DNA of 64,000 nucleotides, from contig CACYQB010000011.1 of NCBI GenBank assembly GCA_902776435.1, positions 62,001-126,000 of the forward strand, given 5' to 3'. Shown here piece by piece: positions 1 to 64,000 of this stretch. A program made the position numbers and the translations under genes. Numbering within the stretch: the stretch's first letter is position 1; each line of letters opens with the position of its first letter. The notes beneath the pieces were generated by a model that saw only the letters and a program-made list of their open reading frames with translations, had not been told where the DNA came from and made no database searches. Source of the stretch: an uncultured Bacteroidales bacterium (lineage in GTDB: Bacteria > Bacteroidota > Bacteroidia > Bacteroidales > Muribaculaceae).

Positions 1-2355
1 CTGACGTTCAACAAAATCTACATTCCCGCATTCAAGGCCCTGGGCGAACAGTATAAGCACAAGCGCCTGAACCAGGCCGATTTCTTCATGTACACCGAGG
101 TGTGCGCCCGTTTCCAGGGCAGTGTCACCTACCGCAACCAGCCCGTCCTGTCGCCCTATTTCTACACTTGGGCCGAGAACAAGAACTACAGCTGGAACAA
201 CGATCCGACCTACTGGGACGGCATCGCCATCTATGAGAGCACCGACCTCAACTCGCTCGACAACATCAGCTCCTGCCAGCAGATGTATGCCGACAACTGC
301 ACCGAGACCAGCAGCGCGATGCCCACGTCTAACAACGCCCTGCTCAACGGCAACAGCTACCACACGCCCGACGTGAGCCGCGCCTCGGGACTCAGTGTCA
401 TCGACTTCCCTGTCCACTACTCCTTCCACAACATCGCCAGCGTGTGGGGCCTTGCCACGGGCGGTGACAAGTACTATAACGACGCGACCTATAATGTGGT
501 CTATGTCGACAGCCACGACTACTGCCCCGGCCCTAACGACAACATCCGCTTCAACGAGGGCACCGATCAGTGGGCCGAGAACCTGAGCCTGATGTTCACC
601 TTCCGCGGCATCCCGTGCCTGTACTACGGCAGCGAGATCGAGTTCAAGGCCGGCAAGACCATCGACCCGGGCGGCAACGGCTCCCTCAAGGACAGCGGCC
701 GCGCTTACTACGGCGGCTACATCAAGGGCAATGTCAACGTCAGCGACTTCGGTGTTGCCAGCGGTGCCAGCGGCAATCTTGCCGCCACGCTGAGCAAACC
801 CCTGGTGAAGCACCTGCAACGTCTGAACCGCATCCGCCAGGCTGTGCCCGCCCTGCGTAAGGGTCAGTACAGCACCTCGGGCTGCACCTCGAGCGGTGGA
901 TATGCCTTCAAGCGCCGTTACACCGACAGCACTACCGACAGCTACGTGCTGGTCACCATCAATGGCCCCGCCACCTTCACGGACGTGCTCAACGGAACCT
1001 ACACCGACTGCATCACGGGAGATGTCAAGACCGTGACCAACGGCACCCTGACCACCACCTCTTGCAGCGGCAAGGGCAACATGCGCATCTATGTCCTCTC
1101 GACAAGCCTCACCCCTGCCCCGGGCAAAATCGGCACTGATGGCCCATACCTGTACACCAGCAGCGCCAATGCTGGCACCGTGCTCAACTATGACGGCACC
1201 CAGGAGGAACTGTCGAGCAACGACGGTGAGGGCAACGGCACCTCGCCCGTCACTCCCGTCGAGGTCTATGAGCCCAGTTGCGAGGAGGATGACATGAGCG
1301 TGTTCCTCGAGACAAGCACCAGCGTGAGCAGCGTGACAACGTGGATCTGGAACAGCAGCAGCAACTTCACGGGCGGCTCCTGGCCCGGCCAGGCCATGAC
1401 GCTCATGGGCACTACTAGTGACGGCACGCGCAAAATCTGGAAATGGATCTACAGTGGCACATTGACCAGCCAGCCCACGGGCATCATCTTTGTCACCGAC
1501 GGGCAGCAGACCAGCGACCTCACCTTCCGCAACCACGGCTACTACATCGACGGCAACTGGCACCACGAGGTTACCAACTACACCTCGCCCGCCCCCACCC
1601 TGTCGATTGACAAGCCCAGCGGCCAGTATCAGGGTAGCGTGACGGTGAACATTACCGCCAGCGAGAGCAACGCCGTCATCGTCTATACCACCAACGGCAC
1701 CACGCCCACGGCCAGCAGCCCCCACGCCACCGGCAGCGTGAGCCTCACCTTCACCGACAACACGGTGCTCACGGCAGGCGTGCTCTACGAGGGCAAGGTG
1801 CGCAACGTGGTACAGCGCGAGTACATCTTCCACGGCTTTGTGCCCTACACGGCCACCGTCTATATCAAGGATCCGACCGTATCGCCCAACAATTGGTCCA
1901 GCGTCTATGTCTATGCCTGGGACAGCACCGGCGACATCAGCGACACTTGGCCCGGCGTCAAGGTAACAGGCACCAAGACGATCAAGGGACAGAAGTTCTA
2001 CTACCGCACGTTCAACGTCAATAGCGAGGACTATCTATTCAATGTGGTGCTCAGTCAAGGCGACAACCAGCACCAGAGCGTTGATGTCACGGGCATCCAC
2101 AAGGACATCTATCTGCAGATCACCTCGACGACCAACCAATACACCGTGGCCGACATCACCGACCAGTATGCCTACATCGTCGGCGACGTCAACAATGATG
2201 GCGATGTCTCCATTGCCGACGTTACGGCGCTCATCGACTTGCTGCTGAGTGGCCTTAACCCCGACGCCGACATGCTGCAGCGGGCCGATGTCGATACCGA
2301 CGGTGAAGTGACCATCAGTGACGTCACCGCCCTCATCGACATACTGCTTAACTGA
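1..2355 (+). CDS. Secreted alpha-amylase (GH13), 5' end missing, dockerin-like tail
   Basis: The reading frame is open from base 1, so the start and the N-terminal half lie outside the window; about 784 codons are present. Near bases 500-525 the string YVDSHD matches the conserved GH13 region that carries the transition-state aspartate, and PCLYYGSEIE further on is the usual end of the amylase barrel. After the catalytic part come a starch-binding-like module rich in W and PG (about 1280-1570), a chitobiase C-terminal-like beta module (about 1590-1830), a second starch-binding-like module containing TWPG (about 1860-2150), and a pair of Ca-binding dockerin-like repeats (DVNNDGDVSIADV and DVDTDGEVTISDV) at the extreme C-terminus. 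It probably cleaves starch or related glucans outside the cell. The nucleophile and acid/base regions fall upstream of the window, so activity cannot be judged here. Confidence 0.85.
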   Translation: MTFNKIYIPAFKALGEQYKHKRLNQADFFMYTEVCARFQGSVTYRNQPVLSPYFYTWAENKNYSWNNDPTYWDGIAIYESTDLNSLDNISSCQQMYADNCTETSSAMPTSNNALLNGNSYHTPDVSRASGLSVIDFPVHYSFHNIASVWGLATGGDKYYNDATYNVVYVDSHDYCPGPNDNIRFNEGTDQWAENLSLMFTFRGIPCLYYGSEIEFKAGKTIDPGGNGSLKDSGRAYYGGYIKGNVNVSDFGVASGASGNLAATLSKPLVKHLQRLNRIRQAVPALRKGQYSTSGCTSSGGYAFKRRYTDSTTDSYVLVTINGPATFTDVLNGTYTDCITGDVKTVTNGTLTTTSCSGKGNMRIYVLSTSLTPAPGKIGTDGPYLYTSSANAGTVLNYDGTQEELSSNDGEGNGTSPVTPVEVYEPSCEEDDMSVFLETSTSVSSVTTWIWNSSSNFTGGSWPGQAMTLMGTTSDGTRKIWKWIYSGTLTSQPTGIIFVTDGQQTSDLTFRNHGYYIDGNWHHEVTNYTSPAPTLSIDKPSGQYQGSVTVNITASESNAVIVYTTNGTTPTASSPHATGSVSLTFTDNTVLTAGVLYEGKVRNVVQREYIFHGFVPYTATVYIKDPTVSPNNWSSVYVYAWDSTGDISDTWPGVKVTGTKTIKGQKFYYRTFNVNSEDYLFNVVLSQGDNQHQSVDVTGIHKDIYLQITSTTNQYTVADITDQYAYIVGDVNNDGDVSIADVTALIDLLLSGLNPDADMLQRADVDTDGEVTISDVTALIDILLN

Positions 2356-2381
2356 CGCTTGATGTGCTGAAAATTCACCAT

Positions 2382-2418
2382 AAACTGTCCTTTCCGGGAT
2401 TTCGGAAAGGACAGTTTT
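2382..2418 (+). terminator. Rho-independent terminator after the amylase gene
   Basis: A perfect 15-base-pair stem (2382-2396 with 2403-2417) closes a six-base loop and runs into a short T stretch. It starts 26 bases after the amylase stop codon. Confidence 0.85.
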
Positions 2419-2501
2419 AGAACCTTTTGAGAACAAAAGTGTTCCTTTTTGCCGCAAAATGAATTTTCATGTAGATTTTATACTTTTTTAACACTATTTC
2501 T

Positions 2502-2533
2502 TATTGCCGTCAAGCAATTTGGCAGTACTTTTG
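2502..2533 (+). promoter_or_regulatory. Bacteroidetes-type promoter without a following gene
   Basis: TTG at 2504-2506, a 19-base spacer and TACTTTTG at 2526-2533 fit the Bacteroidetes sigma-ABfr consensus. The next long open frame starts over 220 bases downstream, beyond a terminator-like hairpin. Confidence 0.6.
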
Positions 2534-2539
2534 CACCAC

Positions 2540-2625
2540 GATTTTAGGTAATAATTTTTTTCATAAGGTAATGATTTAAGAGATTGCAACAGACTCGTCG
2601 GGATGGCGAGTCTGTTGCATTTTAT
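2540..2625 (+). ncRNA. Candidate small RNA or attenuated leader
   Basis: The segment begins just after the promoter at 2502-2533 and ends with a perfect 13-base-pair hairpin (2585-2597 with 2607-2619, nine-base loop) followed by TTTTA. It has no convincing open frame. Inside it, GGTAAT occurs twice (near 2547 and 2577), flanking a T-run. A transcript of about 85 nt would result. It could be a free small RNA, or the leader of the secreted-protein gene at 2756 if read-through occurs. I do not recognise the family. Confidence 0.4.
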
Positions 2626-2755
2626 ATATCCCATTGATATTCAGCACAGTAAAACCGATTCCCTTTTCCTTATAATTTCCCCGAATTAAAAATTAAACCC
2701 ATCTTGTGCTTGGTTGTCTAAAAAATGATTAATTTAGCGAATTCAAACCGAACAC

Positions 2756-3373
2756 ATGACAATGAAACGACTGCTCTGCACTGTGATGATGTGCCTGCTG
2801 CTTGCAGGCAGCCTGTGGGCCAAGGATGACGAGGTCATCGTCACCCGCCAACTCACCTCGGGCCAGCGCAACGCCCTGCCCGAGAAAACGCTCACTGTGG
2901 AAATGAAGCGCCTCGTGCCTGCCAAGAAGGCCGACGCCCTACTCATCGATGCCATCAACAGGGTCATGGACACCATCGCCCAGGAGGACTATCAGAACCG
3001 CACGTTTGTGCTGATGCTGGAGCCACGGACCGACGGCGATGTCGCCATCGCCGTCCGCAGCGACGACATCTTGACGCACGGCCGTCAGGACGCCTCTATC
3101 TACTACGGCGACCTGGAGCACAAGCGTTACCACTTTGTGGTGCTCACGACCAAGGACAACGGCCAGTTGCTGGAGCGGATCTTCAAGCGGCAAGGCAAGG
3201 TGAATTTCGTACAGGAATTTGAGTTCGTGGACTACAAGACGCCCATCTACCCCACCAACGTCATCGCCCAGTGGGACCCAGGAAAGGGTTTGACGTGGCT
3301 CACGGTCATCATCAACGAGGATCCTAACGAGGACCGCAACTCGTTTGACACGCCCGCCAATGCCCAACAGTAG
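2756..3373 (+). CDS. Secreted protein of unknown function
   Basis: A 205-residue protein with a clear signal peptide: basic start, hydrophobic stretch and cleavage near LWAKDD. The rest is soluble and mixed alpha/beta, with no cysteines after the signal and no motif I recognise. The start at 2756 has a second in-frame ATG two codons later; either fits the signal peptide. It lies 28 bases upstream of the cytidylate-kinase-like gene on the same strand, so the two may be cotranscribed. It is probably periplasmic or exported; no function is proposed. Confidence 0.7.
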   Translation: MTMKRLLCTVMMCLLLAGSLWAKDDEVIVTRQLTSGQRNALPEKTLTVEMKRLVPAKKADALLIDAINRVMDTIAQEDYQNRTFVLMLEPRTDGDVAIAVRSDDILTHGRQDASIYYGDLEHKRYHFVVLTTKDNGQLLERIFKRQGKVNFVQEFEFVDYKTPIYPTNVIAQWDPGKGLTWLTVIINEDPNEDRNSFDTPANAQQ

Positions 3374-3401
3374 AAACTAAATCCATAACACGATATCAAC
3401 G

Positions 3402-4046
3402 ATGAATGAGAACCCTAAAAACAACCTGAATTATGTGATTGCCATCGGACGCCAGTTTGGCTGCGGTGGCCGAGAGGTGGGCCAGCGCGTGGCCCAACTG
3501 CTCGACATCAACTACTATGACAAGCAGTTATTGCTTGAGGCGTCCAAGGCTAGCGGCATCCATACCGAGATGTTTGAGGCCGCCGACGAGCGCACACCCA
3601 AGTTCTTCCCCAGCCTGTGGCCGCTCAACCTGGCCATGGCGGGCTCAACCTTCCTGGGAGACGTGACGATGAGCGACGACAGTATCTACAAGGCCCAGTG
3701 CCAGGTCATGAAGGATCTGGTGGACCGCAAGTCCTGCGTCATTGTGGGACGCACGGCTGACTACGTCCTGCGCGACTATTGTCCTGTCATCAGCGTGTTC
3801 CTGCACGCCCCCATCGGTGACCGCGTGGCACGCATCATCGGGCGCGGCGACTGCGACACACAGGAGGCCGCCGAGAAGCGCAGCGACAAGATCAACAAAC
3901 TCCGCGCCGAGTACTACAACTTCTACACCGACAAACTCTGGGGCCACGCCGACAGCTACGACCTGTGTCTCGACTCCAGCCTCCTGGGCATCGAAGGCAC
4001 CGCCCAATTCATCGTCGACTTCGTCCATCGCCGTCTCTCCATATAA
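3402..4046 (+). CDS. Cytidylate-kinase-like P-loop protein
   Basis: The 214-residue product begins after a short polar stretch with IAIGRQFGCGGREVG (about residues 13-28), the glycine-rich P-loop variant typical of the cytidylate kinase-like family (PF13189), not of classical Cmk. The DYVLRDY region and the following RIIGRGDCD arginine-rich segment resemble the lid. Members are common in Bacteroidetes and Firmicutes and are predicted nucleoside monophosphate kinases; their substrate is generally not established. It is cytosolic with no signal peptide. It follows the secreted unknown by 28 bases and is followed 42 bases later by the BspA-like gene. Confidence 0.8.
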   Translation: MNENPKNNLNYVIAIGRQFGCGGREVGQRVAQLLDINYYDKQLLLEASKASGIHTEMFEAADERTPKFFPSLWPLNLAMAGSTFLGDVTMSDDSIYKAQCQVMKDLVDRKSCVIVGRTADYVLRDYCPVISVFLHAPIGDRVARIIGRGDCDTQEAAEKRSDKINKLRAEYYNFYTDKLWGHADSYDLCLDSSLLGIEGTAQFIVDFVHRRLSI

Positions 4047-4088
4047 CAGAATGCAATTAACACATTTAATAGAAATCCTTATTTAAAC

Positions 4089-5408
4089 ATGATTATGAAA
4101 AAGTTATTATTTGTAATGCTTGTGGGACTTTTAGCCGCGTTGTCACCTAAGGCCCAGGACTTTGAGGTTGACGGAATTTATTACAGTATCCATACGGATA
4201 ACAAGACGGTATCTGTCATCTCTGGGCCGAATAAATATCGCGGATATATCACAATTCCCAACACCGTTGTATATGAAGGAAAGACCTATACAGTATCTGT
4301 TATAGGCCATGGTGCTTTTAGTGGCTGTGATGACTTGACCAGTGTTATTATGGGTGATTCTATTATAAGTATCGAATTTAGCGCGTTTTCTAGCAGCAGG
4401 AATCTAAGAGCAGTCACCATTGGCAAGTCGGTGAGAACGATTGGCGAATTCGCATTCTATTATTGCTTATCATTAACCGAGATTGTCATTCCTGATAATG
4501 TCACCTCCATCGGCAATAGTATCTGTTCGTATTGCACCAGCATGACATCGGCTACCATTGGCGATGGGGCTACGAGCATTGGATACGAGGCTTTCTGCAA
4601 TTGCCGTAATCTCAAGGAGATCACAATCGGGAAAAACGTTGCTTATATTGGAGGTTACGCCTTCGATAACTGCACTGGTTTGACGAAGGTCAACATTAAA
4701 GATTTAACCGCATGGTGCCTCATTGATTTTGATGACAACGCAACAGCCAATCCACTTTGTTATGCCCATCATCTTTTTCTGAATGGCCAGGAAATAAAAG
4801 ACCTCATCATCCCTAAAACCATTTCTGAGATACGCGACCTCACCTTCAACGGAGGCAGTGGATTCACAAGTGTTGATTTGGGAAAGGTGACCTCGATTGG
4901 CTATGCTTCATTCGCTGCATGTACAGGGCTGGAAACAATCAAATTCGGGAAATCGCTCATTACCATTGGGAACGATGCATTCAGCAGCTGCACTGGCTTG
5001 AAGAGCCTGACGTTTCCAAGTTCTTTGGCCGAAATCGGGTATTATGCCTTTGAAGATTGTGATAGTTTGACAAGTGTACGATGCCTATCTTTTCTTCCAC
5101 CTGAATTGCATGAAGGGACCACATTCAGTGAAATCTGCTACCGAAACGCGACACTCACCGTCCCCAAGAAAGCCATCAGCAACTACACAACTGGATGGTG
5201 CGAATGGAGAGCATTCAGGCATATAGTTGAATCGGAATTCTATGATTGTGATGTGAATTACGATGGAGAGGTTAACATCGCTGATATCAACATGATAGTA
5301 GAAGCAATATTGTCGGGATGGTCGGATGATATCTATGATGTGAACTGTGACGGTGAAATCAACATCGCCGACATCAATGAGATTGTCAACATGATGCTGA
5401 TCATCTGA
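4089..5408 (+). CDS. BspA-like leucine-rich repeat protein with dockerin-like tail
   Basis: The 439-residue exported protein has an N-terminal signal peptide (M-I-M-K-K start, cleavage near SPKAQ). It then carries a series of LRR_5 (BspA/Treponema type) repeats of about 23 residues, each with the pattern IGxxAFxxCxxLTxxxIPxxV. The last 50 residues contain two dockerin-like EF-hand loops, DVNYDGEVNIADI and DVNCDGEINIADI. BspA-like proteins are surface adhesins in oral and gut Bacteroidetes; adhesion is inferred here. Codon use is clearly more AT-rich than in the flanking kinase and P-loop genes, suggesting different ancestry. Confidence 0.85.
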   Translation: MIMKKLLFVMLVGLLAALSPKAQDFEVDGIYYSIHTDNKTVSVISGPNKYRGYITIPNTVVYEGKTYTVSVIGHGAFSGCDDLTSVIMGDSIISIEFSAFSSSRNLRAVTIGKSVRTIGEFAFYYCLSLTEIVIPDNVTSIGNSICSYCTSMTSATIGDGATSIGYEAFCNCRNLKEITIGKNVAYIGGYAFDNCTGLTKVNIKDLTAWCLIDFDDNATANPLCYAHHLFLNGQEIKDLIIPKTISEIRDLTFNGGSGFTSVDLGKVTSIGYASFAACTGLETIKFGKSLITIGNDAFSSCTGLKSLTFPSSLAEIGYYAFEDCDSLTSVRCLSFLPPELHEGTTFSEICYRNATLTVPKKAISNYTTGWCEWRAFRHIVESEFYDCDVNYDGEVNIADINMIVEAILSGWSDDIYDVNCDGEINIADINEIVNMMLII

Positions 5409-5512
5409 TAACAAGACGCTCAGTATAATAAACTTGAAGGCGCCTCAACAAGTTGAGCAAGGGCGTTTGCATTCGGCTTGCACAGGTTTTCACATCTTTT
5501 AGGATGGAAAGG

Positions 5513-5543
5513 TTGTGGGGGTGGAAGATTGTGTGTACCTTTG
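5513..5543 (+). promoter_or_regulatory. Promoter of the P-loop/CYTH gene
   Basis: TTG at 5513-5515, a 20-base spacer and TACCTTTG at 5536-5543 match the Bacteroidetes consensus. The expected transcription start is about 30 bases before the ATG at 5580. Confidence 0.75.
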
Positions 5544-5579
5544 ACCTTCTTTTTGTAAAACATTGATTTTAACACGGAA

Positions 5580-6677
5580 ATGACTGATAAGATCACCAAT
5601 AAAATCACTAAGATTGTGTTGACCGGTGGACCCTGCGCTGGCAAGACAACCGCTATGGCACGCATTATTGAGCACTTCAGCGGCCTGGGATTCCAGGTAT
5701 TCGCTATTCCCGAGGTACCCACGATGTTCAGCAGCGCAGGCATCAACTACCTGACGAACAACAAGGCCCTTTTCTTTGAGGCCGAGAAATCCACGCTCAA
5801 CATCCAGTTGGCCCTCGAGGACCACTTCGCCAAGATGGCAGCCCAGTGCAGCAAGCCCGTACTCATCGTGTGCGACCGCGGCACGATGGACATCAGCGCC
5901 TACGTCTCCCCCGAGTTGTGGGAAGCCTTGACCGAGGAGATGGGCACCAACACCGTGAAGCTGCGCGACGCCCGCTACGAGGCCATCCTGCACATGGTGA
6001 CCGCTGCTGCCGGCGCCGAGCAGTTCTACACCAACGAGAACAACAAGTTCCGCAGCGAGGATGTGGAACTGGCGCGTGAACTCGACCGCAAGGTGCTCAG
6101 CGCATGGACGGGCCATCCCCACCTGCGCGTCATCGGCAACCACATGGACTTTGACGACAAGCTGCGCCAGGTATTGAACGAGATTTCGACCGTCCTCGGC
6201 GTTCCCTGCCCCATCCAGCGGGAGCACAAATACATCGTCGAAGTCACGGGCGACATCCCCGACTACATGGAGAGCGAGATCACCCAAACCTACCTGCTGA
6301 GCGAACCCGGCACCGAGATGCGCGTCCGCAAACGCGGCTGGCAGGGCAGTTACGTCTATTTCCAGACCATCAAGAAGACCGTCAGCAGCGACAAGCAGAT
6401 CGAGACCGAGCGCCGCATCACCGCACAGCAATATGTGGACCTGCTGCAGCTGGCTGACCCCAACCGCAAGCCCATCAGCAAGATGCGCAAGTGCTTTGTA
6501 TGGAAGAACCGCTACTTCGAACTGGACACCTACATCGAGCCCAAGTTGGGCATGCAGATCCTTGAACTCGAAGGCGTCAAGGAAGGCGACGAAGTCGAAT
6601 TCCCGCCCTTCATCAAGATCATCGAGGACATCACCGGCAACGAGAAGTACTACAACTACCAGCTCTCCCTCCGGTAA
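5580..6677 (+). CDS. P-loop NTPase fused to a CYTH-like domain (TTD14-like)
   Basis: The 365-residue protein has a Walker A motif GGPCAGKTT at about residues 16-24, with a kinase-like fold over the first 200 residues. The second part (from about 215) has the charged-strand pattern of CYTH/triphosphate tunnel proteins: REHKYIVEV, EMRVRKR, YFQTIKK, ETERRI, RYFELD and ILELEGV. This arrangement matches the AAA_28 plus CYTH family that includes the fly TRPL translocation defect protein 14. Nucleotide binding and recognition of a phosphorylated ligand in the tunnel are expected for the family; the bacterial role is unknown. It has its own promoter and no close partner gene. Confidence 0.75.
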   Translation: MTDKITNKITKIVLTGGPCAGKTTAMARIIEHFSGLGFQVFAIPEVPTMFSSAGINYLTNNKALFFEAEKSTLNIQLALEDHFAKMAAQCSKPVLIVCDRGTMDISAYVSPELWEALTEEMGTNTVKLRDARYEAILHMVTAAAGAEQFYTNENNKFRSEDVELARELDRKVLSAWTGHPHLRVIGNHMDFDDKLRQVLNEISTVLGVPCPIQREHKYIVEVTGDIPDYMESEITQTYLLSEPGTEMRVRKRGWQGSYVYFQTIKKTVSSDKQIETERRITAQQYVDLLQLADPNRKPISKMRKCFVWKNRYFELDTYIEPKLGMQILELEGVKEGDEVEFPPFIKIIEDITGNEKYYNYQLSLR

Positions 6678-6730
6678 CCCCCATTACAGGCCCATAGCCC
6701 GCATCACAAAACACCCGACCCTGCCCTCAA

Positions 6731-6941
6731 TACCGCAAGGCCGGGTGTCCTGTAATACAAGACCAGCTCAGCACGCCAGGCAGTAATTCAAGACCAAGCC
6801 AGCCGGTCGGGTGTCCAGTAACACAAGGCCAGGCCAGCAGCTCGGGTGTCCGGTAATGCAAGGCCAGGTCAGCAGCTCGGGCGGTAATGCAAGACAAGGT
6901 CAGCCGGTCGGGTGTCCGGTAATGCAAGGCACCGCCTTGCA
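6731..6941. repeat. 35-base tandem repeat array upstream of a REP-associated transposase
   Basis: Units start with GTAATGCAAGGC-like sequence and end GGGTGTCCG. Clear units lie at 6752-6782 (31), 6783-6817 (35), 6818-6852 (35), 6853-6883 (31) and 6884-6918 (35), with partial units on both sides. The 31-base units lack the end of the GGGTGTCC block. The last partial unit ends in a perfect palindrome, TGCAAGGC/GCCTTGCA (6923-6930 with 6934-6941, three-base loop). No unique spacers separate the units, so it is not a CRISPR array. The array fills most of the 317-base gap between the CYTH gene and the transposase gene. Confidence 0.85.
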
Positions 6942-6959
6942 CATTTTCCCGCCATTTCC

Positions 6960-6990
6960 TTGCAAGCGCCCCAGGTAATCCCTACCTTTG
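6960..6990 (+). promoter_or_regulatory. Promoter of the transposase gene
   Basis: TTG at 6960-6962, a 20-base spacer and TACCTTTG at 6983-6990 fit the consensus. The first in-frame ATG (6995) lies at the expected transcription start, so translation is either leaderless or begins at the ATG at 7070. Confidence 0.7.
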
Positions 6991-6994
6991 TAGC

Positions 6995-7969
6995 ATGGAA
7001 GATCGACGAGGAGAGCAACGCAAGCGCTGGTGGCAACAGCATCACGAGGGGCATGAGGTAAAGCGGTCGATGAAACGACGTTACGGCCTGCATGACTACC
7101 ACAGCCGCTGCATTTACATGGTAACACTCGTGGTCGAGGGCCGCAGGCCCGTGTTAGGTGACCTGTGTGGCCCTGACGAGCAGCACCCCAAGCCGTGGCT
7201 TCGCCTCAACGAGCTAGGTCACCGCGTGCTGCAATGCTGGCACGACATCCCCAGCCATTATCCCGAGGTGCGGACCATGGACATCCAACTCATGCCCGAC
7301 CACCTGCATGCCATTCTCTTTGTCACCACACAGGTGCCCTATCACTTGGGCATGGTCGTGAACGGTTTCAAGAAAGGCTGCAACGACGCATCGCGCGAGT
7401 TGCTGGGCACAACGCTTTGGGAACGCGGCTACCACGACCGCATCCTCACGGGTGAGGGCCAACTCGTCACCATGGTGCGCTACATTCACGACAACCCACG
7501 CCGCCTGTGGACAAAGCGATATCATCCCGAGTTCTTCACAGTACAACAAGAGGTGGAAGTGGCAGGAAAAACCGTGGCAATGGCAGGAAACCGCTTCCTG
7601 CTTGATCACCCCTATAAAGTCGTCGTGCAATGCTCACGCCGCATCAATACCGAAGAAGCCATCGCCAAGGAGGTGGAACGCTACATGAACATGGCAAGAG
7701 ACGGTGCCGTGCTCGTGTCTCCCAGCATTAGCCCGTGCGAAAAAAGAGTGATGCGGGCAGCATTTGAAGCAGGAATGAACGAGATCGTCTTGCTGGAGAA
7801 CGGCCTTACCCCGATGTGGAAACCTGGCGGAGCCCAGTTCGACGCCTGTGCCCGAGGGAAACTGCTGTTCATTGCCCCGTGGCCATACCACAGCGAGCGC
7901 AAGAAAATCACCCAAGCCCAATGCTGGCAACTCAACGCCCTAGCACGCGACATCGCCACCCTCACCTAA
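6995..7969 (+). CDS. REP-associated tyrosine transposase (Y1/IS200-like) with extra C-terminal domain
   Basis: The first 170 residues are a Y1 transposase of the RAYT type: YHSRCIYMVTL, the HUH signature MPDHLHAILF (about residues 100-109) and the catalytic tyrosine in MVRYIHDNPRR (about 163). Such single-strand nickases act on short palindromic repeats; the tandem array immediately upstream is the natural candidate target. Unlike ordinary RAYTs (about 150-220 residues) it runs to 324. Residues about 200-324 contain GAVLVSPSISPCEK, GGAQFDACARGK and LLFIAPW, reminiscent of a Rossmann/DprA-like (SLOG-type) fold; that assignment is from memory of such motifs. If the ATG at 7070 is used, the protein starts MKRRYGLHDY, the usual RAYT beginning. 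Confidence 0.8.
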   Translation: MEDRRGEQRKRWWQQHHEGHEVKRSMKRRYGLHDYHSRCIYMVTLVVEGRRPVLGDLCGPDEQHPKPWLRLNELGHRVLQCWHDIPSHYPEVRTMDIQLMPDHLHAILFVTTQVPYHLGMVVNGFKKGCNDASRELLGTTLWERGYHDRILTGEGQLVTMVRYIHDNPRRLWTKRYHPEFFTVQQEVEVAGKTVAMAGNRFLLDHPYKVVVQCSRRINTEEAIAKEVERYMNMARDGAVLVSPSISPCEKRVMRAAFEAGMNEIVLLENGLTPMWKPGGAQFDACARGKLLFIAPWPYHSERKKITQAQCWQLNALARDIATLT

Positions 7970-8007
7970 CCTCGTCTCTCACCTCTACACACATTCAAGT
8001 CAAATAA

Positions 8008-8061
8008 CCGATTAGGGATGTGACGGTCTTAATTGACTTGCTGCTTTCAGGTAGCGTCTAG
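8008..8061 (+). pseudogene. Fossil C-terminus of a dockerin-bearing protein
   Basis: Translating from 8008 gives PIRDVTVLIDLLLSGSV followed by TAG at 8059. This is the second half of the dockerin-like tail found intact in the amylase at 2182-2352 (ISDVTALIDILL and ADVTALIDLLLSG). An in-frame TAA (8005-8007) immediately precedes it and no gene body exists upstream, where the transposase sits. It appears to be the stub of a secreted-protein gene whose body was lost or displaced. Confidence 0.7.
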
Positions 8062-8087
8062 AAGGCATGAGAACTCTATTGTATATT

Positions 8088-8118
8088 AAAAAAACGGACT
8101 TTTTTAGTCCGTTTTTTT
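8088..8118. terminator. Bidirectional terminator
   Basis: A perfect 13-base-pair stem (8088-8100 with 8106-8118, TTTTT loop) has seven A on one side and seven T on the other. It can end transcription from the left and the FKBP gene from the right. It may originally have belonged to the lost dockerin-tailed gene. Confidence 0.85.
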
Positions 8119-8148
8119 ATTTTGGTTGAGTTACCTTTACAGAGTGCG

Positions 8149-8682
8149 TTAGTTGGCCTCGTACTTGTAGATATTGACGAGTTTCATGTCAAAGACGAGG
8201 GTGCTGTAAGGTTTCAAGTCGTCACTCATCTTGGACGAACCGTAACCCTGCGGATAAGGGACGATGACCGTGCAACTGTCGCCCACGTGCATGCGGGTGA
8301 GCGCAATCATCCAACCCTCGACATTGTCGCTGACCTGCGAGCGGTAGATACTGTCGGTCGATGACGAGTGATAGGACGAGTCAACAGCCGTGCCGTTATA
8401 CAGTTTCAACTTGTACTTCACGTCAACGGTCGATGTGAGAAGCGGCTTGAGATTGTAGCGGGTCTTCATCGTGTCGTTGTGCCAGCGGATGAGCACCTCG
8501 GCCGACGGATCCCACGGCGCGTCGAGGATGGTGTACTTGCCCGATTCAGCCTGGATCTCATACCACTCGTCGTTGGCCTCGCGCCAGTCCTTGTATTCGT
8601 CGTACACGTTGTTGCCCAGACACGAGTCCAGCATCGTGATCGACACGATGGCCATGATGACTGTATAGAAAAACTTCTTCAT
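8149..8682 (-). CDS. FKBP-type peptidyl-prolyl isomerase-like lipoprotein
   Basis: The 177-residue product has a lipoprotein signal ending in MLDSC (lipidated Cys about residue 21). The C-terminal part contains VEGWMIALTRMHVGDSCTVIVPYPQGYG and ends LVFDMKLVNIYK, the FKBP pattern in which substrate-derived gatekeeping residues precede GYG (the quoted segment is the visible core; flanking parts diverge). FKBP lipoproteins help fold exported proteins in the periplasm. The typical aromatic active-site set is incomplete, so isomerase activity is uncertain. It lies 66 bases downstream of glycyl-tRNA synthetase and may share its transcript. Confidence 0.75.
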   Translation of the reverse strand: MKKFFYTVIMAIVSITMLDSCLGNNVYDEYKDWREANDEWYEIQAESGKYTILDAPWDPSAEVLIRWHNDTMKTRYNLKPLLTSTVDVKYKLKLYNGTAVDSSYHSSSTDSIYRSQVSDNVEGWMIALTRMHVGDSCTVIVPYPQGYGSSKMSDDLKPYSTLVFDMKLVNIYKYEAN

Positions 8683-8748
8683 TATAATAGGCGTTAGGTT
8701 CGAGGCTTTAGGTTTCAGGGATTGGCAACTAAAGCCTCACAAATAAAA

Positions 8749-10293
8749 TCACATCAATTTGCGCAGGACGTTGTTCAGGCTGCACTCGCGGGCCAGGATG
8801 GCGGGCAGGTCAGCGATGGCAACACGCTCCTGCTGCATGGTGTCACGGTCACGCAAGGTGACGGTGTTGTCCTCGAGCGTCTGGCCGTCAACGGTGATGC
8901 AATAGGGGGTGCCGATGGCATCCTGGCGGCGATAGCGCTTGCCGACGGTATCCTTGTCCTCGTAGTGGCAGGCAAAATCAAACTTCAACATATTCATGAT
9001 CTCGTGGGCCTTCTCGGGCATGCCGTCCTTGCGGACAAGCGGCAGGATGGCGCACTTGATGGGAGCCAGGGCCTTGGGCAGGTGGAGCACCACGCGGGTA
9101 TCGCCGCCCTCAAGCTGCTGCTCCTCGTAGCTGGAGCACATAACCGACAGGAACATGCGGTCCACGCCGATCGAGGTCTCGATGACGTAGGGGGTGTAGC
9201 TCTCGTTCAACTCGGCGTCAAAGTACTGGATCTTCTTGCCCGAGAACTTGGCATGCTGGCTCAGGTCGAAGTCGGTGCGGCTGTGGATGCCCTCCACCTC
9301 CTTGAAGCCGAACGGCATCTTGAACTCGATGTCGGTAGCGGCGTTGGCGTAGTGGGCCAACTTCTCATGGTCGTGGAAGCGGTACTTCTCGTCGCCCAGG
9401 CCCAGAGCCTTGTGCCAGCGCAGGCGGGTCTCACGCCAGAAGTCAAACCACTTCAACTCCTCGCCGGGACGAACAAAGAATTGCATCTCCATCTGCTCAA
9501 ACTCACGCATGCGGAAAATGAACTGACGGGCCACAATCTCGTTGCGGAAGGCCTTACCGATCTGCGCGATGCCGAAGGGGATGCGCATGCGGCCGGTCTT
9601 CTGCACATTCAGGAAGTTCACGAAGATACCCTGAGCGGTCTCGGGACGCAGATACACGTCCATCGTAGCGTCGGCGCTACTGCCCATCTGGGTCTTGAAC
9701 ATGAGGTTGAACTGACGCACGTCGGTCCAGTTCTTGGTACCGCTCACGGGGTCAACAATCTCATAGTCAACGATAATCTGCTTCAACTCGGCCAGGTCGT
9801 TGTCGTTCATCGCCTTCTCGTAGCGGGCATGCAGCACGTCACGCTTCTTCTGGTTCTCGAGCACACGGGGATTGGTCTGGCGGAACATGGCCTCATCAAA
9901 CTTGTCACCGAAGCGCTTGGCAGCCTTCTCACACTCCTTATTGATCTTCTCTTCGATCTTGGCGATCTCGTCCTCGATGAGCACGTCGGCGCGATAGCGC
10001 TTCTTGCTGTCACGGTTGTCAATCAAGGGGTCGTTGAACGCGTCCACGTGGCCCGATGCCTTCCAGATCGTCGGGTGCATGAAGATGGCGCTGTCGATAC
10101 CCACGATGTTCTCGTGGAGCAGAGTCATCGCCTCCCACCAGTAACGCTTGATATTGTTTTTCAGCTCTACGCCGTTCTGTGCATAGTCATAAACTGCGCC
10201 CAAACCGTCATAAATCTCACTTGAGGGGAACACAAAGCCATATTCCTTGGCATGCGACACGATCTTCTTGAAAACGTCTTCCTGTTTTGCCAT
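8749..10293 (-). CDS. glyQS: Glycine--tRNA ligase, single-chain class II type
   Basis: A 514-residue homodimeric-type (alpha2) glycyl-tRNA synthetase, charging tRNA-Gly in the cytosol. The N-terminus reads VFPSSEIYDGLGAVYDYAQNG, the family's opening around residues 21-40, followed by class II motifs: FNLMFKT and RPETAQGIF, the FRNEIVARQFIFRMREFEQ region, and GVDRMF near the end with the C-terminal anticodon-binding domain (PKALAPIKCAILPL). Length is normal for Bacteroidetes. A promoter (10347-10377) precedes it at the right distance. Confidence 0.97.
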   Translation of the reverse strand: MAKQEDVFKKIVSHAKEYGFVFPSSEIYDGLGAVYDYAQNGVELKNNIKRYWWEAMTLLHENIVGIDSAIFMHPTIWKASGHVDAFNDPLIDNRDSKKRYRADVLIEDEIAKIEEKINKECEKAAKRFGDKFDEAMFRQTNPRVLENQKKRDVLHARYEKAMNDNDLAELKQIIVDYEIVDPVSGTKNWTDVRQFNLMFKTQMGSSADATMDVYLRPETAQGIFVNFLNVQKTGRMRIPFGIAQIGKAFRNEIVARQFIFRMREFEQMEMQFFVRPGEELKWFDFWRETRLRWHKALGLGDEKYRFHDHEKLAHYANAATDIEFKMPFGFKEVEGIHSRTDFDLSQHAKFSGKKIQYFDAELNESYTPYVIETSIGVDRMFLSVMCSSYEEQQLEGGDTRVVLHLPKALAPIKCAILPLVRKDGMPEKAHEIMNMLKFDFACHYEDKDTVGKRYRRQDAIGTPYCITVDGQTLEDNTVTLRDRDTMQQERVAIADLPAILARECSLNNVLRKLM

Positions 10294-10346
10294 TGTAGTT
10301 ATCTGTTGTATATTGTTATGTTGATATTTTTCTCGTAATTAAACTG

Positions 10347-10377
10347 CAAAGGTATAAAATTTCCCTCAATGCAACAA
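10347..10377 (-). promoter_or_regulatory. Promoter of glyQS
   Basis: On the minus strand TTG (10377-10375), a 20-base spacer and TACCTTTG (10354-10347) match the Bacteroidetes consensus, giving a 5' leader of about 45 bases. Confidence 0.75.
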
Positions 10378-10439
10378 CACATTGAGGGAATTCTTACTAG
10401 TTACCGCAAATTCGACGAAAATAAACTGCTGATACTCAG

Positions 10440-10521
10440 CTCCCCCTCTTGAATAAGAGGGGGCCGGGGGGGGCGTCGATGCCACCCATGGCATGCACCG
10501 TCACAGTTGCTTCAACGCCCC
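10440..10521. repeat. Interspersed two-hairpin repeat, copy 1
   Basis: The element opens with CCCCCTCTT-gaat-AAGAGGGGG (10442-10463), continues through a G-run and GGGGCGTCGAT, and closes with GCTTCAACGCCCC, whose ACGCCCC (10515-10521) pairs with GGGGCGT (10470-10476). A second copy with the same plan and about the same length lies at 28502-28581. It sits in the 460-base gap between glyQS and the phosphodiesterase gene, which otherwise holds the glyQS promoter and an AT-rich inverted repeat. Confidence 0.8.
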
Positions 10522-10580
10522 TGCCCTTCGGGCAGAAGCTGTGTCATAATAGGCCTCTGGGTTTTAATCGGCCTAACGGC

Positions 10581-10643
10581 CGAGAAATTAAACAAAATTT
10601 AGTATTAAAATTAAACAAATTAAATTTTTATTTTAATTTCTCG
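10581..10643. repeat. AT-rich inverted repeat
   Basis: CGAGAAATTAAA (10581-10592) and TTTAATTTCTCG (10632-10643) form a perfect 12-base inverted repeat around a 39-base AT-rich centre. Short GC hairpins flank it (CGGCCTAACGGCCG before, CGCGCGAAGCGCG after). No open frame overlaps. Function unknown; it may be part of the same compound repeat as 10440-10521. Confidence 0.6.
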
Positions 10644-10754
10644 CGCGAAGCGCGATTCAATTTGCGACAAATGAAATATGACACACCCTCAGAGGCTAAC
10701 GCACTGAATCTTAGTAGACAATTCAGTCGAGTTCACGTTAGATGGAGCGCTTTT

Positions 10755-11954
10755 TCAGCGCAGCATGTCGCGCACCTCGTCGAGCGAGCCGTCGTTGGGC
10801 GACGGGGTGACACCCAGCAGATAGCACAACAGCGGATAGACGCACACATTGCGGAATCGGTCAGGCTTCTCATAACCCACCTTGAAGTCCGGGCCGATGG
10901 CACGGAATCCCACCTGCATGTCGGCTGCCGTGTGGTCAAAGCCGTGGCTGCCGCGCTGCTTCTTGCTCGGCTTGTCGGCAAAGAGCCAACCCACGTCGGG
11001 CAAGACCACCACGTCGCCCATGTTGGGATTGGTGCCATAGTTGAGGTAAGCAGGCAGTTCTCCCCGCTTCCACGCACGGATGTGGTCCACACCCTGCAGG
11101 GCATTATAGATGGAGTCGATATATTGCGGGGCACTGGCATAGATCAGCGTGGGATAATCGTTGCAGAAACGCTCATACCACTTCTTGGGCAGCAAGTCGT
11201 CGATATCGACAAAGCGCTTGGGGTCCACACTCGCCATGCCGTGGTCACCGGTGATAATCAAGTTCACCTGGCTGGCGATGGGCAGCAGCTGGATGCGTGC
11301 CCACATCTTGCTCAACAGCAAGTCAAGATCCTCCATCGCACGACGCGTCAACCGGTGCATCGGGCCATAGTTGTGGCCACTGCGGTCCGGCTCCTCAAAG
11401 TAGGCCATCACCAGGTGGGGACGGTCCTGTTCAGGAAGTTTCAGCAGACGCAACACTTCATCTACCCTACCCTCAAAATCAAGTTGCTCGGTCTGGTAGT
11501 CACGCCAGTAAGTGGGATGCTCACCGTTGATGGTCACATCGCTGCCCACCCAGAAGACCGTCGCTGTCTTCACGCCCTGATGCTTGGCCGTGAGCCACAC
11601 GGGGTCACCGCCATAATAGCGGCCATCGGCGCGGGTTACCTTGTTGCCCAGCGAGAACTCTACGCCCTTCTCACGGTCCCAGAAGGTGTTGGTGATGATA
11701 CCGTGATGATCGGGCACAAGGCCTGTAGCCAGGGTGTAATGGTTGGGGAAGGTCTTGCTAGGGAACGACGGCTGCATCACCGCCTTGACGCCCTCGCGTG
11801 CCAGTTGCTGCATGAACGGCACGTCATAGGTGTCCAGATAATCCCATCGCAAACCATCGAGCGAAACAATCACCGTGTAAGTATCCCGTCCCGCAGCCCA
11901 GGCCTGCCAAGGCAGCACAGCCAACACCAATAACGATAATAGGAATCTACGCAT
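10755..11954 (-). CDS. Secreted alkaline-phosphatase-superfamily phosphodiesterase (ENPP-like)
   Basis: The 399-residue exported protein (signal peptide to about QAWAAG) belongs to the type I phosphodiesterase/nucleotide pyrophosphatase family (PF01663). The first metal aspartate sits in VSLDGLRWD (D33), the nucleophile threonine in FPSKTFPNHYT (T68), the second-site metal residues in GDHGMASVD, and a late His in GSHGFDHT. These enzymes hydrolyse phosphodiester or pyrophosphate bonds of nucleotides in the periplasm or at the surface using two zinc ions. It is set apart from the BACON/receptor pair upstream by a terminator at 11974-12007. Confidence 0.9.
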   Translation of the reverse strand: MRRFLLSLLVLAVLPWQAWAAGRDTYTVIVSLDGLRWDYLDTYDVPFMQQLAREGVKAVMQPSFPSKTFPNHYTLATGLVPDHHGIITNTFWDREKGVEFSLGNKVTRADGRYYGGDPVWLTAKHQGVKTATVFWVGSDVTINGEHPTYWRDYQTEQLDFEGRVDEVLRLLKLPEQDRPHLVMAYFEEPDRSGHNYGPMHRLTRRAMEDLDLLLSKMWARIQLLPIASQVNLIITGDHGMASVDPKRFVDIDDLLPKKWYERFCNDYPTLIYASAPQYIDSIYNALQGVDHIRAWKRGELPAYLNYGTNPNMGDVVVLPDVGWLFADKPSKKQRGSHGFDHTAADMQVGFRAIGPDFKVGYEKPDRFRNVCVYPLLCYLLGVTPSPNDGSLDEVRDMLR

Positions 11955-11973
11955 TTTTTATTCTGATTTTAAA

Positions 11974-12007
11974 AAGGGGGAATACCCAGTGGTGGTTACT
12001 CCCCCTT
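11974..12007 (-). terminator. Terminator of the receptor/BACON lipoprotein operon
   Basis: On the minus strand an eight-base-pair core AAGGGGGA/TCCCCCTT, extended by an imperfect inner stem, is followed by TTTTT. It lies about 80 bases after the lipoprotein stop codon. Confidence 0.75.
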
Positions 12008-12084
12008 GAAAATACATAAAGTGTGTAATGTAATGGTGCTTAGTAACAGGACTTAGAAAAAATTTCTTTTTCTGTCATGCGCCA

Positions 12085-13602
12085 TTACCTGGCCTTCTCG
12101 TGAGAGAAGTAGATACCGTTAGACAACTGAGGTGTGCCATTGTAGGTCGATTTCACACCGATCACGCTGAGTTGGTCACCCACGGTGATACCGGCAGTCT
12201 CCAGCCAGTTCTTGCGGTTGTCGCCAGTAGCGCCCCAACCGGGATAGCAGCCATAGACATAGCAGTCGTTGGTGCCGTCGTCCAGATAGAGGTTGCCATA
12301 GGTCGGGTTAGCGATCTCGGTGATGACACCCGTCAGCATATAATATACGGTGGGATCATCTTCCTGGTCGAGGAACTCGTCGATGCTGATGGGAGTCACG
12401 GTCTTGCTGTCCTCAAGGACTGCACCGGTCATCTGGGGATCACCCTTGTACTCGCCACGCTTACCCACGAGGGTAACAACGTCACCAGCCTTCAGGCCAG
12501 CAGCCTCAAAGTCACCCTTAGCGCCGATACCGTAAACGTAGGTCTCACCAGACCAGTCACGGATATAGACATTGCCATAGGTGGGATTAGCCACACTCTG
12601 GATAACACCGGTGATGCGGTACTGGGTATCGCCCACGGGAGCAGCCAGGAAGTCGGCTACCGAGCATTCCACGATGGAACCGGTCTGATAGATGGTTGCC
12701 TCGGCGGTATATTCCTGACCGTTGTCATCGGTGGTCTTGAAGACTACCGTTGCGCTGCGGTCGCCACCTTCGTTGGCACCAGCACGGAAGGTAACCACGG
12801 GCTCAGCGCCACCAGCTACCGACACGATGCCCAGCCAATCCTTAGCATTCTCGGGAATCTCAACAGATACGCCATTGTTGGTCTTGCAGGTCAGGTGAAC
12901 GGCTACCGTACCACCATCGACGGGGATAGTGGCATCCTCGGGGTCATAACCCTCGACCTTAACCAGCGACTTCTGGATCTTGACAACGGTAACGTCAACG
13001 AGCTCAACAGTGGTGCCGTACAGGGTCTTGGGACCCTCGACGGTAACGATGTCGCCCACCTCGAGACCGAGGCTCAGGAAGTTCTTGGTGTTACCCTTGG
13101 CATCAAGCGTACCATAGATATAGATTTCGCCAGTCTCATCACGCAGGTACCAGTTACCGTAGGTGGTGTTCACGATCGAAGCCACGACACCAGTAACGCG
13201 GTAGTTCTTGCTCTCGGGGCCGGCAATGACCTCGGCACAGGTTGCCTCGTTAACAACGGCGAGACCTTGAATCACGTTGATGGTCTGGGTCTTGTCAGCA
13301 CATGCAATGTGGAGCACGGTGTTGCGGCCGTCAGAGGCGGCGGGAGCGCTGAAGGTCACCTTGGTCTCACCAGCACCGCCAGTCTTCGGGGTAATGGTAA
13401 GCCAGTCGGGAATCTCCTGCTCATCAAATGACCAAGCTTCCTTGGAATTGACGGTAATCGTGTTGGAACCACCGTTCACATCGATGCTTACATAGGAGGA
13501 TGAAACCTTGATTTCATCGAGCAACGTCATTGAATCGTCGTCCGAGCAGCTTGTCAGCAGGGCGACCAATGCAAAAAACGAAAGAAAATATTTAAGTTTC
13601 AT
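12085..13602 (-). CDS. Lipoprotein with BACON and repeated OB-fold modules
   Basis: The 505-residue lipoprotein has a lipobox ending LLTSC (Cys about 19) followed by SDDD, an acidic sequence of the kind linked to surface export in Bacteroidetes. BACON-type domains (about residues 30-110 and 215-300: WLTITP, WLGIVSVAGG) alternate with three OB-fold-like units sharing YRVTGVV / YRITGVI / YMLTGVI, then PTYGN(L/V)Y and YVYG. BACON domains usually bind carbohydrate or mucin-like ligands or act as spacers; the OB units resemble those of exported nucleases and DUF5689 proteins. It follows the TonB receptor gene by 23 bases, so it probably works as its surface partner in place of SusD. Confidence 0.75.
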   Translation of the reverse strand: MKLKYFLSFFALVALLTSCSDDDSMTLLDEIKVSSSYVSIDVNGGSNTITVNSKEAWSFDEQEIPDWLTITPKTGGAGETKVTFSAPAASDGRNTVLHIACADKTQTINVIQGLAVVNEATCAEVIAGPESKNYRVTGVVASIVNTTYGNWYLRDETGEIYIYGTLDAKGNTKNFLSLGLEVGDIVTVEGPKTLYGTTVELVDVTVVKIQKSLVKVEGYDPEDATIPVDGGTVAVHLTCKTNNGVSVEIPENAKDWLGIVSVAGGAEPVVTFRAGANEGGDRSATVVFKTTDDNGQEYTAEATIYQTGSIVECSVADFLAAPVGDTQYRITGVIQSVANPTYGNVYIRDWSGETYVYGIGAKGDFEAAGLKAGDVVTLVGKRGEYKGDPQMTGAVLEDSKTVTPISIDEFLDQEDDPTVYYMLTGVITEIANPTYGNLYLDDGTNDCYVYGCYPGWGATGDNRKNWLETAGITVGDQLSVIGVKSTYNGTPQLSNGIYFSHEKAR

Positions 13603-13625
13603 AATCTATTCTGTATTCTCTATAA

Positions 13626-16600
13626 TTAGTTGAAGATGTACTTGATACCGATAGAAGCATTCCAGCACTGACCGATGGACTTGTTGGGAACAAAGGTCTT
13701 GGTGTCGCCATGGATGGAGCTCGGAGTCGAGAAGGTGGCATAACCCTCGGCGTCAACGCCCTCATACTTGAGGATGCGGGGATCGCTGCCGATCTCGGGG
13801 TTGAGATACTTGCTCACGCCCCAGCTCGAGTTGAACAGGTTCATCAGGTTCTTGATGTCGAAGCTCAGCTGCAGGGTGTGCTTTGCACCACAAACGTTCA
13901 CAGAGAAGTCGTGCTTGTAGCTCAGGTCAATGCGATGTACCCAAGGACTGTACAGGCTGTAGGGCTCAGCATACTTGCCCTGATGGTTCTTCAGATAGCT
14001 GTTAGCATGAACATAGTCCATGAAGCGGTTCTTGCTGTCATTGCTGACGAAGCGGAACTCACCACTCTCGACCTGTGCGTCGGTGGGGATGTAGAGAGCG
14101 TCGTAGTTGTAACCATCACCGTTCATGTCGTTGGCCATCATGTAAGAGTAGTTGTAACCGCCACGCCAGGTCTCATAGATCAGACCATAGTGGTTACCGC
14201 TCTTGTCATGACCGGTTGCCGAGAAGACGAAACGGTCAGGAGTTACATACTGCGAGTTGTGCAGCTTGATGTTGTTGGGACCCTCGACGGTGGGAACATA
14301 GGTGAAGGCACTCTCGGCAGCGCTACCGGGCATACCGGTGACTTCCTTGTTAACAGTATGGGTGTAAGCGGCCATCAGGCTCAACCAGTCGGTGGGACGG
14401 GCATTGATGGTCACGTTGGCAATCCAACCATAACCACGGCTGGTGTTCTCCAGGACGAAGGCCTTGGTGCCACGACGGAAACCAGCGGGGAAGATGGGAC
14501 GGTTGTCAGCGCCATTGAAGCGGGCGTAACCACCCACACCGGGCATACTCCAGTCACTGATGCTGGCAGCATTGATGTTCTTGTTGAAGATACCCTCAAC
14601 AGTCACGGTGAAGGGGAACGATACGGGGATGTTGATGTCGGCAGCGATCGAGCTCTTCCATACCATCGGCATCTTGAACTTGGGATCTACTGCAGAGATT
14701 GATGAGGGAACGGTACCCATGTCAGAGGTCACAACATCGGGATAACCCATGCTGATGAGCTTGTTGCGCAGGGCAGCAATCGAAGCCTGGCCATTCTCGG
14801 TCACCAGACCACCGGCAAACTGGCTCATGTCGATGAAGCGGTTGCCATTGGCGTCGGTAGTGTAGGCACCAGTGTAGTTCTCGTAGCCACGGTTGGGCTT
14901 GTAAACCATCTCACCGGTGTTGGGATCCTTAACCATACCACCGATCTTGGTGCTGCCGTTGAGCTGTGCCTGATACTGTACCAGACCGCCGTTGGTGGGC
15001 ATGTTGGTGAAGAATACGAGGGGCAAACGGCCTGAGAAGAGACCCGAACCACCACGCACCTTCAAGAGGTTGGTGCCGAATACGTCCCAGCTGAAGCCCA
15101 CGCGAGGTTGGATAATCAGGTTGCTGTTGGGCCACTTGCCAGTGTCGATGTGGCGAACGTTACCGTTCTTGTCATAATAGTCGAGTGCCAGGATGGCGTT
15201 GTTGGTCATCAGGTCACCGTTGTTGAAGAACAGACCGTCGAGACGCAGACCGTAGGTCAGCTTGAAGTTGCGGGTCACGTTCCACTCGTCCTGTGCATAG
15301 ATACCAGCCTTGTTGAACTGCACGCGGGCAGCAGGCTTGGTCTCGCTACCGTAACCGTAGGTCAAGCAAACGACCTCGGGGGCAGCGCCGTTGATAAAGT
15401 CGTCAACGCTGTTGTAGCGGTAGTAACCGGTACCGTTACGCATGTACTGGTTGTCGGCCATCTGGTGCTCAAATGACAGACCGCCCATGATCTTGTGGTT
15501 ACCATAGTACCAGGTGACGTCGTCACGCAGGTTCCAGATGGTGTTGTGAACGGCGTTGTTCCAGGTAAACAACTCATAACCCAGAGCCATGTAGTTGTCA
15601 CGGTTGCCATCGGCATCAGTCATGGTGATATCGATGAAGGGGAACTCGCTCGAATTGCTGGCGCGGATATCATCCAGCTTGGAGAAGGTGGCCAGGAACT
15701 CGTTAGAGATATTGTCGGTCAAGCGGCTGTTCAAGTTGGCCGAGAAAGAGTGTACCAGGTTGTCCATGCCATACATTGAGTTGGCGAAGGAGAAGGAGTA
15801 CAGCGAAACGCGGGCGTTGGGCATACGGGTACCTCCGTCCATCGACGAGGCGTTGGGGTTAACCCAGTAGCGGTTCTTGGTGTAGTTGTAACGCAGCGAC
15901 AAGTGGTGGTCGTTGGTGATGTTCCAGTCCAAGCGGGCCAGCAACTTGTAGTTGTTCTCATCGGCGGGGAAGTTGGTGTAGGAACCCGTGTCATAACCGT
16001 ACTTGTTCATCACGTGCTCGCTCACGCGACGCAGGTCGTTGATCGTGGTGCGGGAGATGAACTGGTCAGCGTCACCGACACCATTTTCCGAGGCACGCCA
16101 GCGGTTCACGATGGTCGGCTGCTTGGTCATTTCACCGTTGACAAAGAAGAAGACCTTGTTCTTCCAGATCGGGCCACCCAGGGTGAAACCGTAGGTAGTC
16201 ACCTGATCCTTCTCACGGGTCGAGGGCAACTGCAGGCGCTCAACAGCGTCACCACGCATGTTCTCGTTGCGGTGGAAGATGTAGGCGCTGCCACGGAAGG
16301 TGTTGGTACCACTCTTGGTGATGGCGTTCACACCACCGCCGATGAAGTTGGTCTGACGCACGTCGTAGGGCGAAATCACTACCTGCATCTCCTCGATAGC
16401 CTCGATACTGATGGGGTTGCCACCACCGGGCAGGTTGTCGTTAAGACCGAAGTTATTGTTAAAGTTTGCACCATCGACCGTGAAGTTAGCTGTACGGCCG
16501 TCAGTACCGCCGAAGCTCATGCCATTGCCACCGAAGGGCGACAGACGGGTAACATCGGTCAAGCTGCGGGTAACAGTGGGCAGGTTGCTGATCTGAGTGC

Positions 16601-17021
16601 TGTTGATGTTAGTGGCAGCACCAGTCTTCTCAGCACGGAACTTTGTAGCCTCCGAGGTTACAACCACCTCGCCCAGGGTGTTGGAGTTAACACTCATGTC
16701 CACATTCAGGTCATAGGTCTCGGCCAGTTGCAAGGTAACATCCTCAACTTGGCGAGTCTGATAACCGATGTAGCTCACCGTCACGGTGTAGGGACCGCCA
16801 GGACGCATACCCTTGATAGAGTAGCGGCCGTCCATGTTGGTAACGGCGTTGTACTGGGTGCCCGAGGGCGTGTGCAAGGCGGTAATCGTTGCGCCGATCA
16901 ACGCCTCATGATTTTCATCGGTCACAACACCGGACAGTGCCGAGGTCGTCACCTGCGCACTCGATGCCAATGCTACAAAGAACATTGCCACCAATGCCAA
17001 AAGCTTAACTGTTCTCAACAT
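13626..17021 (-). CDS. Oar-like TonB-dependent outer-membrane receptor
   Basis: The 1131-residue protein has a signal peptide (cleavage near SSAQ), a carboxypeptidase-regulatory-like domain (about 24-110: GVVTDENHEALIGATI), then a plug (about 115-245) with NLPTVTRSLTDVTRLSP and VNAITKSGTNTFRGSAY, and a long beta-barrel ending in an aromatic terminus (GIKYIFN). The plug wording is that of the Oar family, not SusC: there is no SusD gene next door and the insert is shorter than in SusC. It probably imports or gates a large ligand using TonB energy. A long leader (17022-17275) with a strong hairpin precedes it. Confidence 0.9.
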   Translation of the reverse strand: MLRTVKLLALVAMFFVALASSAQVTTSALSGVVTDENHEALIGATITALHTPSGTQYNAVTNMDGRYSIKGMRPGGPYTVTVSYIGYQTRQVEDVTLQLAETYDLNVDMSVNSNTLGEVVVTSEATKFRAEKTGAATNINSTQISNLPTVTRSLTDVTRLSPFGGNGMSFGGTDGRTANFTVDGANFNNNFGLNDNLPGGGNPISIEAIEEMQVVISPYDVRQTNFIGGGVNAITKSGTNTFRGSAYIFHRNENMRGDAVERLQLPSTREKDQVTTYGFTLGGPIWKNKVFFFVNGEMTKQPTIVNRWRASENGVGDADQFISRTTINDLRRVSEHVMNKYGYDTGSYTNFPADENNYKLLARLDWNITNDHHLSLRYNYTKNRYWVNPNASSMDGGTRMPNARVSLYSFSFANSMYGMDNLVHSFSANLNSRLTDNISNEFLATFSKLDDIRASNSSEFPFIDITMTDADGNRDNYMALGYELFTWNNAVHNTIWNLRDDVTWYYGNHKIMGGLSFEHQMADNQYMRNGTGYYRYNSVDDFINGAAPEVVCLTYGYGSETKPAARVQFNKAGIYAQDEWNVTRNFKLTYGLRLDGLFFNNGDLMTNNAILALDYYDKNGNVRHIDTGKWPNSNLIIQPRVGFSWDVFGTNLLKVRGGSGLFSGRLPLVFFTNMPTNGGLVQYQAQLNGSTKIGGMVKDPNTGEMVYKPNRGYENYTGAYTTDANGNRFIDMSQFAGGLVTENGQASIAALRNKLISMGYPDVVTSDMGTVPSSISAVDPKFKMPMVWKSSIAADINIPVSFPFTVTVEGIFNKNINAASISDWSMPGVGGYARFNGADNRPIFPAGFRRGTKAFVLENTSRGYGWIANVTINARPTDWLSLMAAYTHTVNKEVTGMPGSAAESAFTYVPTVEGPNNIKLHNSQYVTPDRFVFSATGHDKSGNHYGLIYETWRGGYNYSYMMANDMNGDGYNYDALYIPTDAQVESGEFRFVSNDSKNRFMDYVHANSYLKNHQGKYAEPYSLYSPWVHRIDLSYKHDFSVNVCGAKHTLQLSFDIKNLMNLFNSSWGVSKYLNPEIGSDPRILKYEGVDAEGYATFSTPSSIHGDTKTFVPNKSIGQCWNASIGIKYIFN

Positions 17022-17101
17022 ACAAATGAATTGTTTTAATAAATTAAAAATTAGTAATTATAATTATATTCTTTAGTTTGCTATGTATTTATAAAATATT
17101 T

Positions 17102-17143
17102 CGCGCCACACTTGCGGTAGTTATCCCGTATAAGTGTAGCGCG
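17102..17143 (-). promoter_or_regulatory. Structured 5' leader hairpin of the TonB receptor gene
   Basis: In the minus-strand transcript CGCGCTACACTT (17143-17132) pairs with AAGTGTGGCGCG (17113-17102); the only non-Watson-Crick pair is a U-G wobble, which exists only in this orientation. An inner CGG/CCG can extend the stem. It lies in a leader of about 250 bases between the promoter and the ATG at 17021. AGAGGGGTATCA (17163-17152) stands just upstream. A similar hairpin with the same upstream motif precedes the next gene (18934-18973). The rest of the 410-base gap is AT-rich. Confidence 0.6.
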
Positions 17144-17278
17144 TCTGTCGCTGATACCCCTCTCTTGCAGTGGGTTGTAGAACTGGCTTGCCGCCTCACC
17201 GCTACAAGATATCCTGAAAGGTATGCCAAATTTATGTTTCAACACTTCTTAGTTAATGCTGCTTTTTCAATTCGGGTA

Positions 17279-17308
17279 CAAAATTACTCATTTATTTCTA
17301 CCTGACAA
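17279..17308 (-). promoter_or_regulatory. Promoter of the TonB receptor operon
   Basis: Minus-strand TTG (17308-17306), a 19-base spacer and TAATTTTG (17286-17279). The sequence just upstream of the -7 box is nearly identical to that at 19097-19115 before the dockerin/anchor-J gene. Confidence 0.7.
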
Positions 17309-17342
17309 GCATGTTTCGGGTAGTTTTTATTAACAATAACAC

Positions 17343-17394
17343 AAAACCGTGACACTGAGTCACTTTTCTCACTCACGACCCGTGCCACGGTTTT
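17343..17394 (-). terminator. Hairpin terminator after the anchor-J/dockerin gene
   Basis: AAAACCGTG (17394-17386 on the minus strand) pairs with CACGGTTTT (17351-17343), with a further partial stem inside (TGAGT/ACTCA). It lies about 40 bases after the stop codon. Confidence 0.65.
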
Positions 17395-17431
17395 GCTATA
17401 GGTTATAGACGCAATTATCTGTGTTTCAGTA

Positions 17432-18868
17432 TTATAATCCGAATTTCACATCATCCAGACACCAGGTGGCATAGTTGACATCCTGGGTTGCAGAATAACG
17501 GAAACCGATGTAATAGATGCCGTCAGCCCACTGGCTCAGGTCTATCTCTCCCGACTCACACCAGTCGCCGTAACCGACGGCAGGAGCAGTGGCAAGGGCG
17601 GGATCCAGTTTCACCTTGACAGTCGCAGCACTAGGATCCAACGAATTGAGCACATACACTTCCAGTTTGCTGGTCGTGCTGCCATAAGCGTTGACCTGGG
17701 TGCGGAACGATAAGGTCTTGCTGGCGGCATGCTCGATATCAATGGCAGGCGTGATAAGCCAGGTGTCAAAAGGAGGGAAATAGCCCTTGTAACCCGTGGC
17801 AGCAGCATAGCCGTTGCCCGTGTAAAGCACCTGATACCAACTCTTGTCACCACTGACAATTATATTGGTCCAGGAGTAAGGCAGGCTGTTGTCAAAGCCC
17901 TCGTTGAGCGAGGTGACAGTATCGAAGCTGACGTCACCGCCCGTCACATCGTTGCGGTCACGCAGGAAAAGCCGCCAGGCGGTGCCATAGTGTTGAAGTA
18001 CACCCACGACATCCACCTTGCCACGAGGCAAGACGTCACCCCTGAAGTCGGCATAGTTGCTGATGCGCAGCAGCAGTGTGTTACCATTAGCGTCAACAAT
18101 CGTGCGGTTAGCGCCAGCACTAGGCCCGGCAAAAGTGGTATAACCATCGGCCTCGGCAAAAACCACGTCTTTGATGCTCACAAGAGTGCCTTGATAACGC
18201 ATCACGGTGGCCGCATCTTCCTTGCCGAAAATTTCGCTCAGGCTGATGGCCATGGGCTGTACCTTGGAGGGATTGGGAGTACCATTGAGCGTAACCATTT
18301 CCTGCCAGCAATTCTGGGGCAAGAAGGACACTTCCCAGAATTGACCAGGCTCATACCAGGAGGGATAGCCCACCTCCTGGTCGCCATTATACTTGCCCAC
18401 CCAGTATCCCTTGAGATTCAGGATAATATCCTGGCCGATGGGATAATCCTGATACAGATTGTTCTGGTTGATGGAGATGGGGATACCTGTCCCCGACTCA
18501 TCCATAATATACAGAGTCTTGTAGATATTGCCCGACTCGTCACTCGACACCACCCAGCCATGGATGATTTCCTTGTCGGTAATCGTGTCGACATAGTTGC
18601 GGGCATCCTGCCAGTGCTTGGCTTTGAACTCCGCAATGGTCATGTTTGGAGCGTCATCATCTTCGGGCACATATTCACCCAGCACGACACCAATCAGCAG
18701 ATTGATGTCCGCGACATTCACCTCTCCGTCATGATTGAGATCACCAAACGGATAATTACCTCTCGTCACTTGATACTTTTCCTGAACAGGCAGCGACTGA
18801 GCACGAGTTGACAAGGCTACCAGGCAGCACATTGCCAACACAACAAAAAAATGAGTTTTACTGAACAT
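17432..18868 (-). CDS. Secreted protein with N-terminal dockerin-like loop and choice-of-anchor J domain
   Basis: I place the start at the ATG at 18868 because the frame upstream begins only with TTG and the signal peptide (MFSKTHFFVVLAMCCLVALS) fits there; 478 residues. After cleavage near TRAQ comes a dockerin-like loop, DLNHDGEVNVADINLLIG, unusually at the N-terminus. Residues about 75-310 resemble the DUF5689 OB-like domain (IIHGWVVSSDESGNIYKTLYI, RYQGTLVSIKDVVF). The C-terminal part (SLNEGFDNSLPYSW, DTWLITPAIDI, WCLDDVKFG) is a choice-of-anchor J / cleaved-adhesin domain. Likely a surface or secreted binding protein or remnant of an endonuclease-like architecture; no catalytic residues stand out. 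Confidence 0.75.
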   Translation of the reverse strand: MFSKTHFFVVLAMCCLVALSTRAQSLPVQEKYQVTRGNYPFGDLNHDGEVNVADINLLIGVVLGEYVPEDDDAPNMTIAEFKAKHWQDARNYVDTITDKEIIHGWVVSSDESGNIYKTLYIMDESGTGIPISINQNNLYQDYPIGQDIILNLKGYWVGKYNGDQEVGYPSWYEPGQFWEVSFLPQNCWQEMVTLNGTPNPSKVQPMAISLSEIFGKEDAATVMRYQGTLVSIKDVVFAEADGYTTFAGPSAGANRTIVDANGNTLLLRISNYADFRGDVLPRGKVDVVGVLQHYGTAWRLFLRDRNDVTGGDVSFDTVTSLNEGFDNSLPYSWTNIIVSGDKSWYQVLYTGNGYAAATGYKGYFPPFDTWLITPAIDIEHAASKTLSFRTQVNAYGSTTSKLEVYVLNSLDPSAATVKVKLDPALATAPAVGYGDWCESGEIDLSQWADGIYYIGFRYSATQDVNYATWCLDDVKFGL

Positions 18869-18933
18869 AATTAATAAATTAAAAAACAAAATATAACAAC
18901 AATTGTGGAGTTATCTTCTTTCCTAAAACAAGT

Positions 18934-19018
18934 TGCGCCACACGAGGGATTTTCTCCTTACTCATGCAGCGCAGCTAGTGCTCACAACATCGCATACCAT
19001 CGGCCGATGAAACCCCTC
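18934..19018 (-). promoter_or_regulatory. Structured 5' leader of the anchor-J/dockerin gene
   Basis: Minus-strand TGCGCTGCATGAG (18973-18961) pairs over 13 positions with CTCGTGTGGCGCA (18946-18934), using only Watson-Crick and G-U pairs. GAGGGGTTTCA (19018-19008) lies upstream, like AGAGGGGTATCA in the receptor leader. The shared pieces are GAGGGGTnTCA, GCGCT and TGTGGCGC; the rest differs. The surrounding 380-base gap down to ruvC holds the promoter at 19097 and an A/C-rich stretch near 19110-19225. Confidence 0.55.
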
Positions 19019-19096
19019 AGGGTCACCGCCCGTTTTTATTATTAAAAATGGTAAGCTATGAGTTTGTTTTGACATCGTTTACAGTTAATTTGCCCA

Positions 19097-19104
19097 CAAA
19101 AGTA
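19097..19104 (-). promoter_or_regulatory. -7 promoter box of the anchor-J/dockerin gene
   Basis: Minus-strand TACTTTTG matches TAnnTTTG. A good -33 TTG at the normal spacing is not visible. The leader would be about 220 bases. Confidence 0.5.
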
Positions 19105-19250
19105 CTCATTTACTTCAACTTATCCACCACCTCAAGCCCACAACCACCAAATAATATATTTTTTTAACATCCATTAGGTTCCATTCACCCAATCCCAATC
19201 CACCCCTCCACAAATACACCAAAAAACAGGCCTATCTAGGCCTGTTCAAT

Positions 19251-19817
19251 TCATTTCTTCACCCGATCGGGATGCTGGGCGATAAAAGATTTCCAGGATT
19301 TCGTACCCTTGCCCGTGAAGGGCTTGTTGCGCTCGTAGAAGTGGCACAGGGCGGCCGCCAGGGCGTCGGTAGCGTCGAGCAGGGCGGGCATCTGGCTCTC
19401 GTCGATGCCCAGTGTGCGCTGCAGCATCATCGCCACCTGTTCCTTGCTGGCAGCACCATTGCCGGTGATGGCCATCTTGATTTTGCGGGGTTCATATTCG
19501 GTGATGGGAATCTCGCGGTTGAGGGCAGCGACCATCGCCACCCCCTGGGCACGGCCCAACTTGAGCATCGACTGCACGTTCTTTCCGTAGAACGGCGCCT
19601 CGATAGCCATCTCGTCAGGCAGATACTCCCCGATGACGCCACTCACACGCTCATAGATGTGCCGCAGCCTCATGTAATGGTCCTCCATGCGGCTCAACTG
19701 CAGCACGCCCATGACAATGAGTTCCGGCTTCTTGCCGTTCACGCCCAGCAAGGCATAGCCCATGACGTTAGTGCCCGGGTCGATGCCGATGATGATATTC
19801 TCGTACTGCTTCTCCAT
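19251..19817 (-). CDS. ruvC: Crossover junction endodeoxyribonuclease RuvC
   Basis: RuvC resolves Holliday junctions by symmetric cuts, working with RuvAB. The catalytic acidic residues are visible: IGIDPGTN near the N-terminus, [10 protein letters not shown] in the middle and [14 protein letters not shown] near the end. The open frame extends to a GTG at 19841, but the promoter box TACCTTTG occupies 19837-19830, so translation must begin at ATG 19820 or 19817; the MEKQYEN start gives 188 residues, normal for the family. The leader is then only a few bases or absent. No ruvA or ruvB is nearby. Confidence 0.95.
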
Positions 19818-19829
19818 CATTTCTGTCAG

Positions 19830-19860
19830 CAAAGGTAGCACATTTCCCCCACCCCTACAA
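19830..19860 (-). promoter_or_regulatory. Promoter of ruvC
   Basis: Minus-strand TTG (19860-19858), 20-base spacer, TACCTTTG (19837-19830). It overlaps the upstream part of the open frame and so fixes the start codon. Confidence 0.8.
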
Positions 19861-19861
19861 C

Positions 19862-19903
19862 AAAAAAAACGCCCACCGCTTGACGATAGGCGCTTTTTCT
19901 TTG
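19862..19903 (-). terminator. Terminator of the large amylase gene
   Basis: Minus-strand AAAAGCGCC pairs with GGCGTTTTT (one G-U wobble) and is followed by more T. It begins right after the amylase stop codon and abuts the ruvC promoter. Confidence 0.75.
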
Positions 19904-19913
19904 GTTATCTGGA

Positions 19914-22900
19914 TTACCAGTGGCTGGAGAGCAGGTAGTCGATGAGGACTGTAACATCATCAATCTTGATGACACCGTCCAGATCACAGTCTGCATTGGC
20001 CACGCTGATGGGAGCAGCATTGCCGCTCAACAGGTAGTCGATCAGGGCGGTAACGTCAGCGATATTGATGATGCCGTCCTTGTCCACGTCACCACGAACC
20101 ACGGGATCGGGCTCGGTCCACTTCTCGACCACGAGGATGCCCTGGCTCAAGTAGAGCGTCAGGTTGTACTTGCCCACAGCAATCTTAAAGGAGTTCTCAC
20201 CGGGAATCACAGTCAGGTTGGTGCCCAAGCGAGGCTCATTGATGAGGAAGTTGTTGCTGGTGGCGCCCATGCGGTCACCGGCAATGTCATTCCAGGTGCT
20301 GCCCAATGACTTGGAGAAGCTGAAGTAGCTGTAACCGCCGTAGGGGTCAACGAAGCTGATGGTAGCGGTATATTTCTCGCCATTGGTGGTCGTCATCTCA
20401 AAGCCGTTGTCGGGAGCCCAACCGGTAGAATTGATGTTACCCAGCACATAGACCTTGTCGAAGCTGGCTGCACCAGCGCCGGCATATTTCTCGGTCACGT
20501 CGAGGTAAGTGTCGGCTGGCTTGTAGCCGTAGGTCTCCAGGTCGCTGTTAGGATAGAGGAAGAAAGCATCACGGCTCACGTGGATGATTGCCGTCTGGTT
20601 CTCGAAGCCGCCATCGCCATTGTTGAAGATGACATCCACCTCGGGAGCATCCACATGCAGGCAATACCACTCGATGTCGTTGATGGTCACCTTGTCGAGG
20701 CTGCTGATGGCCTTGCCGGGCCAGCTGCTGCCCGTCACACTGCCCTCACTGGTCCAAGCCCAGATGTAAGCCTTGGTGGTCGAGGTCTTGACATAGACGT
20801 TAATGCCGGTTGTGGCCGTCTCGGTGATGGTGTAGATGTAGCTCTCGACGTTCTCGACCTGGTCGCCATTGAGGACGCCCACCTTGAGGGTGGTGTTCTC
20901 GGTGAAGGTCATCGGCGTCGAGGTGGTGATGGTTGCGCTAGCCAGCGTGGGATCACTGCCGTCGGTGGTGTAAACGAGCGTCGTACCGTTAGCGCTGGGA
21001 GCAACGTTAAGAGCCACGCTGCCCACATAGTTACCAGAGGCCTTGCTCACCACGGGATAACCCAGGATGCGGCCATCCTTGCCCACGTGCTGCCAGTCGA
21101 TGCCGTTGCTGATGTACAGGTTGTAGCCGTCACCGCCCTGAACGAGGGTGTAGCCCGAGGGTGCGCCGTTGAATACGGCACCACCCAACTGCAGATACAG
21201 GTTACCACGGGTACCCTGGGTCTCCAGGATATAACCGCCGCTGCTCTCCTGCTGGGTAAGGATAGCACTCTGGTTGTGGACACCAGCCGCACGGCGAGCC
21301 TTGATACAGTTGTTGATTTCCTCGGTATAAACCAGATAGTGCTTGTAGAAGATACACGGTGTGCCGGGCATCGCCAGGATAAAGGCGTTGGCAGGCATGA
21401 TGTTGGTCTTCAAGCAGTCATAGTTGGTGTTTTGGCCCGTGTCGTGGTTATCGACGAAGGTCACCGAGTAACGCTGATAGTTGGGATCAGCGGCAAGGCC
21501 CTTGTCATTGAGGGCGCTCCAGTTGCCGCTGGAGAAGGCGCTCTGCAACGGATACTTCAACGCAAAGTCAAACACAGCGGTCTGGATGCGGTCGTCCTGC
21601 TTGGTTTCATTCAGCCACCAGCGCAGGGTCTCGGCATTGCCGTCCCAATATTCACCCACCGAGAAAGTGGGCTGGCTGGCCTTGTTGTACAGGCCCACGT
21701 AGTAGCCTGCATAGCCCTTACACATGTCATAACGGAAACCGTCGTAACCCAGCTCGTCGATGAGGTACTTCTGATAGGTCTTGACGTTCTTCTGCACATT
21801 GGCGCTGGTGTGGTCCAGGTCACGGCTGCCGTCAAAGTCCTCGCCCTCGTCGGCAGCACCCGTTGCGGCATAGCCGGCGCCGGCACACTCGTCGGTGCGG
21901 CAGATGTCGGCCAGCGACCAAGTCATGCTGTACTCCTCACCGGTCACGGGGCCGGTCACGGTCTCTTCAGCGAAGTCCACCCAACTGCTCTTGCCACTCT
22001 TGTGGTTGATGACCATATCCATCATCACACTGGTGTTGTGGTTATGGAAAGTGGTGATCATGTCACGCAACTGGCTCTCGGTACCGAAGCAGGTGTTGTG
22101 CTTCAACCAATAGACGGGCATGTAACCCATGCTCTCGGCGGTGCCGTAGGGGTCAACGCTACCTGAGTTGGGAATCCAGATCAAGTCAAAATACTGACCC
22201 AGCTCTTGGGCCTGGTCGGACAGGGTGTTCCACTTGGTGGCCTTATAGCTGTCCCAGTAGAAGCCCTGCAGCATCACGCCGCCATACATTGCGGGCCAAC
22301 CCTTGCCGGAAACGGGACCGCCACCGCCTTCACGCGTGATGACACACGTGCGGTTGTTCAGGTTCACCGTGATGTTGTAAGTACCAGCGGGGATACGGAA
22401 CGCTACATCGACGTTTACACCGTAATCATTCAACTGAATCGTTTGACCCAGCATCGAAGAGGTTACCCAGAAGTCGGTGCCCTCATCGGCAACGGGCGTC
22501 AAGCGATAGGAGGCGATGCTGGCCCAATCCTCAGGATCATCGGCCAACTTGGTAGAGAACGAGAAGTAGCTCACATTGGCGTCCTCCTCGCTGTGCTCGC
22601 CGTTAAAGGTCACCTGGGCACTGTACAAGCCCGTAGAGGCGTCCTTAGCCATAGCCACGCCCACATTGGGAGCCCATGAGTGGCCTTCGGCCTCACCCAG
22701 GATGAACAGGTCTCCACTGGGCTGCGGGCCGGGGGTGTCACCCTCTTTCTCAACAATCAGGTAACCGCCTGCCAGGCTTGCGGTGAACTTCCACGTGCCA
22801 GCGGGAATCTTAAAGGCGGTGCTACCCTTCTGCAACGGCATCTGGATATCCTCCGTCACCAGGTAGTCCTCGGTACCGGTAGCGCCATAGCGGTAGTTGG

Positions 22901-23522
22901 CGATGGCATCCCAGTCACCTGAAGCTACCGAGACTTGGGTTGTGAACGAGAAGTAGCTGTAGCCCTCGTTCTCGCCCTGGGTGGTCACCGTGGCAGTGAA
23001 TACGCCTGAGGAGGGGTTATAGTCCATAGGCACGCCAATGCTGGGATCCCAGCTATTGCCGTTAACCTCGCCCAGGATGTAGAGATTGTTTGAAACAACG
23101 GGGCCGTCACCTTCTTCAGTAATCTTGAAGCGTTTGTTGATCGTGTCGAACGTGAAAACATAGTTCGAACCGTCACCAGTAAAGGCATAGGCACCTGAAG
23201 AGGTCTTCTGGGTTGTAATCCACGTGTCGGCAGACACTTCCTGGTCAGCATTGTTCGGACCATAACGGTAGTTGCTGTTGAACGTGTCCCAACCAGCGTT
23301 ATCGTTTGATGGAGCCAATGCTTCACCGAACACAAAATACACCTTACCACTGATGGTGGCCGTGTAATTGTAGGTTCCGTCAGCCTTAGCAGTCATCGAA
23401 ACGCCGCCAGCAGGATTCCAACCGCCAAACGGATTGTCGCCCACGATATACATCTGGGCGCTGACTTGCAGCGTCAGCATCGACACCACAAGTGCAAGAA
23501 ACAGTGTAAGCGTTTTTTTCAT
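19914..23522 (-). CDS. Large secreted alpha-amylase (GH13) with SusE/SusF-like starch-binding modules and dockerin-like tail
   Basis: The start is at ATG 23522 (MKKTLTLFLALVV signal peptide); the open frame upstream overlaps the promoter. Of 1202 residues, about 25-400 hold three SusE/SusF-like modules with the theme (Y/F)I(V/L)G(D/E)...W.P..GV.M and Y(S)YFSF. The GH13 domain follows (about 410-850): MDMVINH (region I, about 502), GFRYDMCKG with the nucleophile Asp (about 597), SVGEYWDG with the acid/base Glu (about 622) and VDNHDTG (about 691). Then come a chitobiase-like beta module, a TWSSWPGK-type starch-binding module, a fourth SusE-like module (about 1020-1135) and two dockerin-like loops (DVDKDGIINIADV, DCDLDGVIKIDDV). 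It should degrade starch at the cell surface or outside. All catalytic residues are present. Confidence 0.92.
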   Translation of the reverse strand: MKKTLTLFLALVVSMLTLQVSAQMYIVGDNPFGGWNPAGGVSMTAKADGTYNYTATISGKVYFVFGEALAPSNDNAGWDTFNSNYRYGPNNADQEVSADTWITTQKTSSGAYAFTGDGSNYVFTFDTINKRFKITEEGDGPVVSNNLYILGEVNGNSWDPSIGVPMDYNPSSGVFTATVTTQGENEGYSYFSFTTQVSVASGDWDAIANYRYGATGTEDYLVTEDIQMPLQKGSTAFKIPAGTWKFTASLAGGYLIVEKEGDTPGPQPSGDLFILGEAEGHSWAPNVGVAMAKDASTGLYSAQVTFNGEHSEEDANVSYFSFSTKLADDPEDWASIASYRLTPVADEGTDFWVTSSMLGQTIQLNDYGVNVDVAFRIPAGTYNITVNLNNRTCVITREGGGGPVSGKGWPAMYGGVMLQGFYWDSYKATKWNTLSDQAQELGQYFDLIWIPNSGSVDPYGTAESMGYMPVYWLKHNTCFGTESQLRDMITTFHNHNTSVMMDMVINHKSGKSSWVDFAEETVTGPVTGEEYSMTWSLADICRTDECAGAGYAATGAADEGEDFDGSRDLDHTSANVQKNVKTYQKYLIDELGYDGFRYDMCKGYAGYYVGLYNKASQPTFSVGEYWDGNAETLRWWLNETKQDDRIQTAVFDFALKYPLQSAFSSGNWSALNDKGLAADPNYQRYSVTFVDNHDTGQNTNYDCLKTNIMPANAFILAMPGTPCIFYKHYLVYTEEINNCIKARRAAGVHNQSAILTQQESSGGYILETQGTRGNLYLQLGGAVFNGAPSGYTLVQGGDGYNLYISNGIDWQHVGKDGRILGYPVVSKASGNYVGSVALNVAPSANGTTLVYTTDGSDPTLASATITTSTPMTFTENTTLKVGVLNGDQVENVESYIYTITETATTGINVYVKTSTTKAYIWAWTSEGSVTGSSWPGKAISSLDKVTINDIEWYCLHVDAPEVDVIFNNGDGGFENQTAIIHVSRDAFFLYPNSDLETYGYKPADTYLDVTEKYAGAGAASFDKVYVLGNINSTGWAPDNGFEMTTTNGEKYTATISFVDPYGGYSYFSFSKSLGSTWNDIAGDRMGATSNNFLINEPRLGTNLTVIPGENSFKIAVGKYNLTLYLSQGILVVEKWTEPDPVVRGDVDKDGIINIADVTALIDYLLSGNAAPISVANADCDLDGVIKIDDVTVLIDYLLSSHW

Positions 23523-23612
23523 AATGAATACTTTTTTAGAGTTATAATAGAATTGTTGGTTATTCAGATGGCGGCAGACCCCTCGGGCCTGAAATGAAAA
23601 TCTTTGTGTCTC

Positions 23613-23620
23613 CAAAATTA
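23613..23620 (-). promoter_or_regulatory. -7 promoter box of the large amylase
   Basis: Minus-strand TAATTTTG, with the same flanking ACTG/ACTC context as the receptor promoter. The leader would be about 85 bases and includes CCCGAGGGGTCTG. No strong -33 box is seen. Confidence 0.5.
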
Positions 23621-23715
23621 CTGAATAATGCTACATTCGTAATAATAAGTAGGCCAGCCAGTAATAAAAATTCAACGCAAACGATTGCATTTCTTAAAAC
23701 TTCCCGCAAAAGAAT

Positions 23716-23723
23716 TATCTTTG
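23716..23723 (+). promoter_or_regulatory. -7 promoter box of the second BspA-like gene
   Basis: TATCTTTG lies 23 bases before the ATG at 23747, divergent from the amylase promoter. The -33 region is poor. Confidence 0.5.
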
Positions 23724-23746
23724 TGGCAGGATAAAACATTAAGGCT

Positions 23747-25984
23747 ATGAAAGTGGTTATTTCTTTACTCCTACTAATGGCGATCCTGCTGCCCGCCTCG
23801 TCCCTTGCCGACAACATCGAGCAGGACGGTATTTGCTACTCGATAAGCGGCGACACGGCCATGGTCATTCCGGGCCGTTTCCCTTATAGCGGTGATGTGG
23901 TCATCCCAACTAGCATATCACACGGCAACACGTCCTACACCGTCACCGCCATCGGCCACTCCGCCTTTCGCGACTGCTCGGAATTGAAGAGTATCTCCAT
24001 TCCCGCATCGGTCAAGACCATCAAGGAGCATGCCTTTGTCGGATGCACGGGACTCGACAGCGTGGCCATCAGCGACTTGGCCAACTGGTGTAGCATCGAC
24101 TTTGAATCCAACGCTGCCAACCCCTGCTATCATGCCCACCATCTGTTTCTGAACGGGCAGGAAATCATCGACCTGGTCGTTCCCGACTCGGCAACGATAG
24201 TCAATTCTTTTGCCTTCACAGGATGCGCGTCACTCAATAGCGTGAGCATCCCGAGCACGGTAACCGACATCGGGCTGTCGGCATTCACGGGCTGCAGTTC
24301 ACTATCTACCATCACCGTGGCGAGCGACAATCCCTCCTATGACTCTCGAGACAGCTGCAACGCCATCATCCTGACCGCATCGGGCACTCTGATTGCGGGA
24401 TGCAAGAACACTGTCATCCCCAGCACGGTCACAGCCATCGGCGGATGGGCGTTCCGCGATTGCACAGGCCTCACTGGCATTCACATCCCCAGTGAGGTGA
24501 CCGAAATCGGCATGGAAGCGTTCTACGGCTGTACCTCGCGGCTCGACGTCAACATTCCCAGCAAAGTCACTTACATCGGCTACCAGGCTTTCTACGGTTG
24601 CTCAGAACTCAGGGAAATCGCTATCCCCCGCAGCGTCAGGGCCATCTGTTCGTCGGCCTTTGAGTACTGCCCCTCGATAACAAGCATGACCGTGGCCCAG
24701 GGCAATCCCCGATATGATTCCCGCGAAGGCTGCAATGCCATCATCGAAACTGGCGAGAACACACTGATTGCCGGATGCAAGAACACCGTTATCCCCACCT
24801 CGGTTACCGCCATCGGGGACTATGCTTTTTCGGGCAGTTCGTCACTGGCAGGCATCGATATCCCGAACAGCGTGACAAGCGTGGGTGACTACGCCTTCCG
24901 TGGCTGCTCGGCATTGCGCCAGGCCGTTCTCCCCGATGGTGTCAAGAGCATAGGGGCATGTGCGTTCTTTGACTGCTCATTACTCAACCAGGTAAACATC
25001 CCGGCATCGGTAGAGAACATCGGTAGTTTCGCGTTTGAGCACTGCCCTGCTGTCTTCAGCATGACGGTGGATGCCGACAACCCCGTCTATGACTCCCGTG
25101 ACAGTTGCAACGCTATCATCGAGACGGCAACGGGCACACTGATTGCCGGGTGCATGAACACCGTCATTCCGGCCACCGTCACCGCCATCGGCGATAACGC
25201 CTTCAGCGGCTGTTTCATGCTCACCCGACTCACTATCCCCAAGTCGGTCAAGACCATCGGACATTACGCTTTCGCGGATTGCTCCTCACTGGCCGTCATT
25301 GACATTCCCAGCACTATCACGGCCATTGGTGACGCGGCCTTCGGAGGCTGCTCGGCACTGACGGGCATCGATCTGCCCAAATCGGTGACATCCATCGGCG
25401 ACTATGAGTTCTACCGCTGCACCCAACTCGCTAACGTCAAGATTCCCAATTCGGTCACATCCATCGGCACGGGGGCTTTTCGCGGTTGCTTTGCGCTCAC
25501 CGAAATTGCTATCCCCAAATCGGTCACCCGCATCGGCACGTCGGCTTTCAGCGCCTGTCCCATGCTGACCAGAATGACCGTGGCCAGCGGAAATCCCAAC
25601 TACGACTCCCGCAATGGCTGCAATGCCATCATCGAGACAGCTACAGGCACACTGATTGCAGGTTGCCAGAATACCGTCATCCCCGACGACGTGACGTCAA
25701 TCGGCTATGCTGCCTTCGATGGCTGCTCCACCCTGGAAGCCATCACCCTGCCCCGCTCCATCTCCACCATCGGCAAGAAAGCCTTCCGTGACTGCCTCGT
25801 CCTGAAAGACGTCACTAGCCTCATCACCGACCCATCGACGGCCATCATCGCTCACGACGCCTTTAAACTGACATCCGGCGACTACACCGGCCGCACCCTC
25901 CATGTGCCCGCTGATGCCGTCCCGACCTATCAATCGGCCCCCGTCTGGAGCGAATCCTTCCCCGCCATCCTCCCAATCCAGTAA
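23747..25984 (+). CDS. BspA-like leucine-rich repeat surface protein
   Basis: A 745-residue exported protein: signal peptide (MKVVISLLLLMAILLPASSLAD), then LRR_5 repeats with IGxxAFxxCxxLTxIxIPxSV throughout. Four longer cassettes interrupt the array, each reading NPxYDSRxxCNAII..T...LIAGC.NTVIP (near 24325, 24700, 25075 and 25590), a known feature of BspA-type proteins. There is no dockerin-like tail or lipobox; the C-terminus ends in a cap with TLHVPADAVPTYQSAP. Proteins of this type bind fibronectin or fibrinogen in oral Bacteroidetes; that role is inferred only by family. Higher GC than the first BspA-like gene at 4089. Confidence 0.88.
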   Translation: MKVVISLLLLMAILLPASSLADNIEQDGICYSISGDTAMVIPGRFPYSGDVVIPTSISHGNTSYTVTAIGHSAFRDCSELKSISIPASVKTIKEHAFVGCTGLDSVAISDLANWCSIDFESNAANPCYHAHHLFLNGQEIIDLVVPDSATIVNSFAFTGCASLNSVSIPSTVTDIGLSAFTGCSSLSTITVASDNPSYDSRDSCNAIILTASGTLIAGCKNTVIPSTVTAIGGWAFRDCTGLTGIHIPSEVTEIGMEAFYGCTSRLDVNIPSKVTYIGYQAFYGCSELREIAIPRSVRAICSSAFEYCPSITSMTVAQGNPRYDSREGCNAIIETGENTLIAGCKNTVIPTSVTAIGDYAFSGSSSLAGIDIPNSVTSVGDYAFRGCSALRQAVLPDGVKSIGACAFFDCSLLNQVNIPASVENIGSFAFEHCPAVFSMTVDADNPVYDSRDSCNAIIETATGTLIAGCMNTVIPATVTAIGDNAFSGCFMLTRLTIPKSVKTIGHYAFADCSSLAVIDIPSTITAIGDAAFGGCSALTGIDLPKSVTSIGDYEFYRCTQLANVKIPNSVTSIGTGAFRGCFALTEIAIPKSVTRIGTSAFSACPMLTRMTVASGNPNYDSRNGCNAIIETATGTLIAGCQNTVIPDDVTSIGYAAFDGCSTLEAITLPRSISTIGKKAFRDCLVLKDVTSLITDPSTAIIAHDAFKLTSGDYTGRTLHVPADAVPTYQSAPVWSESFPAILPIQ

Positions 25985-26053
25985 ACTGAGCGAAACTGGG
26001 CGGCTCGAAGAACAAAAAATGGATAAATCCTTTTTTATCCCCCCGACTTACAT

Positions 26054-26061
26054 TAATTTTG
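26054..26061 (+). promoter_or_regulatory. -7 promoter box of the phosphoglycolate phosphatase gene
   Basis: TAATTTTG followed by C, 22 bases before the ATG at 26083. The -33 region is only T-rich. Confidence 0.45.
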
Positions 26062-26082
26062 CAGTCATAATCGCAAACTGAC

Positions 26083-26751
26083 ATGAAGAAACTGGTGATT
26101 TTTGACCTGGACGGCACGCTGCTCAACACCATCGAGGACTTGGGGCAGGCAGCCAACTACGCGTTGGAGCGCAATGGCTATGCGACTCACAGTATGGCCA
26201 GTTACCCGTATTTTGTGGGTAACGGCGTCAGGCGCTTGATGACTCGCGTGCTCCCTGAAGATGCGCGCGACGATGCCACCATCGACCGCGTGCTCGGCGA
26301 CTTCCTCGAGTACTACGACGAGCACTGCATCGACTTCACCAAGCCCTATGACGGCATGCCCGATCTGTTACAGGACCTGGGCGCCCTGGGCGTGGACGTC
26401 GCGGTGGCCAGCAATAAGTACCAGAAAGCGGTCACCAAAATCATCTCCCACTATTTCCCCAACATCAACTTTGTCGCAGTCGAGGGGCAGAAAGACGGCG
26501 TCAACGTCAAGCCTGACCCCAGCATCGTGTTCTCGATTCTCGCTCAGGCCAGGGTACTTAAGGCCGACTGCCTGTACGTGGGCGATAGCGGTGTGGACAT
26601 GGAGACGGCCCGCAGGGCGTGCATCGACTCGGTGGGCGTGACCTGGGGATTCCGCAGCAAGAAGGAACTGGTCGAGTATCACGCCGATGTCATCGTCAAC
26701 AACCCCGTTGAGATCCTAAGCATCGTCGAGAAAGGAATCCAGATTTCCTGA
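26083..26751 (+). CDS. gph: HAD-family phosphoglycolate phosphatase
   Basis: The 222-residue cytosolic enzyme shows all HAD motifs: FDLDGTLLNT (nucleophile and acid Asp at about residues 8 and 10), VAVASNKYQK (motif II serine), KPDP (motif III lysine) and YVGDSGVDMETA (motif IV). The alpha-helical cap of the Gph/PGP subfamily lies between motifs I and II. It removes the phosphate from 2-phosphoglycolate, formed in DNA repair and oxygenase reactions; related HADs can prefer other small phosphates. The transporter gene follows after 43 bases on the same strand. Confidence 0.88.
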   Translation: MKKLVIFDLDGTLLNTIEDLGQAANYALERNGYATHSMASYPYFVGNGVRRLMTRVLPEDARDDATIDRVLGDFLEYYDEHCIDFTKPYDGMPDLLQDLGALGVDVAVASNKYQKAVTKIISHYFPNINFVAVEGQKDGVNVKPDPSIVFSILAQARVLKADCLYVGDSGVDMETARRACIDSVGVTWGFRSKKELVEYHADVIVNNPVEILSIVEKGIQIS

Positions 26752-26794
26752 GGGTAAAGAACCATTAAACCGAAAGCCTAAAACATAGTAGAGT

Positions 26795-28480
26795 ATGAAC
26801 TGGTTAACTGAATTATTCATCGGCAACAGCGTGGCACACACACTATTCATCTATGCCATCGTCATCGCCATCGGTGTCTTACTGGGTAAAGTCAAATTCT
26901 TTGGCATCTCACTGGGGGCCACTTTTGTACTGTTCTGTGGCATCCTGGTCGGTCACCTCGGTGTGGAGGTGGATCCCGCCACCCTCAAGTTCATCCAGGA
27001 GTTCGGCCTCATCCTGTTTATCTTCTCGATAGGTCTGCAGGTGGGTCCCAGCTTCTTCTCTTCGTTCAAGCACGAGGGCATCCAGCTCAACGGCATCGCG
27101 ATGCTCATTGTGGCGCTGAACGTGGTGGTGGCGCTCGCTATCTACTTTATTGCGGGCAACATCAGCATCACCGACATGGTGGGCGTGATGAGCGGCGCCG
27201 TGACCAATACGCCTGGACTGGGTGCTGCCCAGCAAGCCCTCATCGAGACAGTGGGTGACAGTGCTGGTGACCTCAACGAATCGATGTCACTGGGCTATGC
27301 CGCTGCCTATCCCTTAGGTGTCATCGGCATCATCCTGTCGATGGTGCTCTTGAAGGCTTTCTTCCGCATCAATGTCGAGAAGGAAATCAACGATATCGAG
27401 CGCGAGAAGGAGGACAGCCAACTCAAGCCCCACGTTGTCACCTACCAGGTAACCAACAAACTCATCTATGACATCCCCGTGACGCGCCTGCACACCATCA
27501 TCGACCATAATTTCACCATCTCACGCATGAAACGTGCTGATGGCTCTGTCGAAATTCCCCAAGGCGAAACCATCATTCACCAGGATGACGTGCTGCGCAT
27601 TGTCATGAGCGCTAACGACCAAGATATGTTTGACGCCATTATCGGGCCCCATGTGGACTTTGACTGGCAACTCGAGACGTCGCCCAAAGGCATCGTCAGC
27701 AAGCGCATCGTCATCACCAATAACGAACTCAATGGCCGCAAAATCGGCTCCATCCGCCTCCACGAGGGTTATAAAGTCAATATCACCCGCATCTACCGTG
27801 CGGGCGTTGAACTGCTCGCCAGCCCCAACCTGTCGCTGCAAGTGGGTGACCGTCTCACGGTTGTGGGCCGCGAGGAGGACGTGGACCGCTTGGGCAAGCG
27901 CATGGGCGACTCCTACAAGCGCCTGGAACACCCCAACCTGTTCACCATGTTCATCGGCATCTTCCTGGGTATCATCGTGGGATCCATCCCCATCATGTTA
28001 CCGGGCATGTCAGTGCCCATGAAACTCGGTCTGGCTGGTGGCCCGCTCGTGGTGGCCATCCTCATCGGTCGCTATGGCTACAAGGCCCGACTGGTGACCT
28101 ATACCAGTACAGCGGCAAGCCTCATGCTGCGTGAATTGGGATTGTGCCTGTTCCTGGCTTCGGTGGGACTCGCGGCCGGTGGACGCTTTGTCTCGACCAT
28201 CTTGAGTGCCAACGGCGCGATGTGGGTGCTCTACGGCTTCCTCATCACCATTATCCCGCTGCTTATTGCGGTGATCGTCGCCCGTGGCAAATTCCACCTC
28301 AATTACTGTACCATCATGGGTCTCGTGGCTGGTGCCACAACCGACCCACCCGCACTGGGCTACGCCAACACCACGGCTGGCAACGACGCTCCCGCAGTTG
28401 CCTATGCCACAGTCTATCCTCTAACGATGTTCATGCGAGTCCTCATCGCCGAACTCATCATCATCTTCGCCGTCGCCTAA
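26795..28480 (+). CDS. AspT/YidE-type putative transporter with two TrkA-C domains
   Basis: The 561-residue inner-membrane protein has two halves of about five hydrophobic segments each (AspT/YidE/YbjL antiporter duplication), separated by two cytosolic RCK/TrkA-C domains (about residues 205-290 and 295-375). Each membrane half contains the duplicated signature, seen as GAVTNTPGLGAAQQAL (first half) and GATTDPPALGYAN (second half). AspT exchanges aspartate for alanine; YidE-like members have unknown substrates. Anion or amino-acid exchange is an inference. It may be cotranscribed with gph. Confidence 0.85.
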   Translation: MNWLTELFIGNSVAHTLFIYAIVIAIGVLLGKVKFFGISLGATFVLFCGILVGHLGVEVDPATLKFIQEFGLILFIFSIGLQVGPSFFSSFKHEGIQLNGIAMLIVALNVVVALAIYFIAGNISITDMVGVMSGAVTNTPGLGAAQQALIETVGDSAGDLNESMSLGYAAAYPLGVIGIILSMVLLKAFFRINVEKEINDIEREKEDSQLKPHVVTYQVTNKLIYDIPVTRLHTIIDHNFTISRMKRADGSVEIPQGETIIHQDDVLRIVMSANDQDMFDAIIGPHVDFDWQLETSPKGIVSKRIVITNNELNGRKIGSIRLHEGYKVNITRIYRAGVELLASPNLSLQVGDRLTVVGREEDVDRLGKRMGDSYKRLEHPNLFTMFIGIFLGIIVGSIPIMLPGMSVPMKLGLAGGPLVVAILIGRYGYKARLVTYTSTAASLMLRELGLCLFLASVGLAAGGRFVSTILSANGAMWVLYGFLITIIPLLIAVIVARGKFHLNYCTIMGLVAGATTDPPALGYANTTAGNDAPAVAYATVYPLTMFMRVLIAELIIIFAVA

Positions 28481-28501
28481 TCCCTAACATAACATCCTCA
28501 T

Positions 28502-28581
28502 CTCCCCCTCTTGGATAAGAGGGGGCTGGGGGGCGTCGATACAACCGAAAGCAGACTCTGCCGCAGTAGCTTCAACGCCCC
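28502..28581. repeat. Interspersed two-hairpin repeat, copy 2
   Basis: CCCCCTCTT-ggat-AAGAGGGGG (28504-28525), then GGGGCGTCGAT, a variable centre and GCTTCAACGCCCC. The plan and length match 10440-10521, with substitutions in loops and in the central 30 bases. It lies in the gap between convergent genes, 22 bases after the transporter stop. Confidence 0.8.
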
Positions 28582-28619
28582 GGCCTATACCCATGCAGCC
28601 CTACGGGCTCAACTAACAA

Positions 28620-28651
28620 AATGAGGACGCGTCGATTGGCGCGTCCTCATT
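28620..28651. terminator. Bidirectional terminator between convergent genes
   Basis: A perfect 12-base-pair stem, AATGAGGACGCG (28620-28631) with CGCGTCCTCATT (28640-28651), eight-base loop. T-tracts are short on both sides. Confidence 0.65.
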
Positions 28652-28700
28652 GTTGAGTTGTTCAATCATCCCAAAGGATGATCATGTGTGAGAGTGAGTT

Positions 28701-30263
28701 TTACTTCACAACAACCTTCTGACCATTGTGGATGTAGATACCAGCGGGCAGATTGTTAGCATTCATCTTCTGACCCATCAGGTTGTAGTAGTTGTTGTCA
28801 CCCTTAACCTCGGCCTTAACCTCTTCGATAGCGGTGTGGCCTGTGGTGGTGAAGTAGTAAGACTCGGTCCAGTCGCTAACGAGCTCGCCGTTAGTAGCCT
28901 GTACCTGTACCTCGTAGGTGGTCTCCTCATTCAGGCCGGTGAGCATGTAACCCAGGGTCTCAATGTCATTAACGTAGATCCACTCAGCTGCAGGAGCCTC
29001 GCCACCGCCGATGGTGATGTCATCGATGTTCAGACGGAACATGTCGGTAACATTGTAGTGACGGATAGCTACATGACCCTGCTGACCAGCGAACTCGCTC
29101 AGGTCGAAGGTGTACTCGGTAACATTACCATCAACGGTAACGTCGTCAGAGATCTTCACATAACCGGTAACATCGTTGGGGTCACCAGTGGTAACATACA
29201 CTGCAAATACCTCAGAAGCCCAATCGGGATCCTGACCAGCAGCCCAGAACGATACATTGCCGCCGAGGGTTACCTCGGGAGATACCAACCAGTTGTCGGG
29301 ATAGAGTGCCCAGCTGCTATAGCTAGCAGAGGTCACGTGGCCAGCGCCACTGTGGCAAGCCCAAGTACCGTCACCTTCAGCATAGTTGAGGTGATACCAA
29401 CCATTGCCGTCACCGTCATTATCGATGCTGGTCCAGTTGCCGGGCAGGCTGTAGTCAGCAGCCTGAGCCTCCTCGAAGTCCCAGAAATAGGTCTCACCAG
29501 CTACACCAGCCTCGGGATCGTAAACGCGATAGCGCAGGTTCCACATAGCGTCATCCTCATCAACCCAAGAAACGTTTGCATCGTAGCGACCAGGCACTAC
29601 AGCTACCTCCTCGGGAGTGGTGGGAGCAACAACGGGCTCTTCACCACCAGTAATGGTCAAGAATACACCATCATAACCATAATAGGTCATCTCAACGGTG
29701 AACAAGTACTCCTTACCGGCCTCAAATACGAAGTCATCGGCACGGCCGTCTACCTCGCCAAAGCTCGAAGCAATCCAAATCCTGTCATAGGGAGTGGGAT
29801 TGGTGATGCAGTAGTCATAAACGCCAGCGGGAATCAGGATGCTGATGCTGTTATCGATCACGATGTTCTCGGTATACATTGAACCATCAGCATTCTCGGG
29901 GATCTTGTACTCAAAGGTTGCATAGAGCTCTTCAGAGCCATTCTGACCCAGTTCAGTAAGACCGCCAGTCTCAGGGATTTCAACGCCATAAGCGGTAGCA
30001 TCGGCATCGAGCAGCATCTGGTAACCAGTGCCATCCTCCCAAACATCACCACAAGCGAGAGTCACGCGTACCATACCAGCGGGAATGGCCTCGTCGCTCA
30101 ACATTGCCCTGTAGCTGTTGTGGTTTACAACGGCTTTCTCCATGTGACGGTTCTGAGTAAGAGCCTGCATAGCAGCAGTCTTGCTCGTCGTGTTCAACTG
30201 TGCCTGCATGGCGGGAACAGCCATCATGGCAGCTAAAGCTAAAAAGAAGAATTTTGTCTTCAT
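28701..30263 (-). CDS. Secreted choice-of-anchor J protein with type IX-like C-terminal tail
   Basis: The ATG at 30263 is preferred over an upstream TTG, giving 520 residues and a standard signal peptide (MKTKFFFLALAAMMAVPAMQAQ). Residues about 55-190 are beta-rich and repeat a plan of strands with acidic turns. Residues about 235-420 are a choice-of-anchor J / cleaved adhesin domain (WDFEEAQA, DNWLVSPEVTL, FRLNIDDITIGGG), followed by a fibronectin III-like segment (NEETTYEVQVQATNGE). The end, YNLMGQKMNANNLPAGIYIHNGQK, trimmed here to its core LMGQK and GIYI, resembles the Por-secretion (type IX) sorting tail. Probably an exported adhesin or carbohydrate-binding protein; no catalytic motif seen. 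Confidence 0.78.
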   Translation of the reverse strand: MKTKFFFLALAAMMAVPAMQAQLNTTSKTAAMQALTQNRHMEKAVVNHNSYRAMLSDEAIPAGMVRVTLACGDVWEDGTGYQMLLDADATAYGVEIPETGGLTELGQNGSEELYATFEYKIPENADGSMYTENIVIDNSISILIPAGVYDYCITNPTPYDRIWIASSFGEVDGRADDFVFEAGKEYLFTVEMTYYGYDGVFLTITGGEEPVVAPTTPEEVAVVPGRYDANVSWVDEDDAMWNLRYRVYDPEAGVAGETYFWDFEEAQAADYSLPGNWTSIDNDGDGNGWYHLNYAEGDGTWACHSGAGHVTSASYSSWALYPDNWLVSPEVTLGGNVSFWAAGQDPDWASEVFAVYVTTGDPNDVTGYVKISDDVTVDGNVTEYTFDLSEFAGQQGHVAIRHYNVTDMFRLNIDDITIGGGEAPAAEWIYVNDIETLGYMLTGLNEETTYEVQVQATNGELVSDWTESYYFTTTGHTAIEEVKAEVKGDNNYYNLMGQKMNANNLPAGIYIHNGQKVVVK

Positions 30264-30454
30264 AGGCTTCAAAAAATTTTAAAAAATTAAACAACAAAAT
30301 TAATAATTGGTTTTCACGCTGCAAAATTATTACTTTTATTTGAATGCGGCAAAGGAATAACCGGAAATTATAATAATCAGTCATAATAGCACCAGGAACA
30401 GCCGTCTTCAGGGACGACCGCAACGACTGTCAATATACAAAATACGATGATGTA

Positions 30455-32884
30455 TCAGAAGGGGTAACCCACCGAGAAATGGAACTCGCTGTCGCGCTTG
30501 AATACGGGTTTAAACATGGGCCAGTGTTCCTCACCACTGGCGGGATTGTGGGCCTTCATACCCATATCGACACGCACCAGGAAGTACTTGAAGTCAAGAC
30601 GGATACCGAGGCCGTAGGACGCGGCAATCTGCTCATAGAATTTATTGAACTTGAATGCGCCGCCAGGCTGGTCCTCCTGATAATCCCTGATGGTCCAGAT
30701 ATTGCCTGCATCGACAAACAAGCCCAACTCGACAACCCAGAAGAGCTTAGCCCTATACTCCAGGTTTACATCAAAGCGGATATCACCACACTGGTAGAAG
30801 AAGTGGGACAGGCGATTGTTGATGTCTGAGGTATTGGCATCTGGGTCCAGGACAGCAGGAACGGTGGGATCCGAGGCCGGGCCCGTGGCTATGCTGTTGC
30901 TAATGTTTTTCCTGTTGTAGCTACCGGGACCCAAGGTGCGGACGCCCCAACCACGCACACTGTTGGCACCACCACTGTAGAATCGTTTCTCGAACGGCAA
31001 CACGTCACTGTTACCATAGGGGACGGCTACACCCGCTCCCACGTGGAATGCGAGGCTCTGGCGGCGGTCAAAGTAATGCGTTATGGAATAGTCGGCATCG
31101 GCTTTGACATACTGGGAGTAGCGGATGCCTAAGGCCTTGTAATTGCCACGGTCATCGGGCTTCTGCCGCGAGAGTTGTGACAAGCCGTACAGCAGGTTTC
31201 CAGCCGTCTCGATATTGGCTCGGATAGTAAAGACATTGCGCTGGAAGAGTCCCATCTGCTGGACGCTCATCTCGGCCTTGTTAGTGCGGTAAAAGTTGTA
31301 ACCCATCCTCATAATCATGTGGTCCTGATAACTCTCGCGCAACACCAGGTTAATGCGGTGATAGAACGCTTCGTCGATCTTGGGCACACTGATGACACTC
31401 AGGTCCACCAGCGTGAGCGTGTGTGACATGCGGCGGCTACGCTCGGTCCACTGGTAACGCCAGCCACCGCCGGCAATGAGGCGAGTGTACTCGGGACGAG
31501 TCCGATAGTCAAAGTTAAGCGTAAAAGCGGTGGATGCCTGGATCTTGCGCTTGAACGACCGTTTCAAGAACGGTGCCATGAACTTAGGGAAGGTGATGCC
31601 CCACTCGGTGGAGTACTCGCTGAAATTGTTGTTGATCAGGCCACCCACGTCACCCGACAGGCTCTCGTACGAGAGTTTGAACTTGCCGTTAAGCACCTCT
31701 GCTCCCTTAAAGAGATTACGGTGCTGGTAGTCCGCACCCACGCCGAATCCCAAGTCTCCCTCACTGTTGGTGCCCTCGAGCGAAAGCGAGATGGTCTGGT
31801 CACTGCCTGTCTGCAACAGGACATATGCGTCAAGCATGAGCACGCCGTCAATTTCACCCACAGGGCGAACGTCAATGTTAATCTGCTTGATGACATTCAG
31901 ACGGCCCAGGGCGCGGTAAGTGCGGTTGAGGGCTTCGGCATTATAGAGCGAACCCGGCTCAATGTGGTTGCACTCGTCGATCACCTGGGGACGCAGGTAA
32001 TGGGTAGCGTCCTCATAAATCCTCACACCGCTTTTCAGCACGACCGTGTCTTCGCCCCAGTAGCCATCGCGCATGGCCACGGGGTCATAGCGCGTGACAT
32101 AGGTCACGTTGCGGATGTAGAAAGGCTCGTGCTCGGTGTAATAGGGCATGCGGTCGTTGCGGTAAGGCTCACGGCTGTTCAGCGTCAGGTCCACGGCATG
32201 GGAATCGGCTGCCGTGTCGGCGGTAAAGGTAATATACTCCTTATTAAAAGCATAGTAACCGTGATTGCGCAGGTTGTCCGTGATGTCCTGCCGCCACTTG
32301 TCCAGGTTGTTGAAATTCAACAAGTCACCCTCGTGCACCACAAAGTCGGCAGAGTCCCCGAGGATGATTTCCCGAACTTCCTCGTCGGGAATCTCGTAGG
32401 CTATGGAGCGGATGTAATACGGTTCGCCCAGGGTAACATCATAGTCCACCTTGGCCTTGCGCTTCACGCTATCGGTCTGGACGCGATAGGTGACCACATT
32501 ATTCATAAAGCCACGGTTGCTGAGTGCCGTGCTCAACTGTTCGGCACTGGACTCGGTCAAGGTTTCATCATAGATGACCGGCGGAGTGCCCACACGCTGA
32601 ATCCAGCGATTGAGCCACTTGGTGCTGTCACGGCCCGAGATGTTGTAGAACGCCAACTGCAGTTTGATGCCGCCCAGCACGCGGTGATTGGCGTTCTGGC
32701 GCAGGTAATTGGCCAGTTGCGATTTCTCGACATCGGGATGCGGATCGGCAATGTTGATTTTTACTTTGTCCAGCAGGAGTTTACCCTGGGGCACATGCTT
32801 GGTCGATGAACATGACGGCAATATCGCCATGAGCAACAATGCCATGGCGATGCCTGCCAATATCCTCGATACCTGCCCCTTCAT
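30455..32884 (-). CDS. tamL: TamL-type BamA/TamA-family outer-membrane lipoprotein
   Basis: The start is at ATG 32884 (809 residues). The lipobox LPSC is followed by SSTKHVPQGKLLLDKVKI, the opening shared by TamL proteins. POTRA-like domains cover about residues 30-330 (GEPYYIRSIAYEIP, EPFYIRNVTYV), and the rest is an Omp85 barrel with GGANSVRGWGVRTLGPGSY carrying the conserved VRGF/W motif of loop 6 and a terminal aromatic FSVGYPF. In Bacteroidetes TamL replaces TamA as partner of TamB in outer-membrane biogenesis. It is 23 bases downstream of the TPR gene; no tamB is next to it. Confidence 0.85.
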   Translation of the reverse strand: MKGQVSRILAGIAMALLLMAILPSCSSTKHVPQGKLLLDKVKINIADPHPDVEKSQLANYLRQNANHRVLGGIKLQLAFYNISGRDSTKWLNRWIQRVGTPPVIYDETLTESSAEQLSTALSNRGFMNNVVTYRVQTDSVKRKAKVDYDVTLGEPYYIRSIAYEIPDEEVREIILGDSADFVVHEGDLLNFNNLDKWRQDITDNLRNHGYYAFNKEYITFTADTAADSHAVDLTLNSREPYRNDRMPYYTEHEPFYIRNVTYVTRYDPVAMRDGYWGEDTVVLKSGVRIYEDATHYLRPQVIDECNHIEPGSLYNAEALNRTYRALGRLNVIKQINIDVRPVGEIDGVLMLDAYVLLQTGSDQTISLSLEGTNSEGDLGFGVGADYQHRNLFKGAEVLNGKFKLSYESLSGDVGGLINNNFSEYSTEWGITFPKFMAPFLKRSFKRKIQASTAFTLNFDYRTRPEYTRLIAGGGWRYQWTERSRRMSHTLTLVDLSVISVPKIDEAFYHRINLVLRESYQDHMIMRMGYNFYRTNKAEMSVQQMGLFQRNVFTIRANIETAGNLLYGLSQLSRQKPDDRGNYKALGIRYSQYVKADADYSITHYFDRRQSLAFHVGAGVAVPYGNSDVLPFEKRFYSGGANSVRGWGVRTLGPGSYNRKNISNSIATGPASDPTVPAVLDPDANTSDINNRLSHFFYQCGDIRFDVNLEYRAKLFWVVELGLFVDAGNIWTIRDYQEDQPGGAFKFNKFYEQIAASYGLGIRLDFKYFLVRVDMGMKAHNPASGEEHWPMFKPVFKRDSEFHFSVGYPF

Positions 32885-32907
32885 GATCAACGTTGCCTCC
32901 TAGAGGC

Positions 32908-34506
32908 TTAATAGAAATTCCTTTGTGCCTTCTCGACAAGCAAGTCAAAACCGGGCTCGGTGCGCAGGGACTTGAGGCTGAGCGGCGACAGGTTGTCATA
33001 TTGCAGCTTGTACAGGCTGCCATAGCCTTTCTCTATTGCCTTCTGGAGATATTCCATCGCCTTGAAGTTGTCGCCCCTCAACGTCATGAACAGGGCGGCA
33101 TAATAGTAATTCTCACCACCTGCAGTGGCGTTCTTGGTAATGGTATTCAACCACTTGAGGGCGTCATTGTCGCGGCCCAGTTCACTCAGGGCGATTCCCT
33201 TGAGGTCATACAGATCGTCGCTCAACAGGGACATGACATTGAAATCCTTCACGGCCGTCTTGAGGTTGTCGAGTTTCTTGAGAAGCAGGCCGCGCGTGAG
33301 ACGTGCCTCGGCATTGCTGGGCTCGTTGGCCACAGCGGCATTGAGGTAACCCAGCGCGTCCTTGTCCTTACCTTGACTGCTGAGGATTGATGCCTTGGCC
33401 ATCAACATGGGCACATACTGCGGTGCAAAGGCCGAGCAGCGATTCAGCACCTCCATGGCGGCATCGGCGTTGTTGCCGTCACCGGCATTGAACAGGGCCA
33501 GGGCCTTCACCACATAGAAGTCGGCCTGGGACGGATCTCTGGCTATCGCACGGTCAGCGTGGACAATCGCCTCGTCATAGCGGGCCAGTTCCAAGCAGCA
33601 CCTGGCCGTATTGTAGTCCACCGTGGGGCTTTCATACAACTTGTTGTTGCGGATGAAATTCAGGTCCTTCAAGGCCTGGGCATAATGCATGTGGTCCATG
33701 GCGATATTGGCACGCAGGTAACGGTACAAACCGCTATCGTTGGTCTTATCGGCAAGGGTGGCGAGGGCCTGCATCACCGCGTCATAGTTGACATCGCTCA
33801 GGTCGAACAAGCACTGAACGGCATTACCGCCATTGCCCACCGACATGCCCGTGATCAGGTCATTGACAGCGGCATCGATGTTATTCTGACGCGTGTAGAT
33901 GTCAGCACGGTTCACATAGACCTGAGGCTCGGTGCGGAACAGTTCCACGGCCTTATCCACGTGTTCCATGGCGGCCTTGGCGTTACCGCGGGACATCTCC
34001 ACCTGGGCCATGCCATACATCGCGTCATAGTTCATCGACTCGGCGCGCAGGATGGTCTTGAAGGCCTTCTCGGCGGCTGCCAGATTACCGGCCTTGAGGT
34101 TGGCCTTGGCGATGAGGTCGGTGCATGCGAGCGACTTGGGCTGCAGTTCCTGGGCTAAGCGCAGGTCGGCCAACTCGCTGACGTAGTCCTGGCGGGCGTC
34201 ACTGATGCGGGCGCGCAGGATGTATTCGTCAAAACGCAGTTCGTTGTCGGTTTTGGGCGTAATCAGCAATGCCTGGTTGACATCGGCGAGGGCCGACGTA
34301 TAGTCGCCATTGTAGTAATGCTGATGGGCACGGGCAAACAGCGTGTTATAGTCGTTGGGCTCCTTGGCCAACTGGTCGTCATAGACCTTCATCACCGCAT
34401 TGGTGATCTTGTCACGGAGCACGGCATCGCTGCTTTGTGCCATGGCGGTCATCGCACTGACGGCAACGGCAACTGCGAGTACGAAGTTAACAATTCGTGT
34501 ATTCAT
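32908..34506 (-). CDS. Exported TPR-repeat protein
   Basis: A 532-residue protein with a signal peptide (cleavage near MTAMAQ) and TPR-type helical repeats over nearly its entire length: for example YNTLFARAHQHYYNGDYTSAL, trimmed to ARAHQHYYNGDYTSAL, AMYGMAQVEMSRGNAKAA and AEARLTRGLLLKKLDNL. It is periplasmic or attached to the outer membrane and probably mediates protein-protein contacts. It sits 26 bases after kdsA and 23 bases before tamL, so a support role in envelope assembly is plausible, inferred only from position. Confidence 0.85.
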   Translation of the reverse strand: MNTRIVNFVLAVAVAVSAMTAMAQSSDAVLRDKITNAVMKVYDDQLAKEPNDYNTLFARAHQHYYNGDYTSALADVNQALLITPKTDNELRFDEYILRARISDARQDYVSELADLRLAQELQPKSLACTDLIAKANLKAGNLAAAEKAFKTILRAESMNYDAMYGMAQVEMSRGNAKAAMEHVDKAVELFRTEPQVYVNRADIYTRQNNIDAAVNDLITGMSVGNGGNAVQCLFDLSDVNYDAVMQALATLADKTNDSGLYRYLRANIAMDHMHYAQALKDLNFIRNNKLYESPTVDYNTARCCLELARYDEAIVHADRAIARDPSQADFYVVKALALFNAGDGNNADAAMEVLNRCSAFAPQYVPMLMAKASILSSQGKDKDALGYLNAAVANEPSNAEARLTRGLLLKKLDNLKTAVKDFNVMSLLSDDLYDLKGIALSELGRDNDALKWLNTITKNATAGGENYYYAALFMTLRGDNFKAMEYLQKAIEKGYGSLYKLQYDNLSPLSLKSLRTEPGFDLLVEKAQRNFY

Positions 34507-34532
34507 TGTGTTTTAAGAATGATATAATCATT

Positions 34533-35351
34533 TTACTCTTGATAATCTATCTCATTGATGACCTGTCTGAGGCGCGTCAAGCGCGTGAGCAGGCCCTCAA
34601 GCAGATCGAGCTTCAGCATGTTGGCACCGTCGCTCTTGGCCACCGATGGATCCTGATGCGTCTCGAGGAACAAGCCGTCGGCTCCGCTGGCGATGGCAGC
34701 GCGGGCCATCGTCTCGATGAGTTCGGGGCGTCCGCCTGTCACGCCCCCACCCTGGTTGGGTTGCTGCAGGGAGTGGGTGACATCCACAATCACGGGAGCA
34801 TAAGCCTGCATTACGGGCACACCACGGAAGTCCACCACGAGATCCTGATAGCCGAATGTAGTACCGCGTTCGGTGATGGCTACGTCATCATTACCAGCAT
34901 CACGCACTTTCTGCACGGCAAACCGCATCGACTCAGGTGCCAGGAACTGGCCCTTCTTGATGTTCACCATGCGGCCCGTGTGGGCGGCAGCGACCAGCAG
35001 TTCGGTCTGGCGGCACAGGAAAGCGGGAATCTGCAACACGTCAACAAACTCGGCGGCGATGTCGGCCTCAACGGGTTCGTGGATATCAGTGACCACGGGA
35101 ATCTTGAACGTCTCGCCCACCTTGCGCAGGATGCGCAGGGCTTTCTCGTCACCGATGCCGGTAAATGAGTCGATTCGTGAGCGGTTGGCCTTGCGGTAAC
35201 TGCCTTTGAACACATATGGGATACCCAATTTCTGGGTAATGTTGACTGCTTTCTCAGCGATGTCCAGCGCCATCTCCTCTCCCTCGATAACACAGGGGCC
35301 AGCGAGCAGGAAGAAGTTGTGATGCTGTGATGTCATTAATTCTTTAATCAT
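34533..35351 (-). CDS. kdsA: 2-dehydro-3-deoxyphosphooctonate aldolase (Kdo-8-P synthase)
   Basis: KdsA condenses phosphoenolpyruvate with arabinose-5-phosphate to give Kdo-8-phosphate for lipid A core synthesis. The 272-residue sequence has LAGPCVIEG (about 16-24), VFKGSYRKANRSR (PEP/A5P binding), VVTDIHEP, IKKGQFLAPE, the ERGTTFGY loop and DVTHSLQQPNQ with a late FLETHQDPSVAKSDG. Length is near the usual 275-284. It is in a minus-strand run with rsmE upstream (42 bases) and the TPR/tamL pair downstream, an envelope-flavoured cluster. Confidence 0.97.
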   Translation of the reverse strand: MIKELMTSQHHNFFLLAGPCVIEGEEMALDIAEKAVNITQKLGIPYVFKGSYRKANRSRIDSFTGIGDEKALRILRKVGETFKIPVVTDIHEPVEADIAAEFVDVLQIPAFLCRQTELLVAAAHTGRMVNIKKGQFLAPESMRFAVQKVRDAGNDDVAITERGTTFGYQDLVVDFRGVPVMQAYAPVIVDVTHSLQQPNQGGGVTGGRPELIETMARAAIASGADGLFLETHQDPSVAKSDGANMLKLDLLEGLLTRLTRLRQVINEIDYQE

Positions 35352-35393
35352 AATATCTTCGTTCTAAATTAATTGATCTCAAACACTAAAAAC

Positions 35394-36116
35394 TCAAACT
35401 CCACACTTTGCACGCAGAGTGTGGATACCCGCCACAGCCATCATGCCGGCCGTCTCGGTGCGCAGACGGCTCTCGCCCAAGGTCACCGGCAGGAAACCCG
35501 CATCACGGGCTGCCTGCACCTCCTCGGGACTGAAGTCGCCCTCGGGGCCGATGAGCGCCATTACGTCACTCCCGGGCTTGTAAACGCTGGGGATGGTGTG
35601 CCGCTCTTCGCGTGGCAGCATCTCGTCACAATAGGCGATGCAGCGTGTGCCGTCAAACGGTTCGGCCAGCACCTGCTCCAGCGGCGTCATCTCGTCCAGC
35701 CGGGGCAAGGTCGCCTTGAGAGACTGCTTCATGGCCGAGACCATGATTTTTCTCAGCCGCTCGGTTTTCAACACCGTGCGCTCGCTGTTGTGGCAACGCA
35801 GGGGGATGATGCGGTCCACACCCATTTCGACGCATTTCTCGACAAGCCACTCGATGCGGTCCAGATTCTTGGTGGGCGCGATGCCCAGCACAATCTGGTG
35901 TCCCCAGTGCGGGGGCTGGTACTCCTTGTCCAGCACCTCGATGGCACACCGCTTGGGATGGGCCATTGTGATGCGGCAGGTATATAGCGTTCCGTTTCCG
36001 TCCACCACCTCGATGGTATCACCCTCGGCCATACGCAACACCTTGACGCAGTGCTTGGAATCCTCCTCGCCCAGCGTCAAAGTGTCGGCTATATCAGGAC
36101 AATAGAAACGGTGCAT
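35394..36116 (-). CDS. rsmE: 16S rRNA (uracil-1498-N3)-methyltransferase RsmE
   Basis: A 240-residue SPOUT methyltransferase that methylates U1498 of 16S rRNA. The N-terminal PUA-like part starts MHRFYCPDI and contains HCVKVLRMAEGD; the SPOUT half has APTKNLDRIEWLVEKCVEMGV (core KNLDRIEWLVEK), the ALIGPEGDFSPEE SAM-binding knot and the C-terminal LGESRLRTETAGM. All are typical. It is separated by 56 bases from the nucleoside transporter upstream. Confidence 0.96.
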   Translation of the reverse strand: MHRFYCPDIADTLTLGEEDSKHCVKVLRMAEGDTIEVVDGNGTLYTCRITMAHPKRCAIEVLDKEYQPPHWGHQIVLGIAPTKNLDRIEWLVEKCVEMGVDRIIPLRCHNSERTVLKTERLRKIMVSAMKQSLKATLPRLDEMTPLEQVLAEPFDGTRCIAYCDEMLPREERHTIPSVYKPGSDVMALIGPEGDFSPEEVQAARDAGFLPVTLGESRLRTETAGMMAVAGIHTLRAKCGV

Positions 36117-36172
36117 GGTTTATCTCAATTGCCAGAGGTCACCCGTGCCGTGGCTATGCCGCGGCAGGGAGG

Positions 36173-37498
36173 TCATTTCTTATCTTCGCGAACGTGCTTG
36201 TACTTGAACAGGAACATGAACGACACGGCAACCACAAGGGCAAATGTGGCGAAGATGTACCATGCGGTGCTCCAGCTCGTCGGGGTGTTGCCGACCAGGA
36301 AGCCGTCCTCGGTCCAGTGGCACAGGCTGTTAACGATGGCACCAGCGGCCAGTGTACCGATGGTGGCACCGAGGCCGTTGGTCATCAGCATGAACAGGCC
36401 CTGAGCCGATGCCTTCACGTCGGGGGCACACTCCTTATCGACAAAGATGCCGCCCGAAACGTTGAAGAAGTCAAACGCAACACCATAAACCACACATGAC
36501 AGCACGATTAGGATCACACCGGGGAAGGCGGGATTGCCGGCGCCGAAGAAGCCGAACCTCAATACCCACGCGAACATGGCGATGAGCATCACGACCTTGA
36601 TGCCGTAGCGCTTCAGGAAGAACGGAATCAGCAGGATGCACAAGGCCTCAGCAATCTGGGACAGCGAGACAAGCATCGTGGCGTTATTGGCTCCGAAGGT
36701 GTCGGCCATCACGGGATCGCTCTTGAAGTGAGTCAGATAGGGCGTGGCAAAACCGTTGGTCACCTGCAGCGACATACCCAGCATGGCCGAGAAAATGAAG
36801 AACATCGCCATCTTCTTGGTCTTGAACAACTTGAATGCGCTCAGGCCCAACTGTTCGGTCAGCGACTTGGATTCCTTCTTGACCAGCCTGCAAGCGGGCA
36901 AGGTCATGCAGTACAGGAACAGCACGACGCTCAACAGACCTGACACCATGAACTGCATGTAGGTGTACTGGAACTTGTTGGCGTTCTCGCCCAGGGTGAA
37001 ACCGAAGCTGCCGCCGTCAAGCACGGCACAGTTGACAAACCACATCGTGGCGATAAAGCCGATGGTGCCGAACACGCGGATGGGCGGGAAGTCCTTCTCG
37101 GTGTCCATGCCGTTGTCCTTGAGGATGGTGAATGCCACTGTGTTGGACAGGGCCAACGTGGGCATATAGAAGGCGACACTCAACGTGTAAATCGTGATGA
37201 AGGTCACCTTGTCGGGCATCGGGTTGGTCATGCCCATGTAGGCCAGGGCAATCATCGCCATACCGGCAATCAGGTGGCAGATGCCCAACAGGCGCTGGGG
37301 CTGAATGTACTTGTCGGCAACAATGCCCATCAGGGTGGGCATGAAAATCGACACGATGCCTTGGATGGCATAGAACCATGCGATTTCAGCACCCATGCCA
37401 GCTTTTCCCAGGTAATTGCCCATGCAGGTCAGATAGGCACCCCACACGGCGAACTCCAGGAAATTCATCACAATAAGTCTCAACTTCAGATTTTTCAT
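36173..37498 (-). CDS. MFS nucleoside transporter (NupG-like)
   Basis: The 441-residue inner-membrane protein has twelve hydrophobic segments and matches the nucleoside:H+ symporter family (PF03825): the start LRLIVMNFLEFAVWGAYLTC with MGNYL, MGIVADKYIQPQR between helices 2 and 3, and a WFVNC segment. NupG-type proteins import nucleosides by proton symport; the exact substrate is not visible. A -7 box stands 43 bases before the ATG. Bacteroidetes carry several paralogues. Confidence 0.85.
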   Translation of the reverse strand: MKNLKLRLIVMNFLEFAVWGAYLTCMGNYLGKAGMGAEIAWFYAIQGIVSIFMPTLMGIVADKYIQPQRLLGICHLIAGMAMIALAYMGMTNPMPDKVTFITIYTLSVAFYMPTLALSNTVAFTILKDNGMDTEKDFPPIRVFGTIGFIATMWFVNCAVLDGGSFGFTLGENANKFQYTYMQFMVSGLLSVVLFLYCMTLPACRLVKKESKSLTEQLGLSAFKLFKTKKMAMFFIFSAMLGMSLQVTNGFATPYLTHFKSDPVMADTFGANNATMLVSLSQIAEALCILLIPFFLKRYGIKVVMLIAMFAWVLRFGFFGAGNPAFPGVILIVLSCVVYGVAFDFFNVSGGIFVDKECAPDVKASAQGLFMLMTNGLGATIGTLAAGAIVNSLCHWTEDGFLVGNTPTSWSTAWYIFATFALVVAVSFMFLFKYKHVREDKK

Positions 37499-37540
37499 AA
37501 GAACCTAAAATATTTTTTATGTTTGAATTGGATTAATTGG

Positions 37541-37548
37541 CAAAATTA
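37541..37548 (-). promoter_or_regulatory. -7 promoter box of the nucleoside transporter
   Basis: Minus-strand TAATTTTG in the 65-base gap between the nuclease and transporter genes; no clear -33 box. Confidence 0.4.
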
Positions 37549-37563
37549 GTAAAAAAGTGCCAC

Positions 37564-38160
37564 TTATTCACCACCCTGGGTGGGATTAGTTTTCTGGGCG
37601 ATGATTTTTTGCACTCGGGCGGCTTTCTCATATTCCTCCTTATCGACATAGTGCTGCATGCGCTGCTCCAATTTCTCGACGGGGAGATCCTCGAGGCGAA
37701 CGGTGCGCTGCGACTTGTAATTGCCGTCACGGCGCCACTCATAACTTGTCAGCTTCATCACCTCGGGCGTGGTATAAACTGGCGCGCCGGTGCGCAAGGC
37801 GATGGCGATGGCGTCGCTCGTGCGGGAGTCGATGTCAACACTCATCGTGCCGTTGTTCAAGTGCAGGAACGAGGCGAACACGCCGTCCTTGAAGCTGTAG
37901 ATGGTCACACCCTCGAGTTGGATGCCGTACACGTGAAACATGCTCACAAACAAGTCATGTGTCATCGGGCGCGACGGCACCACCTGCTCCAGCCTCACTG
38001 CGATGGACTGGGCCTCGGCGGCGCCCACCACGATGGGGATGCGGCGCGCTTCGTCGGGCGTACTGTCGGCGTTTTCCAGCAGCAGGGCGTATGCCCCCGG
38101 CTGCACCTCACTGCGCGTGATGCCCAGCACCTTCAGCTCTATCAAGTTTTCTTTATCCAT
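37564..38160 (-). CDS. Bifunctional nuclease family protein (DUF151) with UVR motif
   Basis: The 198-residue cytosolic protein has the BFN/DUF151 fold over residues about 1-135: RRIPIVVGAAEAQSIAV, the THDLFVSM helix and the characteristic DSRTSDAIAIALRTGAPVY (residues about 110-128). The C-terminal 40 residues (EKLEQRMQHYVDKEEYEKAA) form a UvrB/UvrC-type motif. Plant and Thermotoga relatives have been described as nucleases or regulators; the Bacteroidetes role is not known. It is 47 bases downstream of mnmA. Confidence 0.9.
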   Translation of the reverse strand: MDKENLIELKVLGITRSEVQPGAYALLLENADSTPDEARRIPIVVGAAEAQSIAVRLEQVVPSRPMTHDLFVSMFHVYGIQLEGVTIYSFKDGVFASFLHLNNGTMSVDIDSRTSDAIAIALRTGAPVYTTPEVMKLTSYEWRRDGNYKSQRTVRLEDLPVEKLEQRMQHYVDKEEYEKAARVQKIIAQKTNPTQGGE

Positions 38161-38207
38161 TCTCTAATCCCTAAAAAACTCACTAATCTCTAATCACTAA
38201 TCCCGAA

Positions 38208-39272
38208 TCACAAAGTAATCACTCCGCTGCCGTAACACAAGTGGCCCTTTGCATCATAGATGACGGCGAACTGGCCCGGCGCAATGCCTTGCACGTCCTC
38301 CTCGCTCTCGATAACCCACTGGTTACCATCGAGGTGGGTAAACTTGCCGCGCATGATGTGGGGCGTGTGGCGGTTCTTGAACATGATGTCCACCGGACCC
38401 TCGATGCCTTCCCATGGGTTGCCCGAGATGAAGTGCATCTCGTCAAGCCTCAGCGTGCGGCCATATTGCTTGGACGTGCCGTAGCCGTTGGAGACGTAGA
38501 TGACGTTCTCATGCACGTTCTTGCGCACGACATACCATGGTCCGCCGCTCAAGCCCAAGCCCTTGCGCTGACCGATGGTGTGGAACCAGTAGCCACGGTG
38601 CTCGCCCAGTTTGCGGCCAGTCTCCAGCTCGATGATGGGGCCGGGACGCTCACCCAAGTGGCGGCGGATGAAATCGTTATAATCTATCTGGCCCAGGAAG
38701 CAGATGCCCTGGCTGTCTCGGCGGTGAGCGTTAGGCAGGTGGGCCTCCTCGGCGATGCGGCGCACCTCTTCCTTGGGCAGGTTACCTATCGGGAAGATGA
38801 CGTGCTTCAACTGGTCATAGGTAATCTGGGCCAGGAAATCGGTCTGGTCCTTGACGGGGTCAACTGCGGTGGCGAGGTATTTCACGCCATCGATGACCTC
38901 GGTAGTGGCATAATGGCCCGTAGCGGTCTGGTCAAAATCCTTACCCCAACGCTGCTCGAAGAAGCCGAACTTGATCATCCGGTTGCACATCATGTCGGGA
39001 TTGGGCGTGAGGCCCGCCTTGACGGTGCGCAGGGCATATTCCATCACATGGTCCCAATACTCCTCGTGCAGCGAGACAACCTCGAGCGGCAAGCCGTATC
39101 GATGGGCGATGAGGGTGCACATCTCGATGTCCTCCTCGGCGCTGCAATCGCCTTCGTCATTGTCCATGCCGATGCGGATATAGAACAGATGCAGGTCCTC
39201 GCCCTGCTCCTTGAGCAGGTGAACCACCACGGCGCTGTCAACGCCTCCCGATATCAATACCGCTGTACTCAC
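38208..39272 (-). CDS. mnmA: tRNA-specific 2-thiouridylase MnmA
   Basis: MnmA thiolates U34 of tRNA-Lys, Glu and Gln. The PP-loop SGGVDSAVV lies at residues 8-16; the two catalytic cysteines are in PNPDMMCNR (C96) and SQGICFLG (C191); TGHYA and the [15 protein letters not shown] stretch are also typical. Length 354 is normal. Many Bacteroidetes have two MnmA copies, and this shorter acidic form ([14 protein letters not shown] after the P-loop) differs from the E. coli type. An unusual heptamer repeat precedes it. Confidence 0.95.
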
Positions 39273-39317
39273 GTTCTTTATTGCCAGTTTTCTATTGTTA
39301 GTTGGCGGATACCCAAC

Positions 39318-39389
39318 TCTTATCTCTTATTTTTTATCTTTTATCTTTTATCTCTTATCTTTTATCTCTTATCTCTTATCTCTTATCTC
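39318..39389. repeat. Heptamer tandem repeat upstream of mnmA
   Basis: About ten copies of TCTTATC or TTTTATC follow each other with period 7, ending at the doxX stop codon. The array fills most of the 118-base gap, 46 bases upstream of the mnmA start, where its promoter would be expected. Confidence 0.85.
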
Positions 39390-39390
39390 A

Positions 39391-39876
39391 TTAAGCGTTG
39401 TCAAGCACGGCTTCGTCGTTGACACTCTCGGTGAAATGAGCCGCAATGATGTAGTCCAACGAGATTTTACCAGGGCCGGCCAACAGGATGTAGATAAAGA
39501 TGCCGATAAACATCAACGGATAGCCGGGCTGGAAGTTGAACAGCGGATTGGGGTCCGAGGCGGGGGAAGCCATGAAAATGTTCTCGGCAATCAGCATCAA
39601 CACCAGTGGAAACAGTACGGCAAGTCGTGTGAGAAACCCCAGCATGATGCACACCGCACACAACAACTCGATGATGACCAGAACAGTTATGGACGTCTCG
39701 GGCGACATACCCAGAAAACCGTCAAAGGTGGGCACGATGGCATCAAAGTTCAGCATCTGGCGAATGCATAACTGCAGGAACATGATACCCGTGAACAGGC
39801 GCAGGAACAGACGCGACAAGTTGCTGTAGGTGTGACCTGCACTATAAAGGAACAAATTCTTGAAAAATCCGGTCAT
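39391..39876 (-). CDS. DoxX-family membrane protein
   Basis: The 161-residue inner-membrane protein has four hydrophobic helices and the DoxX pattern: FLRLFTGIMFLQLCIRQM in helix 1, VLVIIELLCAVCIMLGFLTRLA across helices 2-3 (core ELLCAVCIMLGFLTR) and a final IFIYILLAGPGKISLDY. DoxX proteins appear in quinone, thiosulfate or oxidative-stress contexts; function here is open. It lies between the DUF5106-like gene (upstream) and mnmA (downstream). Confidence 0.82.
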   Translation of the reverse strand: MTGFFKNLFLYSAGHTYSNLSRLFLRLFTGIMFLQLCIRQMLNFDAIVPTFDGFLGMSPETSITVLVIIELLCAVCIMLGFLTRLAVLFPLVLMLIAENIFMASPASDPNPLFNFQPGYPLMFIGIFIYILLAGPGKISLDYIIAAHFTESVNDEAVLDNA

Positions 39877-39945
39877 ACTGCTCTATATATTAATTTCGTT
39901 TGTATCAAACTCTTAAATAATCACTTTAAGCACATCAAGCTAATC

Positions 39946-39987
39946 ACCTAAAGCCTAACACCTAAAGCCTAACACCTAAAGCCTAAA
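39946..39987. repeat. 14-base tandem repeat, three copies
   Basis: ACCTAAAGCCTAAC occurs three times in a row (39946, 39960, 39974), the last overlapping the stop codon of the DUF5106-like gene. Confidence 0.85.
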
Positions 39988-40879
39988 AAACAGGATTCAC
40001 GGCCGACATCAAGCTCTCGACCGACAAAGCCTTGTTGGCAATCGTGCGGTTCTCGTCAAGGATGTAGCAGCACGGGAAGGCGCGCAGGTCCAGGTTGCGG
40101 GCCAGTTCATCACTACAGCCCAGCGTCCAGTTGTCAGCATATCCGGCGGCCGCGCTTGCCCAGTCGGCGCTGTACTTGTTCATGCTCAAGCACACGAGCG
40201 TCACTTCTCCCGACGCGAGCAACGCGTTGAGCGCCACATCGGTGCTGAGGCGCAGACGGCCGATCATGCTGTCTGTGTCATCATCGATGAACAATAGGAT
40301 ATAGGACTTGGCGGCAGGCAACTCGCTCAGGCGGTGCTTCTGGCCATCGATACCCGTATAGTCAAAGTCGAGCACAGCGCCCACCTGAACAGCGTTGATG
40401 CGGGCAAGCTGTTGGGCGTAGTGGTCACGAACGGCGCGAGGTAATTGTTTGGATGCCGCCAGCGGCTTGGCAAAGGCCACATACACCTCATCGCTCCAGT
40501 ACTCAGCCTCGGTCCCATAGAGCGCACGCTCGGCCACCTCGCCCAGTTTCTGCAGGTTAGCCGTGTTGGATTGAGCCTTATTGACCAGGTCCCGCGCCGC
40601 GCTCAGCACCACATTCCGGTGGGCATAGCGGAAGAAATCCACAAAGTCGCGGAAAGTCCGCTCAAAAGCCTGATCGTCAGCGATCGGCTTGCTGATGTCA
40701 AAATTGTCCCAGAAATGGGTGATGATGTAGTTGCAACGGCCCTCAAGCGTGGAGCACGTGTCCGGAGCCAGCGGATAGGCAAACAGGGTGCCCGGCTGCT
40801 GCTCAGCCACCTGGCTTTGAGCCATCAGCACGCCGCTAGTCATTGTCAATGCAGTGAATAATAATAAGATACGTCTCAT
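39983..40879 (-). CDS. DUF5106-like exported protein with thioredoxin-like fold
   Basis: The 298-residue product has a signal peptide (cleavage near LMAQSQ). Residues about 25-160 are helical and match my recollection of DUF5106 (YIITHFWDNFDISKP, FVDFFRYA). Residues about 165-298 look like a TlpA/thioredoxin-like domain: LDFDYTGIDGQKHRLSEL, YILLFIDDDTDS and LRAFPCCYILDENRTI with the cis-Pro-like FP. The CxxC of active thioredoxins is replaced by DDDT, so it is probably not a thiol oxidoreductase. Envelope-located; function unknown. Confidence 0.72.
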   Translation of the reverse strand: MRRILLLFTALTMTSGVLMAQSQVAEQQPGTLFAYPLAPDTCSTLEGRCNYIITHFWDNFDISKPIADDQAFERTFRDFVDFFRYAHRNVVLSAARDLVNKAQSNTANLQKLGEVAERALYGTEAEYWSDEVYVAFAKPLAASKQLPRAVRDHYAQQLARINAVQVGAVLDFDYTGIDGQKHRLSELPAAKSYILLFIDDDTDSMIGRLRLSTDVALNALLASGEVTLVCLSMNKYSADWASAAAGYADNWTLGCSDELARNLDLRAFPCCYILDENRTIANKALSVESLMSAVNPVF

Positions 40880-41418
40880 TTTCAGTGTTTATCGGCCATG
40901 ACAGCCTTATATTTAAGGTGCTAAATTACTATAAAACCCTTAATCGCGACCACACTCACCGCCAAAAAATCGCAACACGACAACATTTTTTCACATTGAT
41001 ATAAAAAGAATCAGGCCGGAACCTTCCCCGCCAGGGAATACGTCCAGCCATCTATCACAAGGCCTCAGTGGGGCAAATAGCTTCAAGATTTCAGGTAACT
41101 ATGAGGTGAGGATTCTATTCTTTTTTGCGCTGACAAAGGTACAGCCACCCCATCACCCAACACTATAAAAAACGCCCAAATCTATTAGGACAACTTGTCA
41201 TTTTTTACCCAAAAACTTGTCATTTTTTACCCCACAAAACCCACAACCCCCTCACAACCACCCACCTAACAAACAAAAACCGCACCCACAATCCCCCACC
41301 TCACCCCTCCACAAAAAAAAAGAGCCAACTCCCCCCAGAGCCAGCCCCCTCTTTTTCCATTTGCGAATTGCAACAAAGACATAAAATGCAACTCACATAA
41401 TCTCTTCATTATTAACCG
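40880..41418. other. 540-base intergenic region with strong A/C strand bias
   Basis: No gene is visible. A 19-base direct repeat, AACTTGTCATTTTTTACCC, occurs at 41192-41210 and 41214-41232. From about 41221 to 41320 the plus strand is almost only A and C. The region separates the leftward envelope genes from the 3' end of the polysaccharide operon and ends with that operon's terminator. Confidence 0.7.
41317..41356 (-). terminator. Probable terminator of the polysaccharide operon
   Basis: On the minus strand AAAAAGAG (41356-41349) pairs with CTCTTTTT (41324-41317), followed by four more T. The interior is G-rich. It lies about 60 bases after the last gene of the operon. Confidence 0.55.
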
Positions 41419-42432
41419 TCACACCCCGAACGCCTTGTGACAAGGCAAACGTTTCACAAACTCATTTACGGGTATCAGCACAACAAGAATAACGACCAAC
41501 ATCACACTGGCCTGCATCAGTTCAGTGGAAATTCCCGGAGACTGGAATATCCCGTAATGGGCAAACACCATTGTGCAGAACACAATGATGATGCGAGAAT
41601 GCCATGAGAACAGAATCATCGTATTCTGGCCCAAATATGTGAAGAAACGGGAATGAACTACGGGAGCCAATGTCAACACCATCAAGATACCCGCAAGTGC
41701 CGAGATCAAAGTCAAAGCCTCATTACCATACATTCCTATCGACATGTCTAATGAATGTCCTGAAAAAACGATACTCAATTTTCCCGCAACTGCATTCACC
41801 ATCAAACAAGATACCAAGATACCACACCGTTTAATGGATGACATCGGGCCGATAAAGAAAGCCTTGACATGCTCATTATGCATGAATCGATAACCCAGAT
41901 GGAAAAAGAATTGGGCGACAAAAGCAACATCAAGATTCCAAGGCAATGAACCCCACCCCAATCGATAACGGAGGAACCCAAAAACACAGACAAGCAGGGA
42001 GGCAAAAGATACAGCATGGCTCCACTTGTGCAGCAACTTGTCGATGCAATAATAAATAATCTGTGATAGAAATAGCGCCGTAAGGAACCACACCGTCCAG
42101 TAATGTTCCTGGACCAGGAAATCCCTCAACATATTAATATAGGCCGAAGCTGGTTGATTGTAATAAGCAAACAGACAGCAATAAAACAAACCGATTACCG
42201 CACCAAGGGTGAAATAGGGAATTACTAGCCCCTTGAACCGGCGCCAAGCAAACTGAGTGAATGAGTACTTCTCACAACCCGGATACAACATACCACTAAG
42301 AAAGAAAAACAGCGGCATGTGAAAAGTATATATCCAAGCCGACACATACGACACGCCCATGTGCCCGACGAAGACAAACATCAGCCCGATGCCACGCGCG
42401 ACATCCACCCAACCTATACGATTACCCCCCAT
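41419..42432 (-). CDS. Membrane O-acyltransferase (acyltransferase 3 family)
   Basis: The 337-residue protein has about ten hydrophobic helices and the family start IGWVDVARGIGLMFVFVGHM, with the catalytic-type His in VGHMG, then FHMPLFFFLSGMLY and KGLVIPYF. Enzymes of this group move acetyl or other acyl groups across the inner membrane onto surface polysaccharides. As the last gene of the operon it most likely O-acetylates the repeat unit. The preceding glycosyltransferase stops 70 bases upstream. Confidence 0.85.
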   Translation of the reverse strand: MGGNRIGWVDVARGIGLMFVFVGHMGVSYVSAWIYTFHMPLFFFLSGMLYPGCEKYSFTQFAWRRFKGLVIPYFTLGAVIGLFYCCLFAYYNQPASAYINMLRDFLVQEHYWTVWFLTALFLSQIIYYCIDKLLHKWSHAVSFASLLVCVFGFLRYRLGWGSLPWNLDVAFVAQFFFHLGYRFMHNEHVKAFFIGPMSSIKRCGILVSCLMVNAVAGKLSIVFSGHSLDMSIGMYGNEALTLISALAGILMVLTLAPVVHSRFFTYLGQNTMILFSWHSRIIIVFCTMVFAHYGIFQSPGISTELMQASVMLVVILVVLIPVNEFVKRLPCHKAFGV

Positions 42433-42502
42433 ACTTATGAGGCAAAAACTGAAAACAATTTAGATACTCCCCCAACAACGATGAACAAAGAATTACTAAT
42501 GA

Positions 42503-43468
42503 TTATTTGTCATGGAGAGCGGTCTCTCTGCTTTGTCTTTTAATATCCCTGATTTCCCTAAGTCTTCTTATAGGCTCCACAAATGTTATTAGAAATGCTC
42601 GTTTCAATCCTAAATACTTGAAGTATTTCCTAATCGTCTTCCATTGACGATCATACAATACCGATAAAGCAAAAGTCTTCAGATAATTAAAAACAAATTC
42701 CCTCGATTGCTCTGTTTGTTCTTCCCGGACTATGCTGAACATCGCATCCCTAACATGGTCGTATAATCCTCTGAGGTTTTTGCTTGCAGTGACGCTGTTC
42801 GGTTGAACCCTGTAAACACCCATAGCACGATTAATCAGATAACACTTGCCCTGAGTCATTAAGGCATAGAAAAACATCCAATCAAATCCCACGGGATCAT
42901 ATTTATCATATTTAGAATTCTCTATTGCACTCTTTCGATAGACATTTGTTAAGGTTTTTGTAAAAAATACACGTGTAGCATAATCGTCGAGAGTCAGTGA
43001 TAGATTTCCATCCACTCCTATTAAAGGCTCTAGCTGATGTGGTTCAAACTCCTGCTTCACTTCGTTCCATACCTTGTATTCATGAACCGAGAAGGAGTAG
43101 TCGGGGTGGGATTCGAGAAAATCAACTTGTATCTGGAGTTTTTGAGGATCCGTCCAGAAATCGTCTCCTTCACATACTGCAATATACTTGGATGCTGGAT
43201 GAATTGCAGCTTTCAAAATACGGCCAAGAGAACCATCATGCTTACTATATTGGTTTTCTGTCTCGAAGATGGGCTTGATCATGTCAGGGTATTTCTCAGC
43301 GTACTCGCGAATAATGGCAGCAGAACCGTCCGTAGAAGCATCATCATGGACGATGACTTCAAACGGAAAATTGGTCTGTTGCATCACAAAGCCATCCAGA
43401 CATTGACGTAAGTAAGGTTCATGATTATATACTGTACAACGTATGGATACTAATGGTGTTTCTAGCAT
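42503..43468 (-). CDS. Family 2 glycosyltransferase
   Basis: The 321-residue cytosolic or membrane-associated enzyme has a GT-A fold: VSIRCTVYNHEPYLRQCLDGF at the N-terminus (core TVYNHEPYLRQ), IVHDDASTDGSAAII with the nucleotide-binding DDAS (about residue 42), and a CEGDDFW DXD-type segment (about 98-104). It adds one sugar to the lipid-linked repeat unit. It is nine bases downstream of the flippase gene. Confidence 0.88.
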   Translation of the reverse strand: MLETPLVSIRCTVYNHEPYLRQCLDGFVMQQTNFPFEVIVHDDASTDGSAAIIREYAEKYPDMIKPIFETENQYSKHDGSLGRILKAAIHPASKYIAVCEGDDFWTDPQKLQIQVDFLESHPDYSFSVHEYKVWNEVKQEFEPHQLEPLIGVDGNLSLTLDDYATRVFFTKTLTNVYRKSAIENSKYDKYDPVGFDWMFFYALMTQGKCYLINRAMGVYRVQPNSVTASKNLRGLYDHVRDAMFSIVREEQTEQSREFVFNYLKTFALSVLYDRQWKTIRKYFKYLGLKRAFLITFVEPIRRLREIRDIKRQSRETALHDK

Positions 43469-43477
43469 ATTACATTT

Positions 43478-44911
43478 CTATTTACGATGAATAATATCGA
43501 TGGCCTCTTGTAATTCAGGCATACGGAATACTTTCGCAATTCCCAAATAGACCAGAAAGCCAAGAGGTGTACCTATTGCTAATTTAATAATATCGTTGTC
43601 AAAGGGCATCACGGCAAAATAGATGACAGAACCCATAGCGAGCGATGCCAGCAATGTTGGTACCATATCCATCATCTGACGAAAGAAGCCCACATGAATG
43701 AATTTGCCGGTATAATAAGTATTAACGACCAAACAGAAAACTGACGTGAAAATCGCACCAATGCAAATACCCATAATACCAAATGGCACACTGATAATAA
43801 TAACGACTGTAGTAATTGTTTTCTTGATGATTTCCAGCCTCAAGAACAAGTCGCTCCTACCTTTTACCTTTAACAAGTTTAAGTTAATGGCATGCACAGG
43901 AAACCACATCAGCGAAAAGCAAAGTACCTGTAAATAAGGCACACATTCGATCCATTTATCTGTTACCATACTGATTACCAGCGGACGAGCCAATGCTGCC
44001 ATACCCATCATAACGGGAAATACAATAAAAACAGCAAATCGTAAAATGCGCCGATAATCATGTTCTAAGCGTTCTTCATCATCTTGAATCCGGCTCAAGA
44101 CCGGAAAGGTCACCTGTTGTAACACGTTTGTAATCCCTGTCGCTGGCATTGATGCATAGCTTCTTGCACGCGAATATTGTCCCAAATCAGCAGCAGAGTA
44201 AAACTTACCTATAACTATAGGGTATATGTTCCCGTAGACAGTATCCAGCAAGGCCGAGGCCAACATTTTTGATCCATACCCCCAAAGATAGCCAAACGAC
44301 GCCTTGTCCCAGCGGCCTCGTGGACGCCAAGACGAAAGCACCCACATTAACACCATACGAATTATTCCACTTACTATATGCTGGACAACTAGAGACCAAA
44401 CCCCAAACCCACGATAAGCAGCAATGATTGCAACAATGCCCGCTATCACTTGTGAAGCAACATTAATGATCATTTTGGCCTTGAAATTCAAGGCTCTAGA
44501 CAACTGGGCATCCTGCACAATCGTGAATGACGAGATAATCAGCAACAATCCCTCAACGCGCAACAATTGTGTCAAAATCGGCTTGTCATAGAACAATGAT
44601 ACCAATGGCGCAACCAACCAGATGACTCCAAACATCACAACGCCAACGATGATATTAAAATAGAACGCTGTGCTACTATCGTTCTCAGACATATCAGGCT
44701 TGCGTATCAATGCATTTCCAAAGCTACTGTTAACAAACGCTAAAGCGACAGCATTAAACACCCCAATCATCGCCAGCAGACCATAATCACTTGGGCTAAG
44801 CAATCGGGCCAAAATTACCCCAATAACAAAGCCAAAACCAAGTGTAGCCACTTGGTCCAACGATGTCCAGGCAACGCCCTTAACTGTCTTTTGCTTTAAC
44901 GATTCAGGCAT
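43478..44911 (-). CDS. Polysaccharide flippase (Wzx/TuaB-WzxC type)
   Basis: The 477-residue membrane protein has 12-14 helices and the oligosaccharide flippase start KGVAWTSLDQVATLGFGFVIG, with VILARLLSPSDYGLLAMIGV (core RLLSPSDYGLLAMIG) and YSRARSYASMPATGITNVLQ later (core YSRARSYASMP). It resembles the TuaB/WzxC branch, which exports lipid-linked repeat units. No Wzy polymerase was recognised among its neighbours, so the unit may be transferred singly or polymerised by a protein encoded elsewhere. Confidence 0.88.
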   Translation of the reverse strand: MPESLKQKTVKGVAWTSLDQVATLGFGFVIGVILARLLSPSDYGLLAMIGVFNAVALAFVNSSFGNALIRKPDMSENDSSTAFYFNIIVGVVMFGVIWLVAPLVSLFYDKPILTQLLRVEGLLLIISSFTIVQDAQLSRALNFKAKMIINVASQVIAGIVAIIAAYRGFGVWSLVVQHIVSGIIRMVLMWVLSSWRPRGRWDKASFGYLWGYGSKMLASALLDTVYGNIYPIVIGKFYSAADLGQYSRARSYASMPATGITNVLQQVTFPVLSRIQDDEERLEHDYRRILRFAVFIVFPVMMGMAALARPLVISMVTDKWIECVPYLQVLCFSLMWFPVHAINLNLLKVKGRSDLFLRLEIIKKTITTVVIIISVPFGIMGICIGAIFTSVFCLVVNTYYTGKFIHVGFFRQMMDMVPTLLASLAMGSVIYFAVMPFDNDIIKLAIGTPLGFLVYLGIAKVFRMPELQEAIDIIHRK

Positions 44912-44925
44912 CCGCTTCTAGAACA

Positions 44926-45966
44926 TCAATCTTTATCAGTTACCAATCTATTTATTTCTTCGGGTGATATATAATCTTCTTCTCTTCCCCAGATTTTTGC
45001 AAACCGTTGCTGTTCCATCTCTTTCTTAAAATCAACTAGATAATCATGCCATGAGTATTTAGGTTCGTAACCAAGTTCGTTCACTGTCTTCCTAATATCA
45101 AGCACAAACTGCTTCGAACTTCTTTTTTCAGGTCTATATATTATACGCGAAGGATGATCTTTGGGGCTAAATACATCAACAATGCCTTCAATACGTTCCT
45201 TCAATGTACTTCCGCCACTTCCAACATTATAAATACCACCCTCAACGCCAGCAGAAATCGCTTTTTCTATAATCTGCAAAAAATCTTTTATGCAAATTGT
45301 TTCAAGTAAACGATTCGGATCTCCCCATAATTCTATATCTGCACCCCGCATCGCTCGATAAATAAAATATCGGTCTGAAACTAATACTTTTATCCCATCT
45401 GTGAAAGTAAAAGGATTCGGATGATAGAGATAAATCCTCGATAAACGAAAAATAAACCGCTTAATTCCATAAGAGTCATAATAATGCTCTATTATATCAA
45501 CAGCCGCATTTTTAGCTATCACATAAAGCCAATGGTCTCCGTTAGGGACCTTTCTTTGCGAATCTGCAGGAATAGGTACTTTTGTCCCAAACAAATAATT
45601 GATATCAAAAAGAGTTTGTGGAAATAAGATTCTGTCGGCTCCCACCTTGCGGGTATACTCTAATACATTGAGTGTCCCCTGAATAATAGACTGTACATAG
45701 ATAGAGCCATTAAAGCCCTCCATGACCGCTGGAAGCATTCCAGCAAAATGCACAACTGCAAATATATCTTTTTGTGGCAATAAATCAAACTCGTCCACAT
45801 TAGTAATATCCACTGAATAGTAAGGAATACTATAATCAGCAAAAAAACCATTATCTCTTTTACGATGACCTACTGCTATTATATCATATCCAAGGCCCTT
45901 CAAGTAAGTAGATATATGGGCACCTAAATTGCCCGTTGCTCCAAAAACAACAATCTTTTTGTCCAT
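44926..45966 (-). CDS. NAD-dependent epimerase/dehydratase
   Basis: A 346-residue extended SDR protein: IVVFGATGNLGAHIS binds NAD(P) (about 5-19), and the middle has the FPQTLFDIN and DHWLYVIAKNA segments, where YVIAK supplies the Tyr-xxx-Lys pair. The second half binds a nucleotide sugar (YNVGSGGSTLKERI). It probably epimerises or reduces a nucleotide-linked keto sugar. The gene is distinctly AT-rich, as are its upstream neighbours, and overlaps closely in spacing (four bases after the ATP-grasp gene). Confidence 0.82.
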   Translation of the reverse strand: MDKKIVVFGATGNLGAHISTYLKGLGYDIIAVGHRKRDNGFFADYSIPYYSVDITNVDEFDLLPQKDIFAVVHFAGMLPAVMEGFNGSIYVQSIIQGTLNVLEYTRKVGADRILFPQTLFDINYLFGTKVPIPADSQRKVPNGDHWLYVIAKNAAVDIIEHYYDSYGIKRFIFRLSRIYLYHPNPFTFTDGIKVLVSDRYFIYRAMRGADIELWGDPNRLLETICIKDFLQIIEKAISAGVEGGIYNVGSGGSTLKERIEGIVDVFSPKDHPSRIIYRPEKRSSKQFVLDIRKTVNELGYEPKYSWHDYLVDFKKEMEQQRFAKIWGREEDYISPEEINRLVTDKD

Positions 45967-45970
45967 AAAA

Positions 45971-47080
45971 TCACATATTTGGTGTTACCTTATATTTTGC
46001 TTTATATATCAAATAGCCATTTCTTTCATAATTTGAATGGCTTTCTTTTAAATCTGTTGAAAATACGTTCTTCTCCACAAGCCATTCTTTCCCATCAGCA
46101 TTAACGAAGAACGGCAACAAGTTTGAGGTCTGTTTTGTCAAATAATAAATTCCAGCGTAAAATGGTTCTGAAATTCTAACAGGTTCAACGAATTGATTCA
46201 GGGCAACATCGATAATGCACTTTAAGTAATCAACACCCGAACTCATAAATACGAGCTTATTTGATATATCATCACCTCCTCCTCGAAGATTGGCTTCAAT
46301 TAGATACAACTCATCCCCGTTGTATTTTACTTCAATATGTGATGCGCCATTAGTATAACCTATTCTCTCAAGTAACTCAGGTATTACCGTCTCTATTTTA
46401 CACCGCATCTCAGTAGTAACATTAGCTGGCTGATGATGGCCAAGCTCTACGAAATGAGGAGCAGAAGAGCTGTCTTTATCTGTAATCTGAATTACGTAAT
46501 GCCTACCATGAAAAGAGATGCTTTCAATTGACAACTCTTTTCCTTCAACAAACTCCTCTACAACTATATCAGAGGCGCATTCATTTGATGCATAGCTAAT
46601 TGCATCCTTAAATTCAGATTCGTTGCGAGCAAATGACACACCGCTTTTACTATTTCCTTTGCATGGCTTAACAACACATGGATATATATGACGATCCTCG
46701 CCTTCAAACTTATAATATCTCGGGGACTTCAGACCTTTAATTGATTTAGCCAAAGATCTAACATAATACTTATCACATAACGACACTAGAGTCTTATATG
46801 GTGTCCCATTTAAATGCAATTTTTCACATAGATAAGCAACAACTTCCGTAGTACTATCAGAAGCATTTGAAACGACCCCATCAACTCCTATCGTCTTACA
46901 TATCTCAACAATTCTATCCATCTCATAAATAGATATTGGATAGAAATGGTTAACAACATTCTTACATATTGCCCCATCTTGCCAAGCAAAGCAAAAAGTT
47001 TCGAGGCCTAGTTCCTTCGACTTTTCACAAAGTGGGTATTGTCCAATAGAAGCACCAATAATAGCTAGTTTTTTCCCCAT
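45971..47080 (-). CDS. ATP-grasp ligase, second of a tandem pair
   Basis: The 369-residue cytosolic protein has an ATP-grasp layout: N-terminal Rossmann-like part (KLAIIGASIGQYPLCEKSKE, core LAIIGASIGQYPLC), then PCVVKPCKGNSKSGVS (ATP-binding lysines, about 135-150), VVEEFVEGKELSIES and the metal-binding YLIEANLRGGGDDISN. Such enzymes join a carboxylate to an amine or thiol through an acyl phosphate. It follows a similar gene by 43 bases. Sequence is AT-rich compared with the chromosome around it. The substrates are unknown. Confidence 0.8.
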   Translation of the reverse strand: MGKKLAIIGASIGQYPLCEKSKELGLETFCFAWQDGAICKNVVNHFYPISIYEMDRIVEICKTIGVDGVVSNASDSTTEVVAYLCEKLHLNGTPYKTLVSLCDKYYVRSLAKSIKGLKSPRYYKFEGEDRHIYPCVVKPCKGNSKSGVSFARNESEFKDAISYASNECASDIVVEEFVEGKELSIESISFHGRHYVIQITDKDSSSAPHFVELGHHQPANVTTEMRCKIETVIPELLERIGYTNGASHIEVKYNGDELYLIEANLRGGGDDISNKLVFMSSGVDYLKCIIDVALNQFVEPVRISEPFYAGIYYLTKQTSNLLPFFVNADGKEWLVEKNVFSTDLKESHSNYERNGYLIYKAKYKVTPNM

Positions 47081-47123
47081 CTAACACCTTAAGTAAATGC
47101 ATCAAATGATTTCTGAGTGTCAC

Positions 47124-48260
47124 TCACGATACTACAACTTTCACGCCTTGTTTGGCTTGTTGGATGATGATGCTCACATCCTCGTGGGAATTGGCTTTCA
47201 ATGCCAACGTGCCGATGGCCATGTTGGCTCCAGTGAAAGTTTCAACTTTAGTTCCAGGCTTTATCCACAAATCTTCTTCGACGATATGTAGCCTCAATTC
47301 TGGAGCAATCTCTAATTTTGAGAAAGTACCTGACTGATTAGCATGAAGAATGATTTCCACTATATGCTGTCTTGTCTGGTCCATACCCTTCTCGGCGAGA
47401 CGATTGCCACCAGCTCTGGGCGAGACCTCCATGATGTAGGCTTTGCCATTCGTACACAAGCGCGTCTCTATGTTATACAAGCCTGTTCTCATATTCAATA
47501 ACGTCATCAGTCGTTGCAGTTCAGACCGCAGTTCATCTAGCACTTCTAGTGGCATTGATGATGGCCAGCTATATGCTGCAGGAGTATATTCATTTTCAGC
47601 ATCCTCATCAAAATATTGATTATTGAAGGTGCAAAACACCAGATTTCCATCAACTGAAAAACTGTCAGTATCAGAAGATGAGCCATCTTTCTCAAGGAAG
47701 TCTTCAATGATGAAGTGGCGGGAGGGGGAGCAGTCGAGGGCATGGGCGATGGCAGCGGAGAGGTCGGCGGGGTCGTCGACACGGGTGACGCCTTTGCTGC
47801 CGGCGCTATCCACGGGCTTGACGATGACGGGCCAGTTGAAATAGTTGATATCCTTCAGGGCGTCGTCACCCTCGTTATAGCCGCGCGCATTTGGCACGTT
47901 GAATCCGTTGTCTGCCAGAAACTTGCGGAATTTAGATTTATCTTGCAGAATGCATGCGGCCTCATAGCTGCACTGGAACGGCAGGCCCATCTTTTCGGCC
48001 GTATAAGCCGCTGCCACAACTCCTGGGTCAACGGCAAAAGACATGATACCGTCAATCTGCAACCGCTGAGCAACTTCAAGCACCGCCTCCTTGTCAATGA
48101 TACTCACGTTATGATACTCGTCGCTATACTTATGGGCAATATTGCTAGGCAGATAGTCCACAGTAATGACGTGGATATCATGGCGATGTGCCGCCTCGAT
48201 GACTGGCAACAGGTAGCGCAGGCCACCCAACAACATGAGTTTCTTTTTGGTTTGAGTCAT
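47124..48260 (-). CDS. ATP-grasp ligase, first of a tandem pair
   Basis: The 378-residue protein starts KKKLMLLGGLRYLLPVIEAA, trimmed to LMLLGGLRYLLPVI, and has VIVKPVDSAGSKGVTRV (ATP-binding), FIIEDFLEKDGSSSDTDSF (hinge) and YIMEVSPRAGGNRLAE (metal ligands). It resembles carboxylate-amine ligases of the PurK/biotin carboxylase superfamily. It begins five bases after the DegT aminotransferase stop, suggesting that it couples an acid to the amino group made by that enzyme; this is inferred from order alone. Confidence 0.82.
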   Translation of the reverse strand: MTQTKKKLMLLGGLRYLLPVIEAAHRHDIHVITVDYLPSNIAHKYSDEYHNVSIIDKEAVLEVAQRLQIDGIMSFAVDPGVVAAAYTAEKMGLPFQCSYEAACILQDKSKFRKFLADNGFNVPNARGYNEGDDALKDINYFNWPVIVKPVDSAGSKGVTRVDDPADLSAAIAHALDCSPSRHFIIEDFLEKDGSSSDTDSFSVDGNLVFCTFNNQYFDEDAENEYTPAAYSWPSSMPLEVLDELRSELQRLMTLLNMRTGLYNIETRLCTNGKAYIMEVSPRAGGNRLAEKGMDQTRQHIVEIILHANQSGTFSKLEIAPELRLHIVEEDLWIKPGTKVETFTGANMAIGTLALKANSHEDVSIIIQQAKQGVKVVVS

Positions 48261-48265
48261 GAGAT

Positions 48266-49378
48266 TTATCTTTTCAAAATCGCATCGATAACGCGTTGTT
48301 GATCGGCGTCGGTGAGTTCGTGGTGGATGGGGAGGCAGATGACGGCGTCGGCCATGCGGGTGGCGTTAGGCAGGTTCTCACGGGTGGAGCTCGGTAGGCC
48401 TCGGTAGGTCGAGAAGCTGCTGATGAGCGGATAGAAGTAGCGGCGGGCGAGAATGCCCTGGTCGCGCATCTTGAAATATAGTTCATCGCGCGTCATACCA
48501 TACTTCTCGGCATCCACAAAGATGGGGAAGTAGCCGTAGTTATGACGTACACCAGGCATATCGTCCCAGAATGTGATTCCTTCAACTGAACGGAGCACCT
48601 CACGATATCGGACAGCAATCTGACGGCGCGACTTGATGGCCGCGTCCACCTGACGAAGGTTGAGCAGACCGAAGGCTGCCCTCATTTCATCCATCTTGCC
48701 ATTGATGCCCGGAGCAACGACCTCGGTTTCGCCGGCAAAGCCGAAATTCTTGAGGTAATCGATGCGTTCTTTCATCTTGGCGTCACGAACAACAAGTGCC
48801 CCACCCTCGGTCGTACCAAAGACCTTAGTGCCGTGGAAACTCAGCGTGGACATATCACCTTCCTCAAGGATACTCCTACCGTCCACCTCAATTCCGAACG
48901 CATGAGCAGCATCATAGATGACCCGAAGGCCATACTTGTCGGCAATCGCCTGAATCTCCTTAGTGCGACACGGCTTGCCATACACATGCACGGGCATGAT
49001 GGCTGTCGTGCGCGGTGTGATGGCCGACTCAATCCTATCAGGATCAATGCCACCTGTCGCCAAGTCGATATCGACAAACACCGGCTTGATGCCATTCCAC
49101 CACAGCGAGTGGGTGGTCGCCACAAAGCTATAGGGGGTCGTAATCACTTCTCCGCTGATGTTCAACGCCTGCAGAGCTGTGATAAGCGGCAATGTGCCGT
49201 TAGTGAACACGCTTATATACGGAACCTTGAGGTACTCGCATAGGGCGGCTTCAAACCGTTGATGAAATTCGCCGTTATTGGTCACCCACTTGCGGTCCCA
49301 AATCTCCTGAAGCATCTGATGAAATTCATCAAGATCGGGCAGCAACGGCGATGTTACCGTGATAATATCCTTTTCCAT
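48266..49378 (-). CDS. DegT/DnrJ/EryC1/StrS sugar aminotransferase
   Basis: The 370-residue PLP enzyme has TPYSFVATTHSLWW (about 81-94), DAAHAFG with PLP-binding Asp156 and the internal aldimine lysine K185 in SFHGTKVFGTTEGGA. The lysine rules out an RfbH-type 3-dehydratase, which has His there. It transaminates a nucleotide-linked keto sugar, giving a 3- or 4-amino sugar; the sequence style (VHVYGKPC, WVTNNGEFH) resembles VioA/FdtB-type enzymes. The two ATP-grasp genes follow immediately. Confidence 0.9.
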   Translation of the reverse strand: MEKDIITVTSPLLPDLDEFHQMLQEIWDRKWVTNNGEFHQRFEAALCEYLKVPYISVFTNGTLPLITALQALNISGEVITTPYSFVATTHSLWWNGIKPVFVDIDLATGGIDPDRIESAITPRTTAIMPVHVYGKPCRTKEIQAIADKYGLRVIYDAAHAFGIEVDGRSILEEGDMSTLSFHGTKVFGTTEGGALVVRDAKMKERIDYLKNFGFAGETEVVAPGINGKMDEMRAAFGLLNLRQVDAAIKSRRQIAVRYREVLRSVEGITFWDDMPGVRHNYGYFPIFVDAEKYGMTRDELYFKMRDQGILARRYFYPLISSFSTYRGLPSSTRENLPNATRMADAVICLPIHHELTDADQQRVIDAILKR

Positions 49379-49463
49379 AAAAATTAATTAAATACTACTC
49401 AACTAAAGGACTAAGTATCCTAACCATTTTTCAAATGGTACTATCTTCAGTTCAATTTCTTAC

Positions 49464-50486
49464 CTAATAACCCAGTTTGTTCCTTACAATCATCACCAGG
49501 AATTTGTAAAGTTTCATAAAGAGACATAATTTGACAAAAATCAACCGCTTATTCAAACTCAATCCTGAAGACTTTGAAAGTATGTCATGTGCAACCACAT
49601 CATGACACAATAAACTATTTAAAGCATTTACGACTGACGAAGAGTCCATTGCCTTATTTTTGCACAAGCTGACTACGAGTGTATCTAAATTGTATAGTGA
49701 TGCGTTAGCGTTTGCCAAAGACTCCATACGACTTACCGCTCTTTTTTCTCGCTCAATGTACAAACGCCGAGTTTTGTCCCAAAAGTCTTTTCCATCAAAG
49801 TTATTGAATACGTTTGCCGTGATTGACCCCGAGTTGGCAAAATAATTATAAATCACTTGATCATCAACATAGAGACGTTCGCAATGATCAATCACATCGA
49901 TATTGAACAATTGGTCTTCCCAAGGCTTGACATCTTCTAATAATTTTATACCATGATTTATCAAGATACTCCGCCGATAAACGTGCTTCCACATGAAACC
50001 ATGCAGTCGGTCCTTGCCTTTTAAAAAGCCAAATGCTTGAGGTCGAATAACATTTATAATTTGTTCTCCCTCATAAACGCCAGGTGAGTAAGGCGGCAAA
50101 TGCGTGCTTACCTCCTCGCCAACATGAACATTATAGGCTGTGATATAGAGATCGCAATCATATTGCTTTATTACCTCAATAGCCCTATCATATCCCCCAG
50201 GCTCAAGATAATCATCAGAGTCACTAAAGCCTATATAATCACCATCACTCTCTCGAATGCCAAGCATACGGGCTCCAATGTATCCGATATTATCCTTGAT
50301 TGTCCGCACAACAAAGCGTGGGTCCTTTTGGGCATATTCAGCACAGATTTCACCACAACAATCGGGTGAGCCATTATCGATGAGAAAGAACTCCAGTTCT
50401 GGGCTTTTAAGAGCCATCATGGAGTCCAATAAGCGCGGCAAGTCCTTCTCGGCCTTATAAATCGTTGTGATGATACTTACTTTCAT
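49464..50486 (-). CDS. Family 2 glycosyltransferase
   Basis: The 340-residue GT-A enzyme starts VSIITTIYKAEKDLPRLLDS and has FFLIDNGSPDCCGEIC, then GFSDSDDYLEPGGYD, where the SDSDD provides the metal-binding acidic pair (about residues 90-95). It adds a sugar to the growing repeat unit. It ends 85 bases upstream of the aminotransferase, the largest gap in this part of the operon. Confidence 0.9.
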   Translation of the reverse strand: MKVSIITTIYKAEKDLPRLLDSMMALKSPELEFFLIDNGSPDCCGEICAEYAQKDPRFVVRTIKDNIGYIGARMLGIRESDGDYIGFSDSDDYLEPGGYDRAIEVIKQYDCDLYITAYNVHVGEEVSTHLPPYSPGVYEGEQIINVIRPQAFGFLKGKDRLHGFMWKHVYRRSILINHGIKLLEDVKPWEDQLFNIDVIDHCERLYVDDQVIYNYFANSGSITANVFNNFDGKDFWDKTRRLYIEREKRAVSRMESLANANASLYNLDTLVVSLCKNKAMDSSSVVNALNSLLCHDVVAHDILSKSSGLSLNKRLIFVKLCLFMKLYKFLVMIVRNKLGY

Positions 50487-50528
50487 TTTAATCTGTTCTC
50501 ACTCGCATGGAGGTGTTATGGCGAGAAT

Positions 50529-51281
50529 CTACTGCAGGCCGTTTGCCTCTACAAATTGAATGACTCGCTGCAGATCAGCGGGCGTGTCCACAGCAATCGT
50601 CTCACTATCCACCTCGATATACTGGACATGATAACCATTTTCAATGAAACGGAGTATCTCAATGTCTTCAACCGATTCTATCTTGGCTTTGCCATATTTC
50701 TTGCCAAAATCACAATAGAATTTTAATGCCTGAGGTGTGAAGCCATAGACACAGACTTGTTTATAATAGTCCACATTGATATTCCCCTTAGGGAATGGAG
50801 CAGCTGCGCGGGTCAAGAAGATGCCACGCCCATCGGCAGCAGCGATAACCTTAGGTACCGTGACATTGATTAAATCTACTGGATCTTTAATCTTGGTCAT
50901 CAGATTGGTCACCTGAATATCAGTGTCCGAATCGTTCAAGAATGGCTCAATCGCCTTGACGATTGTCGCCGGCTCGATAAGCGGTTCATCCCCTTGGATA
51001 TTGACATACAAGTCAGCTGGGATTTTCTCGGCCACCTCTCCCAAGCGATCAGTGCCTGTGCGATGAGATGTTGAGGTCATAACCACAGGAATATGCCGTA
51101 CGGCGCACGCGTCATAGATTCGCTTGTCATCGGTAGCAACATAGACCTCGTCAAGTTGTTCTACTTTTTTAGCCTGCAGATAAACACGCTCAATCATCAG
51201 CTTGCCGCATATCTCTGCAAGGGGTTTGCCCTCAAAACGAGAAGACTGGTATCTAGCCGGAATAACAGCTATAATTTTCAT
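50529..51281 (-). CDS. kdsB: KdsB-type CMP-sugar synthetase
   Basis: The 250-residue enzyme has the Kdo cytidylyltransferase signature: IPARYQSSRFEGKPLAEI (about 7-24), VATDDKRIYDAC, TSHRTGTDRLGE and NIQGDEPLIEP. KdsB activates Kdo with CTP. Its place here, seven bases after the aldolase fusion and inside a capsule-type operon, suggests that it activates Kdo or a similar 3-deoxy-2-keto acid for the polysaccharide. It may also be the only housekeeping copy; only a genome search can tell. Length is typical. Confidence 0.88.
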   Translation of the reverse strand: MKIIAVIPARYQSSRFEGKPLAEICGKLMIERVYLQAKKVEQLDEVYVATDDKRIYDACAVRHIPVVMTSTSHRTGTDRLGEVAEKIPADLYVNIQGDEPLIEPATIVKAIEPFLNDSDTDIQVTNLMTKIKDPVDLINVTVPKVIAAADGRGIFLTRAAAPFPKGNINVDYYKQVCVYGFTPQALKFYCDFGKKYGKAKIESVEDIEILRFIENGYHVQYIEVDSETIAVDTPADLQRVIQFVEANGLQ

Positions 51282-51288
51282 AATTATC

Positions 51289-52821
51289 TTAGATGAGTTG
51301 ATATATTGATTCGCTCTTTAATGCACTAAACAATGAAGGTGTCAAGGAATAAAGGGCCCCCACATTCTTGGTAAATGTCTCAAACAGTTCCCTGTTTTCA
51401 CTGGTCAGCGTCAGTTCCTTGTCCGAGAGTACCTGCCCGCGATAACCATCGTAGCCCACTATATTCACACGTTTTGACTGTAACTCAATAGCAATTTGGA
51501 GCGCTACGGTTGTACACGAGTCGGCATACCGATTGATAAAAGAGACTTTGGGCAACTCAAATGTGCTCGATTGAGCATAAGTCGGCACATCTGTTCCCAT
51601 CAACCGGGGATAGGGAGGCAACACACAACAGCCTTGAAAATTTTCTTGTGGAACAGTTTTTAGCATCCTCTTGGCCTCATTGCCAACCAACACATAATAT
51701 TTTTTGTTAGAAACATCATCGAACAATGCGGCATGACGCGTGGTCGCAAAAACGATGGCAACATCTGGATGATGACAAAGATAACGCTTGATCGCTTTGA
51801 TATGGGCTCCAACGCTCTGCCCTCCTCCAATGATCAACACTTCCTCACATGAAGGCGCATCAAGCAATGGATAATGGGCATTGTCAGCCACATGAATGCG
51901 TTTATTATCGACTGCCCTGACAATGTTGTTGAAACTATAGACACGATTGGTAACCAGTGCCATGACTTCCTTCTGTGGAATCGAGTTCGCTCCTGAAATC
52001 ATATAGGGCAATGATGTTCCCCAACGGTATTCTTCATGTAAGGGTCTGAAAGCCAAAATCAAATCACCCAACACATTGAAGTCAACTTCAAGGCCTTGCC
52101 TGTTAAGAGTGGTGAGCAGGAGTTCTATATTCAAGTTACCTGCTCCACGGCCCATACCCAAAACTGTTGCATCTACCGAGTCAATACCACAATCAATAGC
52201 AGCCAGAGTATTGGCCAGACCCATCTGGAGATTATTATGGCCATGAAAACCCAACTTACAGTCAAGAATTGTCTTGAGTTTTTCGATAGTTGCGGTTACC
52301 TGATCAGGCATCATGCTGCCAAAAGAATCTACCATGTTGAGAATGGTAGCGACGCCATTTAATTGTGGCATTTTCTCAAACAACCCATCGTATTGATCCC
52401 ACTTAGACATATACATCAAGTTGAACGCGACATCAAAGCCCATCGCTTTCACCTCACGTCCAAGGGCTACTGCACGGTCAAAATTGTCAGGACTGACAGC
52501 CATTCTTACCATGTCTGCCAATCCCTTAATGGGGCCGAGCAGTGAAGGGAGATCACTCACACGCACACTCTTCTCATTGATCATAACCGCAATCTTGCGA
52601 ATCGATTGCCTCCTGATATGTTCAAGAGTAGACGCGGGTGTATATCCAAATTCACCCATATAGTCTTTCTCTGGCAGGTTTCTATATCCCACCTCAATAT
52701 AATCAATGGGCAGTTGATTGACCGCTTCAATGTAAGCATCAACTATAACGGGTCCAAAATCCCAATTAGTATAGTAACCGCCGTCCCGCAGCGTGCAGTC
52801 AAGTATTTGAAACTTGTCCAT
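51289..52821 (-). CDS. DRE-TIM aldolase fused to a C-terminal Rossmann-like domain
   Basis: Residues 1 to about 300 form an HMGL-like DRE-TIM barrel: DCTLRDGGYYTNW (8-20, metal and catalytic Arg-Asp), IEVGYR, and GFHGHNNLQMGLANT with the metal-binding HxH (about 192). This matches the 4-hydroxy-2-oxovalerate aldolase group, which splits or joins a 2-keto acid and an aldehyde. From about residue 325, EEVLIIGGGQSVGAHIKAIKRYL (core VLIIGGGQSVGAH) opens a second domain resembling DUF115/MptE-like proteins. The usual aldolase partner dehydrogenase is absent. It is 63 bases after a stand-alone DUF115 protein and seven before kdsB. Confidence 0.82.
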   Translation of the reverse strand: MDKFQILDCTLRDGGYYTNWDFGPVIVDAYIEAVNQLPIDYIEVGYRNLPEKDYMGEFGYTPASTLEHIRRQSIRKIAVMINEKSVRVSDLPSLLGPIKGLADMVRMAVSPDNFDRAVALGREVKAMGFDVAFNLMYMSKWDQYDGLFEKMPQLNGVATILNMVDSFGSMMPDQVTATIEKLKTILDCKLGFHGHNNLQMGLANTLAAIDCGIDSVDATVLGMGRGAGNLNIELLLTTLNRQGLEVDFNVLGDLILAFRPLHEEYRWGTSLPYMISGANSIPQKEVMALVTNRVYSFNNIVRAVDNKRIHVADNAHYPLLDAPSCEEVLIIGGGQSVGAHIKAIKRYLCHHPDVAIVFATTRHAALFDDVSNKKYYVLVGNEAKRMLKTVPQENFQGCCVLPPYPRLMGTDVPTYAQSSTFELPKVSFINRYADSCTTVALQIAIELQSKRVNIVGYDGYRGQVLSDKELTLTSENRELFETFTKNVGALYSLTPSLFSALKSESIYQLI

Positions 52822-52884
52822 AATCGTAAATTTTAGAAATTGATTCCGACCGAAACCCCAATTGAGTAAAAACGTGTTGGTTCG

Positions 52885-53649
52885 TTATAGAATATCATCG
52901 AGATTCACACGAGGAAATGCTTCCAATCGACCTCCACGTGTAGCATTATACACTTTAAAATTGCTATGGTGCTGGGCGAAACGCTGAGCAGTAATGTAAG
53001 CCATGGTGCTCTCCACGACACGCGGCAGGTTTAACCCGACATTACTGGCCTTAGAGCCTGTAAAATACTCCTTAACACCATCTTTATAAACGGGCACGCC
53101 ATTCTCATCTAAACTAATAGCATAATTATGGTCTATTCCCAAGAGATATACCTCTGTAAATCCCATATAATACGCCAACTGAATAGCACCATAAGTCACA
53201 GTAAATCCTTGGCCAAGAAAACGATTAATTTGAGTACTAAAATCTGCAGTCTTAGGATAGAATTCCTTGTGCCTTAACACAAAGTAGGAAACATCCTCTT
53301 TATCATCAAACAATTTCTTCACATCGATGGGCATGAACTTGCGTCTGCATTGCAGATTTGAAATATCATCCCTGAATTTATCAATCAATTTGGCATCTTG
53401 ATTCATGTAATATACAGGCCGCCAGTCCGTCTGCTCAAATATTTCAAAAATCCTATTCGAGCCTATTGTCACTTCACCATCCAGCTTTTCCAAGTCATTG
53501 ACAGTCAAGCTAGGGCCAGTACCAACGATGAAACAACGCTGACCAGAATGAATGCCTTTATAACGTGTCAATTCCTCGCAAACCGATCGATTTGAGAGGT
53601 ACTGGCGAGCAGAGATAATCCTTGATTTCAAGTTCTCAATTGACTTCAT
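52885..53649 (-). CDS. DUF115/Maf-like protein
   Basis: The 254-residue cytosolic protein has CFIVGTGPSLTVNDLE (about 38-53), TIGSNRIFEIF, TYGAIQLAYYMGFTEVYLLG (core AIQLAYYMGFTEVYLLGIDH) and ends VYNATRGGRLEAFPRV, the arrangement of the DUF115/6-hydroxymethylpterin kinase MptE-like family. Relatives called Maf are tied to transfer of CMP-activated nonulosonic acids onto flagellin. Here, next to a CMP-sugar synthetase, a transfer role is an inference. Its start overlaps the cupin epimerase stop by four bases (ATGA), so the two are translationally coupled. Confidence 0.78.
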   Translation of the reverse strand: MKSIENLKSRIISARQYLSNRSVCEELTRYKGIHSGQRCFIVGTGPSLTVNDLEKLDGEVTIGSNRIFEIFEQTDWRPVYYMNQDAKLIDKFRDDISNLQCRRKFMPIDVKKLFDDKEDVSYFVLRHKEFYPKTADFSTQINRFLGQGFTVTYGAIQLAYYMGFTEVYLLGIDHNYAISLDENGVPVYKDGVKEYFTGSKASNVGLNLPRVVESTMAYITAQRFAQHHSNFKVYNATRGGRLEAFPRVNLDDIL

Positions 53650-54218
53650 AACAGTTCAAGTTGTGAATAGTCTTTAAAACTCATTAAGTTGAGATCTTTT
53701 TCGCTGATAATTAGGTTCTGTTCTCCTCCGATTTCTTCAAAAGGCCACTCTATTGCCAAATCGGGATCATTATACATGATGCCGGAATCACCTTCTCCGT
53801 AGAACACCTCGTCACACTTGTAGCTGACTATCGAGTCCTCAATCACTAGATAGCCATGGCCAAAGTACTGAGGCACCAACAAGGACAAGGTATTATCCCC
53901 AGTGAGATGGAAACCGCGCCACTGACCATAGGTGGGTGAATCTGGACGTAAATCAGCAATCACATCATAGACATGACCATTGACGCACCTGACGAGCTTG
54001 GCCTGTTGCTTTACCAGTTGGAAATGCAAGGCACGGATAACCCCTTTCTTGGAGACTGTATAAAATACTTCTTTCAAGTCATGGTCTATGCCGTTGGCCA
54101 TGAAAGTGTCAATGTTGTAATCCTTAATAAAGCCGCCGCGATTATCGGTGGCATGGAAACTCTTGATGAGATAGGCCCCTTTAAGGTCCAACTCTTGAAA
54201 CTCAAACTTTTGTATCAT
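53646..54218 (-). CDS. RfbC-like cupin nucleotide-sugar 3,5-epimerase
   Basis: The 190-residue protein resembles dTDP-4-dehydrorhamnose 3,5-epimerase: FHATDNRGGFIKDYN, GVIRALHFQLVKQQAKLV with the catalytic His (about residue 65), VYDVIADLRPDSPTYGQW and VPQYFGHGYLV. Because rfbF and rfbG are just upstream and no dTDP-glucose genes are present, its substrate is more likely CDP-4-keto-6-deoxyglucose than the dTDP form. Related CDP-sugar 5-epimerases exist (AscE type). Confidence 0.85.
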   Translation of the reverse strand: MIQKFEFQELDLKGAYLIKSFHATDNRGGFIKDYNIDTFMANGIDHDLKEVFYTVSKKGVIRALHFQLVKQQAKLVRCVNGHVYDVIADLRPDSPTYGQWRGFHLTGDNTLSLLVPQYFGHGYLVIEDSIVSYKCDEVFYGEGDSGIMYNDPDLAIEWPFEEIGGEQNLIISEKDLNLMSFKDYSQLELL

Positions 54219-54237
54219 GGTAACCCATTATATTCCA

Positions 54238-55149
54238 TTAAATTGTTTTGAGCCATTCCATGGTCATGCGGGTACCCTCGGCAAATCCCACTTTGGGCTT
54301 GAAGCCACAGTCTTGCTCAATATCTGTTGTATCAAAGGCTGACAAGGGCAGATTGGTCCCCGTGAAAGGCACATCGCCGAACTGGGGTGACATGTCGGGA
54401 GCCAAAGCCTGCTGCATTTCAATGATAAATTCTTTAAGCGGACGGGCATTACCGCTTCCAATAATGTATTCCTTAAAGGGGACTCCATTGCAGGCGACGT
54501 CAAAGAAGGCCTGCGCCACGTCAGTCACATAGACAAAATCGTAATTCTGGGTTCCTGCTGTGAATTGCAACGGTTCGAGGTTGATAATCTTTCGCAATGT
54601 GGTGTTGACAAATCGGGGGGACAATTCCCCCACTCCATAGGCATTGGTAATCATTGGCCACATTAGGTCTATGCCAATATTTGCAGCGACCGATTTACAC
54701 AAGCAGTGAGCAATGTGCTTTCCCATCCCATAGATATATCCCATTCCTGGACGACTGCCCTGAGTGTGCACTGCTGCTTCGACCTCGCGTTCCATGATAC
54801 TACCTGCACAAATGAATCTCGAGCACCCCAACTCCTTGGCCGATTTTAAACACTCTACGGTATTTAGGGCATTCTGTAACTGCAGGTTATAATCGGTCCT
54901 CAAAGGGCCAGCCGAACCCGCCCAAGCAAAGTGGACAAAAGTATCATACTCTCCTGCCGGGATAGTTTGCATGAGCTGTTTTTTGTCTGTAATATCAACA
55001 CACTTATATGTCAATCCTGATTTGGACTGCAAACGTCTAGGCTTGTCAATGATGTCCAAGGCAAGAACCTCAATACCATTGTCCAGAAAGCATTGAACAG
55101 TATAACTACCCACAAATCCATCAGCACCAGTGATAACAGCCTTATTCAT
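54238..55149 (-). CDS. NAD-dependent sugar epimerase/reductase
   Basis: A 303-residue SDR enzyme: VITGADGFVGSYTVQ (NAD-binding, about 5-19), CAGSIMERE and YIYGMGKHIA with the catalytic Tyr-xxx-Lys (about 139-143). The second half includes FVYVTDVAQAF and the SGNARPLKEFI segment. After RfbG and with the cupin epimerase next to it, it probably reduces the 4-keto group of a CDP-6-deoxyhexulose to finish a CDP-6-deoxy sugar; this is inferred from order. Confidence 0.83.
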   Translation of the reverse strand: MNKAVITGADGFVGSYTVQCFLDNGIEVLALDIIDKPRRLQSKSGLTYKCVDITDKKQLMQTIPAGEYDTFVHFAWAGSAGPLRTDYNLQLQNALNTVECLKSAKELGCSRFICAGSIMEREVEAAVHTQGSRPGMGYIYGMGKHIAHCLCKSVAANIGIDLMWPMITNAYGVGELSPRFVNTTLRKIINLEPLQFTAGTQNYDFVYVTDVAQAFFDVACNGVPFKEYIIGSGNARPLKEFIIEMQQALAPDMSPQFGDVPFTGTNLPLSAFDTTDIEQDCGFKPKVGFAEGTRMTMEWLKTI

Positions 55150-55168
55150 ATCACTACTAAATTAAGTT

Positions 55169-56233
55169 TTATTGTTTAGCTTTGATATATTCTTCAATTT
55201 GCTTTTCCATACAGACATTCATATCGCCTTGTCGTTGCCAGCATTTACTCCACTCAACAACTTTATCGATTGCAGTATCCAGATTCCAACGCGGAGACCA
55301 TCCGAAAACGGATTTAATCTTTGAGCAGTCCAATTTCAAGTAGTTAGCCTCATGGGGGCCTTCTACATTCGCTGGTGTACGCCACGAGAGGCCTTCTCCC
55401 CAATGCTTGACAAACATATCAACTAGAGCTCCTGTCTGGAAACAATCCTGGTCATCAGGACCAACGTTATACCAACCAGAATAGGCATTGTCCTCGTACT
55501 GCTTTGCACATATCATCAGATATGCGAACAAAGGCTCAAGCACATGCTGATAAGGTCGAGTAGAGTGAGGATTTCGGACAATAATTTCCTCATGCTTTAC
55601 AGCTGCTCTAACACAATCAGGAATAATGCGGTCGTTGGCAAAATCACCGCCACCAATCACATTTCCTGCACGCGCTGTGGAAATAGCAATTCTCCCATCT
55701 GAAAAGAAGCTATTCTTGTAACTATGCGTCACTAATTCAGAACATGACTTGGAATTGGAATACGGGTCGAAGCCGTCCAGCATCTCATCTTCACGATACC
55801 CCCATGCCCACTCACGGTTCAAGTAAACTTTATCAGTTGTCACATTGAGGAACGAACGGACCGAAGCCGTTGCCCGCAAACACTCCATCACATTGACCGT
55901 GCCCATGACATTGGTCTCATAGGTATATCGTGGTTCCTTGTAACTATCACGGACAATAGGCTGTGCGGCAAGATGCAAGACCAATTCAGGTTGCGCATCA
56001 TCAAACGCTCTCATCAAGGAAACCTGGTCTCTAATGTCTCCGATTATCGAATGACACATCTCATCTCCGTCAATAATCTCAAACAAGGCCGGACTAGTAT
56101 TGGGCGTGAGAGAATAACCAGTAACCTCAGCGCCCAACATCGACAGAATCTTGCATAACCAAGTTCCCTTGAAGCCAGTGTGACCCGTCACTAGTACACG
56201 TTTACCGTGATAGAAATCTAAATCAAACTCCAT
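55169..56233 (-). CDS. rfbG: CDP-glucose 4,6-dehydratase
   Basis: RfbG converts CDP-glucose to CDP-4-keto-6-deoxyglucose. The 354-residue protein has VLVTGHTGFKGTWLC (about 13-27), HLAAQPIVRDSYKEPRYTYE with TNVMGT (substrate pocket; core AAQPIVRDSYKEP), VTTDKVY and the YSNSKSCSELV active-site YxxxK. GHTGFKG and AAQPLV-type strings are specific for the CDP enzyme. It lies 30 bases after rfbF. Confidence 0.94.
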   Translation of the reverse strand: MEFDLDFYHGKRVLVTGHTGFKGTWLCKILSMLGAEVTGYSLTPNTSPALFEIIDGDEMCHSIIGDIRDQVSLMRAFDDAQPELVLHLAAQPIVRDSYKEPRYTYETNVMGTVNVMECLRATASVRSFLNVTTDKVYLNREWAWGYREDEMLDGFDPYSNSKSCSELVTHSYKNSFFSDGRIAISTARAGNVIGGGDFANDRIIPDCVRAAVKHEEIIVRNPHSTRPYQHVLEPLFAYLMICAKQYEDNAYSGWYNVGPDDQDCFQTGALVDMFVKHWGEGLSWRTPANVEGPHEANYLKLDCSKIKSVFGWSPRWNLDTAIDKVVEWSKCWQRQGDMNVCMEKQIEEYIKAKQ

Positions 56234-56263
56234 AAAGGATTACAGTCATTGATAATTATCCTT

Positions 56264-57046
56264 TTATTGATTGTGCCACAGCTTCCACGGTGCATTTCCT
56301 GACTCCCACATGCGTTCGAGTTTTTCCTTCTCACGCAAAGTATCCATACATTGCCAGAATCCCTTGTGTACATACCCCATCAGTTGATGGTCGCACACCA
56401 AGCCATTCATCGGTTCTTTCTCAAAAATAATATCATCACCAGAAATATAATCAAAAAGATCTGGTTCAAACACCATAAATCCAATATTAATCATATCATC
56501 GTCCTGGTCACTCTTCTCACGGAACGCCTCAACGTCCCCACTGCTTGAAAGTTCAAGGACACCTTTGTTCTGGCTGAAATTATAAACTGAAACAGTACCG
56601 ATTTTGCCGTGCGACTGATGATACTCAAGCAATTCCCTAACATTGATGTCACCTACTGCATCACCATAAGTTAACATAAATGTCTCATTACCAACATAAT
56701 CCTTAATCCTCTTAACTCGGCCTCCAGTCTGGGTATTAAGACCTGTATCTATAATAGTCACCTTCCATGGTTCCACGTGTTTACGATGGACAATAATCTC
56801 ATTTCCCTTGGTGAAATCAAAAGTAACATCGGATGTGTGCAAGAAATAATCAGCGAACCATTCCTTAATGACATGCTGCCGATATCCAGCGCAGATGATG
56901 AAATCATTAAACCCATAGTGAGAATATACCTTCATAATGTGCCACAAAATGGGCATACCACCAATCTCTACCATGGGTTTGGGACGAAACTGGGATTCTT
57001 CAGAAATGCGGGTTCCAAAACCTCCCGCCAGTATCACGACTTTCAT
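56264..57046 (-). CDS. rfbF: Glucose-1-phosphate cytidylyltransferase
   Basis: RfbF makes CDP-glucose from CTP and glucose-1-phosphate. The 260-residue enzyme has ILAGGFGTRISEESQFRPKPM, shown by its core LAGGFGTRI and RPKPMVEIGG, then ILWHIMKVYSHYGF, the LTYGDAVGDIN acidic motif and FWQCMDTLREKEKLE near the end. All are specific features of RfbF. It is the second gene of the operon, 16 bases after the first glycosyltransferase. Confidence 0.95.
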   Translation of the reverse strand: MKVVILAGGFGTRISEESQFRPKPMVEIGGMPILWHIMKVYSHYGFNDFIICAGYRQHVIKEWFADYFLHTSDVTFDFTKGNEIIVHRKHVEPWKVTIIDTGLNTQTGGRVKRIKDYVGNETFMLTYGDAVGDINVRELLEYHQSHGKIGTVSVYNFSQNKGVLELSSSGDVEAFREKSDQDDDMINIGFMVFEPDLFDYISGDDIIFEKEPMNGLVCDHQLMGYVHKGFWQCMDTLREKEKLERMWESGNAPWKLWHNQ

Positions 57047-57062
57047 GAAATATTACGATTTG

Positions 57063-58184
57063 TCAGAGTGAATCAAAAAACTTCTCATATTCATCAACCA
57101 GCCTCTGCGTTGTCATGCGAGGAGCTTGACTGATAGCATCAGCATACTGCTTGATTTTCTCTCTATGGGTTAACAAATCTTTTAATCCTTGATATATGGA
57201 TTCATCATCATTTGGAACAATCATTCCATACTTTCCACCTTCAAGAATCTCATCCATACCCGAACAATCAGTCGTAAAAACAGGAACTCCAAGGGCTACA
57301 GCCTCAGTGGTAGCTGTACTGTATCCTTCTCTATAGGATGTGCAAATAAAAAGATCCATTCTTGACAGATATTTATATGGATTAGGATCAAAACCCAATA
57401 ATTTTATATGATCGTTTAAATTAGAATCTTCAATAGAACGTTTCAATGAAAAGCTCTCTTTGCCTTTACCCAATATAAATATTTTAACCTTCTCCATGAG
57501 CCCTTCCTGCTTCAAGCGAGAACAAGCAGAGATGAGGCGATGAAACCCTTTCAACTTTGTCAATTTATTAACTGCGCAAATATTTAAATCTCCTAATGGC
57601 AACTCATTGGATAGTTCTTTTTGAGCCAAATTATAAATCCTATCAAAGTCATTTACATTATGGATCACCCTTTTCGGTGTTTGAACTTCAGGAAACAAAT
57701 CTTCAAAACATTCTTGGGTTTTATGTGCAACAAAAACCAGTTGATCTAGCTTATTATAAGAATCAATCATCTCATTTTCATCCTTATAACCAGTGAGGAG
57801 AGTTTCTCTATCATGAATCTCAATATGCAACCATCCTACTTTTTTGGTATCTGGATATGGACAAGCTGAGACTATCCGTGTCGGGGCACTCTCTAAATAG
57901 CCGACCTCAATATCATATCGTTTTCTTATAAGAAGTCTATGCCAAAATGTTGCTGGTAGAAACCTCATGAGCCAAGTAAAGCCACGGAACTCATACCTGA
58001 ACAAGTAGCTAAATTTAATACCTGGTGGTATATCTTTCACATGAGGTCCTGTCCCAAAGATAGTCTTTAAGGTTATATCATATTTATTGAGGTCAAGGTG
58101 TTTTAAGAGATTTATCAATACTCTTTCTGCTCCACCACCTTTCAAGTCAAAATGGAGAAACAGTATTTTCTTCTTAATAGCCAT
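57063..58184 (-). CDS. Family 4 glycosyltransferase
   Basis: The 373-residue GT-B enzyme starts ILFLHFDLKGGGAERVLINL (core KGGGAERVLINLLKH, acceptor-side glycine loop). It contains NDLNICAVNKLTKLKGF-like text at about 205-220 and the C-terminal EGYSTATTEAVALGVPVFTT, whose EGYSTATTEA is the donor-binding E(x7)E motif (about 284-293). It is the first gene of the polysaccharide operon, about 185 bases after the mapped promoter. AT-rich composition. Confidence 0.9.
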   Translation of the reverse strand: MAIKKKILFLHFDLKGGGAERVLINLLKHLDLNKYDITLKTIFGTGPHVKDIPPGIKFSYLFRYEFRGFTWLMRFLPATFWHRLLIRKRYDIEVGYLESAPTRIVSACPYPDTKKVGWLHIEIHDRETLLTGYKDENEMIDSYNKLDQLVFVAHKTQECFEDLFPEVQTPKRVIHNVNDFDRIYNLAQKELSNELPLGDLNICAVNKLTKLKGFHRLISACSRLKQEGLMEKVKIFILGKGKESFSLKRSIEDSNLNDHIKLLGFDPNPYKYLSRMDLFICTSYREGYSTATTEAVALGVPVFTTDCSGMDEILEGGKYGMIVPNDDESIYQGLKDLLTHREKIKQYADAISQAPRMTTQRLVDEYEKFFDSL

Positions 58185-58376
58185 AAACTTGAACTAAAAC
58201 TAGATTGAGTATAATAATAGGGGTCACCGGGGCTGGGGGCTGCGGTGGACCGGGGGTGCGGGTAAGGCTGGGGACACTATCGCAGTAGTCATTGTCAGCG
58301 GGTTACCTTAGTATTTGGGGTGGCACGACAGTGTTCTAGGTTTTTTATTGAACGCCGATACCGCCACATTAAATGG

Positions 58377-58408
58377 CAAAAGTAGGTAATTTTAATGAGG
58401 TGTGCAAA
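58377..58408 (-). promoter_or_regulatory. Promoter of the polysaccharide operon
   Basis: Minus-strand TTTG (58408-58405), a 20-base spacer and TACTTTTG (58384-58377) are a near-perfect Bacteroidetes promoter. Transcription would start near 58371 and leave a leader of about 185 bases, G/C-rich in its second half. Confidence 0.75.
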
Positions 58409-58468
58409 TTTATCTCTAAAATTGCACAAAATGGAATGCTCTCGGGGCTCATTCTGCTACTCGGGAAT

Positions 58469-58510
58469 GGCTCGACGGAGATGCAGCGACGGGGCCGCTG
58501 CCCACACTAA
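58469..58510. repeat. Hairpin repeat family, copy a
   Basis: Begins GGCTCGACGGAGAT and contains CAGCG...CGCTG followed by CCCACACT. It lies in the 455-base gap 58185-58639, which otherwise holds the operon promoter, its leader and copy b. Confidence 0.8.
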
Positions 58511-58557
58511 CACAGCGGACGGCGGGGCGGCAGGGCTCGAGGCATTGAGGGCGAGGG

Positions 58558-58600
58558 GGCTCGACGGAGATACAGCGACGGAGTCGCTGCCCACACTGAT
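58558..58600. repeat. Hairpin repeat family, copy b
   Basis: Same start as copy a; its core CAGCGAC-gga-GTCGCTG is a perfect seven-base-pair hairpin. CCCACACT follows as in copy a. It lies 40 bases after the stop of the membrane acyltransferase on the minus strand. Confidence 0.8.
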
Positions 58601-58639
58601 ATTGTGGGTGGCTGCGGGCGGTATTGGGGAGCTGGTGGG

Positions 58640-59698
58640 TTATTGATTCAGGCGGGGGAATTTATTGTCGAGCCAGGTGAAGAAGGGTTTTTCTAATAGC
58701 CTCTGCCTGAGGATGTCGATGATGGCACATGCAACGTAGACCACTAGCATGGCACAGATGGCGTGGAGCCACAACCAGTCGCTGGTGAAGTAGTCCTTGG
58801 CGCAAAAGACGTCGTTCCAGAGCCACTCGCGGACGTTGGGCTGGTCGTGGATCAGGAAAATGCCGAAGGTGGCGGTCGCTATTTGGTTGACCCATCTGAT
58901 CTGCCCCATGTTGATGCTCTTGAACATGCAGAACAACGAGACGGCGGCGAGGATCGCCAATATCTTATTGGAATCGGCCACGAGGAAATAATTGGAGAAG
59001 GCCAACCTGTGCTTGGTGTACACGAAAAACAGTATTGACGCGGCACATAGTGACAAAGAGACCAGGGCCAGCCATGTGGACTTTTTCACGTCGGAGAGCA
59101 GCGTTGGCGGATATTTCCTCAGATAAGCGCCGATGAGATAGACGGTGACATACCATCCAATCTGGTTCGGGGACTGGTTATTGAAAAATGAACTCGTGAT
59201 GGTGAAAATGAACAGTAAGGCCAGCAATAGCCTCAGGTGGTTCTTCTTGTCAAGTGCGTCAATCAAGATATTGATAAAGGGTATCAACAGGAACAGAGCC
59301 AGGAATGTCGGGGCAAAGTCATCGCTCATGTGAATCGCCACGCCAAACAGGGTATCGATGCAATACTTGAATGTCAGCGGCTGCCGCCCGATGGCCCAGA
59401 AAATGACGGGAATCAGCAGGGAGTAAAACTTGATTTCCAGATACAGTTTGAGGAATTTCTTCCATGTGAAGCGTTGCATGCACATGAAGTAACCCGTAAT
59501 CAACAGGAAACAGTTGATGCCCGTCTTCCCTCCCCAGCCCCAAAGGATGAGAAAAAGCTGATTGCCGGTGACATGGTCATAGTTGTACAGATCAGGCACC
59601 CCACTATGGTAAACGTAGTGGTGGGCTATAATCATGAGCATCAGGAAGATCCTGAACAGTTCGATATTGGTGTCTCTAACTTTTTTTACTGTCGTCAT
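58640..59698 (-). CDS. Membrane O-acyltransferase (acyltransferase 3 family)
   Basis: The 352-residue inner-membrane protein starts NIELFRIFLMLMIIAHHYVY, with the catalytic-type HH, and has GKTGINCFLLITGYFM and IATATFGIFLIHDQPN, all standard for this family. About ten helices. It lies 27 bases after the SGNH esterase gene and follows the peptidoglycan salvage genes, so it could acylate a cell-wall or surface glycan. It is separated from the capsule-type operon by a promoter and repeats, so it is probably not part of that operon. Confidence 0.85.
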   Translation of the reverse strand: MTTVKKVRDTNIELFRIFLMLMIIAHHYVYHSGVPDLYNYDHVTGNQLFLILWGWGGKTGINCFLLITGYFMCMQRFTWKKFLKLYLEIKFYSLLIPVIFWAIGRQPLTFKYCIDTLFGVAIHMSDDFAPTFLALFLLIPFINILIDALDKKNHLRLLLALLFIFTITSSFFNNQSPNQIGWYVTVYLIGAYLRKYPPTLLSDVKKSTWLALVSLSLCAASILFFVYTKHRLAFSNYFLVADSNKILAILAAVSLFCMFKSINMGQIRWVNQIATATFGIFLIHDQPNVREWLWNDVFCAKDYFTSDWLWLHAICAMLVVYVACAIIDILRQRLLEKPFFTWLDNKFPRLNQ

Positions 59699-59725
59699 CG
59701 ATTCACGGGTTGGTTTTTATGATGG

Positions 59726-60379
59726 TCACTTGATGTAAGGTTTGATGGCGTCACGCCAGATGAGGTAGCCCTTGCCCATGAGGTGCAGGCCGTCGTTGGT
59801 GAGTTCGGCGCGCAGACGACCGTTCTCGTCAGCAAACAGGGGATACAGGTTAATCCAGGTAACCCCTTGACGGCGTGCCACTTGCTCGAGGAGGATGTTG
59901 GCCTCGACGACGACGTGGTCACGGCCCTTGAGCAGTTTCCACTCGCGCACGTCGTTGTTGAACGGCAACAGGCTCTGCATGTAGATCTTGGTGCGCGGAC
60001 TGCCCTGCTTGACCATGACGATGAGGCGCTCGGTAACCCGGGCGATGCTGTCGGCCGTGACACCGTGAGAGATGTCGTTGACGCCGCCCATGATGAACAG
60101 TTTCTTGGGCTGGCCCTCGATGATGGGCCCGATACGGTCGATCAGGCCCTGGACGATGTCGCCCACGATGCCGCGGTTCTTGATGTGACGATTACCCAGC
60201 AGCTCGTTGAACTCGCAGCCGTCGGTGAGGCTGTTGCCCAGCATGACGATGTCTTTCTTGCCGATGGGCAGTTCATCGAAGAGGGTTGCACGGCGGGAGT
60301 AGTACGGATCCTGATTGGCCTGGGCCACAGCGGTGAGGGCCATCAGTGCCAGCACGGCTATTATTGCTATTTTCTTCAT
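59726..60379 (-). CDS. Exported SGNH/GDSL-type esterase
   Basis: The start at 60379 gives a signal peptide (MKKIAIIAVLALMALTAVAQ) and 217 residues; the frame upstream runs through a hairpin. The SGNH blocks are present: IVMLGNSLTDGCEF with the nucleophile serine, GIVGDIVQGL (block II glycine), FIMGGVNDISHG (block III Asn) and NDGLHLMGKGY with the Asp-x-x-His pair (block V). It resembles family members that remove acetyl groups from carbohydrates. Next to MurQ/MurK and two acyltransferases, it could deacetylate a modified glycan. Confidence 0.85.
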   Translation of the reverse strand: MKKIAIIAVLALMALTAVAQANQDPYYSRRATLFDELPIGKKDIVMLGNSLTDGCEFNELLGNRHIKNRGIVGDIVQGLIDRIGPIIEGQPKKLFIMGGVNDISHGVTADSIARVTERLIVMVKQGSPRTKIYMQSLLPFNNDVREWKLLKGRDHVVVEANILLEQVARRQGVTWINLYPLFADENGRLRAELTNDGLHLMGKGYLIWRDAIKPYIK

Positions 60380-60396
60380 TATTCCTGGTTTACTGA

Positions 60397-60415
60397 GGTG
60401 CGATGGCATCGCACC
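60397..60415 (-). promoter_or_regulatory. Hairpin in front of the SGNH gene
   Basis: GGTGCGAT (60397-60404) and ATCGCACC (60408-60415) form a perfect eight-base-pair stem with a three-base loop, 18 bases before the ATG. It may slow ribosomes or end part of the upstream transcript; there is no T-run. Confidence 0.5.
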
Positions 60416-60453
60416 ATACTTAACAATTAATCAGGCAATTACTACCCCGACAA

Positions 60454-61269
60454 TTACTGGGCGCGGAAGGCGTCGATGGCCTTTTTCACCGAGCCGTGCA
60501 GCAACAGCAGGCGCTTGGCGTCCTCGTAGGGGAGTTTCAGTTCCTCGACGAGCCAGCGGGTGCCTCGGTCCACGAGTTTCTGGTTGGTGAGCTGCATGTT
60601 GACCATCTTGTTACCCTTGACACGGCCCATCTGAATCATCACGCTGGTCGAAATCATGTTGCAGATCATCTTCTGGCCCGTGCCGCTCTTCATGCGGGAG
60701 GAGCCCGTGACATACTCGGGGCCGACGATCATCTCGATGGGAATCTCGGCGGCCTCGCTCACGGGAGCGTCAGGGTTGCTGGTAATCGCAGCGGTGAGAC
60801 AGCCGTTGGCCCGGGCGTCACGCAGCACACCGATGACATAAGGCGTCGTCCCCGAAGCCGCGATGCCGATGACCGTGTCAAGCGAAGTCACATTGTACTC
60901 CTGCAGGTCTTTCCAGCCCTGTGTCATATCGTCCTCGGCATTCTCGACGGCATTACGCAGTGCGGTGTCACCACCGGCGATGACGCCGATAATCCACCCC
61001 GGTGACATGCCGAAGGTGGGCGGTATCTCGCTGGCATCCAGCACGCCCAGCCTGCCGCTGGTGCCCGCACCCATATAGAAGATGCGGCCACCCTTCTTCA
61101 TGCGCTCGACAATGCCCTTCACCAGACGCTCAATCTGCGGAATCGCCCGTTGCACCGCATCGGCCACCTTGTGATCCTCCTGATTGATCTCAGTGAGGAT
61201 TTCATGCACCGACTTCTGCTCCAAGTTATCGTATAGCGACTCTTGTTCGCTGATTTTCACAAAAGCCAT
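60454..61269 (-). CDS. murQ: N-acetylmuramic acid 6-phosphate etherase
   Basis: MurQ removes the lactyl ether from MurNAc-6-phosphate, giving GlcNAc-6-phosphate in cell-wall recycling. The 271-residue SIS-domain protein has MGAGTSGRLGVLDASEIPPT (66-85, with the catalytic Glu81), GDTALRNAVENAEDD (second Glu region), GIAASGTTPYVIG and SSRMKSGTGQKMICN (core RMKSGTGQKM). It is somewhat shorter than the E. coli protein at the C-terminus, as usual in Bacteroidetes. It follows the MurK-type kinase by 83 bases. Confidence 0.96.
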   Translation of the reverse strand: MAFVKISEQESLYDNLEQKSVHEILTEINQEDHKVADAVQRAIPQIERLVKGIVERMKKGGRIFYMGAGTSGRLGVLDASEIPPTFGMSPGWIIGVIAGGDTALRNAVENAEDDMTQGWKDLQEYNVTSLDTVIGIAASGTTPYVIGVLRDARANGCLTAAITSNPDAPVSEAAEIPIEMIVGPEYVTGSSRMKSGTGQKMICNMISTSVMIQMGRVKGNKMVNMQLTNQKLVDRGTRWLVEELKLPYEDAKRLLLLHGSVKKAIDAFRAQ

Positions 61270-61352
61270 AATCTTAATCCAATTTTTATTATACTATCAT
61301 CTATCATTGTCGGTTTCTTCCCGACACACAACCCACATCGTCACGCGCGGTC

Positions 61353-62204
61353 TCAAGCCTCGGTCGAGTGGTACTTCACGAGGCCTTCCATCGGGTCCTT
61401 GATGATGGTGCCGATGGTGATGCCAAGCGCCTCGGCCGCCTCATGGAGCACAGCTTTCTCGCACAGGGCGATGGAGCCCACGAAGTTACACGGCAACTCC
61501 TTGTAATTGGGATAACTGGCCACGTTGCGCTTGAAAAAGTCGGTGAATGAGCGGAAGACGATGTCGTGAATCGCAGGCTCGTCGATATTGTGCTCCAGGA
61601 AGGGAGCGAACTGCGCTAGGAAGCGGTTGGCGGCGGGCTTGCGGTAAACCGACGTAATGATGGTCGTGTAGTCCAGATTGTACTCCTTCATGAACTTCTC
61701 GCACAGGTGCTCAGGCAGTTGCTTCTTGAGCACATCGCCCACGAGCAGTTTGCCCAGCACGGCACCGCTGCCCTCGTCACCCAGGATGTAACCCAGCGGC
61801 GACACATTCATCACCACCTTCTCGCCATCGTAATAGCACGAGTTACTACCCGTGCCCAGGATGCAGGCGATACCCGGCTTGCGTCCGCACACGGCACGCG
61901 CCGCAGCCAGCAGGTCACTGGCCACCTCGATTTTGCCGGCACTGGGCAAGTTGGCACGCAGGGCGTTCACCACCTGCTGCTTGATCTCATCCGAGATGAT
62001 GCCAGCGCCATAGTAGTGGATCTCGTCCACCTTGTAGTTGGTCAAGTGGGGCATCAATTCGCGTTTGATCTGCTCCTTCATTTCCTCCTCGGTGAGCAGG
62101 AGCGCGTTCATGCCGGTAGTGAAAATCTGGGCAACCTTTTCTTTCTCGTTAAGCAGCGTCCAGTTGATCTTGGTGGAGCCGCAGTCAGCAATAAGAATCA
62201 TCAT
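61353..62204 (-). CDS. murK: MurNAc/GlcNAc kinase (MurK type, BadF/BcrA ATPase family)
   Basis: The 283-residue sugar kinase begins MILIADCGSTKINWTLL, with phosphate-1 motif DCGSTKINW, and has ACILGTGSNSCYYDG (phosphate-2) and LGDEGSGAVLGK (sugar-binding Asp/Glu region). These fit the N-acetylglucosamine kinase branch; with murQ directly downstream, phosphorylation of MurNAc (and probably GlcNAc) in the cytosol is expected, as known for MurK of Clostridium and Tannerella. The name rests on context. It follows the acetyltransferase gene by 92 bases containing a hairpin repeat. Confidence 0.85.
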   Translation of the reverse strand: MMILIADCGSTKINWTLLNEKEKVAQIFTTGMNALLLTEEEMKEQIKRELMPHLTNYKVDEIHYYGAGIISDEIKQQVVNALRANLPSAGKIEVASDLLAAARAVCGRKPGIACILGTGSNSCYYDGEKVVMNVSPLGYILGDEGSGAVLGKLLVGDVLKKQLPEHLCEKFMKEYNLDYTTIITSVYRKPAANRFLAQFAPFLEHNIDEPAIHDIVFRSFTDFFKRNVASYPNYKELPCNFVGSIALCEKAVLHEAAEALGITIGTIIKDPMEGLVKYHSTEA

Positions 62205-62249
62205 ATTATTTAGTTTTTAGTTGTTAGTCCTTAGTTGTTAGTTGTCTAT

Positions 62250-62280
62250 GATACAGCGACGGAGCCGCTGCACACATTGA
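62250..62280. repeat. Hairpin repeat family, copy c
   Basis: GATACAGCGACGGAGCCGCTG then CACACATTGA matches copies a and b in the core (CAGCGACGG, CGCTG, CACA), here as a 21-base stretch inside the operon between the acetyltransferase and murK genes (written in pieces: GATACAGCGACGG and AGCCGCTG). It is preceded by TTAGTTGTTAG, also present twice. Confidence 0.7.
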
Positions 62281-62296
62281 CCCTGAGGGTACCGGA

Positions 62297-63457
62297 TTAT
62301 ATCTTGATGTAAATTTTCTTCTTGTAGAGGATGTGGCCGATGAGCCAGTTGAGCAGCACGAAGGCGATGGCGTAGAGCGCCGAAGCCGTGTACTCGTTGC
62401 AGAACGATGTGAAGAAGTCGTACACCGCGCTGTGGATTGTGATGTTGCCGCCCTCGGCATCATGTCCCACGGGAATCGCGCCGAACAGGATGGCCAGGAT
62501 GGTCCCGATGAGATAGAGTGCCAGCGGATTCACGCCGAAGGACTCAAAGAAGCGCGTCCAACCGCCTTTTTTACCTTTAATGTCGACAAAGTGGATGAGC
62601 ATCGCCTGGATACACATTGCCATGCCGCAAGTAATCATCACAAACGTCGAAGACCACATCTTCTTGCCACAGGGGATGCCATATTGCAGCAGCCAGCCGG
62701 CCAGCAGCATCACGGTTCCCCACAGCAGCATCGTGGTCACGCGCTCCGTATTGTTGTGGACCGACAGAATCATGCGGCCTACCAGATAACCGATGAGCAC
62801 ATGGGCAATGCACGGCAGCGTGCTCAGAATGCCTTCAGGGTCAAACGAAAGTTGCTCGCCATACGCCCACTCGTGATACATGTGATCGGTGCCCAGCACG
62901 CTGTTGTCAATCTGGGCGATGATGTTCTCCAGCGAGAAGTCATAGCCATGCCCGAAGCCCAGAATCAAGGCATATACCACCAGGATAATGCCCACCAGCC
63001 ACGGGATGAACTTGCGCTTGAACAGCACGGCACACAGTGATCCAAAGAAATAGACAAGTGCAAGGCGCTGGAACACACCCAGGTAGCGCAACGAGTCAAT
63101 AATGTTGACCGCATCACCGAAGGAGTCACCACGGCACAGGCCACGCACCAGATGGCCAAACCACTGCACCACCCAACCGATGAGAAACAGAATCACCGTG
63201 CGACGCACGACCTTCCACATCAGCGGCCCCGACATTTTATAGTTGAACTTCTTCAACGAGAAAGCCATCGACACACCCATGCAGAACACAAAGAACGGGA
63301 ACACCAGGTCTGTCGGCGTGAGCCCGATCCAGTCGGCGTGCTCCAGCGGCTTATAGATGTAACTCCACGTGCCGGGATTGTTCACCAGCAACATACCCGC
63401 GATGGTAATACCTCGCAGGATATCGAGCGACAGTAATCGTTTATTCTCTTTAGCCAT
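62297..63457 (-). CDS. HGSNAT-like membrane acetyltransferase (DUF5009 family)
   Basis: The 386-residue inner-membrane protein starts KRLLSLDILRGITIAGMLLV, the opening of the heparan-alpha-glucosaminide N-acetyltransferase-like family, with NNPGTWSYIYKPLEHADW containing the conserved His, and LVFPFFVFCMGVSMAFSL. About 10-11 helices. Related eukaryotic enzymes acetylate glucosamine across the lysosomal membrane. Its position between the NamZ-like and MurK-type genes suggests acetylation or transport of cell-wall amino sugars; substrate unproven. Gap to NamZ-like gene 43 bases. Confidence 0.85.
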   Translation of the reverse strand: MAKENKRLLSLDILRGITIAGMLLVNNPGTWSYIYKPLEHADWIGLTPTDLVFPFFVFCMGVSMAFSLKKFNYKMSGPLMWKVVRRTVILFLIGWVVQWFGHLVRGLCRGDSFGDAVNIIDSLRYLGVFQRLALVYFFGSLCAVLFKRKFIPWLVGIILVVYALILGFGHGYDFSLENIIAQIDNSVLGTDHMYHEWAYGEQLSFDPEGILSTLPCIAHVLIGYLVGRMILSVHNNTERVTTMLLWGTVMLLAGWLLQYGIPCGKKMWSSTFVMITCGMAMCIQAMLIHFVDIKGKKGGWTRFFESFGVNPLALYLIGTILAILFGAIPVGHDAEGGNITIHSAVYDFFTSFCNEYTASALYAIAFVLLNWLIGHILYKKKIYIKI

Positions 63458-63500
63458 ATCTATATTTTGTTACAAAAGGGACGGTTCTTTTTGTCACACT

Positions 63501-64000
63501 TTAGTGGTAGAGGTAGTATTTGGCGGAACGGATGCGGAAGATGTCCACGTCCTTGTTCCAGTAGTCGGCGATGTCCTCGACACGATAACGCTTGATGAAG
63601 CGCTCGCGTATCTCCTTGGTGCCGCACACTTTGTCAAACATCGCATAGCGCTTGGGGTTCTGCGCGAACAGTTCCACCTGGGGGTACATCTCGTGGATGA
63701 CCTGCAGGAAGTAGAACTGCGTCATGCACAGGTTGGCCGCGTCAGGGTCGGTGATATAGGTCTGCACGCCATGCACCTCCTGCAGCGACTTATCCACCGC
63801 CACGCTCAGGGCGAAGAACGGCTTGTAGTTGATGGGCCTGAACTGCATGCCCGGCAGATTCAAGGCATTCATCCTCATCGCCAGCGAGTCGGCATTGATC
63901 CACGATGCGGCAAACGTCTGGAACGGCAACGTGTAGCCGATGCCCGTGTTGAAGATGTACAACTCGCCCAGGATGCCCGACACGGGATAGAAAAACGCGC
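63501..64000 (-). CDS. namZ: NamZ-like exo-beta-N-acetylmuramidase (DUF1343), N-terminal part outside window
   Basis: The frame remains open to the window end (AFFYPVSGILGELYIF), so about 165 C-terminal residues are seen and the start is missing. GILGELYIFNTGIGYTLPFQ (core NTGIGYTLPFQTFAA), GMQFRPINYKPFF and IFRIRSAKYYLYH are typical of the C-terminal half of DUF1343 proteins. NamZ removes MurNAc from the non-reducing ends of peptidoglycan chains, which fits the downstream MurK/MurQ genes. The catalytic region lies beyond the edge. Confidence 0.8.
   Translation of the reverse strand, partial: AFFYPVSGILGELYIFNTGIGYTLPFQTFAASWINADSLAMRMNALNLPGMQFRPINYKPFFALSVAVDKSLQEVHGVQTYITDPDAANLCMTQFYFLQVIHEMYPQVELFAQNPKRYAMFDKVCGTKEIRERFIKRYRVEDIADYWNKDVDIFRIRSAKYYLYH

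Follow-up and report, generated by a model that had tools for sequence, protein, structure and literature searches.

Gene content of the locus

The window, i.e. the whole stretch of 64,000 nucleotides that was analyzed, belongs to a Bacteroidales-like genome and contains a polysaccharide locus in which three consecutive genes encode a DUF115/MptE-like protein, a two-domain protein that will be called ALD, and a KdsB-type CMP-sugar synthetase (Table 1). The identities that the first-pass annotation had given to these genes (DRE-TIM aldolase, KdsB-type and DUF115/MptE-like) were borne out by open reading frames at the positions listed and by Pfam scores above the cut-offs, and the aldolase indeed proved to be a fusion, as residues ~325-510 form a second domain. 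The intergenic gaps are 63 bases between the DUF115 gene and ALD, and 7 bases between ALD and kdsB. A scan for promoters and terminators yielded 19 promoter-like sequences where 12.1 were expected and 6 terminator-like sequences where 3.2 were expected. The RfbF/RfbG/SDR/epimerase block beside the trio, whose Rfb genes score 443.1 bits on TIGR02622 and 369.1 bits on TIGR02623, represents a separate CDP-sugar route. None of the 17 scanned proteins encoded between 41 and 60 kb of the window is a PEP-dependent synthase of the KdsA or NeuB type, and no HAD phosphatase was found among the scanned genes of the locus. KdsA is encoded ~16 kb from the trio, outside the polysaccharide locus, and the genome further encodes another KdsB and a protein of the WaaA type (PF04413). 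Since the genome has KdsA, the linked KdsB could use Kdo.

Table 1. Features of the window that are relevant to the proposed module.
Feature	Position	Strand	Size and evidence
Canonical KdsA (Kdo-8-phosphate synthase)	34533..35351	-	TIGR01362 380.7 bits, cut-off 314
Wzx-type flippase of the polysaccharide locus	43478..44911	-	PF13440 318.6 bits
GT2 glycosyltransferase, directly downstream of KdsB	49464..50486	-	PF00535 90.8 bits
KdsB-type CMP-sugar synthetase	50529..51281	-	250 aa; PF02348 143.1 bits, cut-off 22.6
ALD	51289..52821	-	510 aa; DRE-TIM aldolase ~4-316 and C-terminal MptE-like domain ~325-510; Pfam/NCBIfam, PDB match
Putative MptE/DUF115-like C-terminal domain of ALD, part in alignment A4	51292..51870	-	PF01973 profile, hhalign
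DUF115/MptE-like protein	52885..53649	-	254 aa; PF01973 51.6 bits, cut-off 34.6
RmlC-like epimerase, SDR, CDP-glucose 4,6-dehydratase (RfbG), glucose-1-P cytidylyltransferase (RfbF)	53646..57046	-	RfbG, RfbF: NCBIfam

The N-terminal domain of ALD belongs to the DRE-TIM/HMGL-like superfamily (PF00682, 99.3 bits, cut-off 29), and scores 104.7 bits on the 4-hydroxy-2-oxovalerate aldolase model TIGR03217, which is below the equivalog cut-off of 286. R12 and D13 are invariant in all 31 readable ALD rows, and H193 and H195 in 32 of 32; we take the Asp and the two His to be the metal ligands and the Arg to be that of the RD motif. ALD resembles the 4-hydroxy-2-oxovalerate aldolases DmpG and BphI in its DRE-TIM sequence family, in both residues of the RD motif (Arg, Asp) and in the two His, but differs from them in its glycan-locus setting, in its C-terminal MptE-like domain and in having Tyr instead of His after the RD motif. 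More specifically, the position of DmpG His21, presumably the base, is occupied by Tyr16 in ALD. The Tyr is found in 31/31 readable full-length rows, and Leu is present there in 22/22 single-domain rows. Because Tyr16 replaces this His, another acid/base would be required for the proposed aldolase reaction. The sections consulted of a paper on BphI (PMC3962088) name residues 87, 89 and 290 and do not discuss the His. The best PDB chain for ALD is 3dxi, a 'putative aldolase' of the same family as the N-terminal domain (E 2.7e-127, 428.7 bits over that domain) and presumably a protein of Bacteroides vulgatus origin. Unlike ALD, the 3dxi chain (320 aa) consists of the aldolase domain alone, and the name of the entry gives no function.

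The profile comparisons hint that the C-terminal domain of ALD is MptE/DUF115-like. Residues ~325-510 gave no Pfam match above cut-off, the window sequence scoring 16 bits on PF01973; of the 16 sequences in alignment A4, 13 match that profile with E<1, the best of them with 1.7e-4, and hhalign aligned the domain to the DUF115 alignment with E 1.7e-4 and a probability of only 49.5%. Against the PDB sequences the C-terminal profile found a single match (E 1.9), and the DUF115 profile found three (E 0.046 to 1.2), one of which, 5mu5 (E 0.23), which we take to be a Maf structure, spans the C-terminal portion of the region matched by PF01973. The DUF115 protein of the window is weakly similar to WaaZ (E 0.006-0.007), and its 15.7 bits on TIGR04437 fall below the cut-off of 200. 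With the Maf/PseD flagellin glycosyltransferases it shares PF01973, and locus L023 matches the PseD profile with 33.9 bits; however, this is far below the PseD cut-off of 670 bits, and the DUF115 protein is small, with one recognized domain. According to a study of Maf, the enzyme accepts CMP-Neu5Ac and CMP-Kdo, and the PF01973 domain at its centre is similar to Cst-II, a sialyltransferase (PMC11339370).

Association of ALD with CMP-sugar synthetases

We have collected 30 distinct loci with a close full-length ALD (39-91% identity), found by ALD alone. Left out were L079 (a duplicate of L012), 22 single-domain rows, L017, L026 (350 aa, 152 bits, no synthetase seen), L067 (554 aa, no synthetase seen on its short contig of 3,495 bases) and, as divergent, L073 and L074 (261 and 244 bits, synthetase 1 and 4 genes off). 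The nearest CMP-sugar synthetase lies one gene from ALD in 25 loci, two genes off in three and three genes off in two, whereas 3.3, 7.9 and 12.4 of 30 would be expected within one, two and three genes on the basis of the other genes of the same stretches. With flanks of ~1.5 kb, a synthetase was seen in 13/16 full-length loci versus 0/22 single-domain homologues.

We used 17 genes, 16 of which are inside these ALD loci, to build one profile for KdsB-like and one for other synthetases; a third profile was made with the gene of L070 itself, whose identity Pfam subsequently bore out with 42.5 bits. Among the 12 later loci (L069-L072, L075-L078, L080-L083), the profiles that detected the 11 besides L070 had been built without their genes. 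Besides that of the window, 11 partner synthetases pass PF02348 (L008-L012, L014, L016, L022, L023, L024, L070), as does that of the divergent L074; the others, that of L013 among them, were identified by our own profiles or by TIGR00466. The partner is KdsB-like in 11 loci and not KdsB-like in 19, and all three partners tried show weak similarity to PseF, below cut-off. The starred branches of the ALD tree force six changes of synthetase type as a minimum, and the position by ALD was kept throughout.

The survey of co-occurrence in other loci, which the first-pass annotation had put forward as a check, came out in its favour, with a CMP synthetase within three genes of ALD in 30/30. The constant pair is the aldolase and the synthetase; the DUF115-type transferase is one of several alternatives, other loci having GT52, GT29 or polysialyltransferase-type enzymes. 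DUF115 relatives adjoin ALD in L003, L004, L006 and L028 and lie three genes off in L005. Nine genes around the DUF115-ALD-KdsB trio of L004 were scanned, and none belongs to a glycan-assembly family. Transferases that exceed the Pfam cut-offs near ALD are those of PF01973 (window, L023/L028), GT52 (L008), GT29 (L016) and the polysialyltransferase type (L029, L070); among the neighbours scanned, a CMP-ulosonate-type transferase was not established in 18 of the 30 loci.

A HAD phosphatase is part of the set at 14 of the 30 loci, and on 3/3 Leisingera plasmids the order is ALD-KdsB-HAD, with KdsB adjacent to ALD. A KDG-kinase-like PfkB is found in L007, L080 and L083, none of which has the phosphatase. 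NeuB relatives (>=28% identity) are confined to one stretch, L027, as a separate set; by reading, one is also near the divergent ALD of L074, and NeuC/NeuA-like genes are ~8 kb upstream in L007. Relatives of RfbF/RfbG (>=28% identity, E<=1e-10) occur in two stretches, the window and that of L003, to which it is most closely related; these enzymes were rejected as suppliers of the aldehyde because 28 of the 30 stretches lack them.

The linked KdsB proteins

The KdsB of the window carries Q175-x-C177-x-Y instead of H-x-G-x-Y. The signature Q[VI]C[VI]Y is found in all 11 aligned close ALD-linked KdsBs (the window and 10 others), and Q.C.Y in both of the Leisingera rows read; H.G.Y is found in 13/13 unlinked rows (12 genes) and in 1gq9. 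Q.C.Y is missing from the synthetases that accompany ALD in the divergent L073 and L074. The close linked KdsBs form one clade, with a support of 90/88 and not starred. On the kdsB equivalog TIGR00466 the gene of the window scores 143.8 bits, below the cut-off of 155.2; six of the six linked KdsB-type genes in 16 genomes are likewise below it (130.7-151.7), and in 11 genomes the best-scoring unlinked match exceeds it. The protein passes the broader Kdo-cytidylyltransferase subfamily NF009905 (269.5 versus 255), and its best PDB chain is 1gq9, a Kdo cytidylyltransferase. The His of the H.G.Y motif, which is Gln in the linked type, presumably contacts Kdo. The sections consulted of a paper on KdsB (PMC3149649) state that the C-terminal domain binds Kdo and name no contact for this His.

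Five genomes were examined for both KdsA and NeuB. Four of them (G402, G858, G866 and G814), which are near-complete and have ALD, were devoid of matches both to KdsA (threshold 1e-20) and to NeuB (threshold 0.001). The sole TIGR00466 match of G866 is the ALD-linked gene.

Proposed pathway and its alternatives

In the established pathways for ulosonic acids that are activated with CMP (Kdo, Kdn, sialic, legionaminic and pseudaminic acid), the backbone is, to our knowledge, built by a PEP-dependent synthase. We consider it probable that the genes described here constitute a self-contained module for the synthesis and use of a 3-deoxy-2-ulosonic acid in CMP-activated form, with ALD as a pyruvate aldolase. 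In favour of this are the identity and linkage of the genes, the exchange of the partner type, the conserved metal site, the separate KdsB subclass, the transferases near ALD, the setting of the L004 trio and the carriers that match neither KdsA nor NeuB. The sequence of aldolase, CMP-activation and transfer read by the first-pass annotation is supported; the enzyme activities and every reaction, the aldehyde, the sugar, the acceptor and the role of the second domain of ALD are those that we infer. ALD would be a divalent-metal DRE-TIM enzyme that adds the pyruvate enolate to a sugar aldehyde. In loci with the HAD phosphatase gene this is probably a phosphorylated aldose; in the locus of the window the aldehyde may be free, or dephosphorylated by another enzyme. 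The resulting 3-deoxy-2-keto acid would cyclize and then be activated with CMP by the KdsB-type synthetase, a step that could draw the reversible aldol reaction forward, and the DUF115/Maf-like protein would transfer the activated product to a glycan or lipid as acceptor. For the MptE-like domain of ALD, we envisage binding of the product, with or without CMP, or a role as a second transferase. In a bolder version, which we regard as rather unlikely, synthesis and attachment of the sugar are united in a single polypeptide: a Tyr-for-His DRE-TIM pyruvate aldolase, spread over Bacteroidota and Alphaproteobacteria, would make a new ulosonic acid without PEP, and the Maf/sialyltransferase-like domain fused to it would receive the CMP product from the synthetase encoded next to it and transfer it.

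Among the matches listed in the literature there was no recognizable description of an ALD-CMP synthetase module. The Kdo pathway proceeds through KdsD, KdsA, KdsC and KdsB, with WaaA, WaaZ or KpsC as transferases. The proposed route resembles it in the KdsB-type activation, in the phosphatase of many ALD loci and in a DUF115-type protein with weak similarity to WaaZ, but the C-C bond would be formed by a pyruvate-type DRE-TIM aldolase rather than by the PEP-dependent KdsA, and the linked KdsB has Q.C for H.G and falls below the equivalog cut-off. Nonulosonic acid pathways combine NeuB, LegI or PseI with NeuA or PseF, a HAD phosphatase and transferases of the GT29, GT42, GT52 or Maf type. The weakly PseF-like synthetases, the HAD phosphatases and the sialyltransferase-family genes beside ALD in other loci are reminiscent of these pathways; the near absence of NeuB relatives from the ALD stretches is not.

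It is doubtful, though worth considering, that the sugar is a known one and that ALD itself makes Kdo or an isomer from pyruvate and D-arabinose or arabinose 5-phosphate, again without PEP. This reading is contained in the preferred explanation as a special case, and the probabilities of the two overlap. The homology to KdsB, the carriers without a KdsA match and the frequent HAD phosphatase are in line with it, as is L073, where a divergent ALD is found beside a KdsA-like gene (by reading), a KdsD-type SIS/CBS gene and two synthetases. However, such an activity would be superfluous in genomes with KdsA, the signature of the Kdo-binding domain is changed in the linked KdsB, and the prevalence of synthetases that are not KdsB-like suggests another or a variable sugar.

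We find it improbable that ordinary, KdsA-made Kdo is added to capsule or LPS by the linked KdsB and transferase, ALD being unrelated. The genome of the window does have KdsA and a WaaA-type gene, and its linked KdsB matches Kdo cytidylyltransferases (NF009905, 1gq9). Nevertheless, ALD and a CMP synthetase are present in the four genomes that match neither KdsA nor NeuB; in one of these, G866, the only TIGR00466 match is the linked gene; the close linked KdsBs form a separate clade with H.G changed; and the type of synthetase varies while its place beside ALD is kept.

Equally little weight is given to the idea that another aldolase (HpaI or DeoC-like) builds the ulosonate, with ALD in an auxiliary role, be it a second aldol/Claisen addition or regulation via the MptE-like domain. 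An HpaI gene directly follows ALD in L016, L069, L070 and L072 (4/30) and in the divergent L074, a DeoC-like gene is present in L029, and ALD has Tyr for the His21 of DmpG; if these aldolases are the ulosonate makers of their loci, ALD has another role there. Yet 26 of the 30 loci gave no HpaI match within six genes of ALD, as far as the sequence extends, against a synthetase in all 30, and none of the nine neighbours scanned around the trio of L004 is an aldolase. The simple scheme of the preferred pathway leaves PfkB and the extra HpaI aldolases unexplained.

Finally, it is very improbable that ALD extends the CDP-4-keto sugar of RfbF/RfbG to a branched sugar (cf. yersiniose), with the KdsB pair separate: the Rfb, SDR and epimerase genes are directly upstream of the trio, and L017 (Megasphaera, 23% identity), a divergent two-domain ALD with Tyr16 and without a KdsB match, sits with RfbF, RfbG and a TPP carboligase, but the Rfb pair is limited to the window and L003, and the trio of L004 occurs without it.

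If the preferred explanation is true, the pyruvate-aldolase route would constitute a second, independent origin of the ulosonic acid class of sugars. Annotation based on KdsA and NeuB would then overlook glycans that bear ulosonates, the four near-complete genomes matching neither enzyme being a case in point. Moreover, a simple sequence rule (ALD beside a CMP synthetase, with Q.C.Y in the KdsB type) could be used to search bacteria of the gut and the sea for acidic sugars that are not yet known.

The locus and the proteins of the gene trio

The 42-58 kb section of the window, with a G+C content of 39-47% against 46-60% in its flanks, is a polysaccharide locus that encodes a flippase, glycosyltransferases and acyltransferases. 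It contains three genes, found as open reading frames on the - strand where the first-pass annotation placed them, for a PF01973 protein (DUF115), a two-domain protein with an N-terminal DRE-TIM aldolase (ALD) and a KdsB-type CMP-sugar synthetase. A CDP-glucose route (RfbF, RfbG, SDR and an RmlC-like epimerase) lies upstream, and a GT2, an aminotransferase, two ATP-grasp proteins and an SDR lie downstream, of which the DegT/ATP-grasp/SDR genes likely serve the decoration of the glycan with an amino sugar or amino acid. The genome measures 3.45 Mb (completeness 95%), and the nearest ALD loci are found in Bacteroidales, Prevotellaceae and Muribaculaceae MAGs, which points to a Bacteroidales genome.

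Locations of the genes and gene runs discussed
Feature	Location	Strand	Context
DUF115	window 52885-53649	-	ORF in polysaccharide locus
ALD	window 51289-52821	-	ORF in polysaccharide locus
KdsB	window 50529-51281	-	ORF in polysaccharide locus
DegT aminotransferase, two ATP-grasp ligases, SDR	window 44926-49378		same locus, downstream
KdsA	window 34533-35351		
PfkB kinase	L007:11544-12581		adjoins ALD or synthetase
PfkB kinase	L080:10080-11108		adjoins ALD or synthetase
PfkB kinase	L083:9070-10098		adjoins ALD or synthetase
Divergent ALD and neighbours	L017:6752-14513		Megasphaera paucivorans
Divergent ALD and neighbours	L073:4631-10099		one run

ALD matches the HMGL-like family PF00682 of Pfam, and its top PDB chain is 3dxi, a 'putative aldolase' (E 2.7e-127). 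Its alignment with DmpG (1nvm) showed that the RD motif (R12, D13) and two histidines (H193, H195) are retained, and that Tyr16 occupies the place of DmpG His21. The four retained residues are invariant across 32 full-length rows wherever a row reaches them. Because of the changed histidine and a weak match to the 4-hydroxy-2-oxovalerate aldolases (104.7 bits versus a cut-off of 286), ALD should not be given that name from its sequence. The position of Tyr16 is Tyr in 31/31 full-length rows and Leu in 22 single-domain homologues. Since L017, a divergent ALD without a KdsB match, also has Tyr16, the residue marks the two-domain class and not the linkage to KdsB. A single-domain relative of about 316 aa, with Leu at this position, is frequent in the order (L025, L037-L055, L058, L059), and the available DNA around it contains no CMP-sugar synthetase.

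The C-terminal region of ALD is probably a second, divergent DUF115-like domain: 13 of 16 such domains match PF01973 at E<1 (best 1.7e-4), and its profile aligns with that of DUF115 over most of the length (E 1.7e-4, with a probability of only 49.5%). The window's DUF115 protein itself passes the PF01973 cut-off. Maf carries PF01973 as its central domain, similar to the sialyltransferase Cst-II, and Maf enzymes can use CMP-Neu5Ac as well as CMP-Kdo (PMC11339370).

Association of ALD with CMP-sugar synthetases

Loci were collected using ALD alone as query. The first 15 came from genome contigs; further surveys of 395 (class), 393 (order) and 395 (phylum) genomes yielded full-length ALD (>600 bits) in 4, 6 and 9 genomes, the window's own being included in each count. 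G331 falls in two surveys and G858 has two copies. With the window included, and L017 and one duplicate removed, 30 close full-length loci were obtained, whose ALDs share 39-91% identity.

The first-pass annotation had proposed that aldolase, synthetase and DUF115/Maf-like protein form a set. The association is constant for the synthetase, which is found within three genes of ALD in 30/30 loci; a CMP-ulosonate-type transferase was recognised in 12/30 (the neighbours of the remaining loci were scanned in part). The nearest synthetase is one gene off in 25 loci, two in three (L016, L069, L070) and three in two (L071, L072), where the other genes of the same stretches give an expectation of 3.3, 7.9 and 12.4 of 30 within one, two and three genes. 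Within control flanks of about 1.5 kb per side (shorter at contig ends), 13/16 full-length loci have a synthetase versus 0/22 single-domain homologues; in the three loci missed (L061, L062, L068) it lies further away or, for L068, is of a type overlooked by the first profiles.

The partner is KdsB-like in 11 loci and of another type in 19; the three of these that were compared with NCBIfam match PseF below cut-off. The partner type switches six times on the ALD tree (6/6 forced by starred branches), or seven times with the divergent L073 and L074. Thus, the role beside ALD is retained as the type of synthetase switches.

Beyond Bacteroidota, ALD also matched eight plasmid records in a tblastn search. 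Two Leisingera plasmids match over 99-100% of its length (26-27% identity) and a third over 71%; on all three, ALD is followed by a '3-deoxy-manno-octulosonate cytidylyltransferase' and then a 'HAD family hydrolase'. In the two that were read, ALD has Tyr16 and a C-terminal domain and KdsB has the motif QVCIY. No KdsA is present on the three plasmid sequences. In the other five records the match is confined to the aldolase domain; in one of these (H4, Mesorhizobium), no annotated synthetase adjoins the aldolase.

The linked KdsB and the occurrence of KdsA and NeuB

Besides KdsA (380.7 bits), the genome of the window encodes another KdsB and a WaaA-type protein. Nevertheless, 5/16 ALD genomes lack a KdsA match at E<=1e-20 (G402, G858, G866, G814, G933), all of them 98-100% complete and G858 being one contig. 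The first four also lack a NeuB match at E<=0.001, and G933 has two. The CMP-sugar synthetases of these four genomes need another source of substrate, unless a synthase was missed. The sole TIGR00466 match in G866 is the ALD-linked one. G858 carries two full-length ALDs about 20 kb apart (L069, L070), and each copy is accompanied by a separate HpaI, synthetase and HAD.

The window's KdsB matches PF02348 (143.1 bits). The six ALD-linked KdsB-type genes from the 16 genomes score 130.7-151.7 bits on TIGR00466, below its cut-off of 155.2. In 11 genomes, the best-scoring unlinked match reaches 157.8-234.3 bits. Because of the missed cut-off, the linked KdsB should not be named a Kdo enzyme from such matches. 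The 11 close linked KdsBs form one clade in a 26-row tree (90/88, not starred; 92% of bootstrap trees), outside of which the partners of two divergent ALDs lie. All 11 have the motif Q[VI]C[VI]Y, versus H.G.Y in 13 unlinked rows (12 genes) and 1gq9; the partners at L073 and L074 have neither. By alignment, the site maps to the C-terminal domain, which binds Kdo (PMC3149649). The sugar made by the proposed pathway may be Kdo itself, via a new route.

Neighbouring genes and the proposed pathway

Transferases above Pfam cut-offs occur in six loci: PF01973 (window, L023/L028), GT52 (L008), GT29 (L016) and polysialyltransferase (L029, L070). Those of L003-L006 are 68-88% identical to the window's DUF115, those of L009 and L011 were recognised by profiles built in this analysis, and below-cut-off matches are MptE-like (L014, L081) or polysialyltransferase (L027). 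The candidate at L071 has no family match. At L010, L012, L013 and L015, ALD and synthetase by reading follow dTDP-rhamnose-type genes and precede agmatine deiminase/amidase-like genes. No CMP-sugar transferase was recognised there, which makes the C-terminal domain of ALD a candidate transferase. L004 has the trio DUF115-ALD-KdsB among genes nine of which were scanned (beta-galactosidase, cleaved-adhesin protein, cation efflux pump, PASTA protein, pseudouridine synthase, PF01553 acyltransferase, phosphoesterase and two without family). This suggests that the trio is sufficient by itself, with an aldehyde and an acceptor that are ordinary components of the cell.

A HAD phosphatase is nearby in 14/30 loci and a KDG-kinase-like PfkB in three, none of which has HAD; the L007 kinase is related to 2-keto-3-deoxygluconate kinases (NCBIfam). 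In 4/30 loci (L016, L069, L070, L072), and in the divergent L074, an HpcH/HpaI-type aldolase directly follows ALD, giving two pyruvate-type aldolases in one gene run. L070 and L072 have an SDR there too, and L071 an SDR without HpaI. The divergent ALD of L017 is flanked by RfbF/RfbG and an aminotransferase-like gene and by a thiamine-diphosphate carboligase, perhaps a branched CDP-sugar route. That of L073 shares its run with a HAD, a KdsA-like gene (by reading), a SIS/CBS gene of KdsD type and two CMP-sugar synthetases.

The simplest account is that ALD would make a 3-deoxy-2-keto acid which the linked synthetase would activate. Such a supply would explain the constant linkage, the switches of partner type and the KdsB subclass, as well as why transferases of these families occur in the loci and why some carriers have neither a KdsA nor a NeuB match. 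The extra HpaI aldolases and the alternation of kinase and phosphatase are beyond what it explains by itself. No published description of an ALD-synthetase pathway was recognised among the matches listed, drawn from literature that includes few of the subscription papers, so one may exist. As proposed, what is new is a CMP-ulosonate pathway in which the carbon-carbon bond would be formed by an enzyme non-homologous to that of the known CMP-ulosonate pathways.
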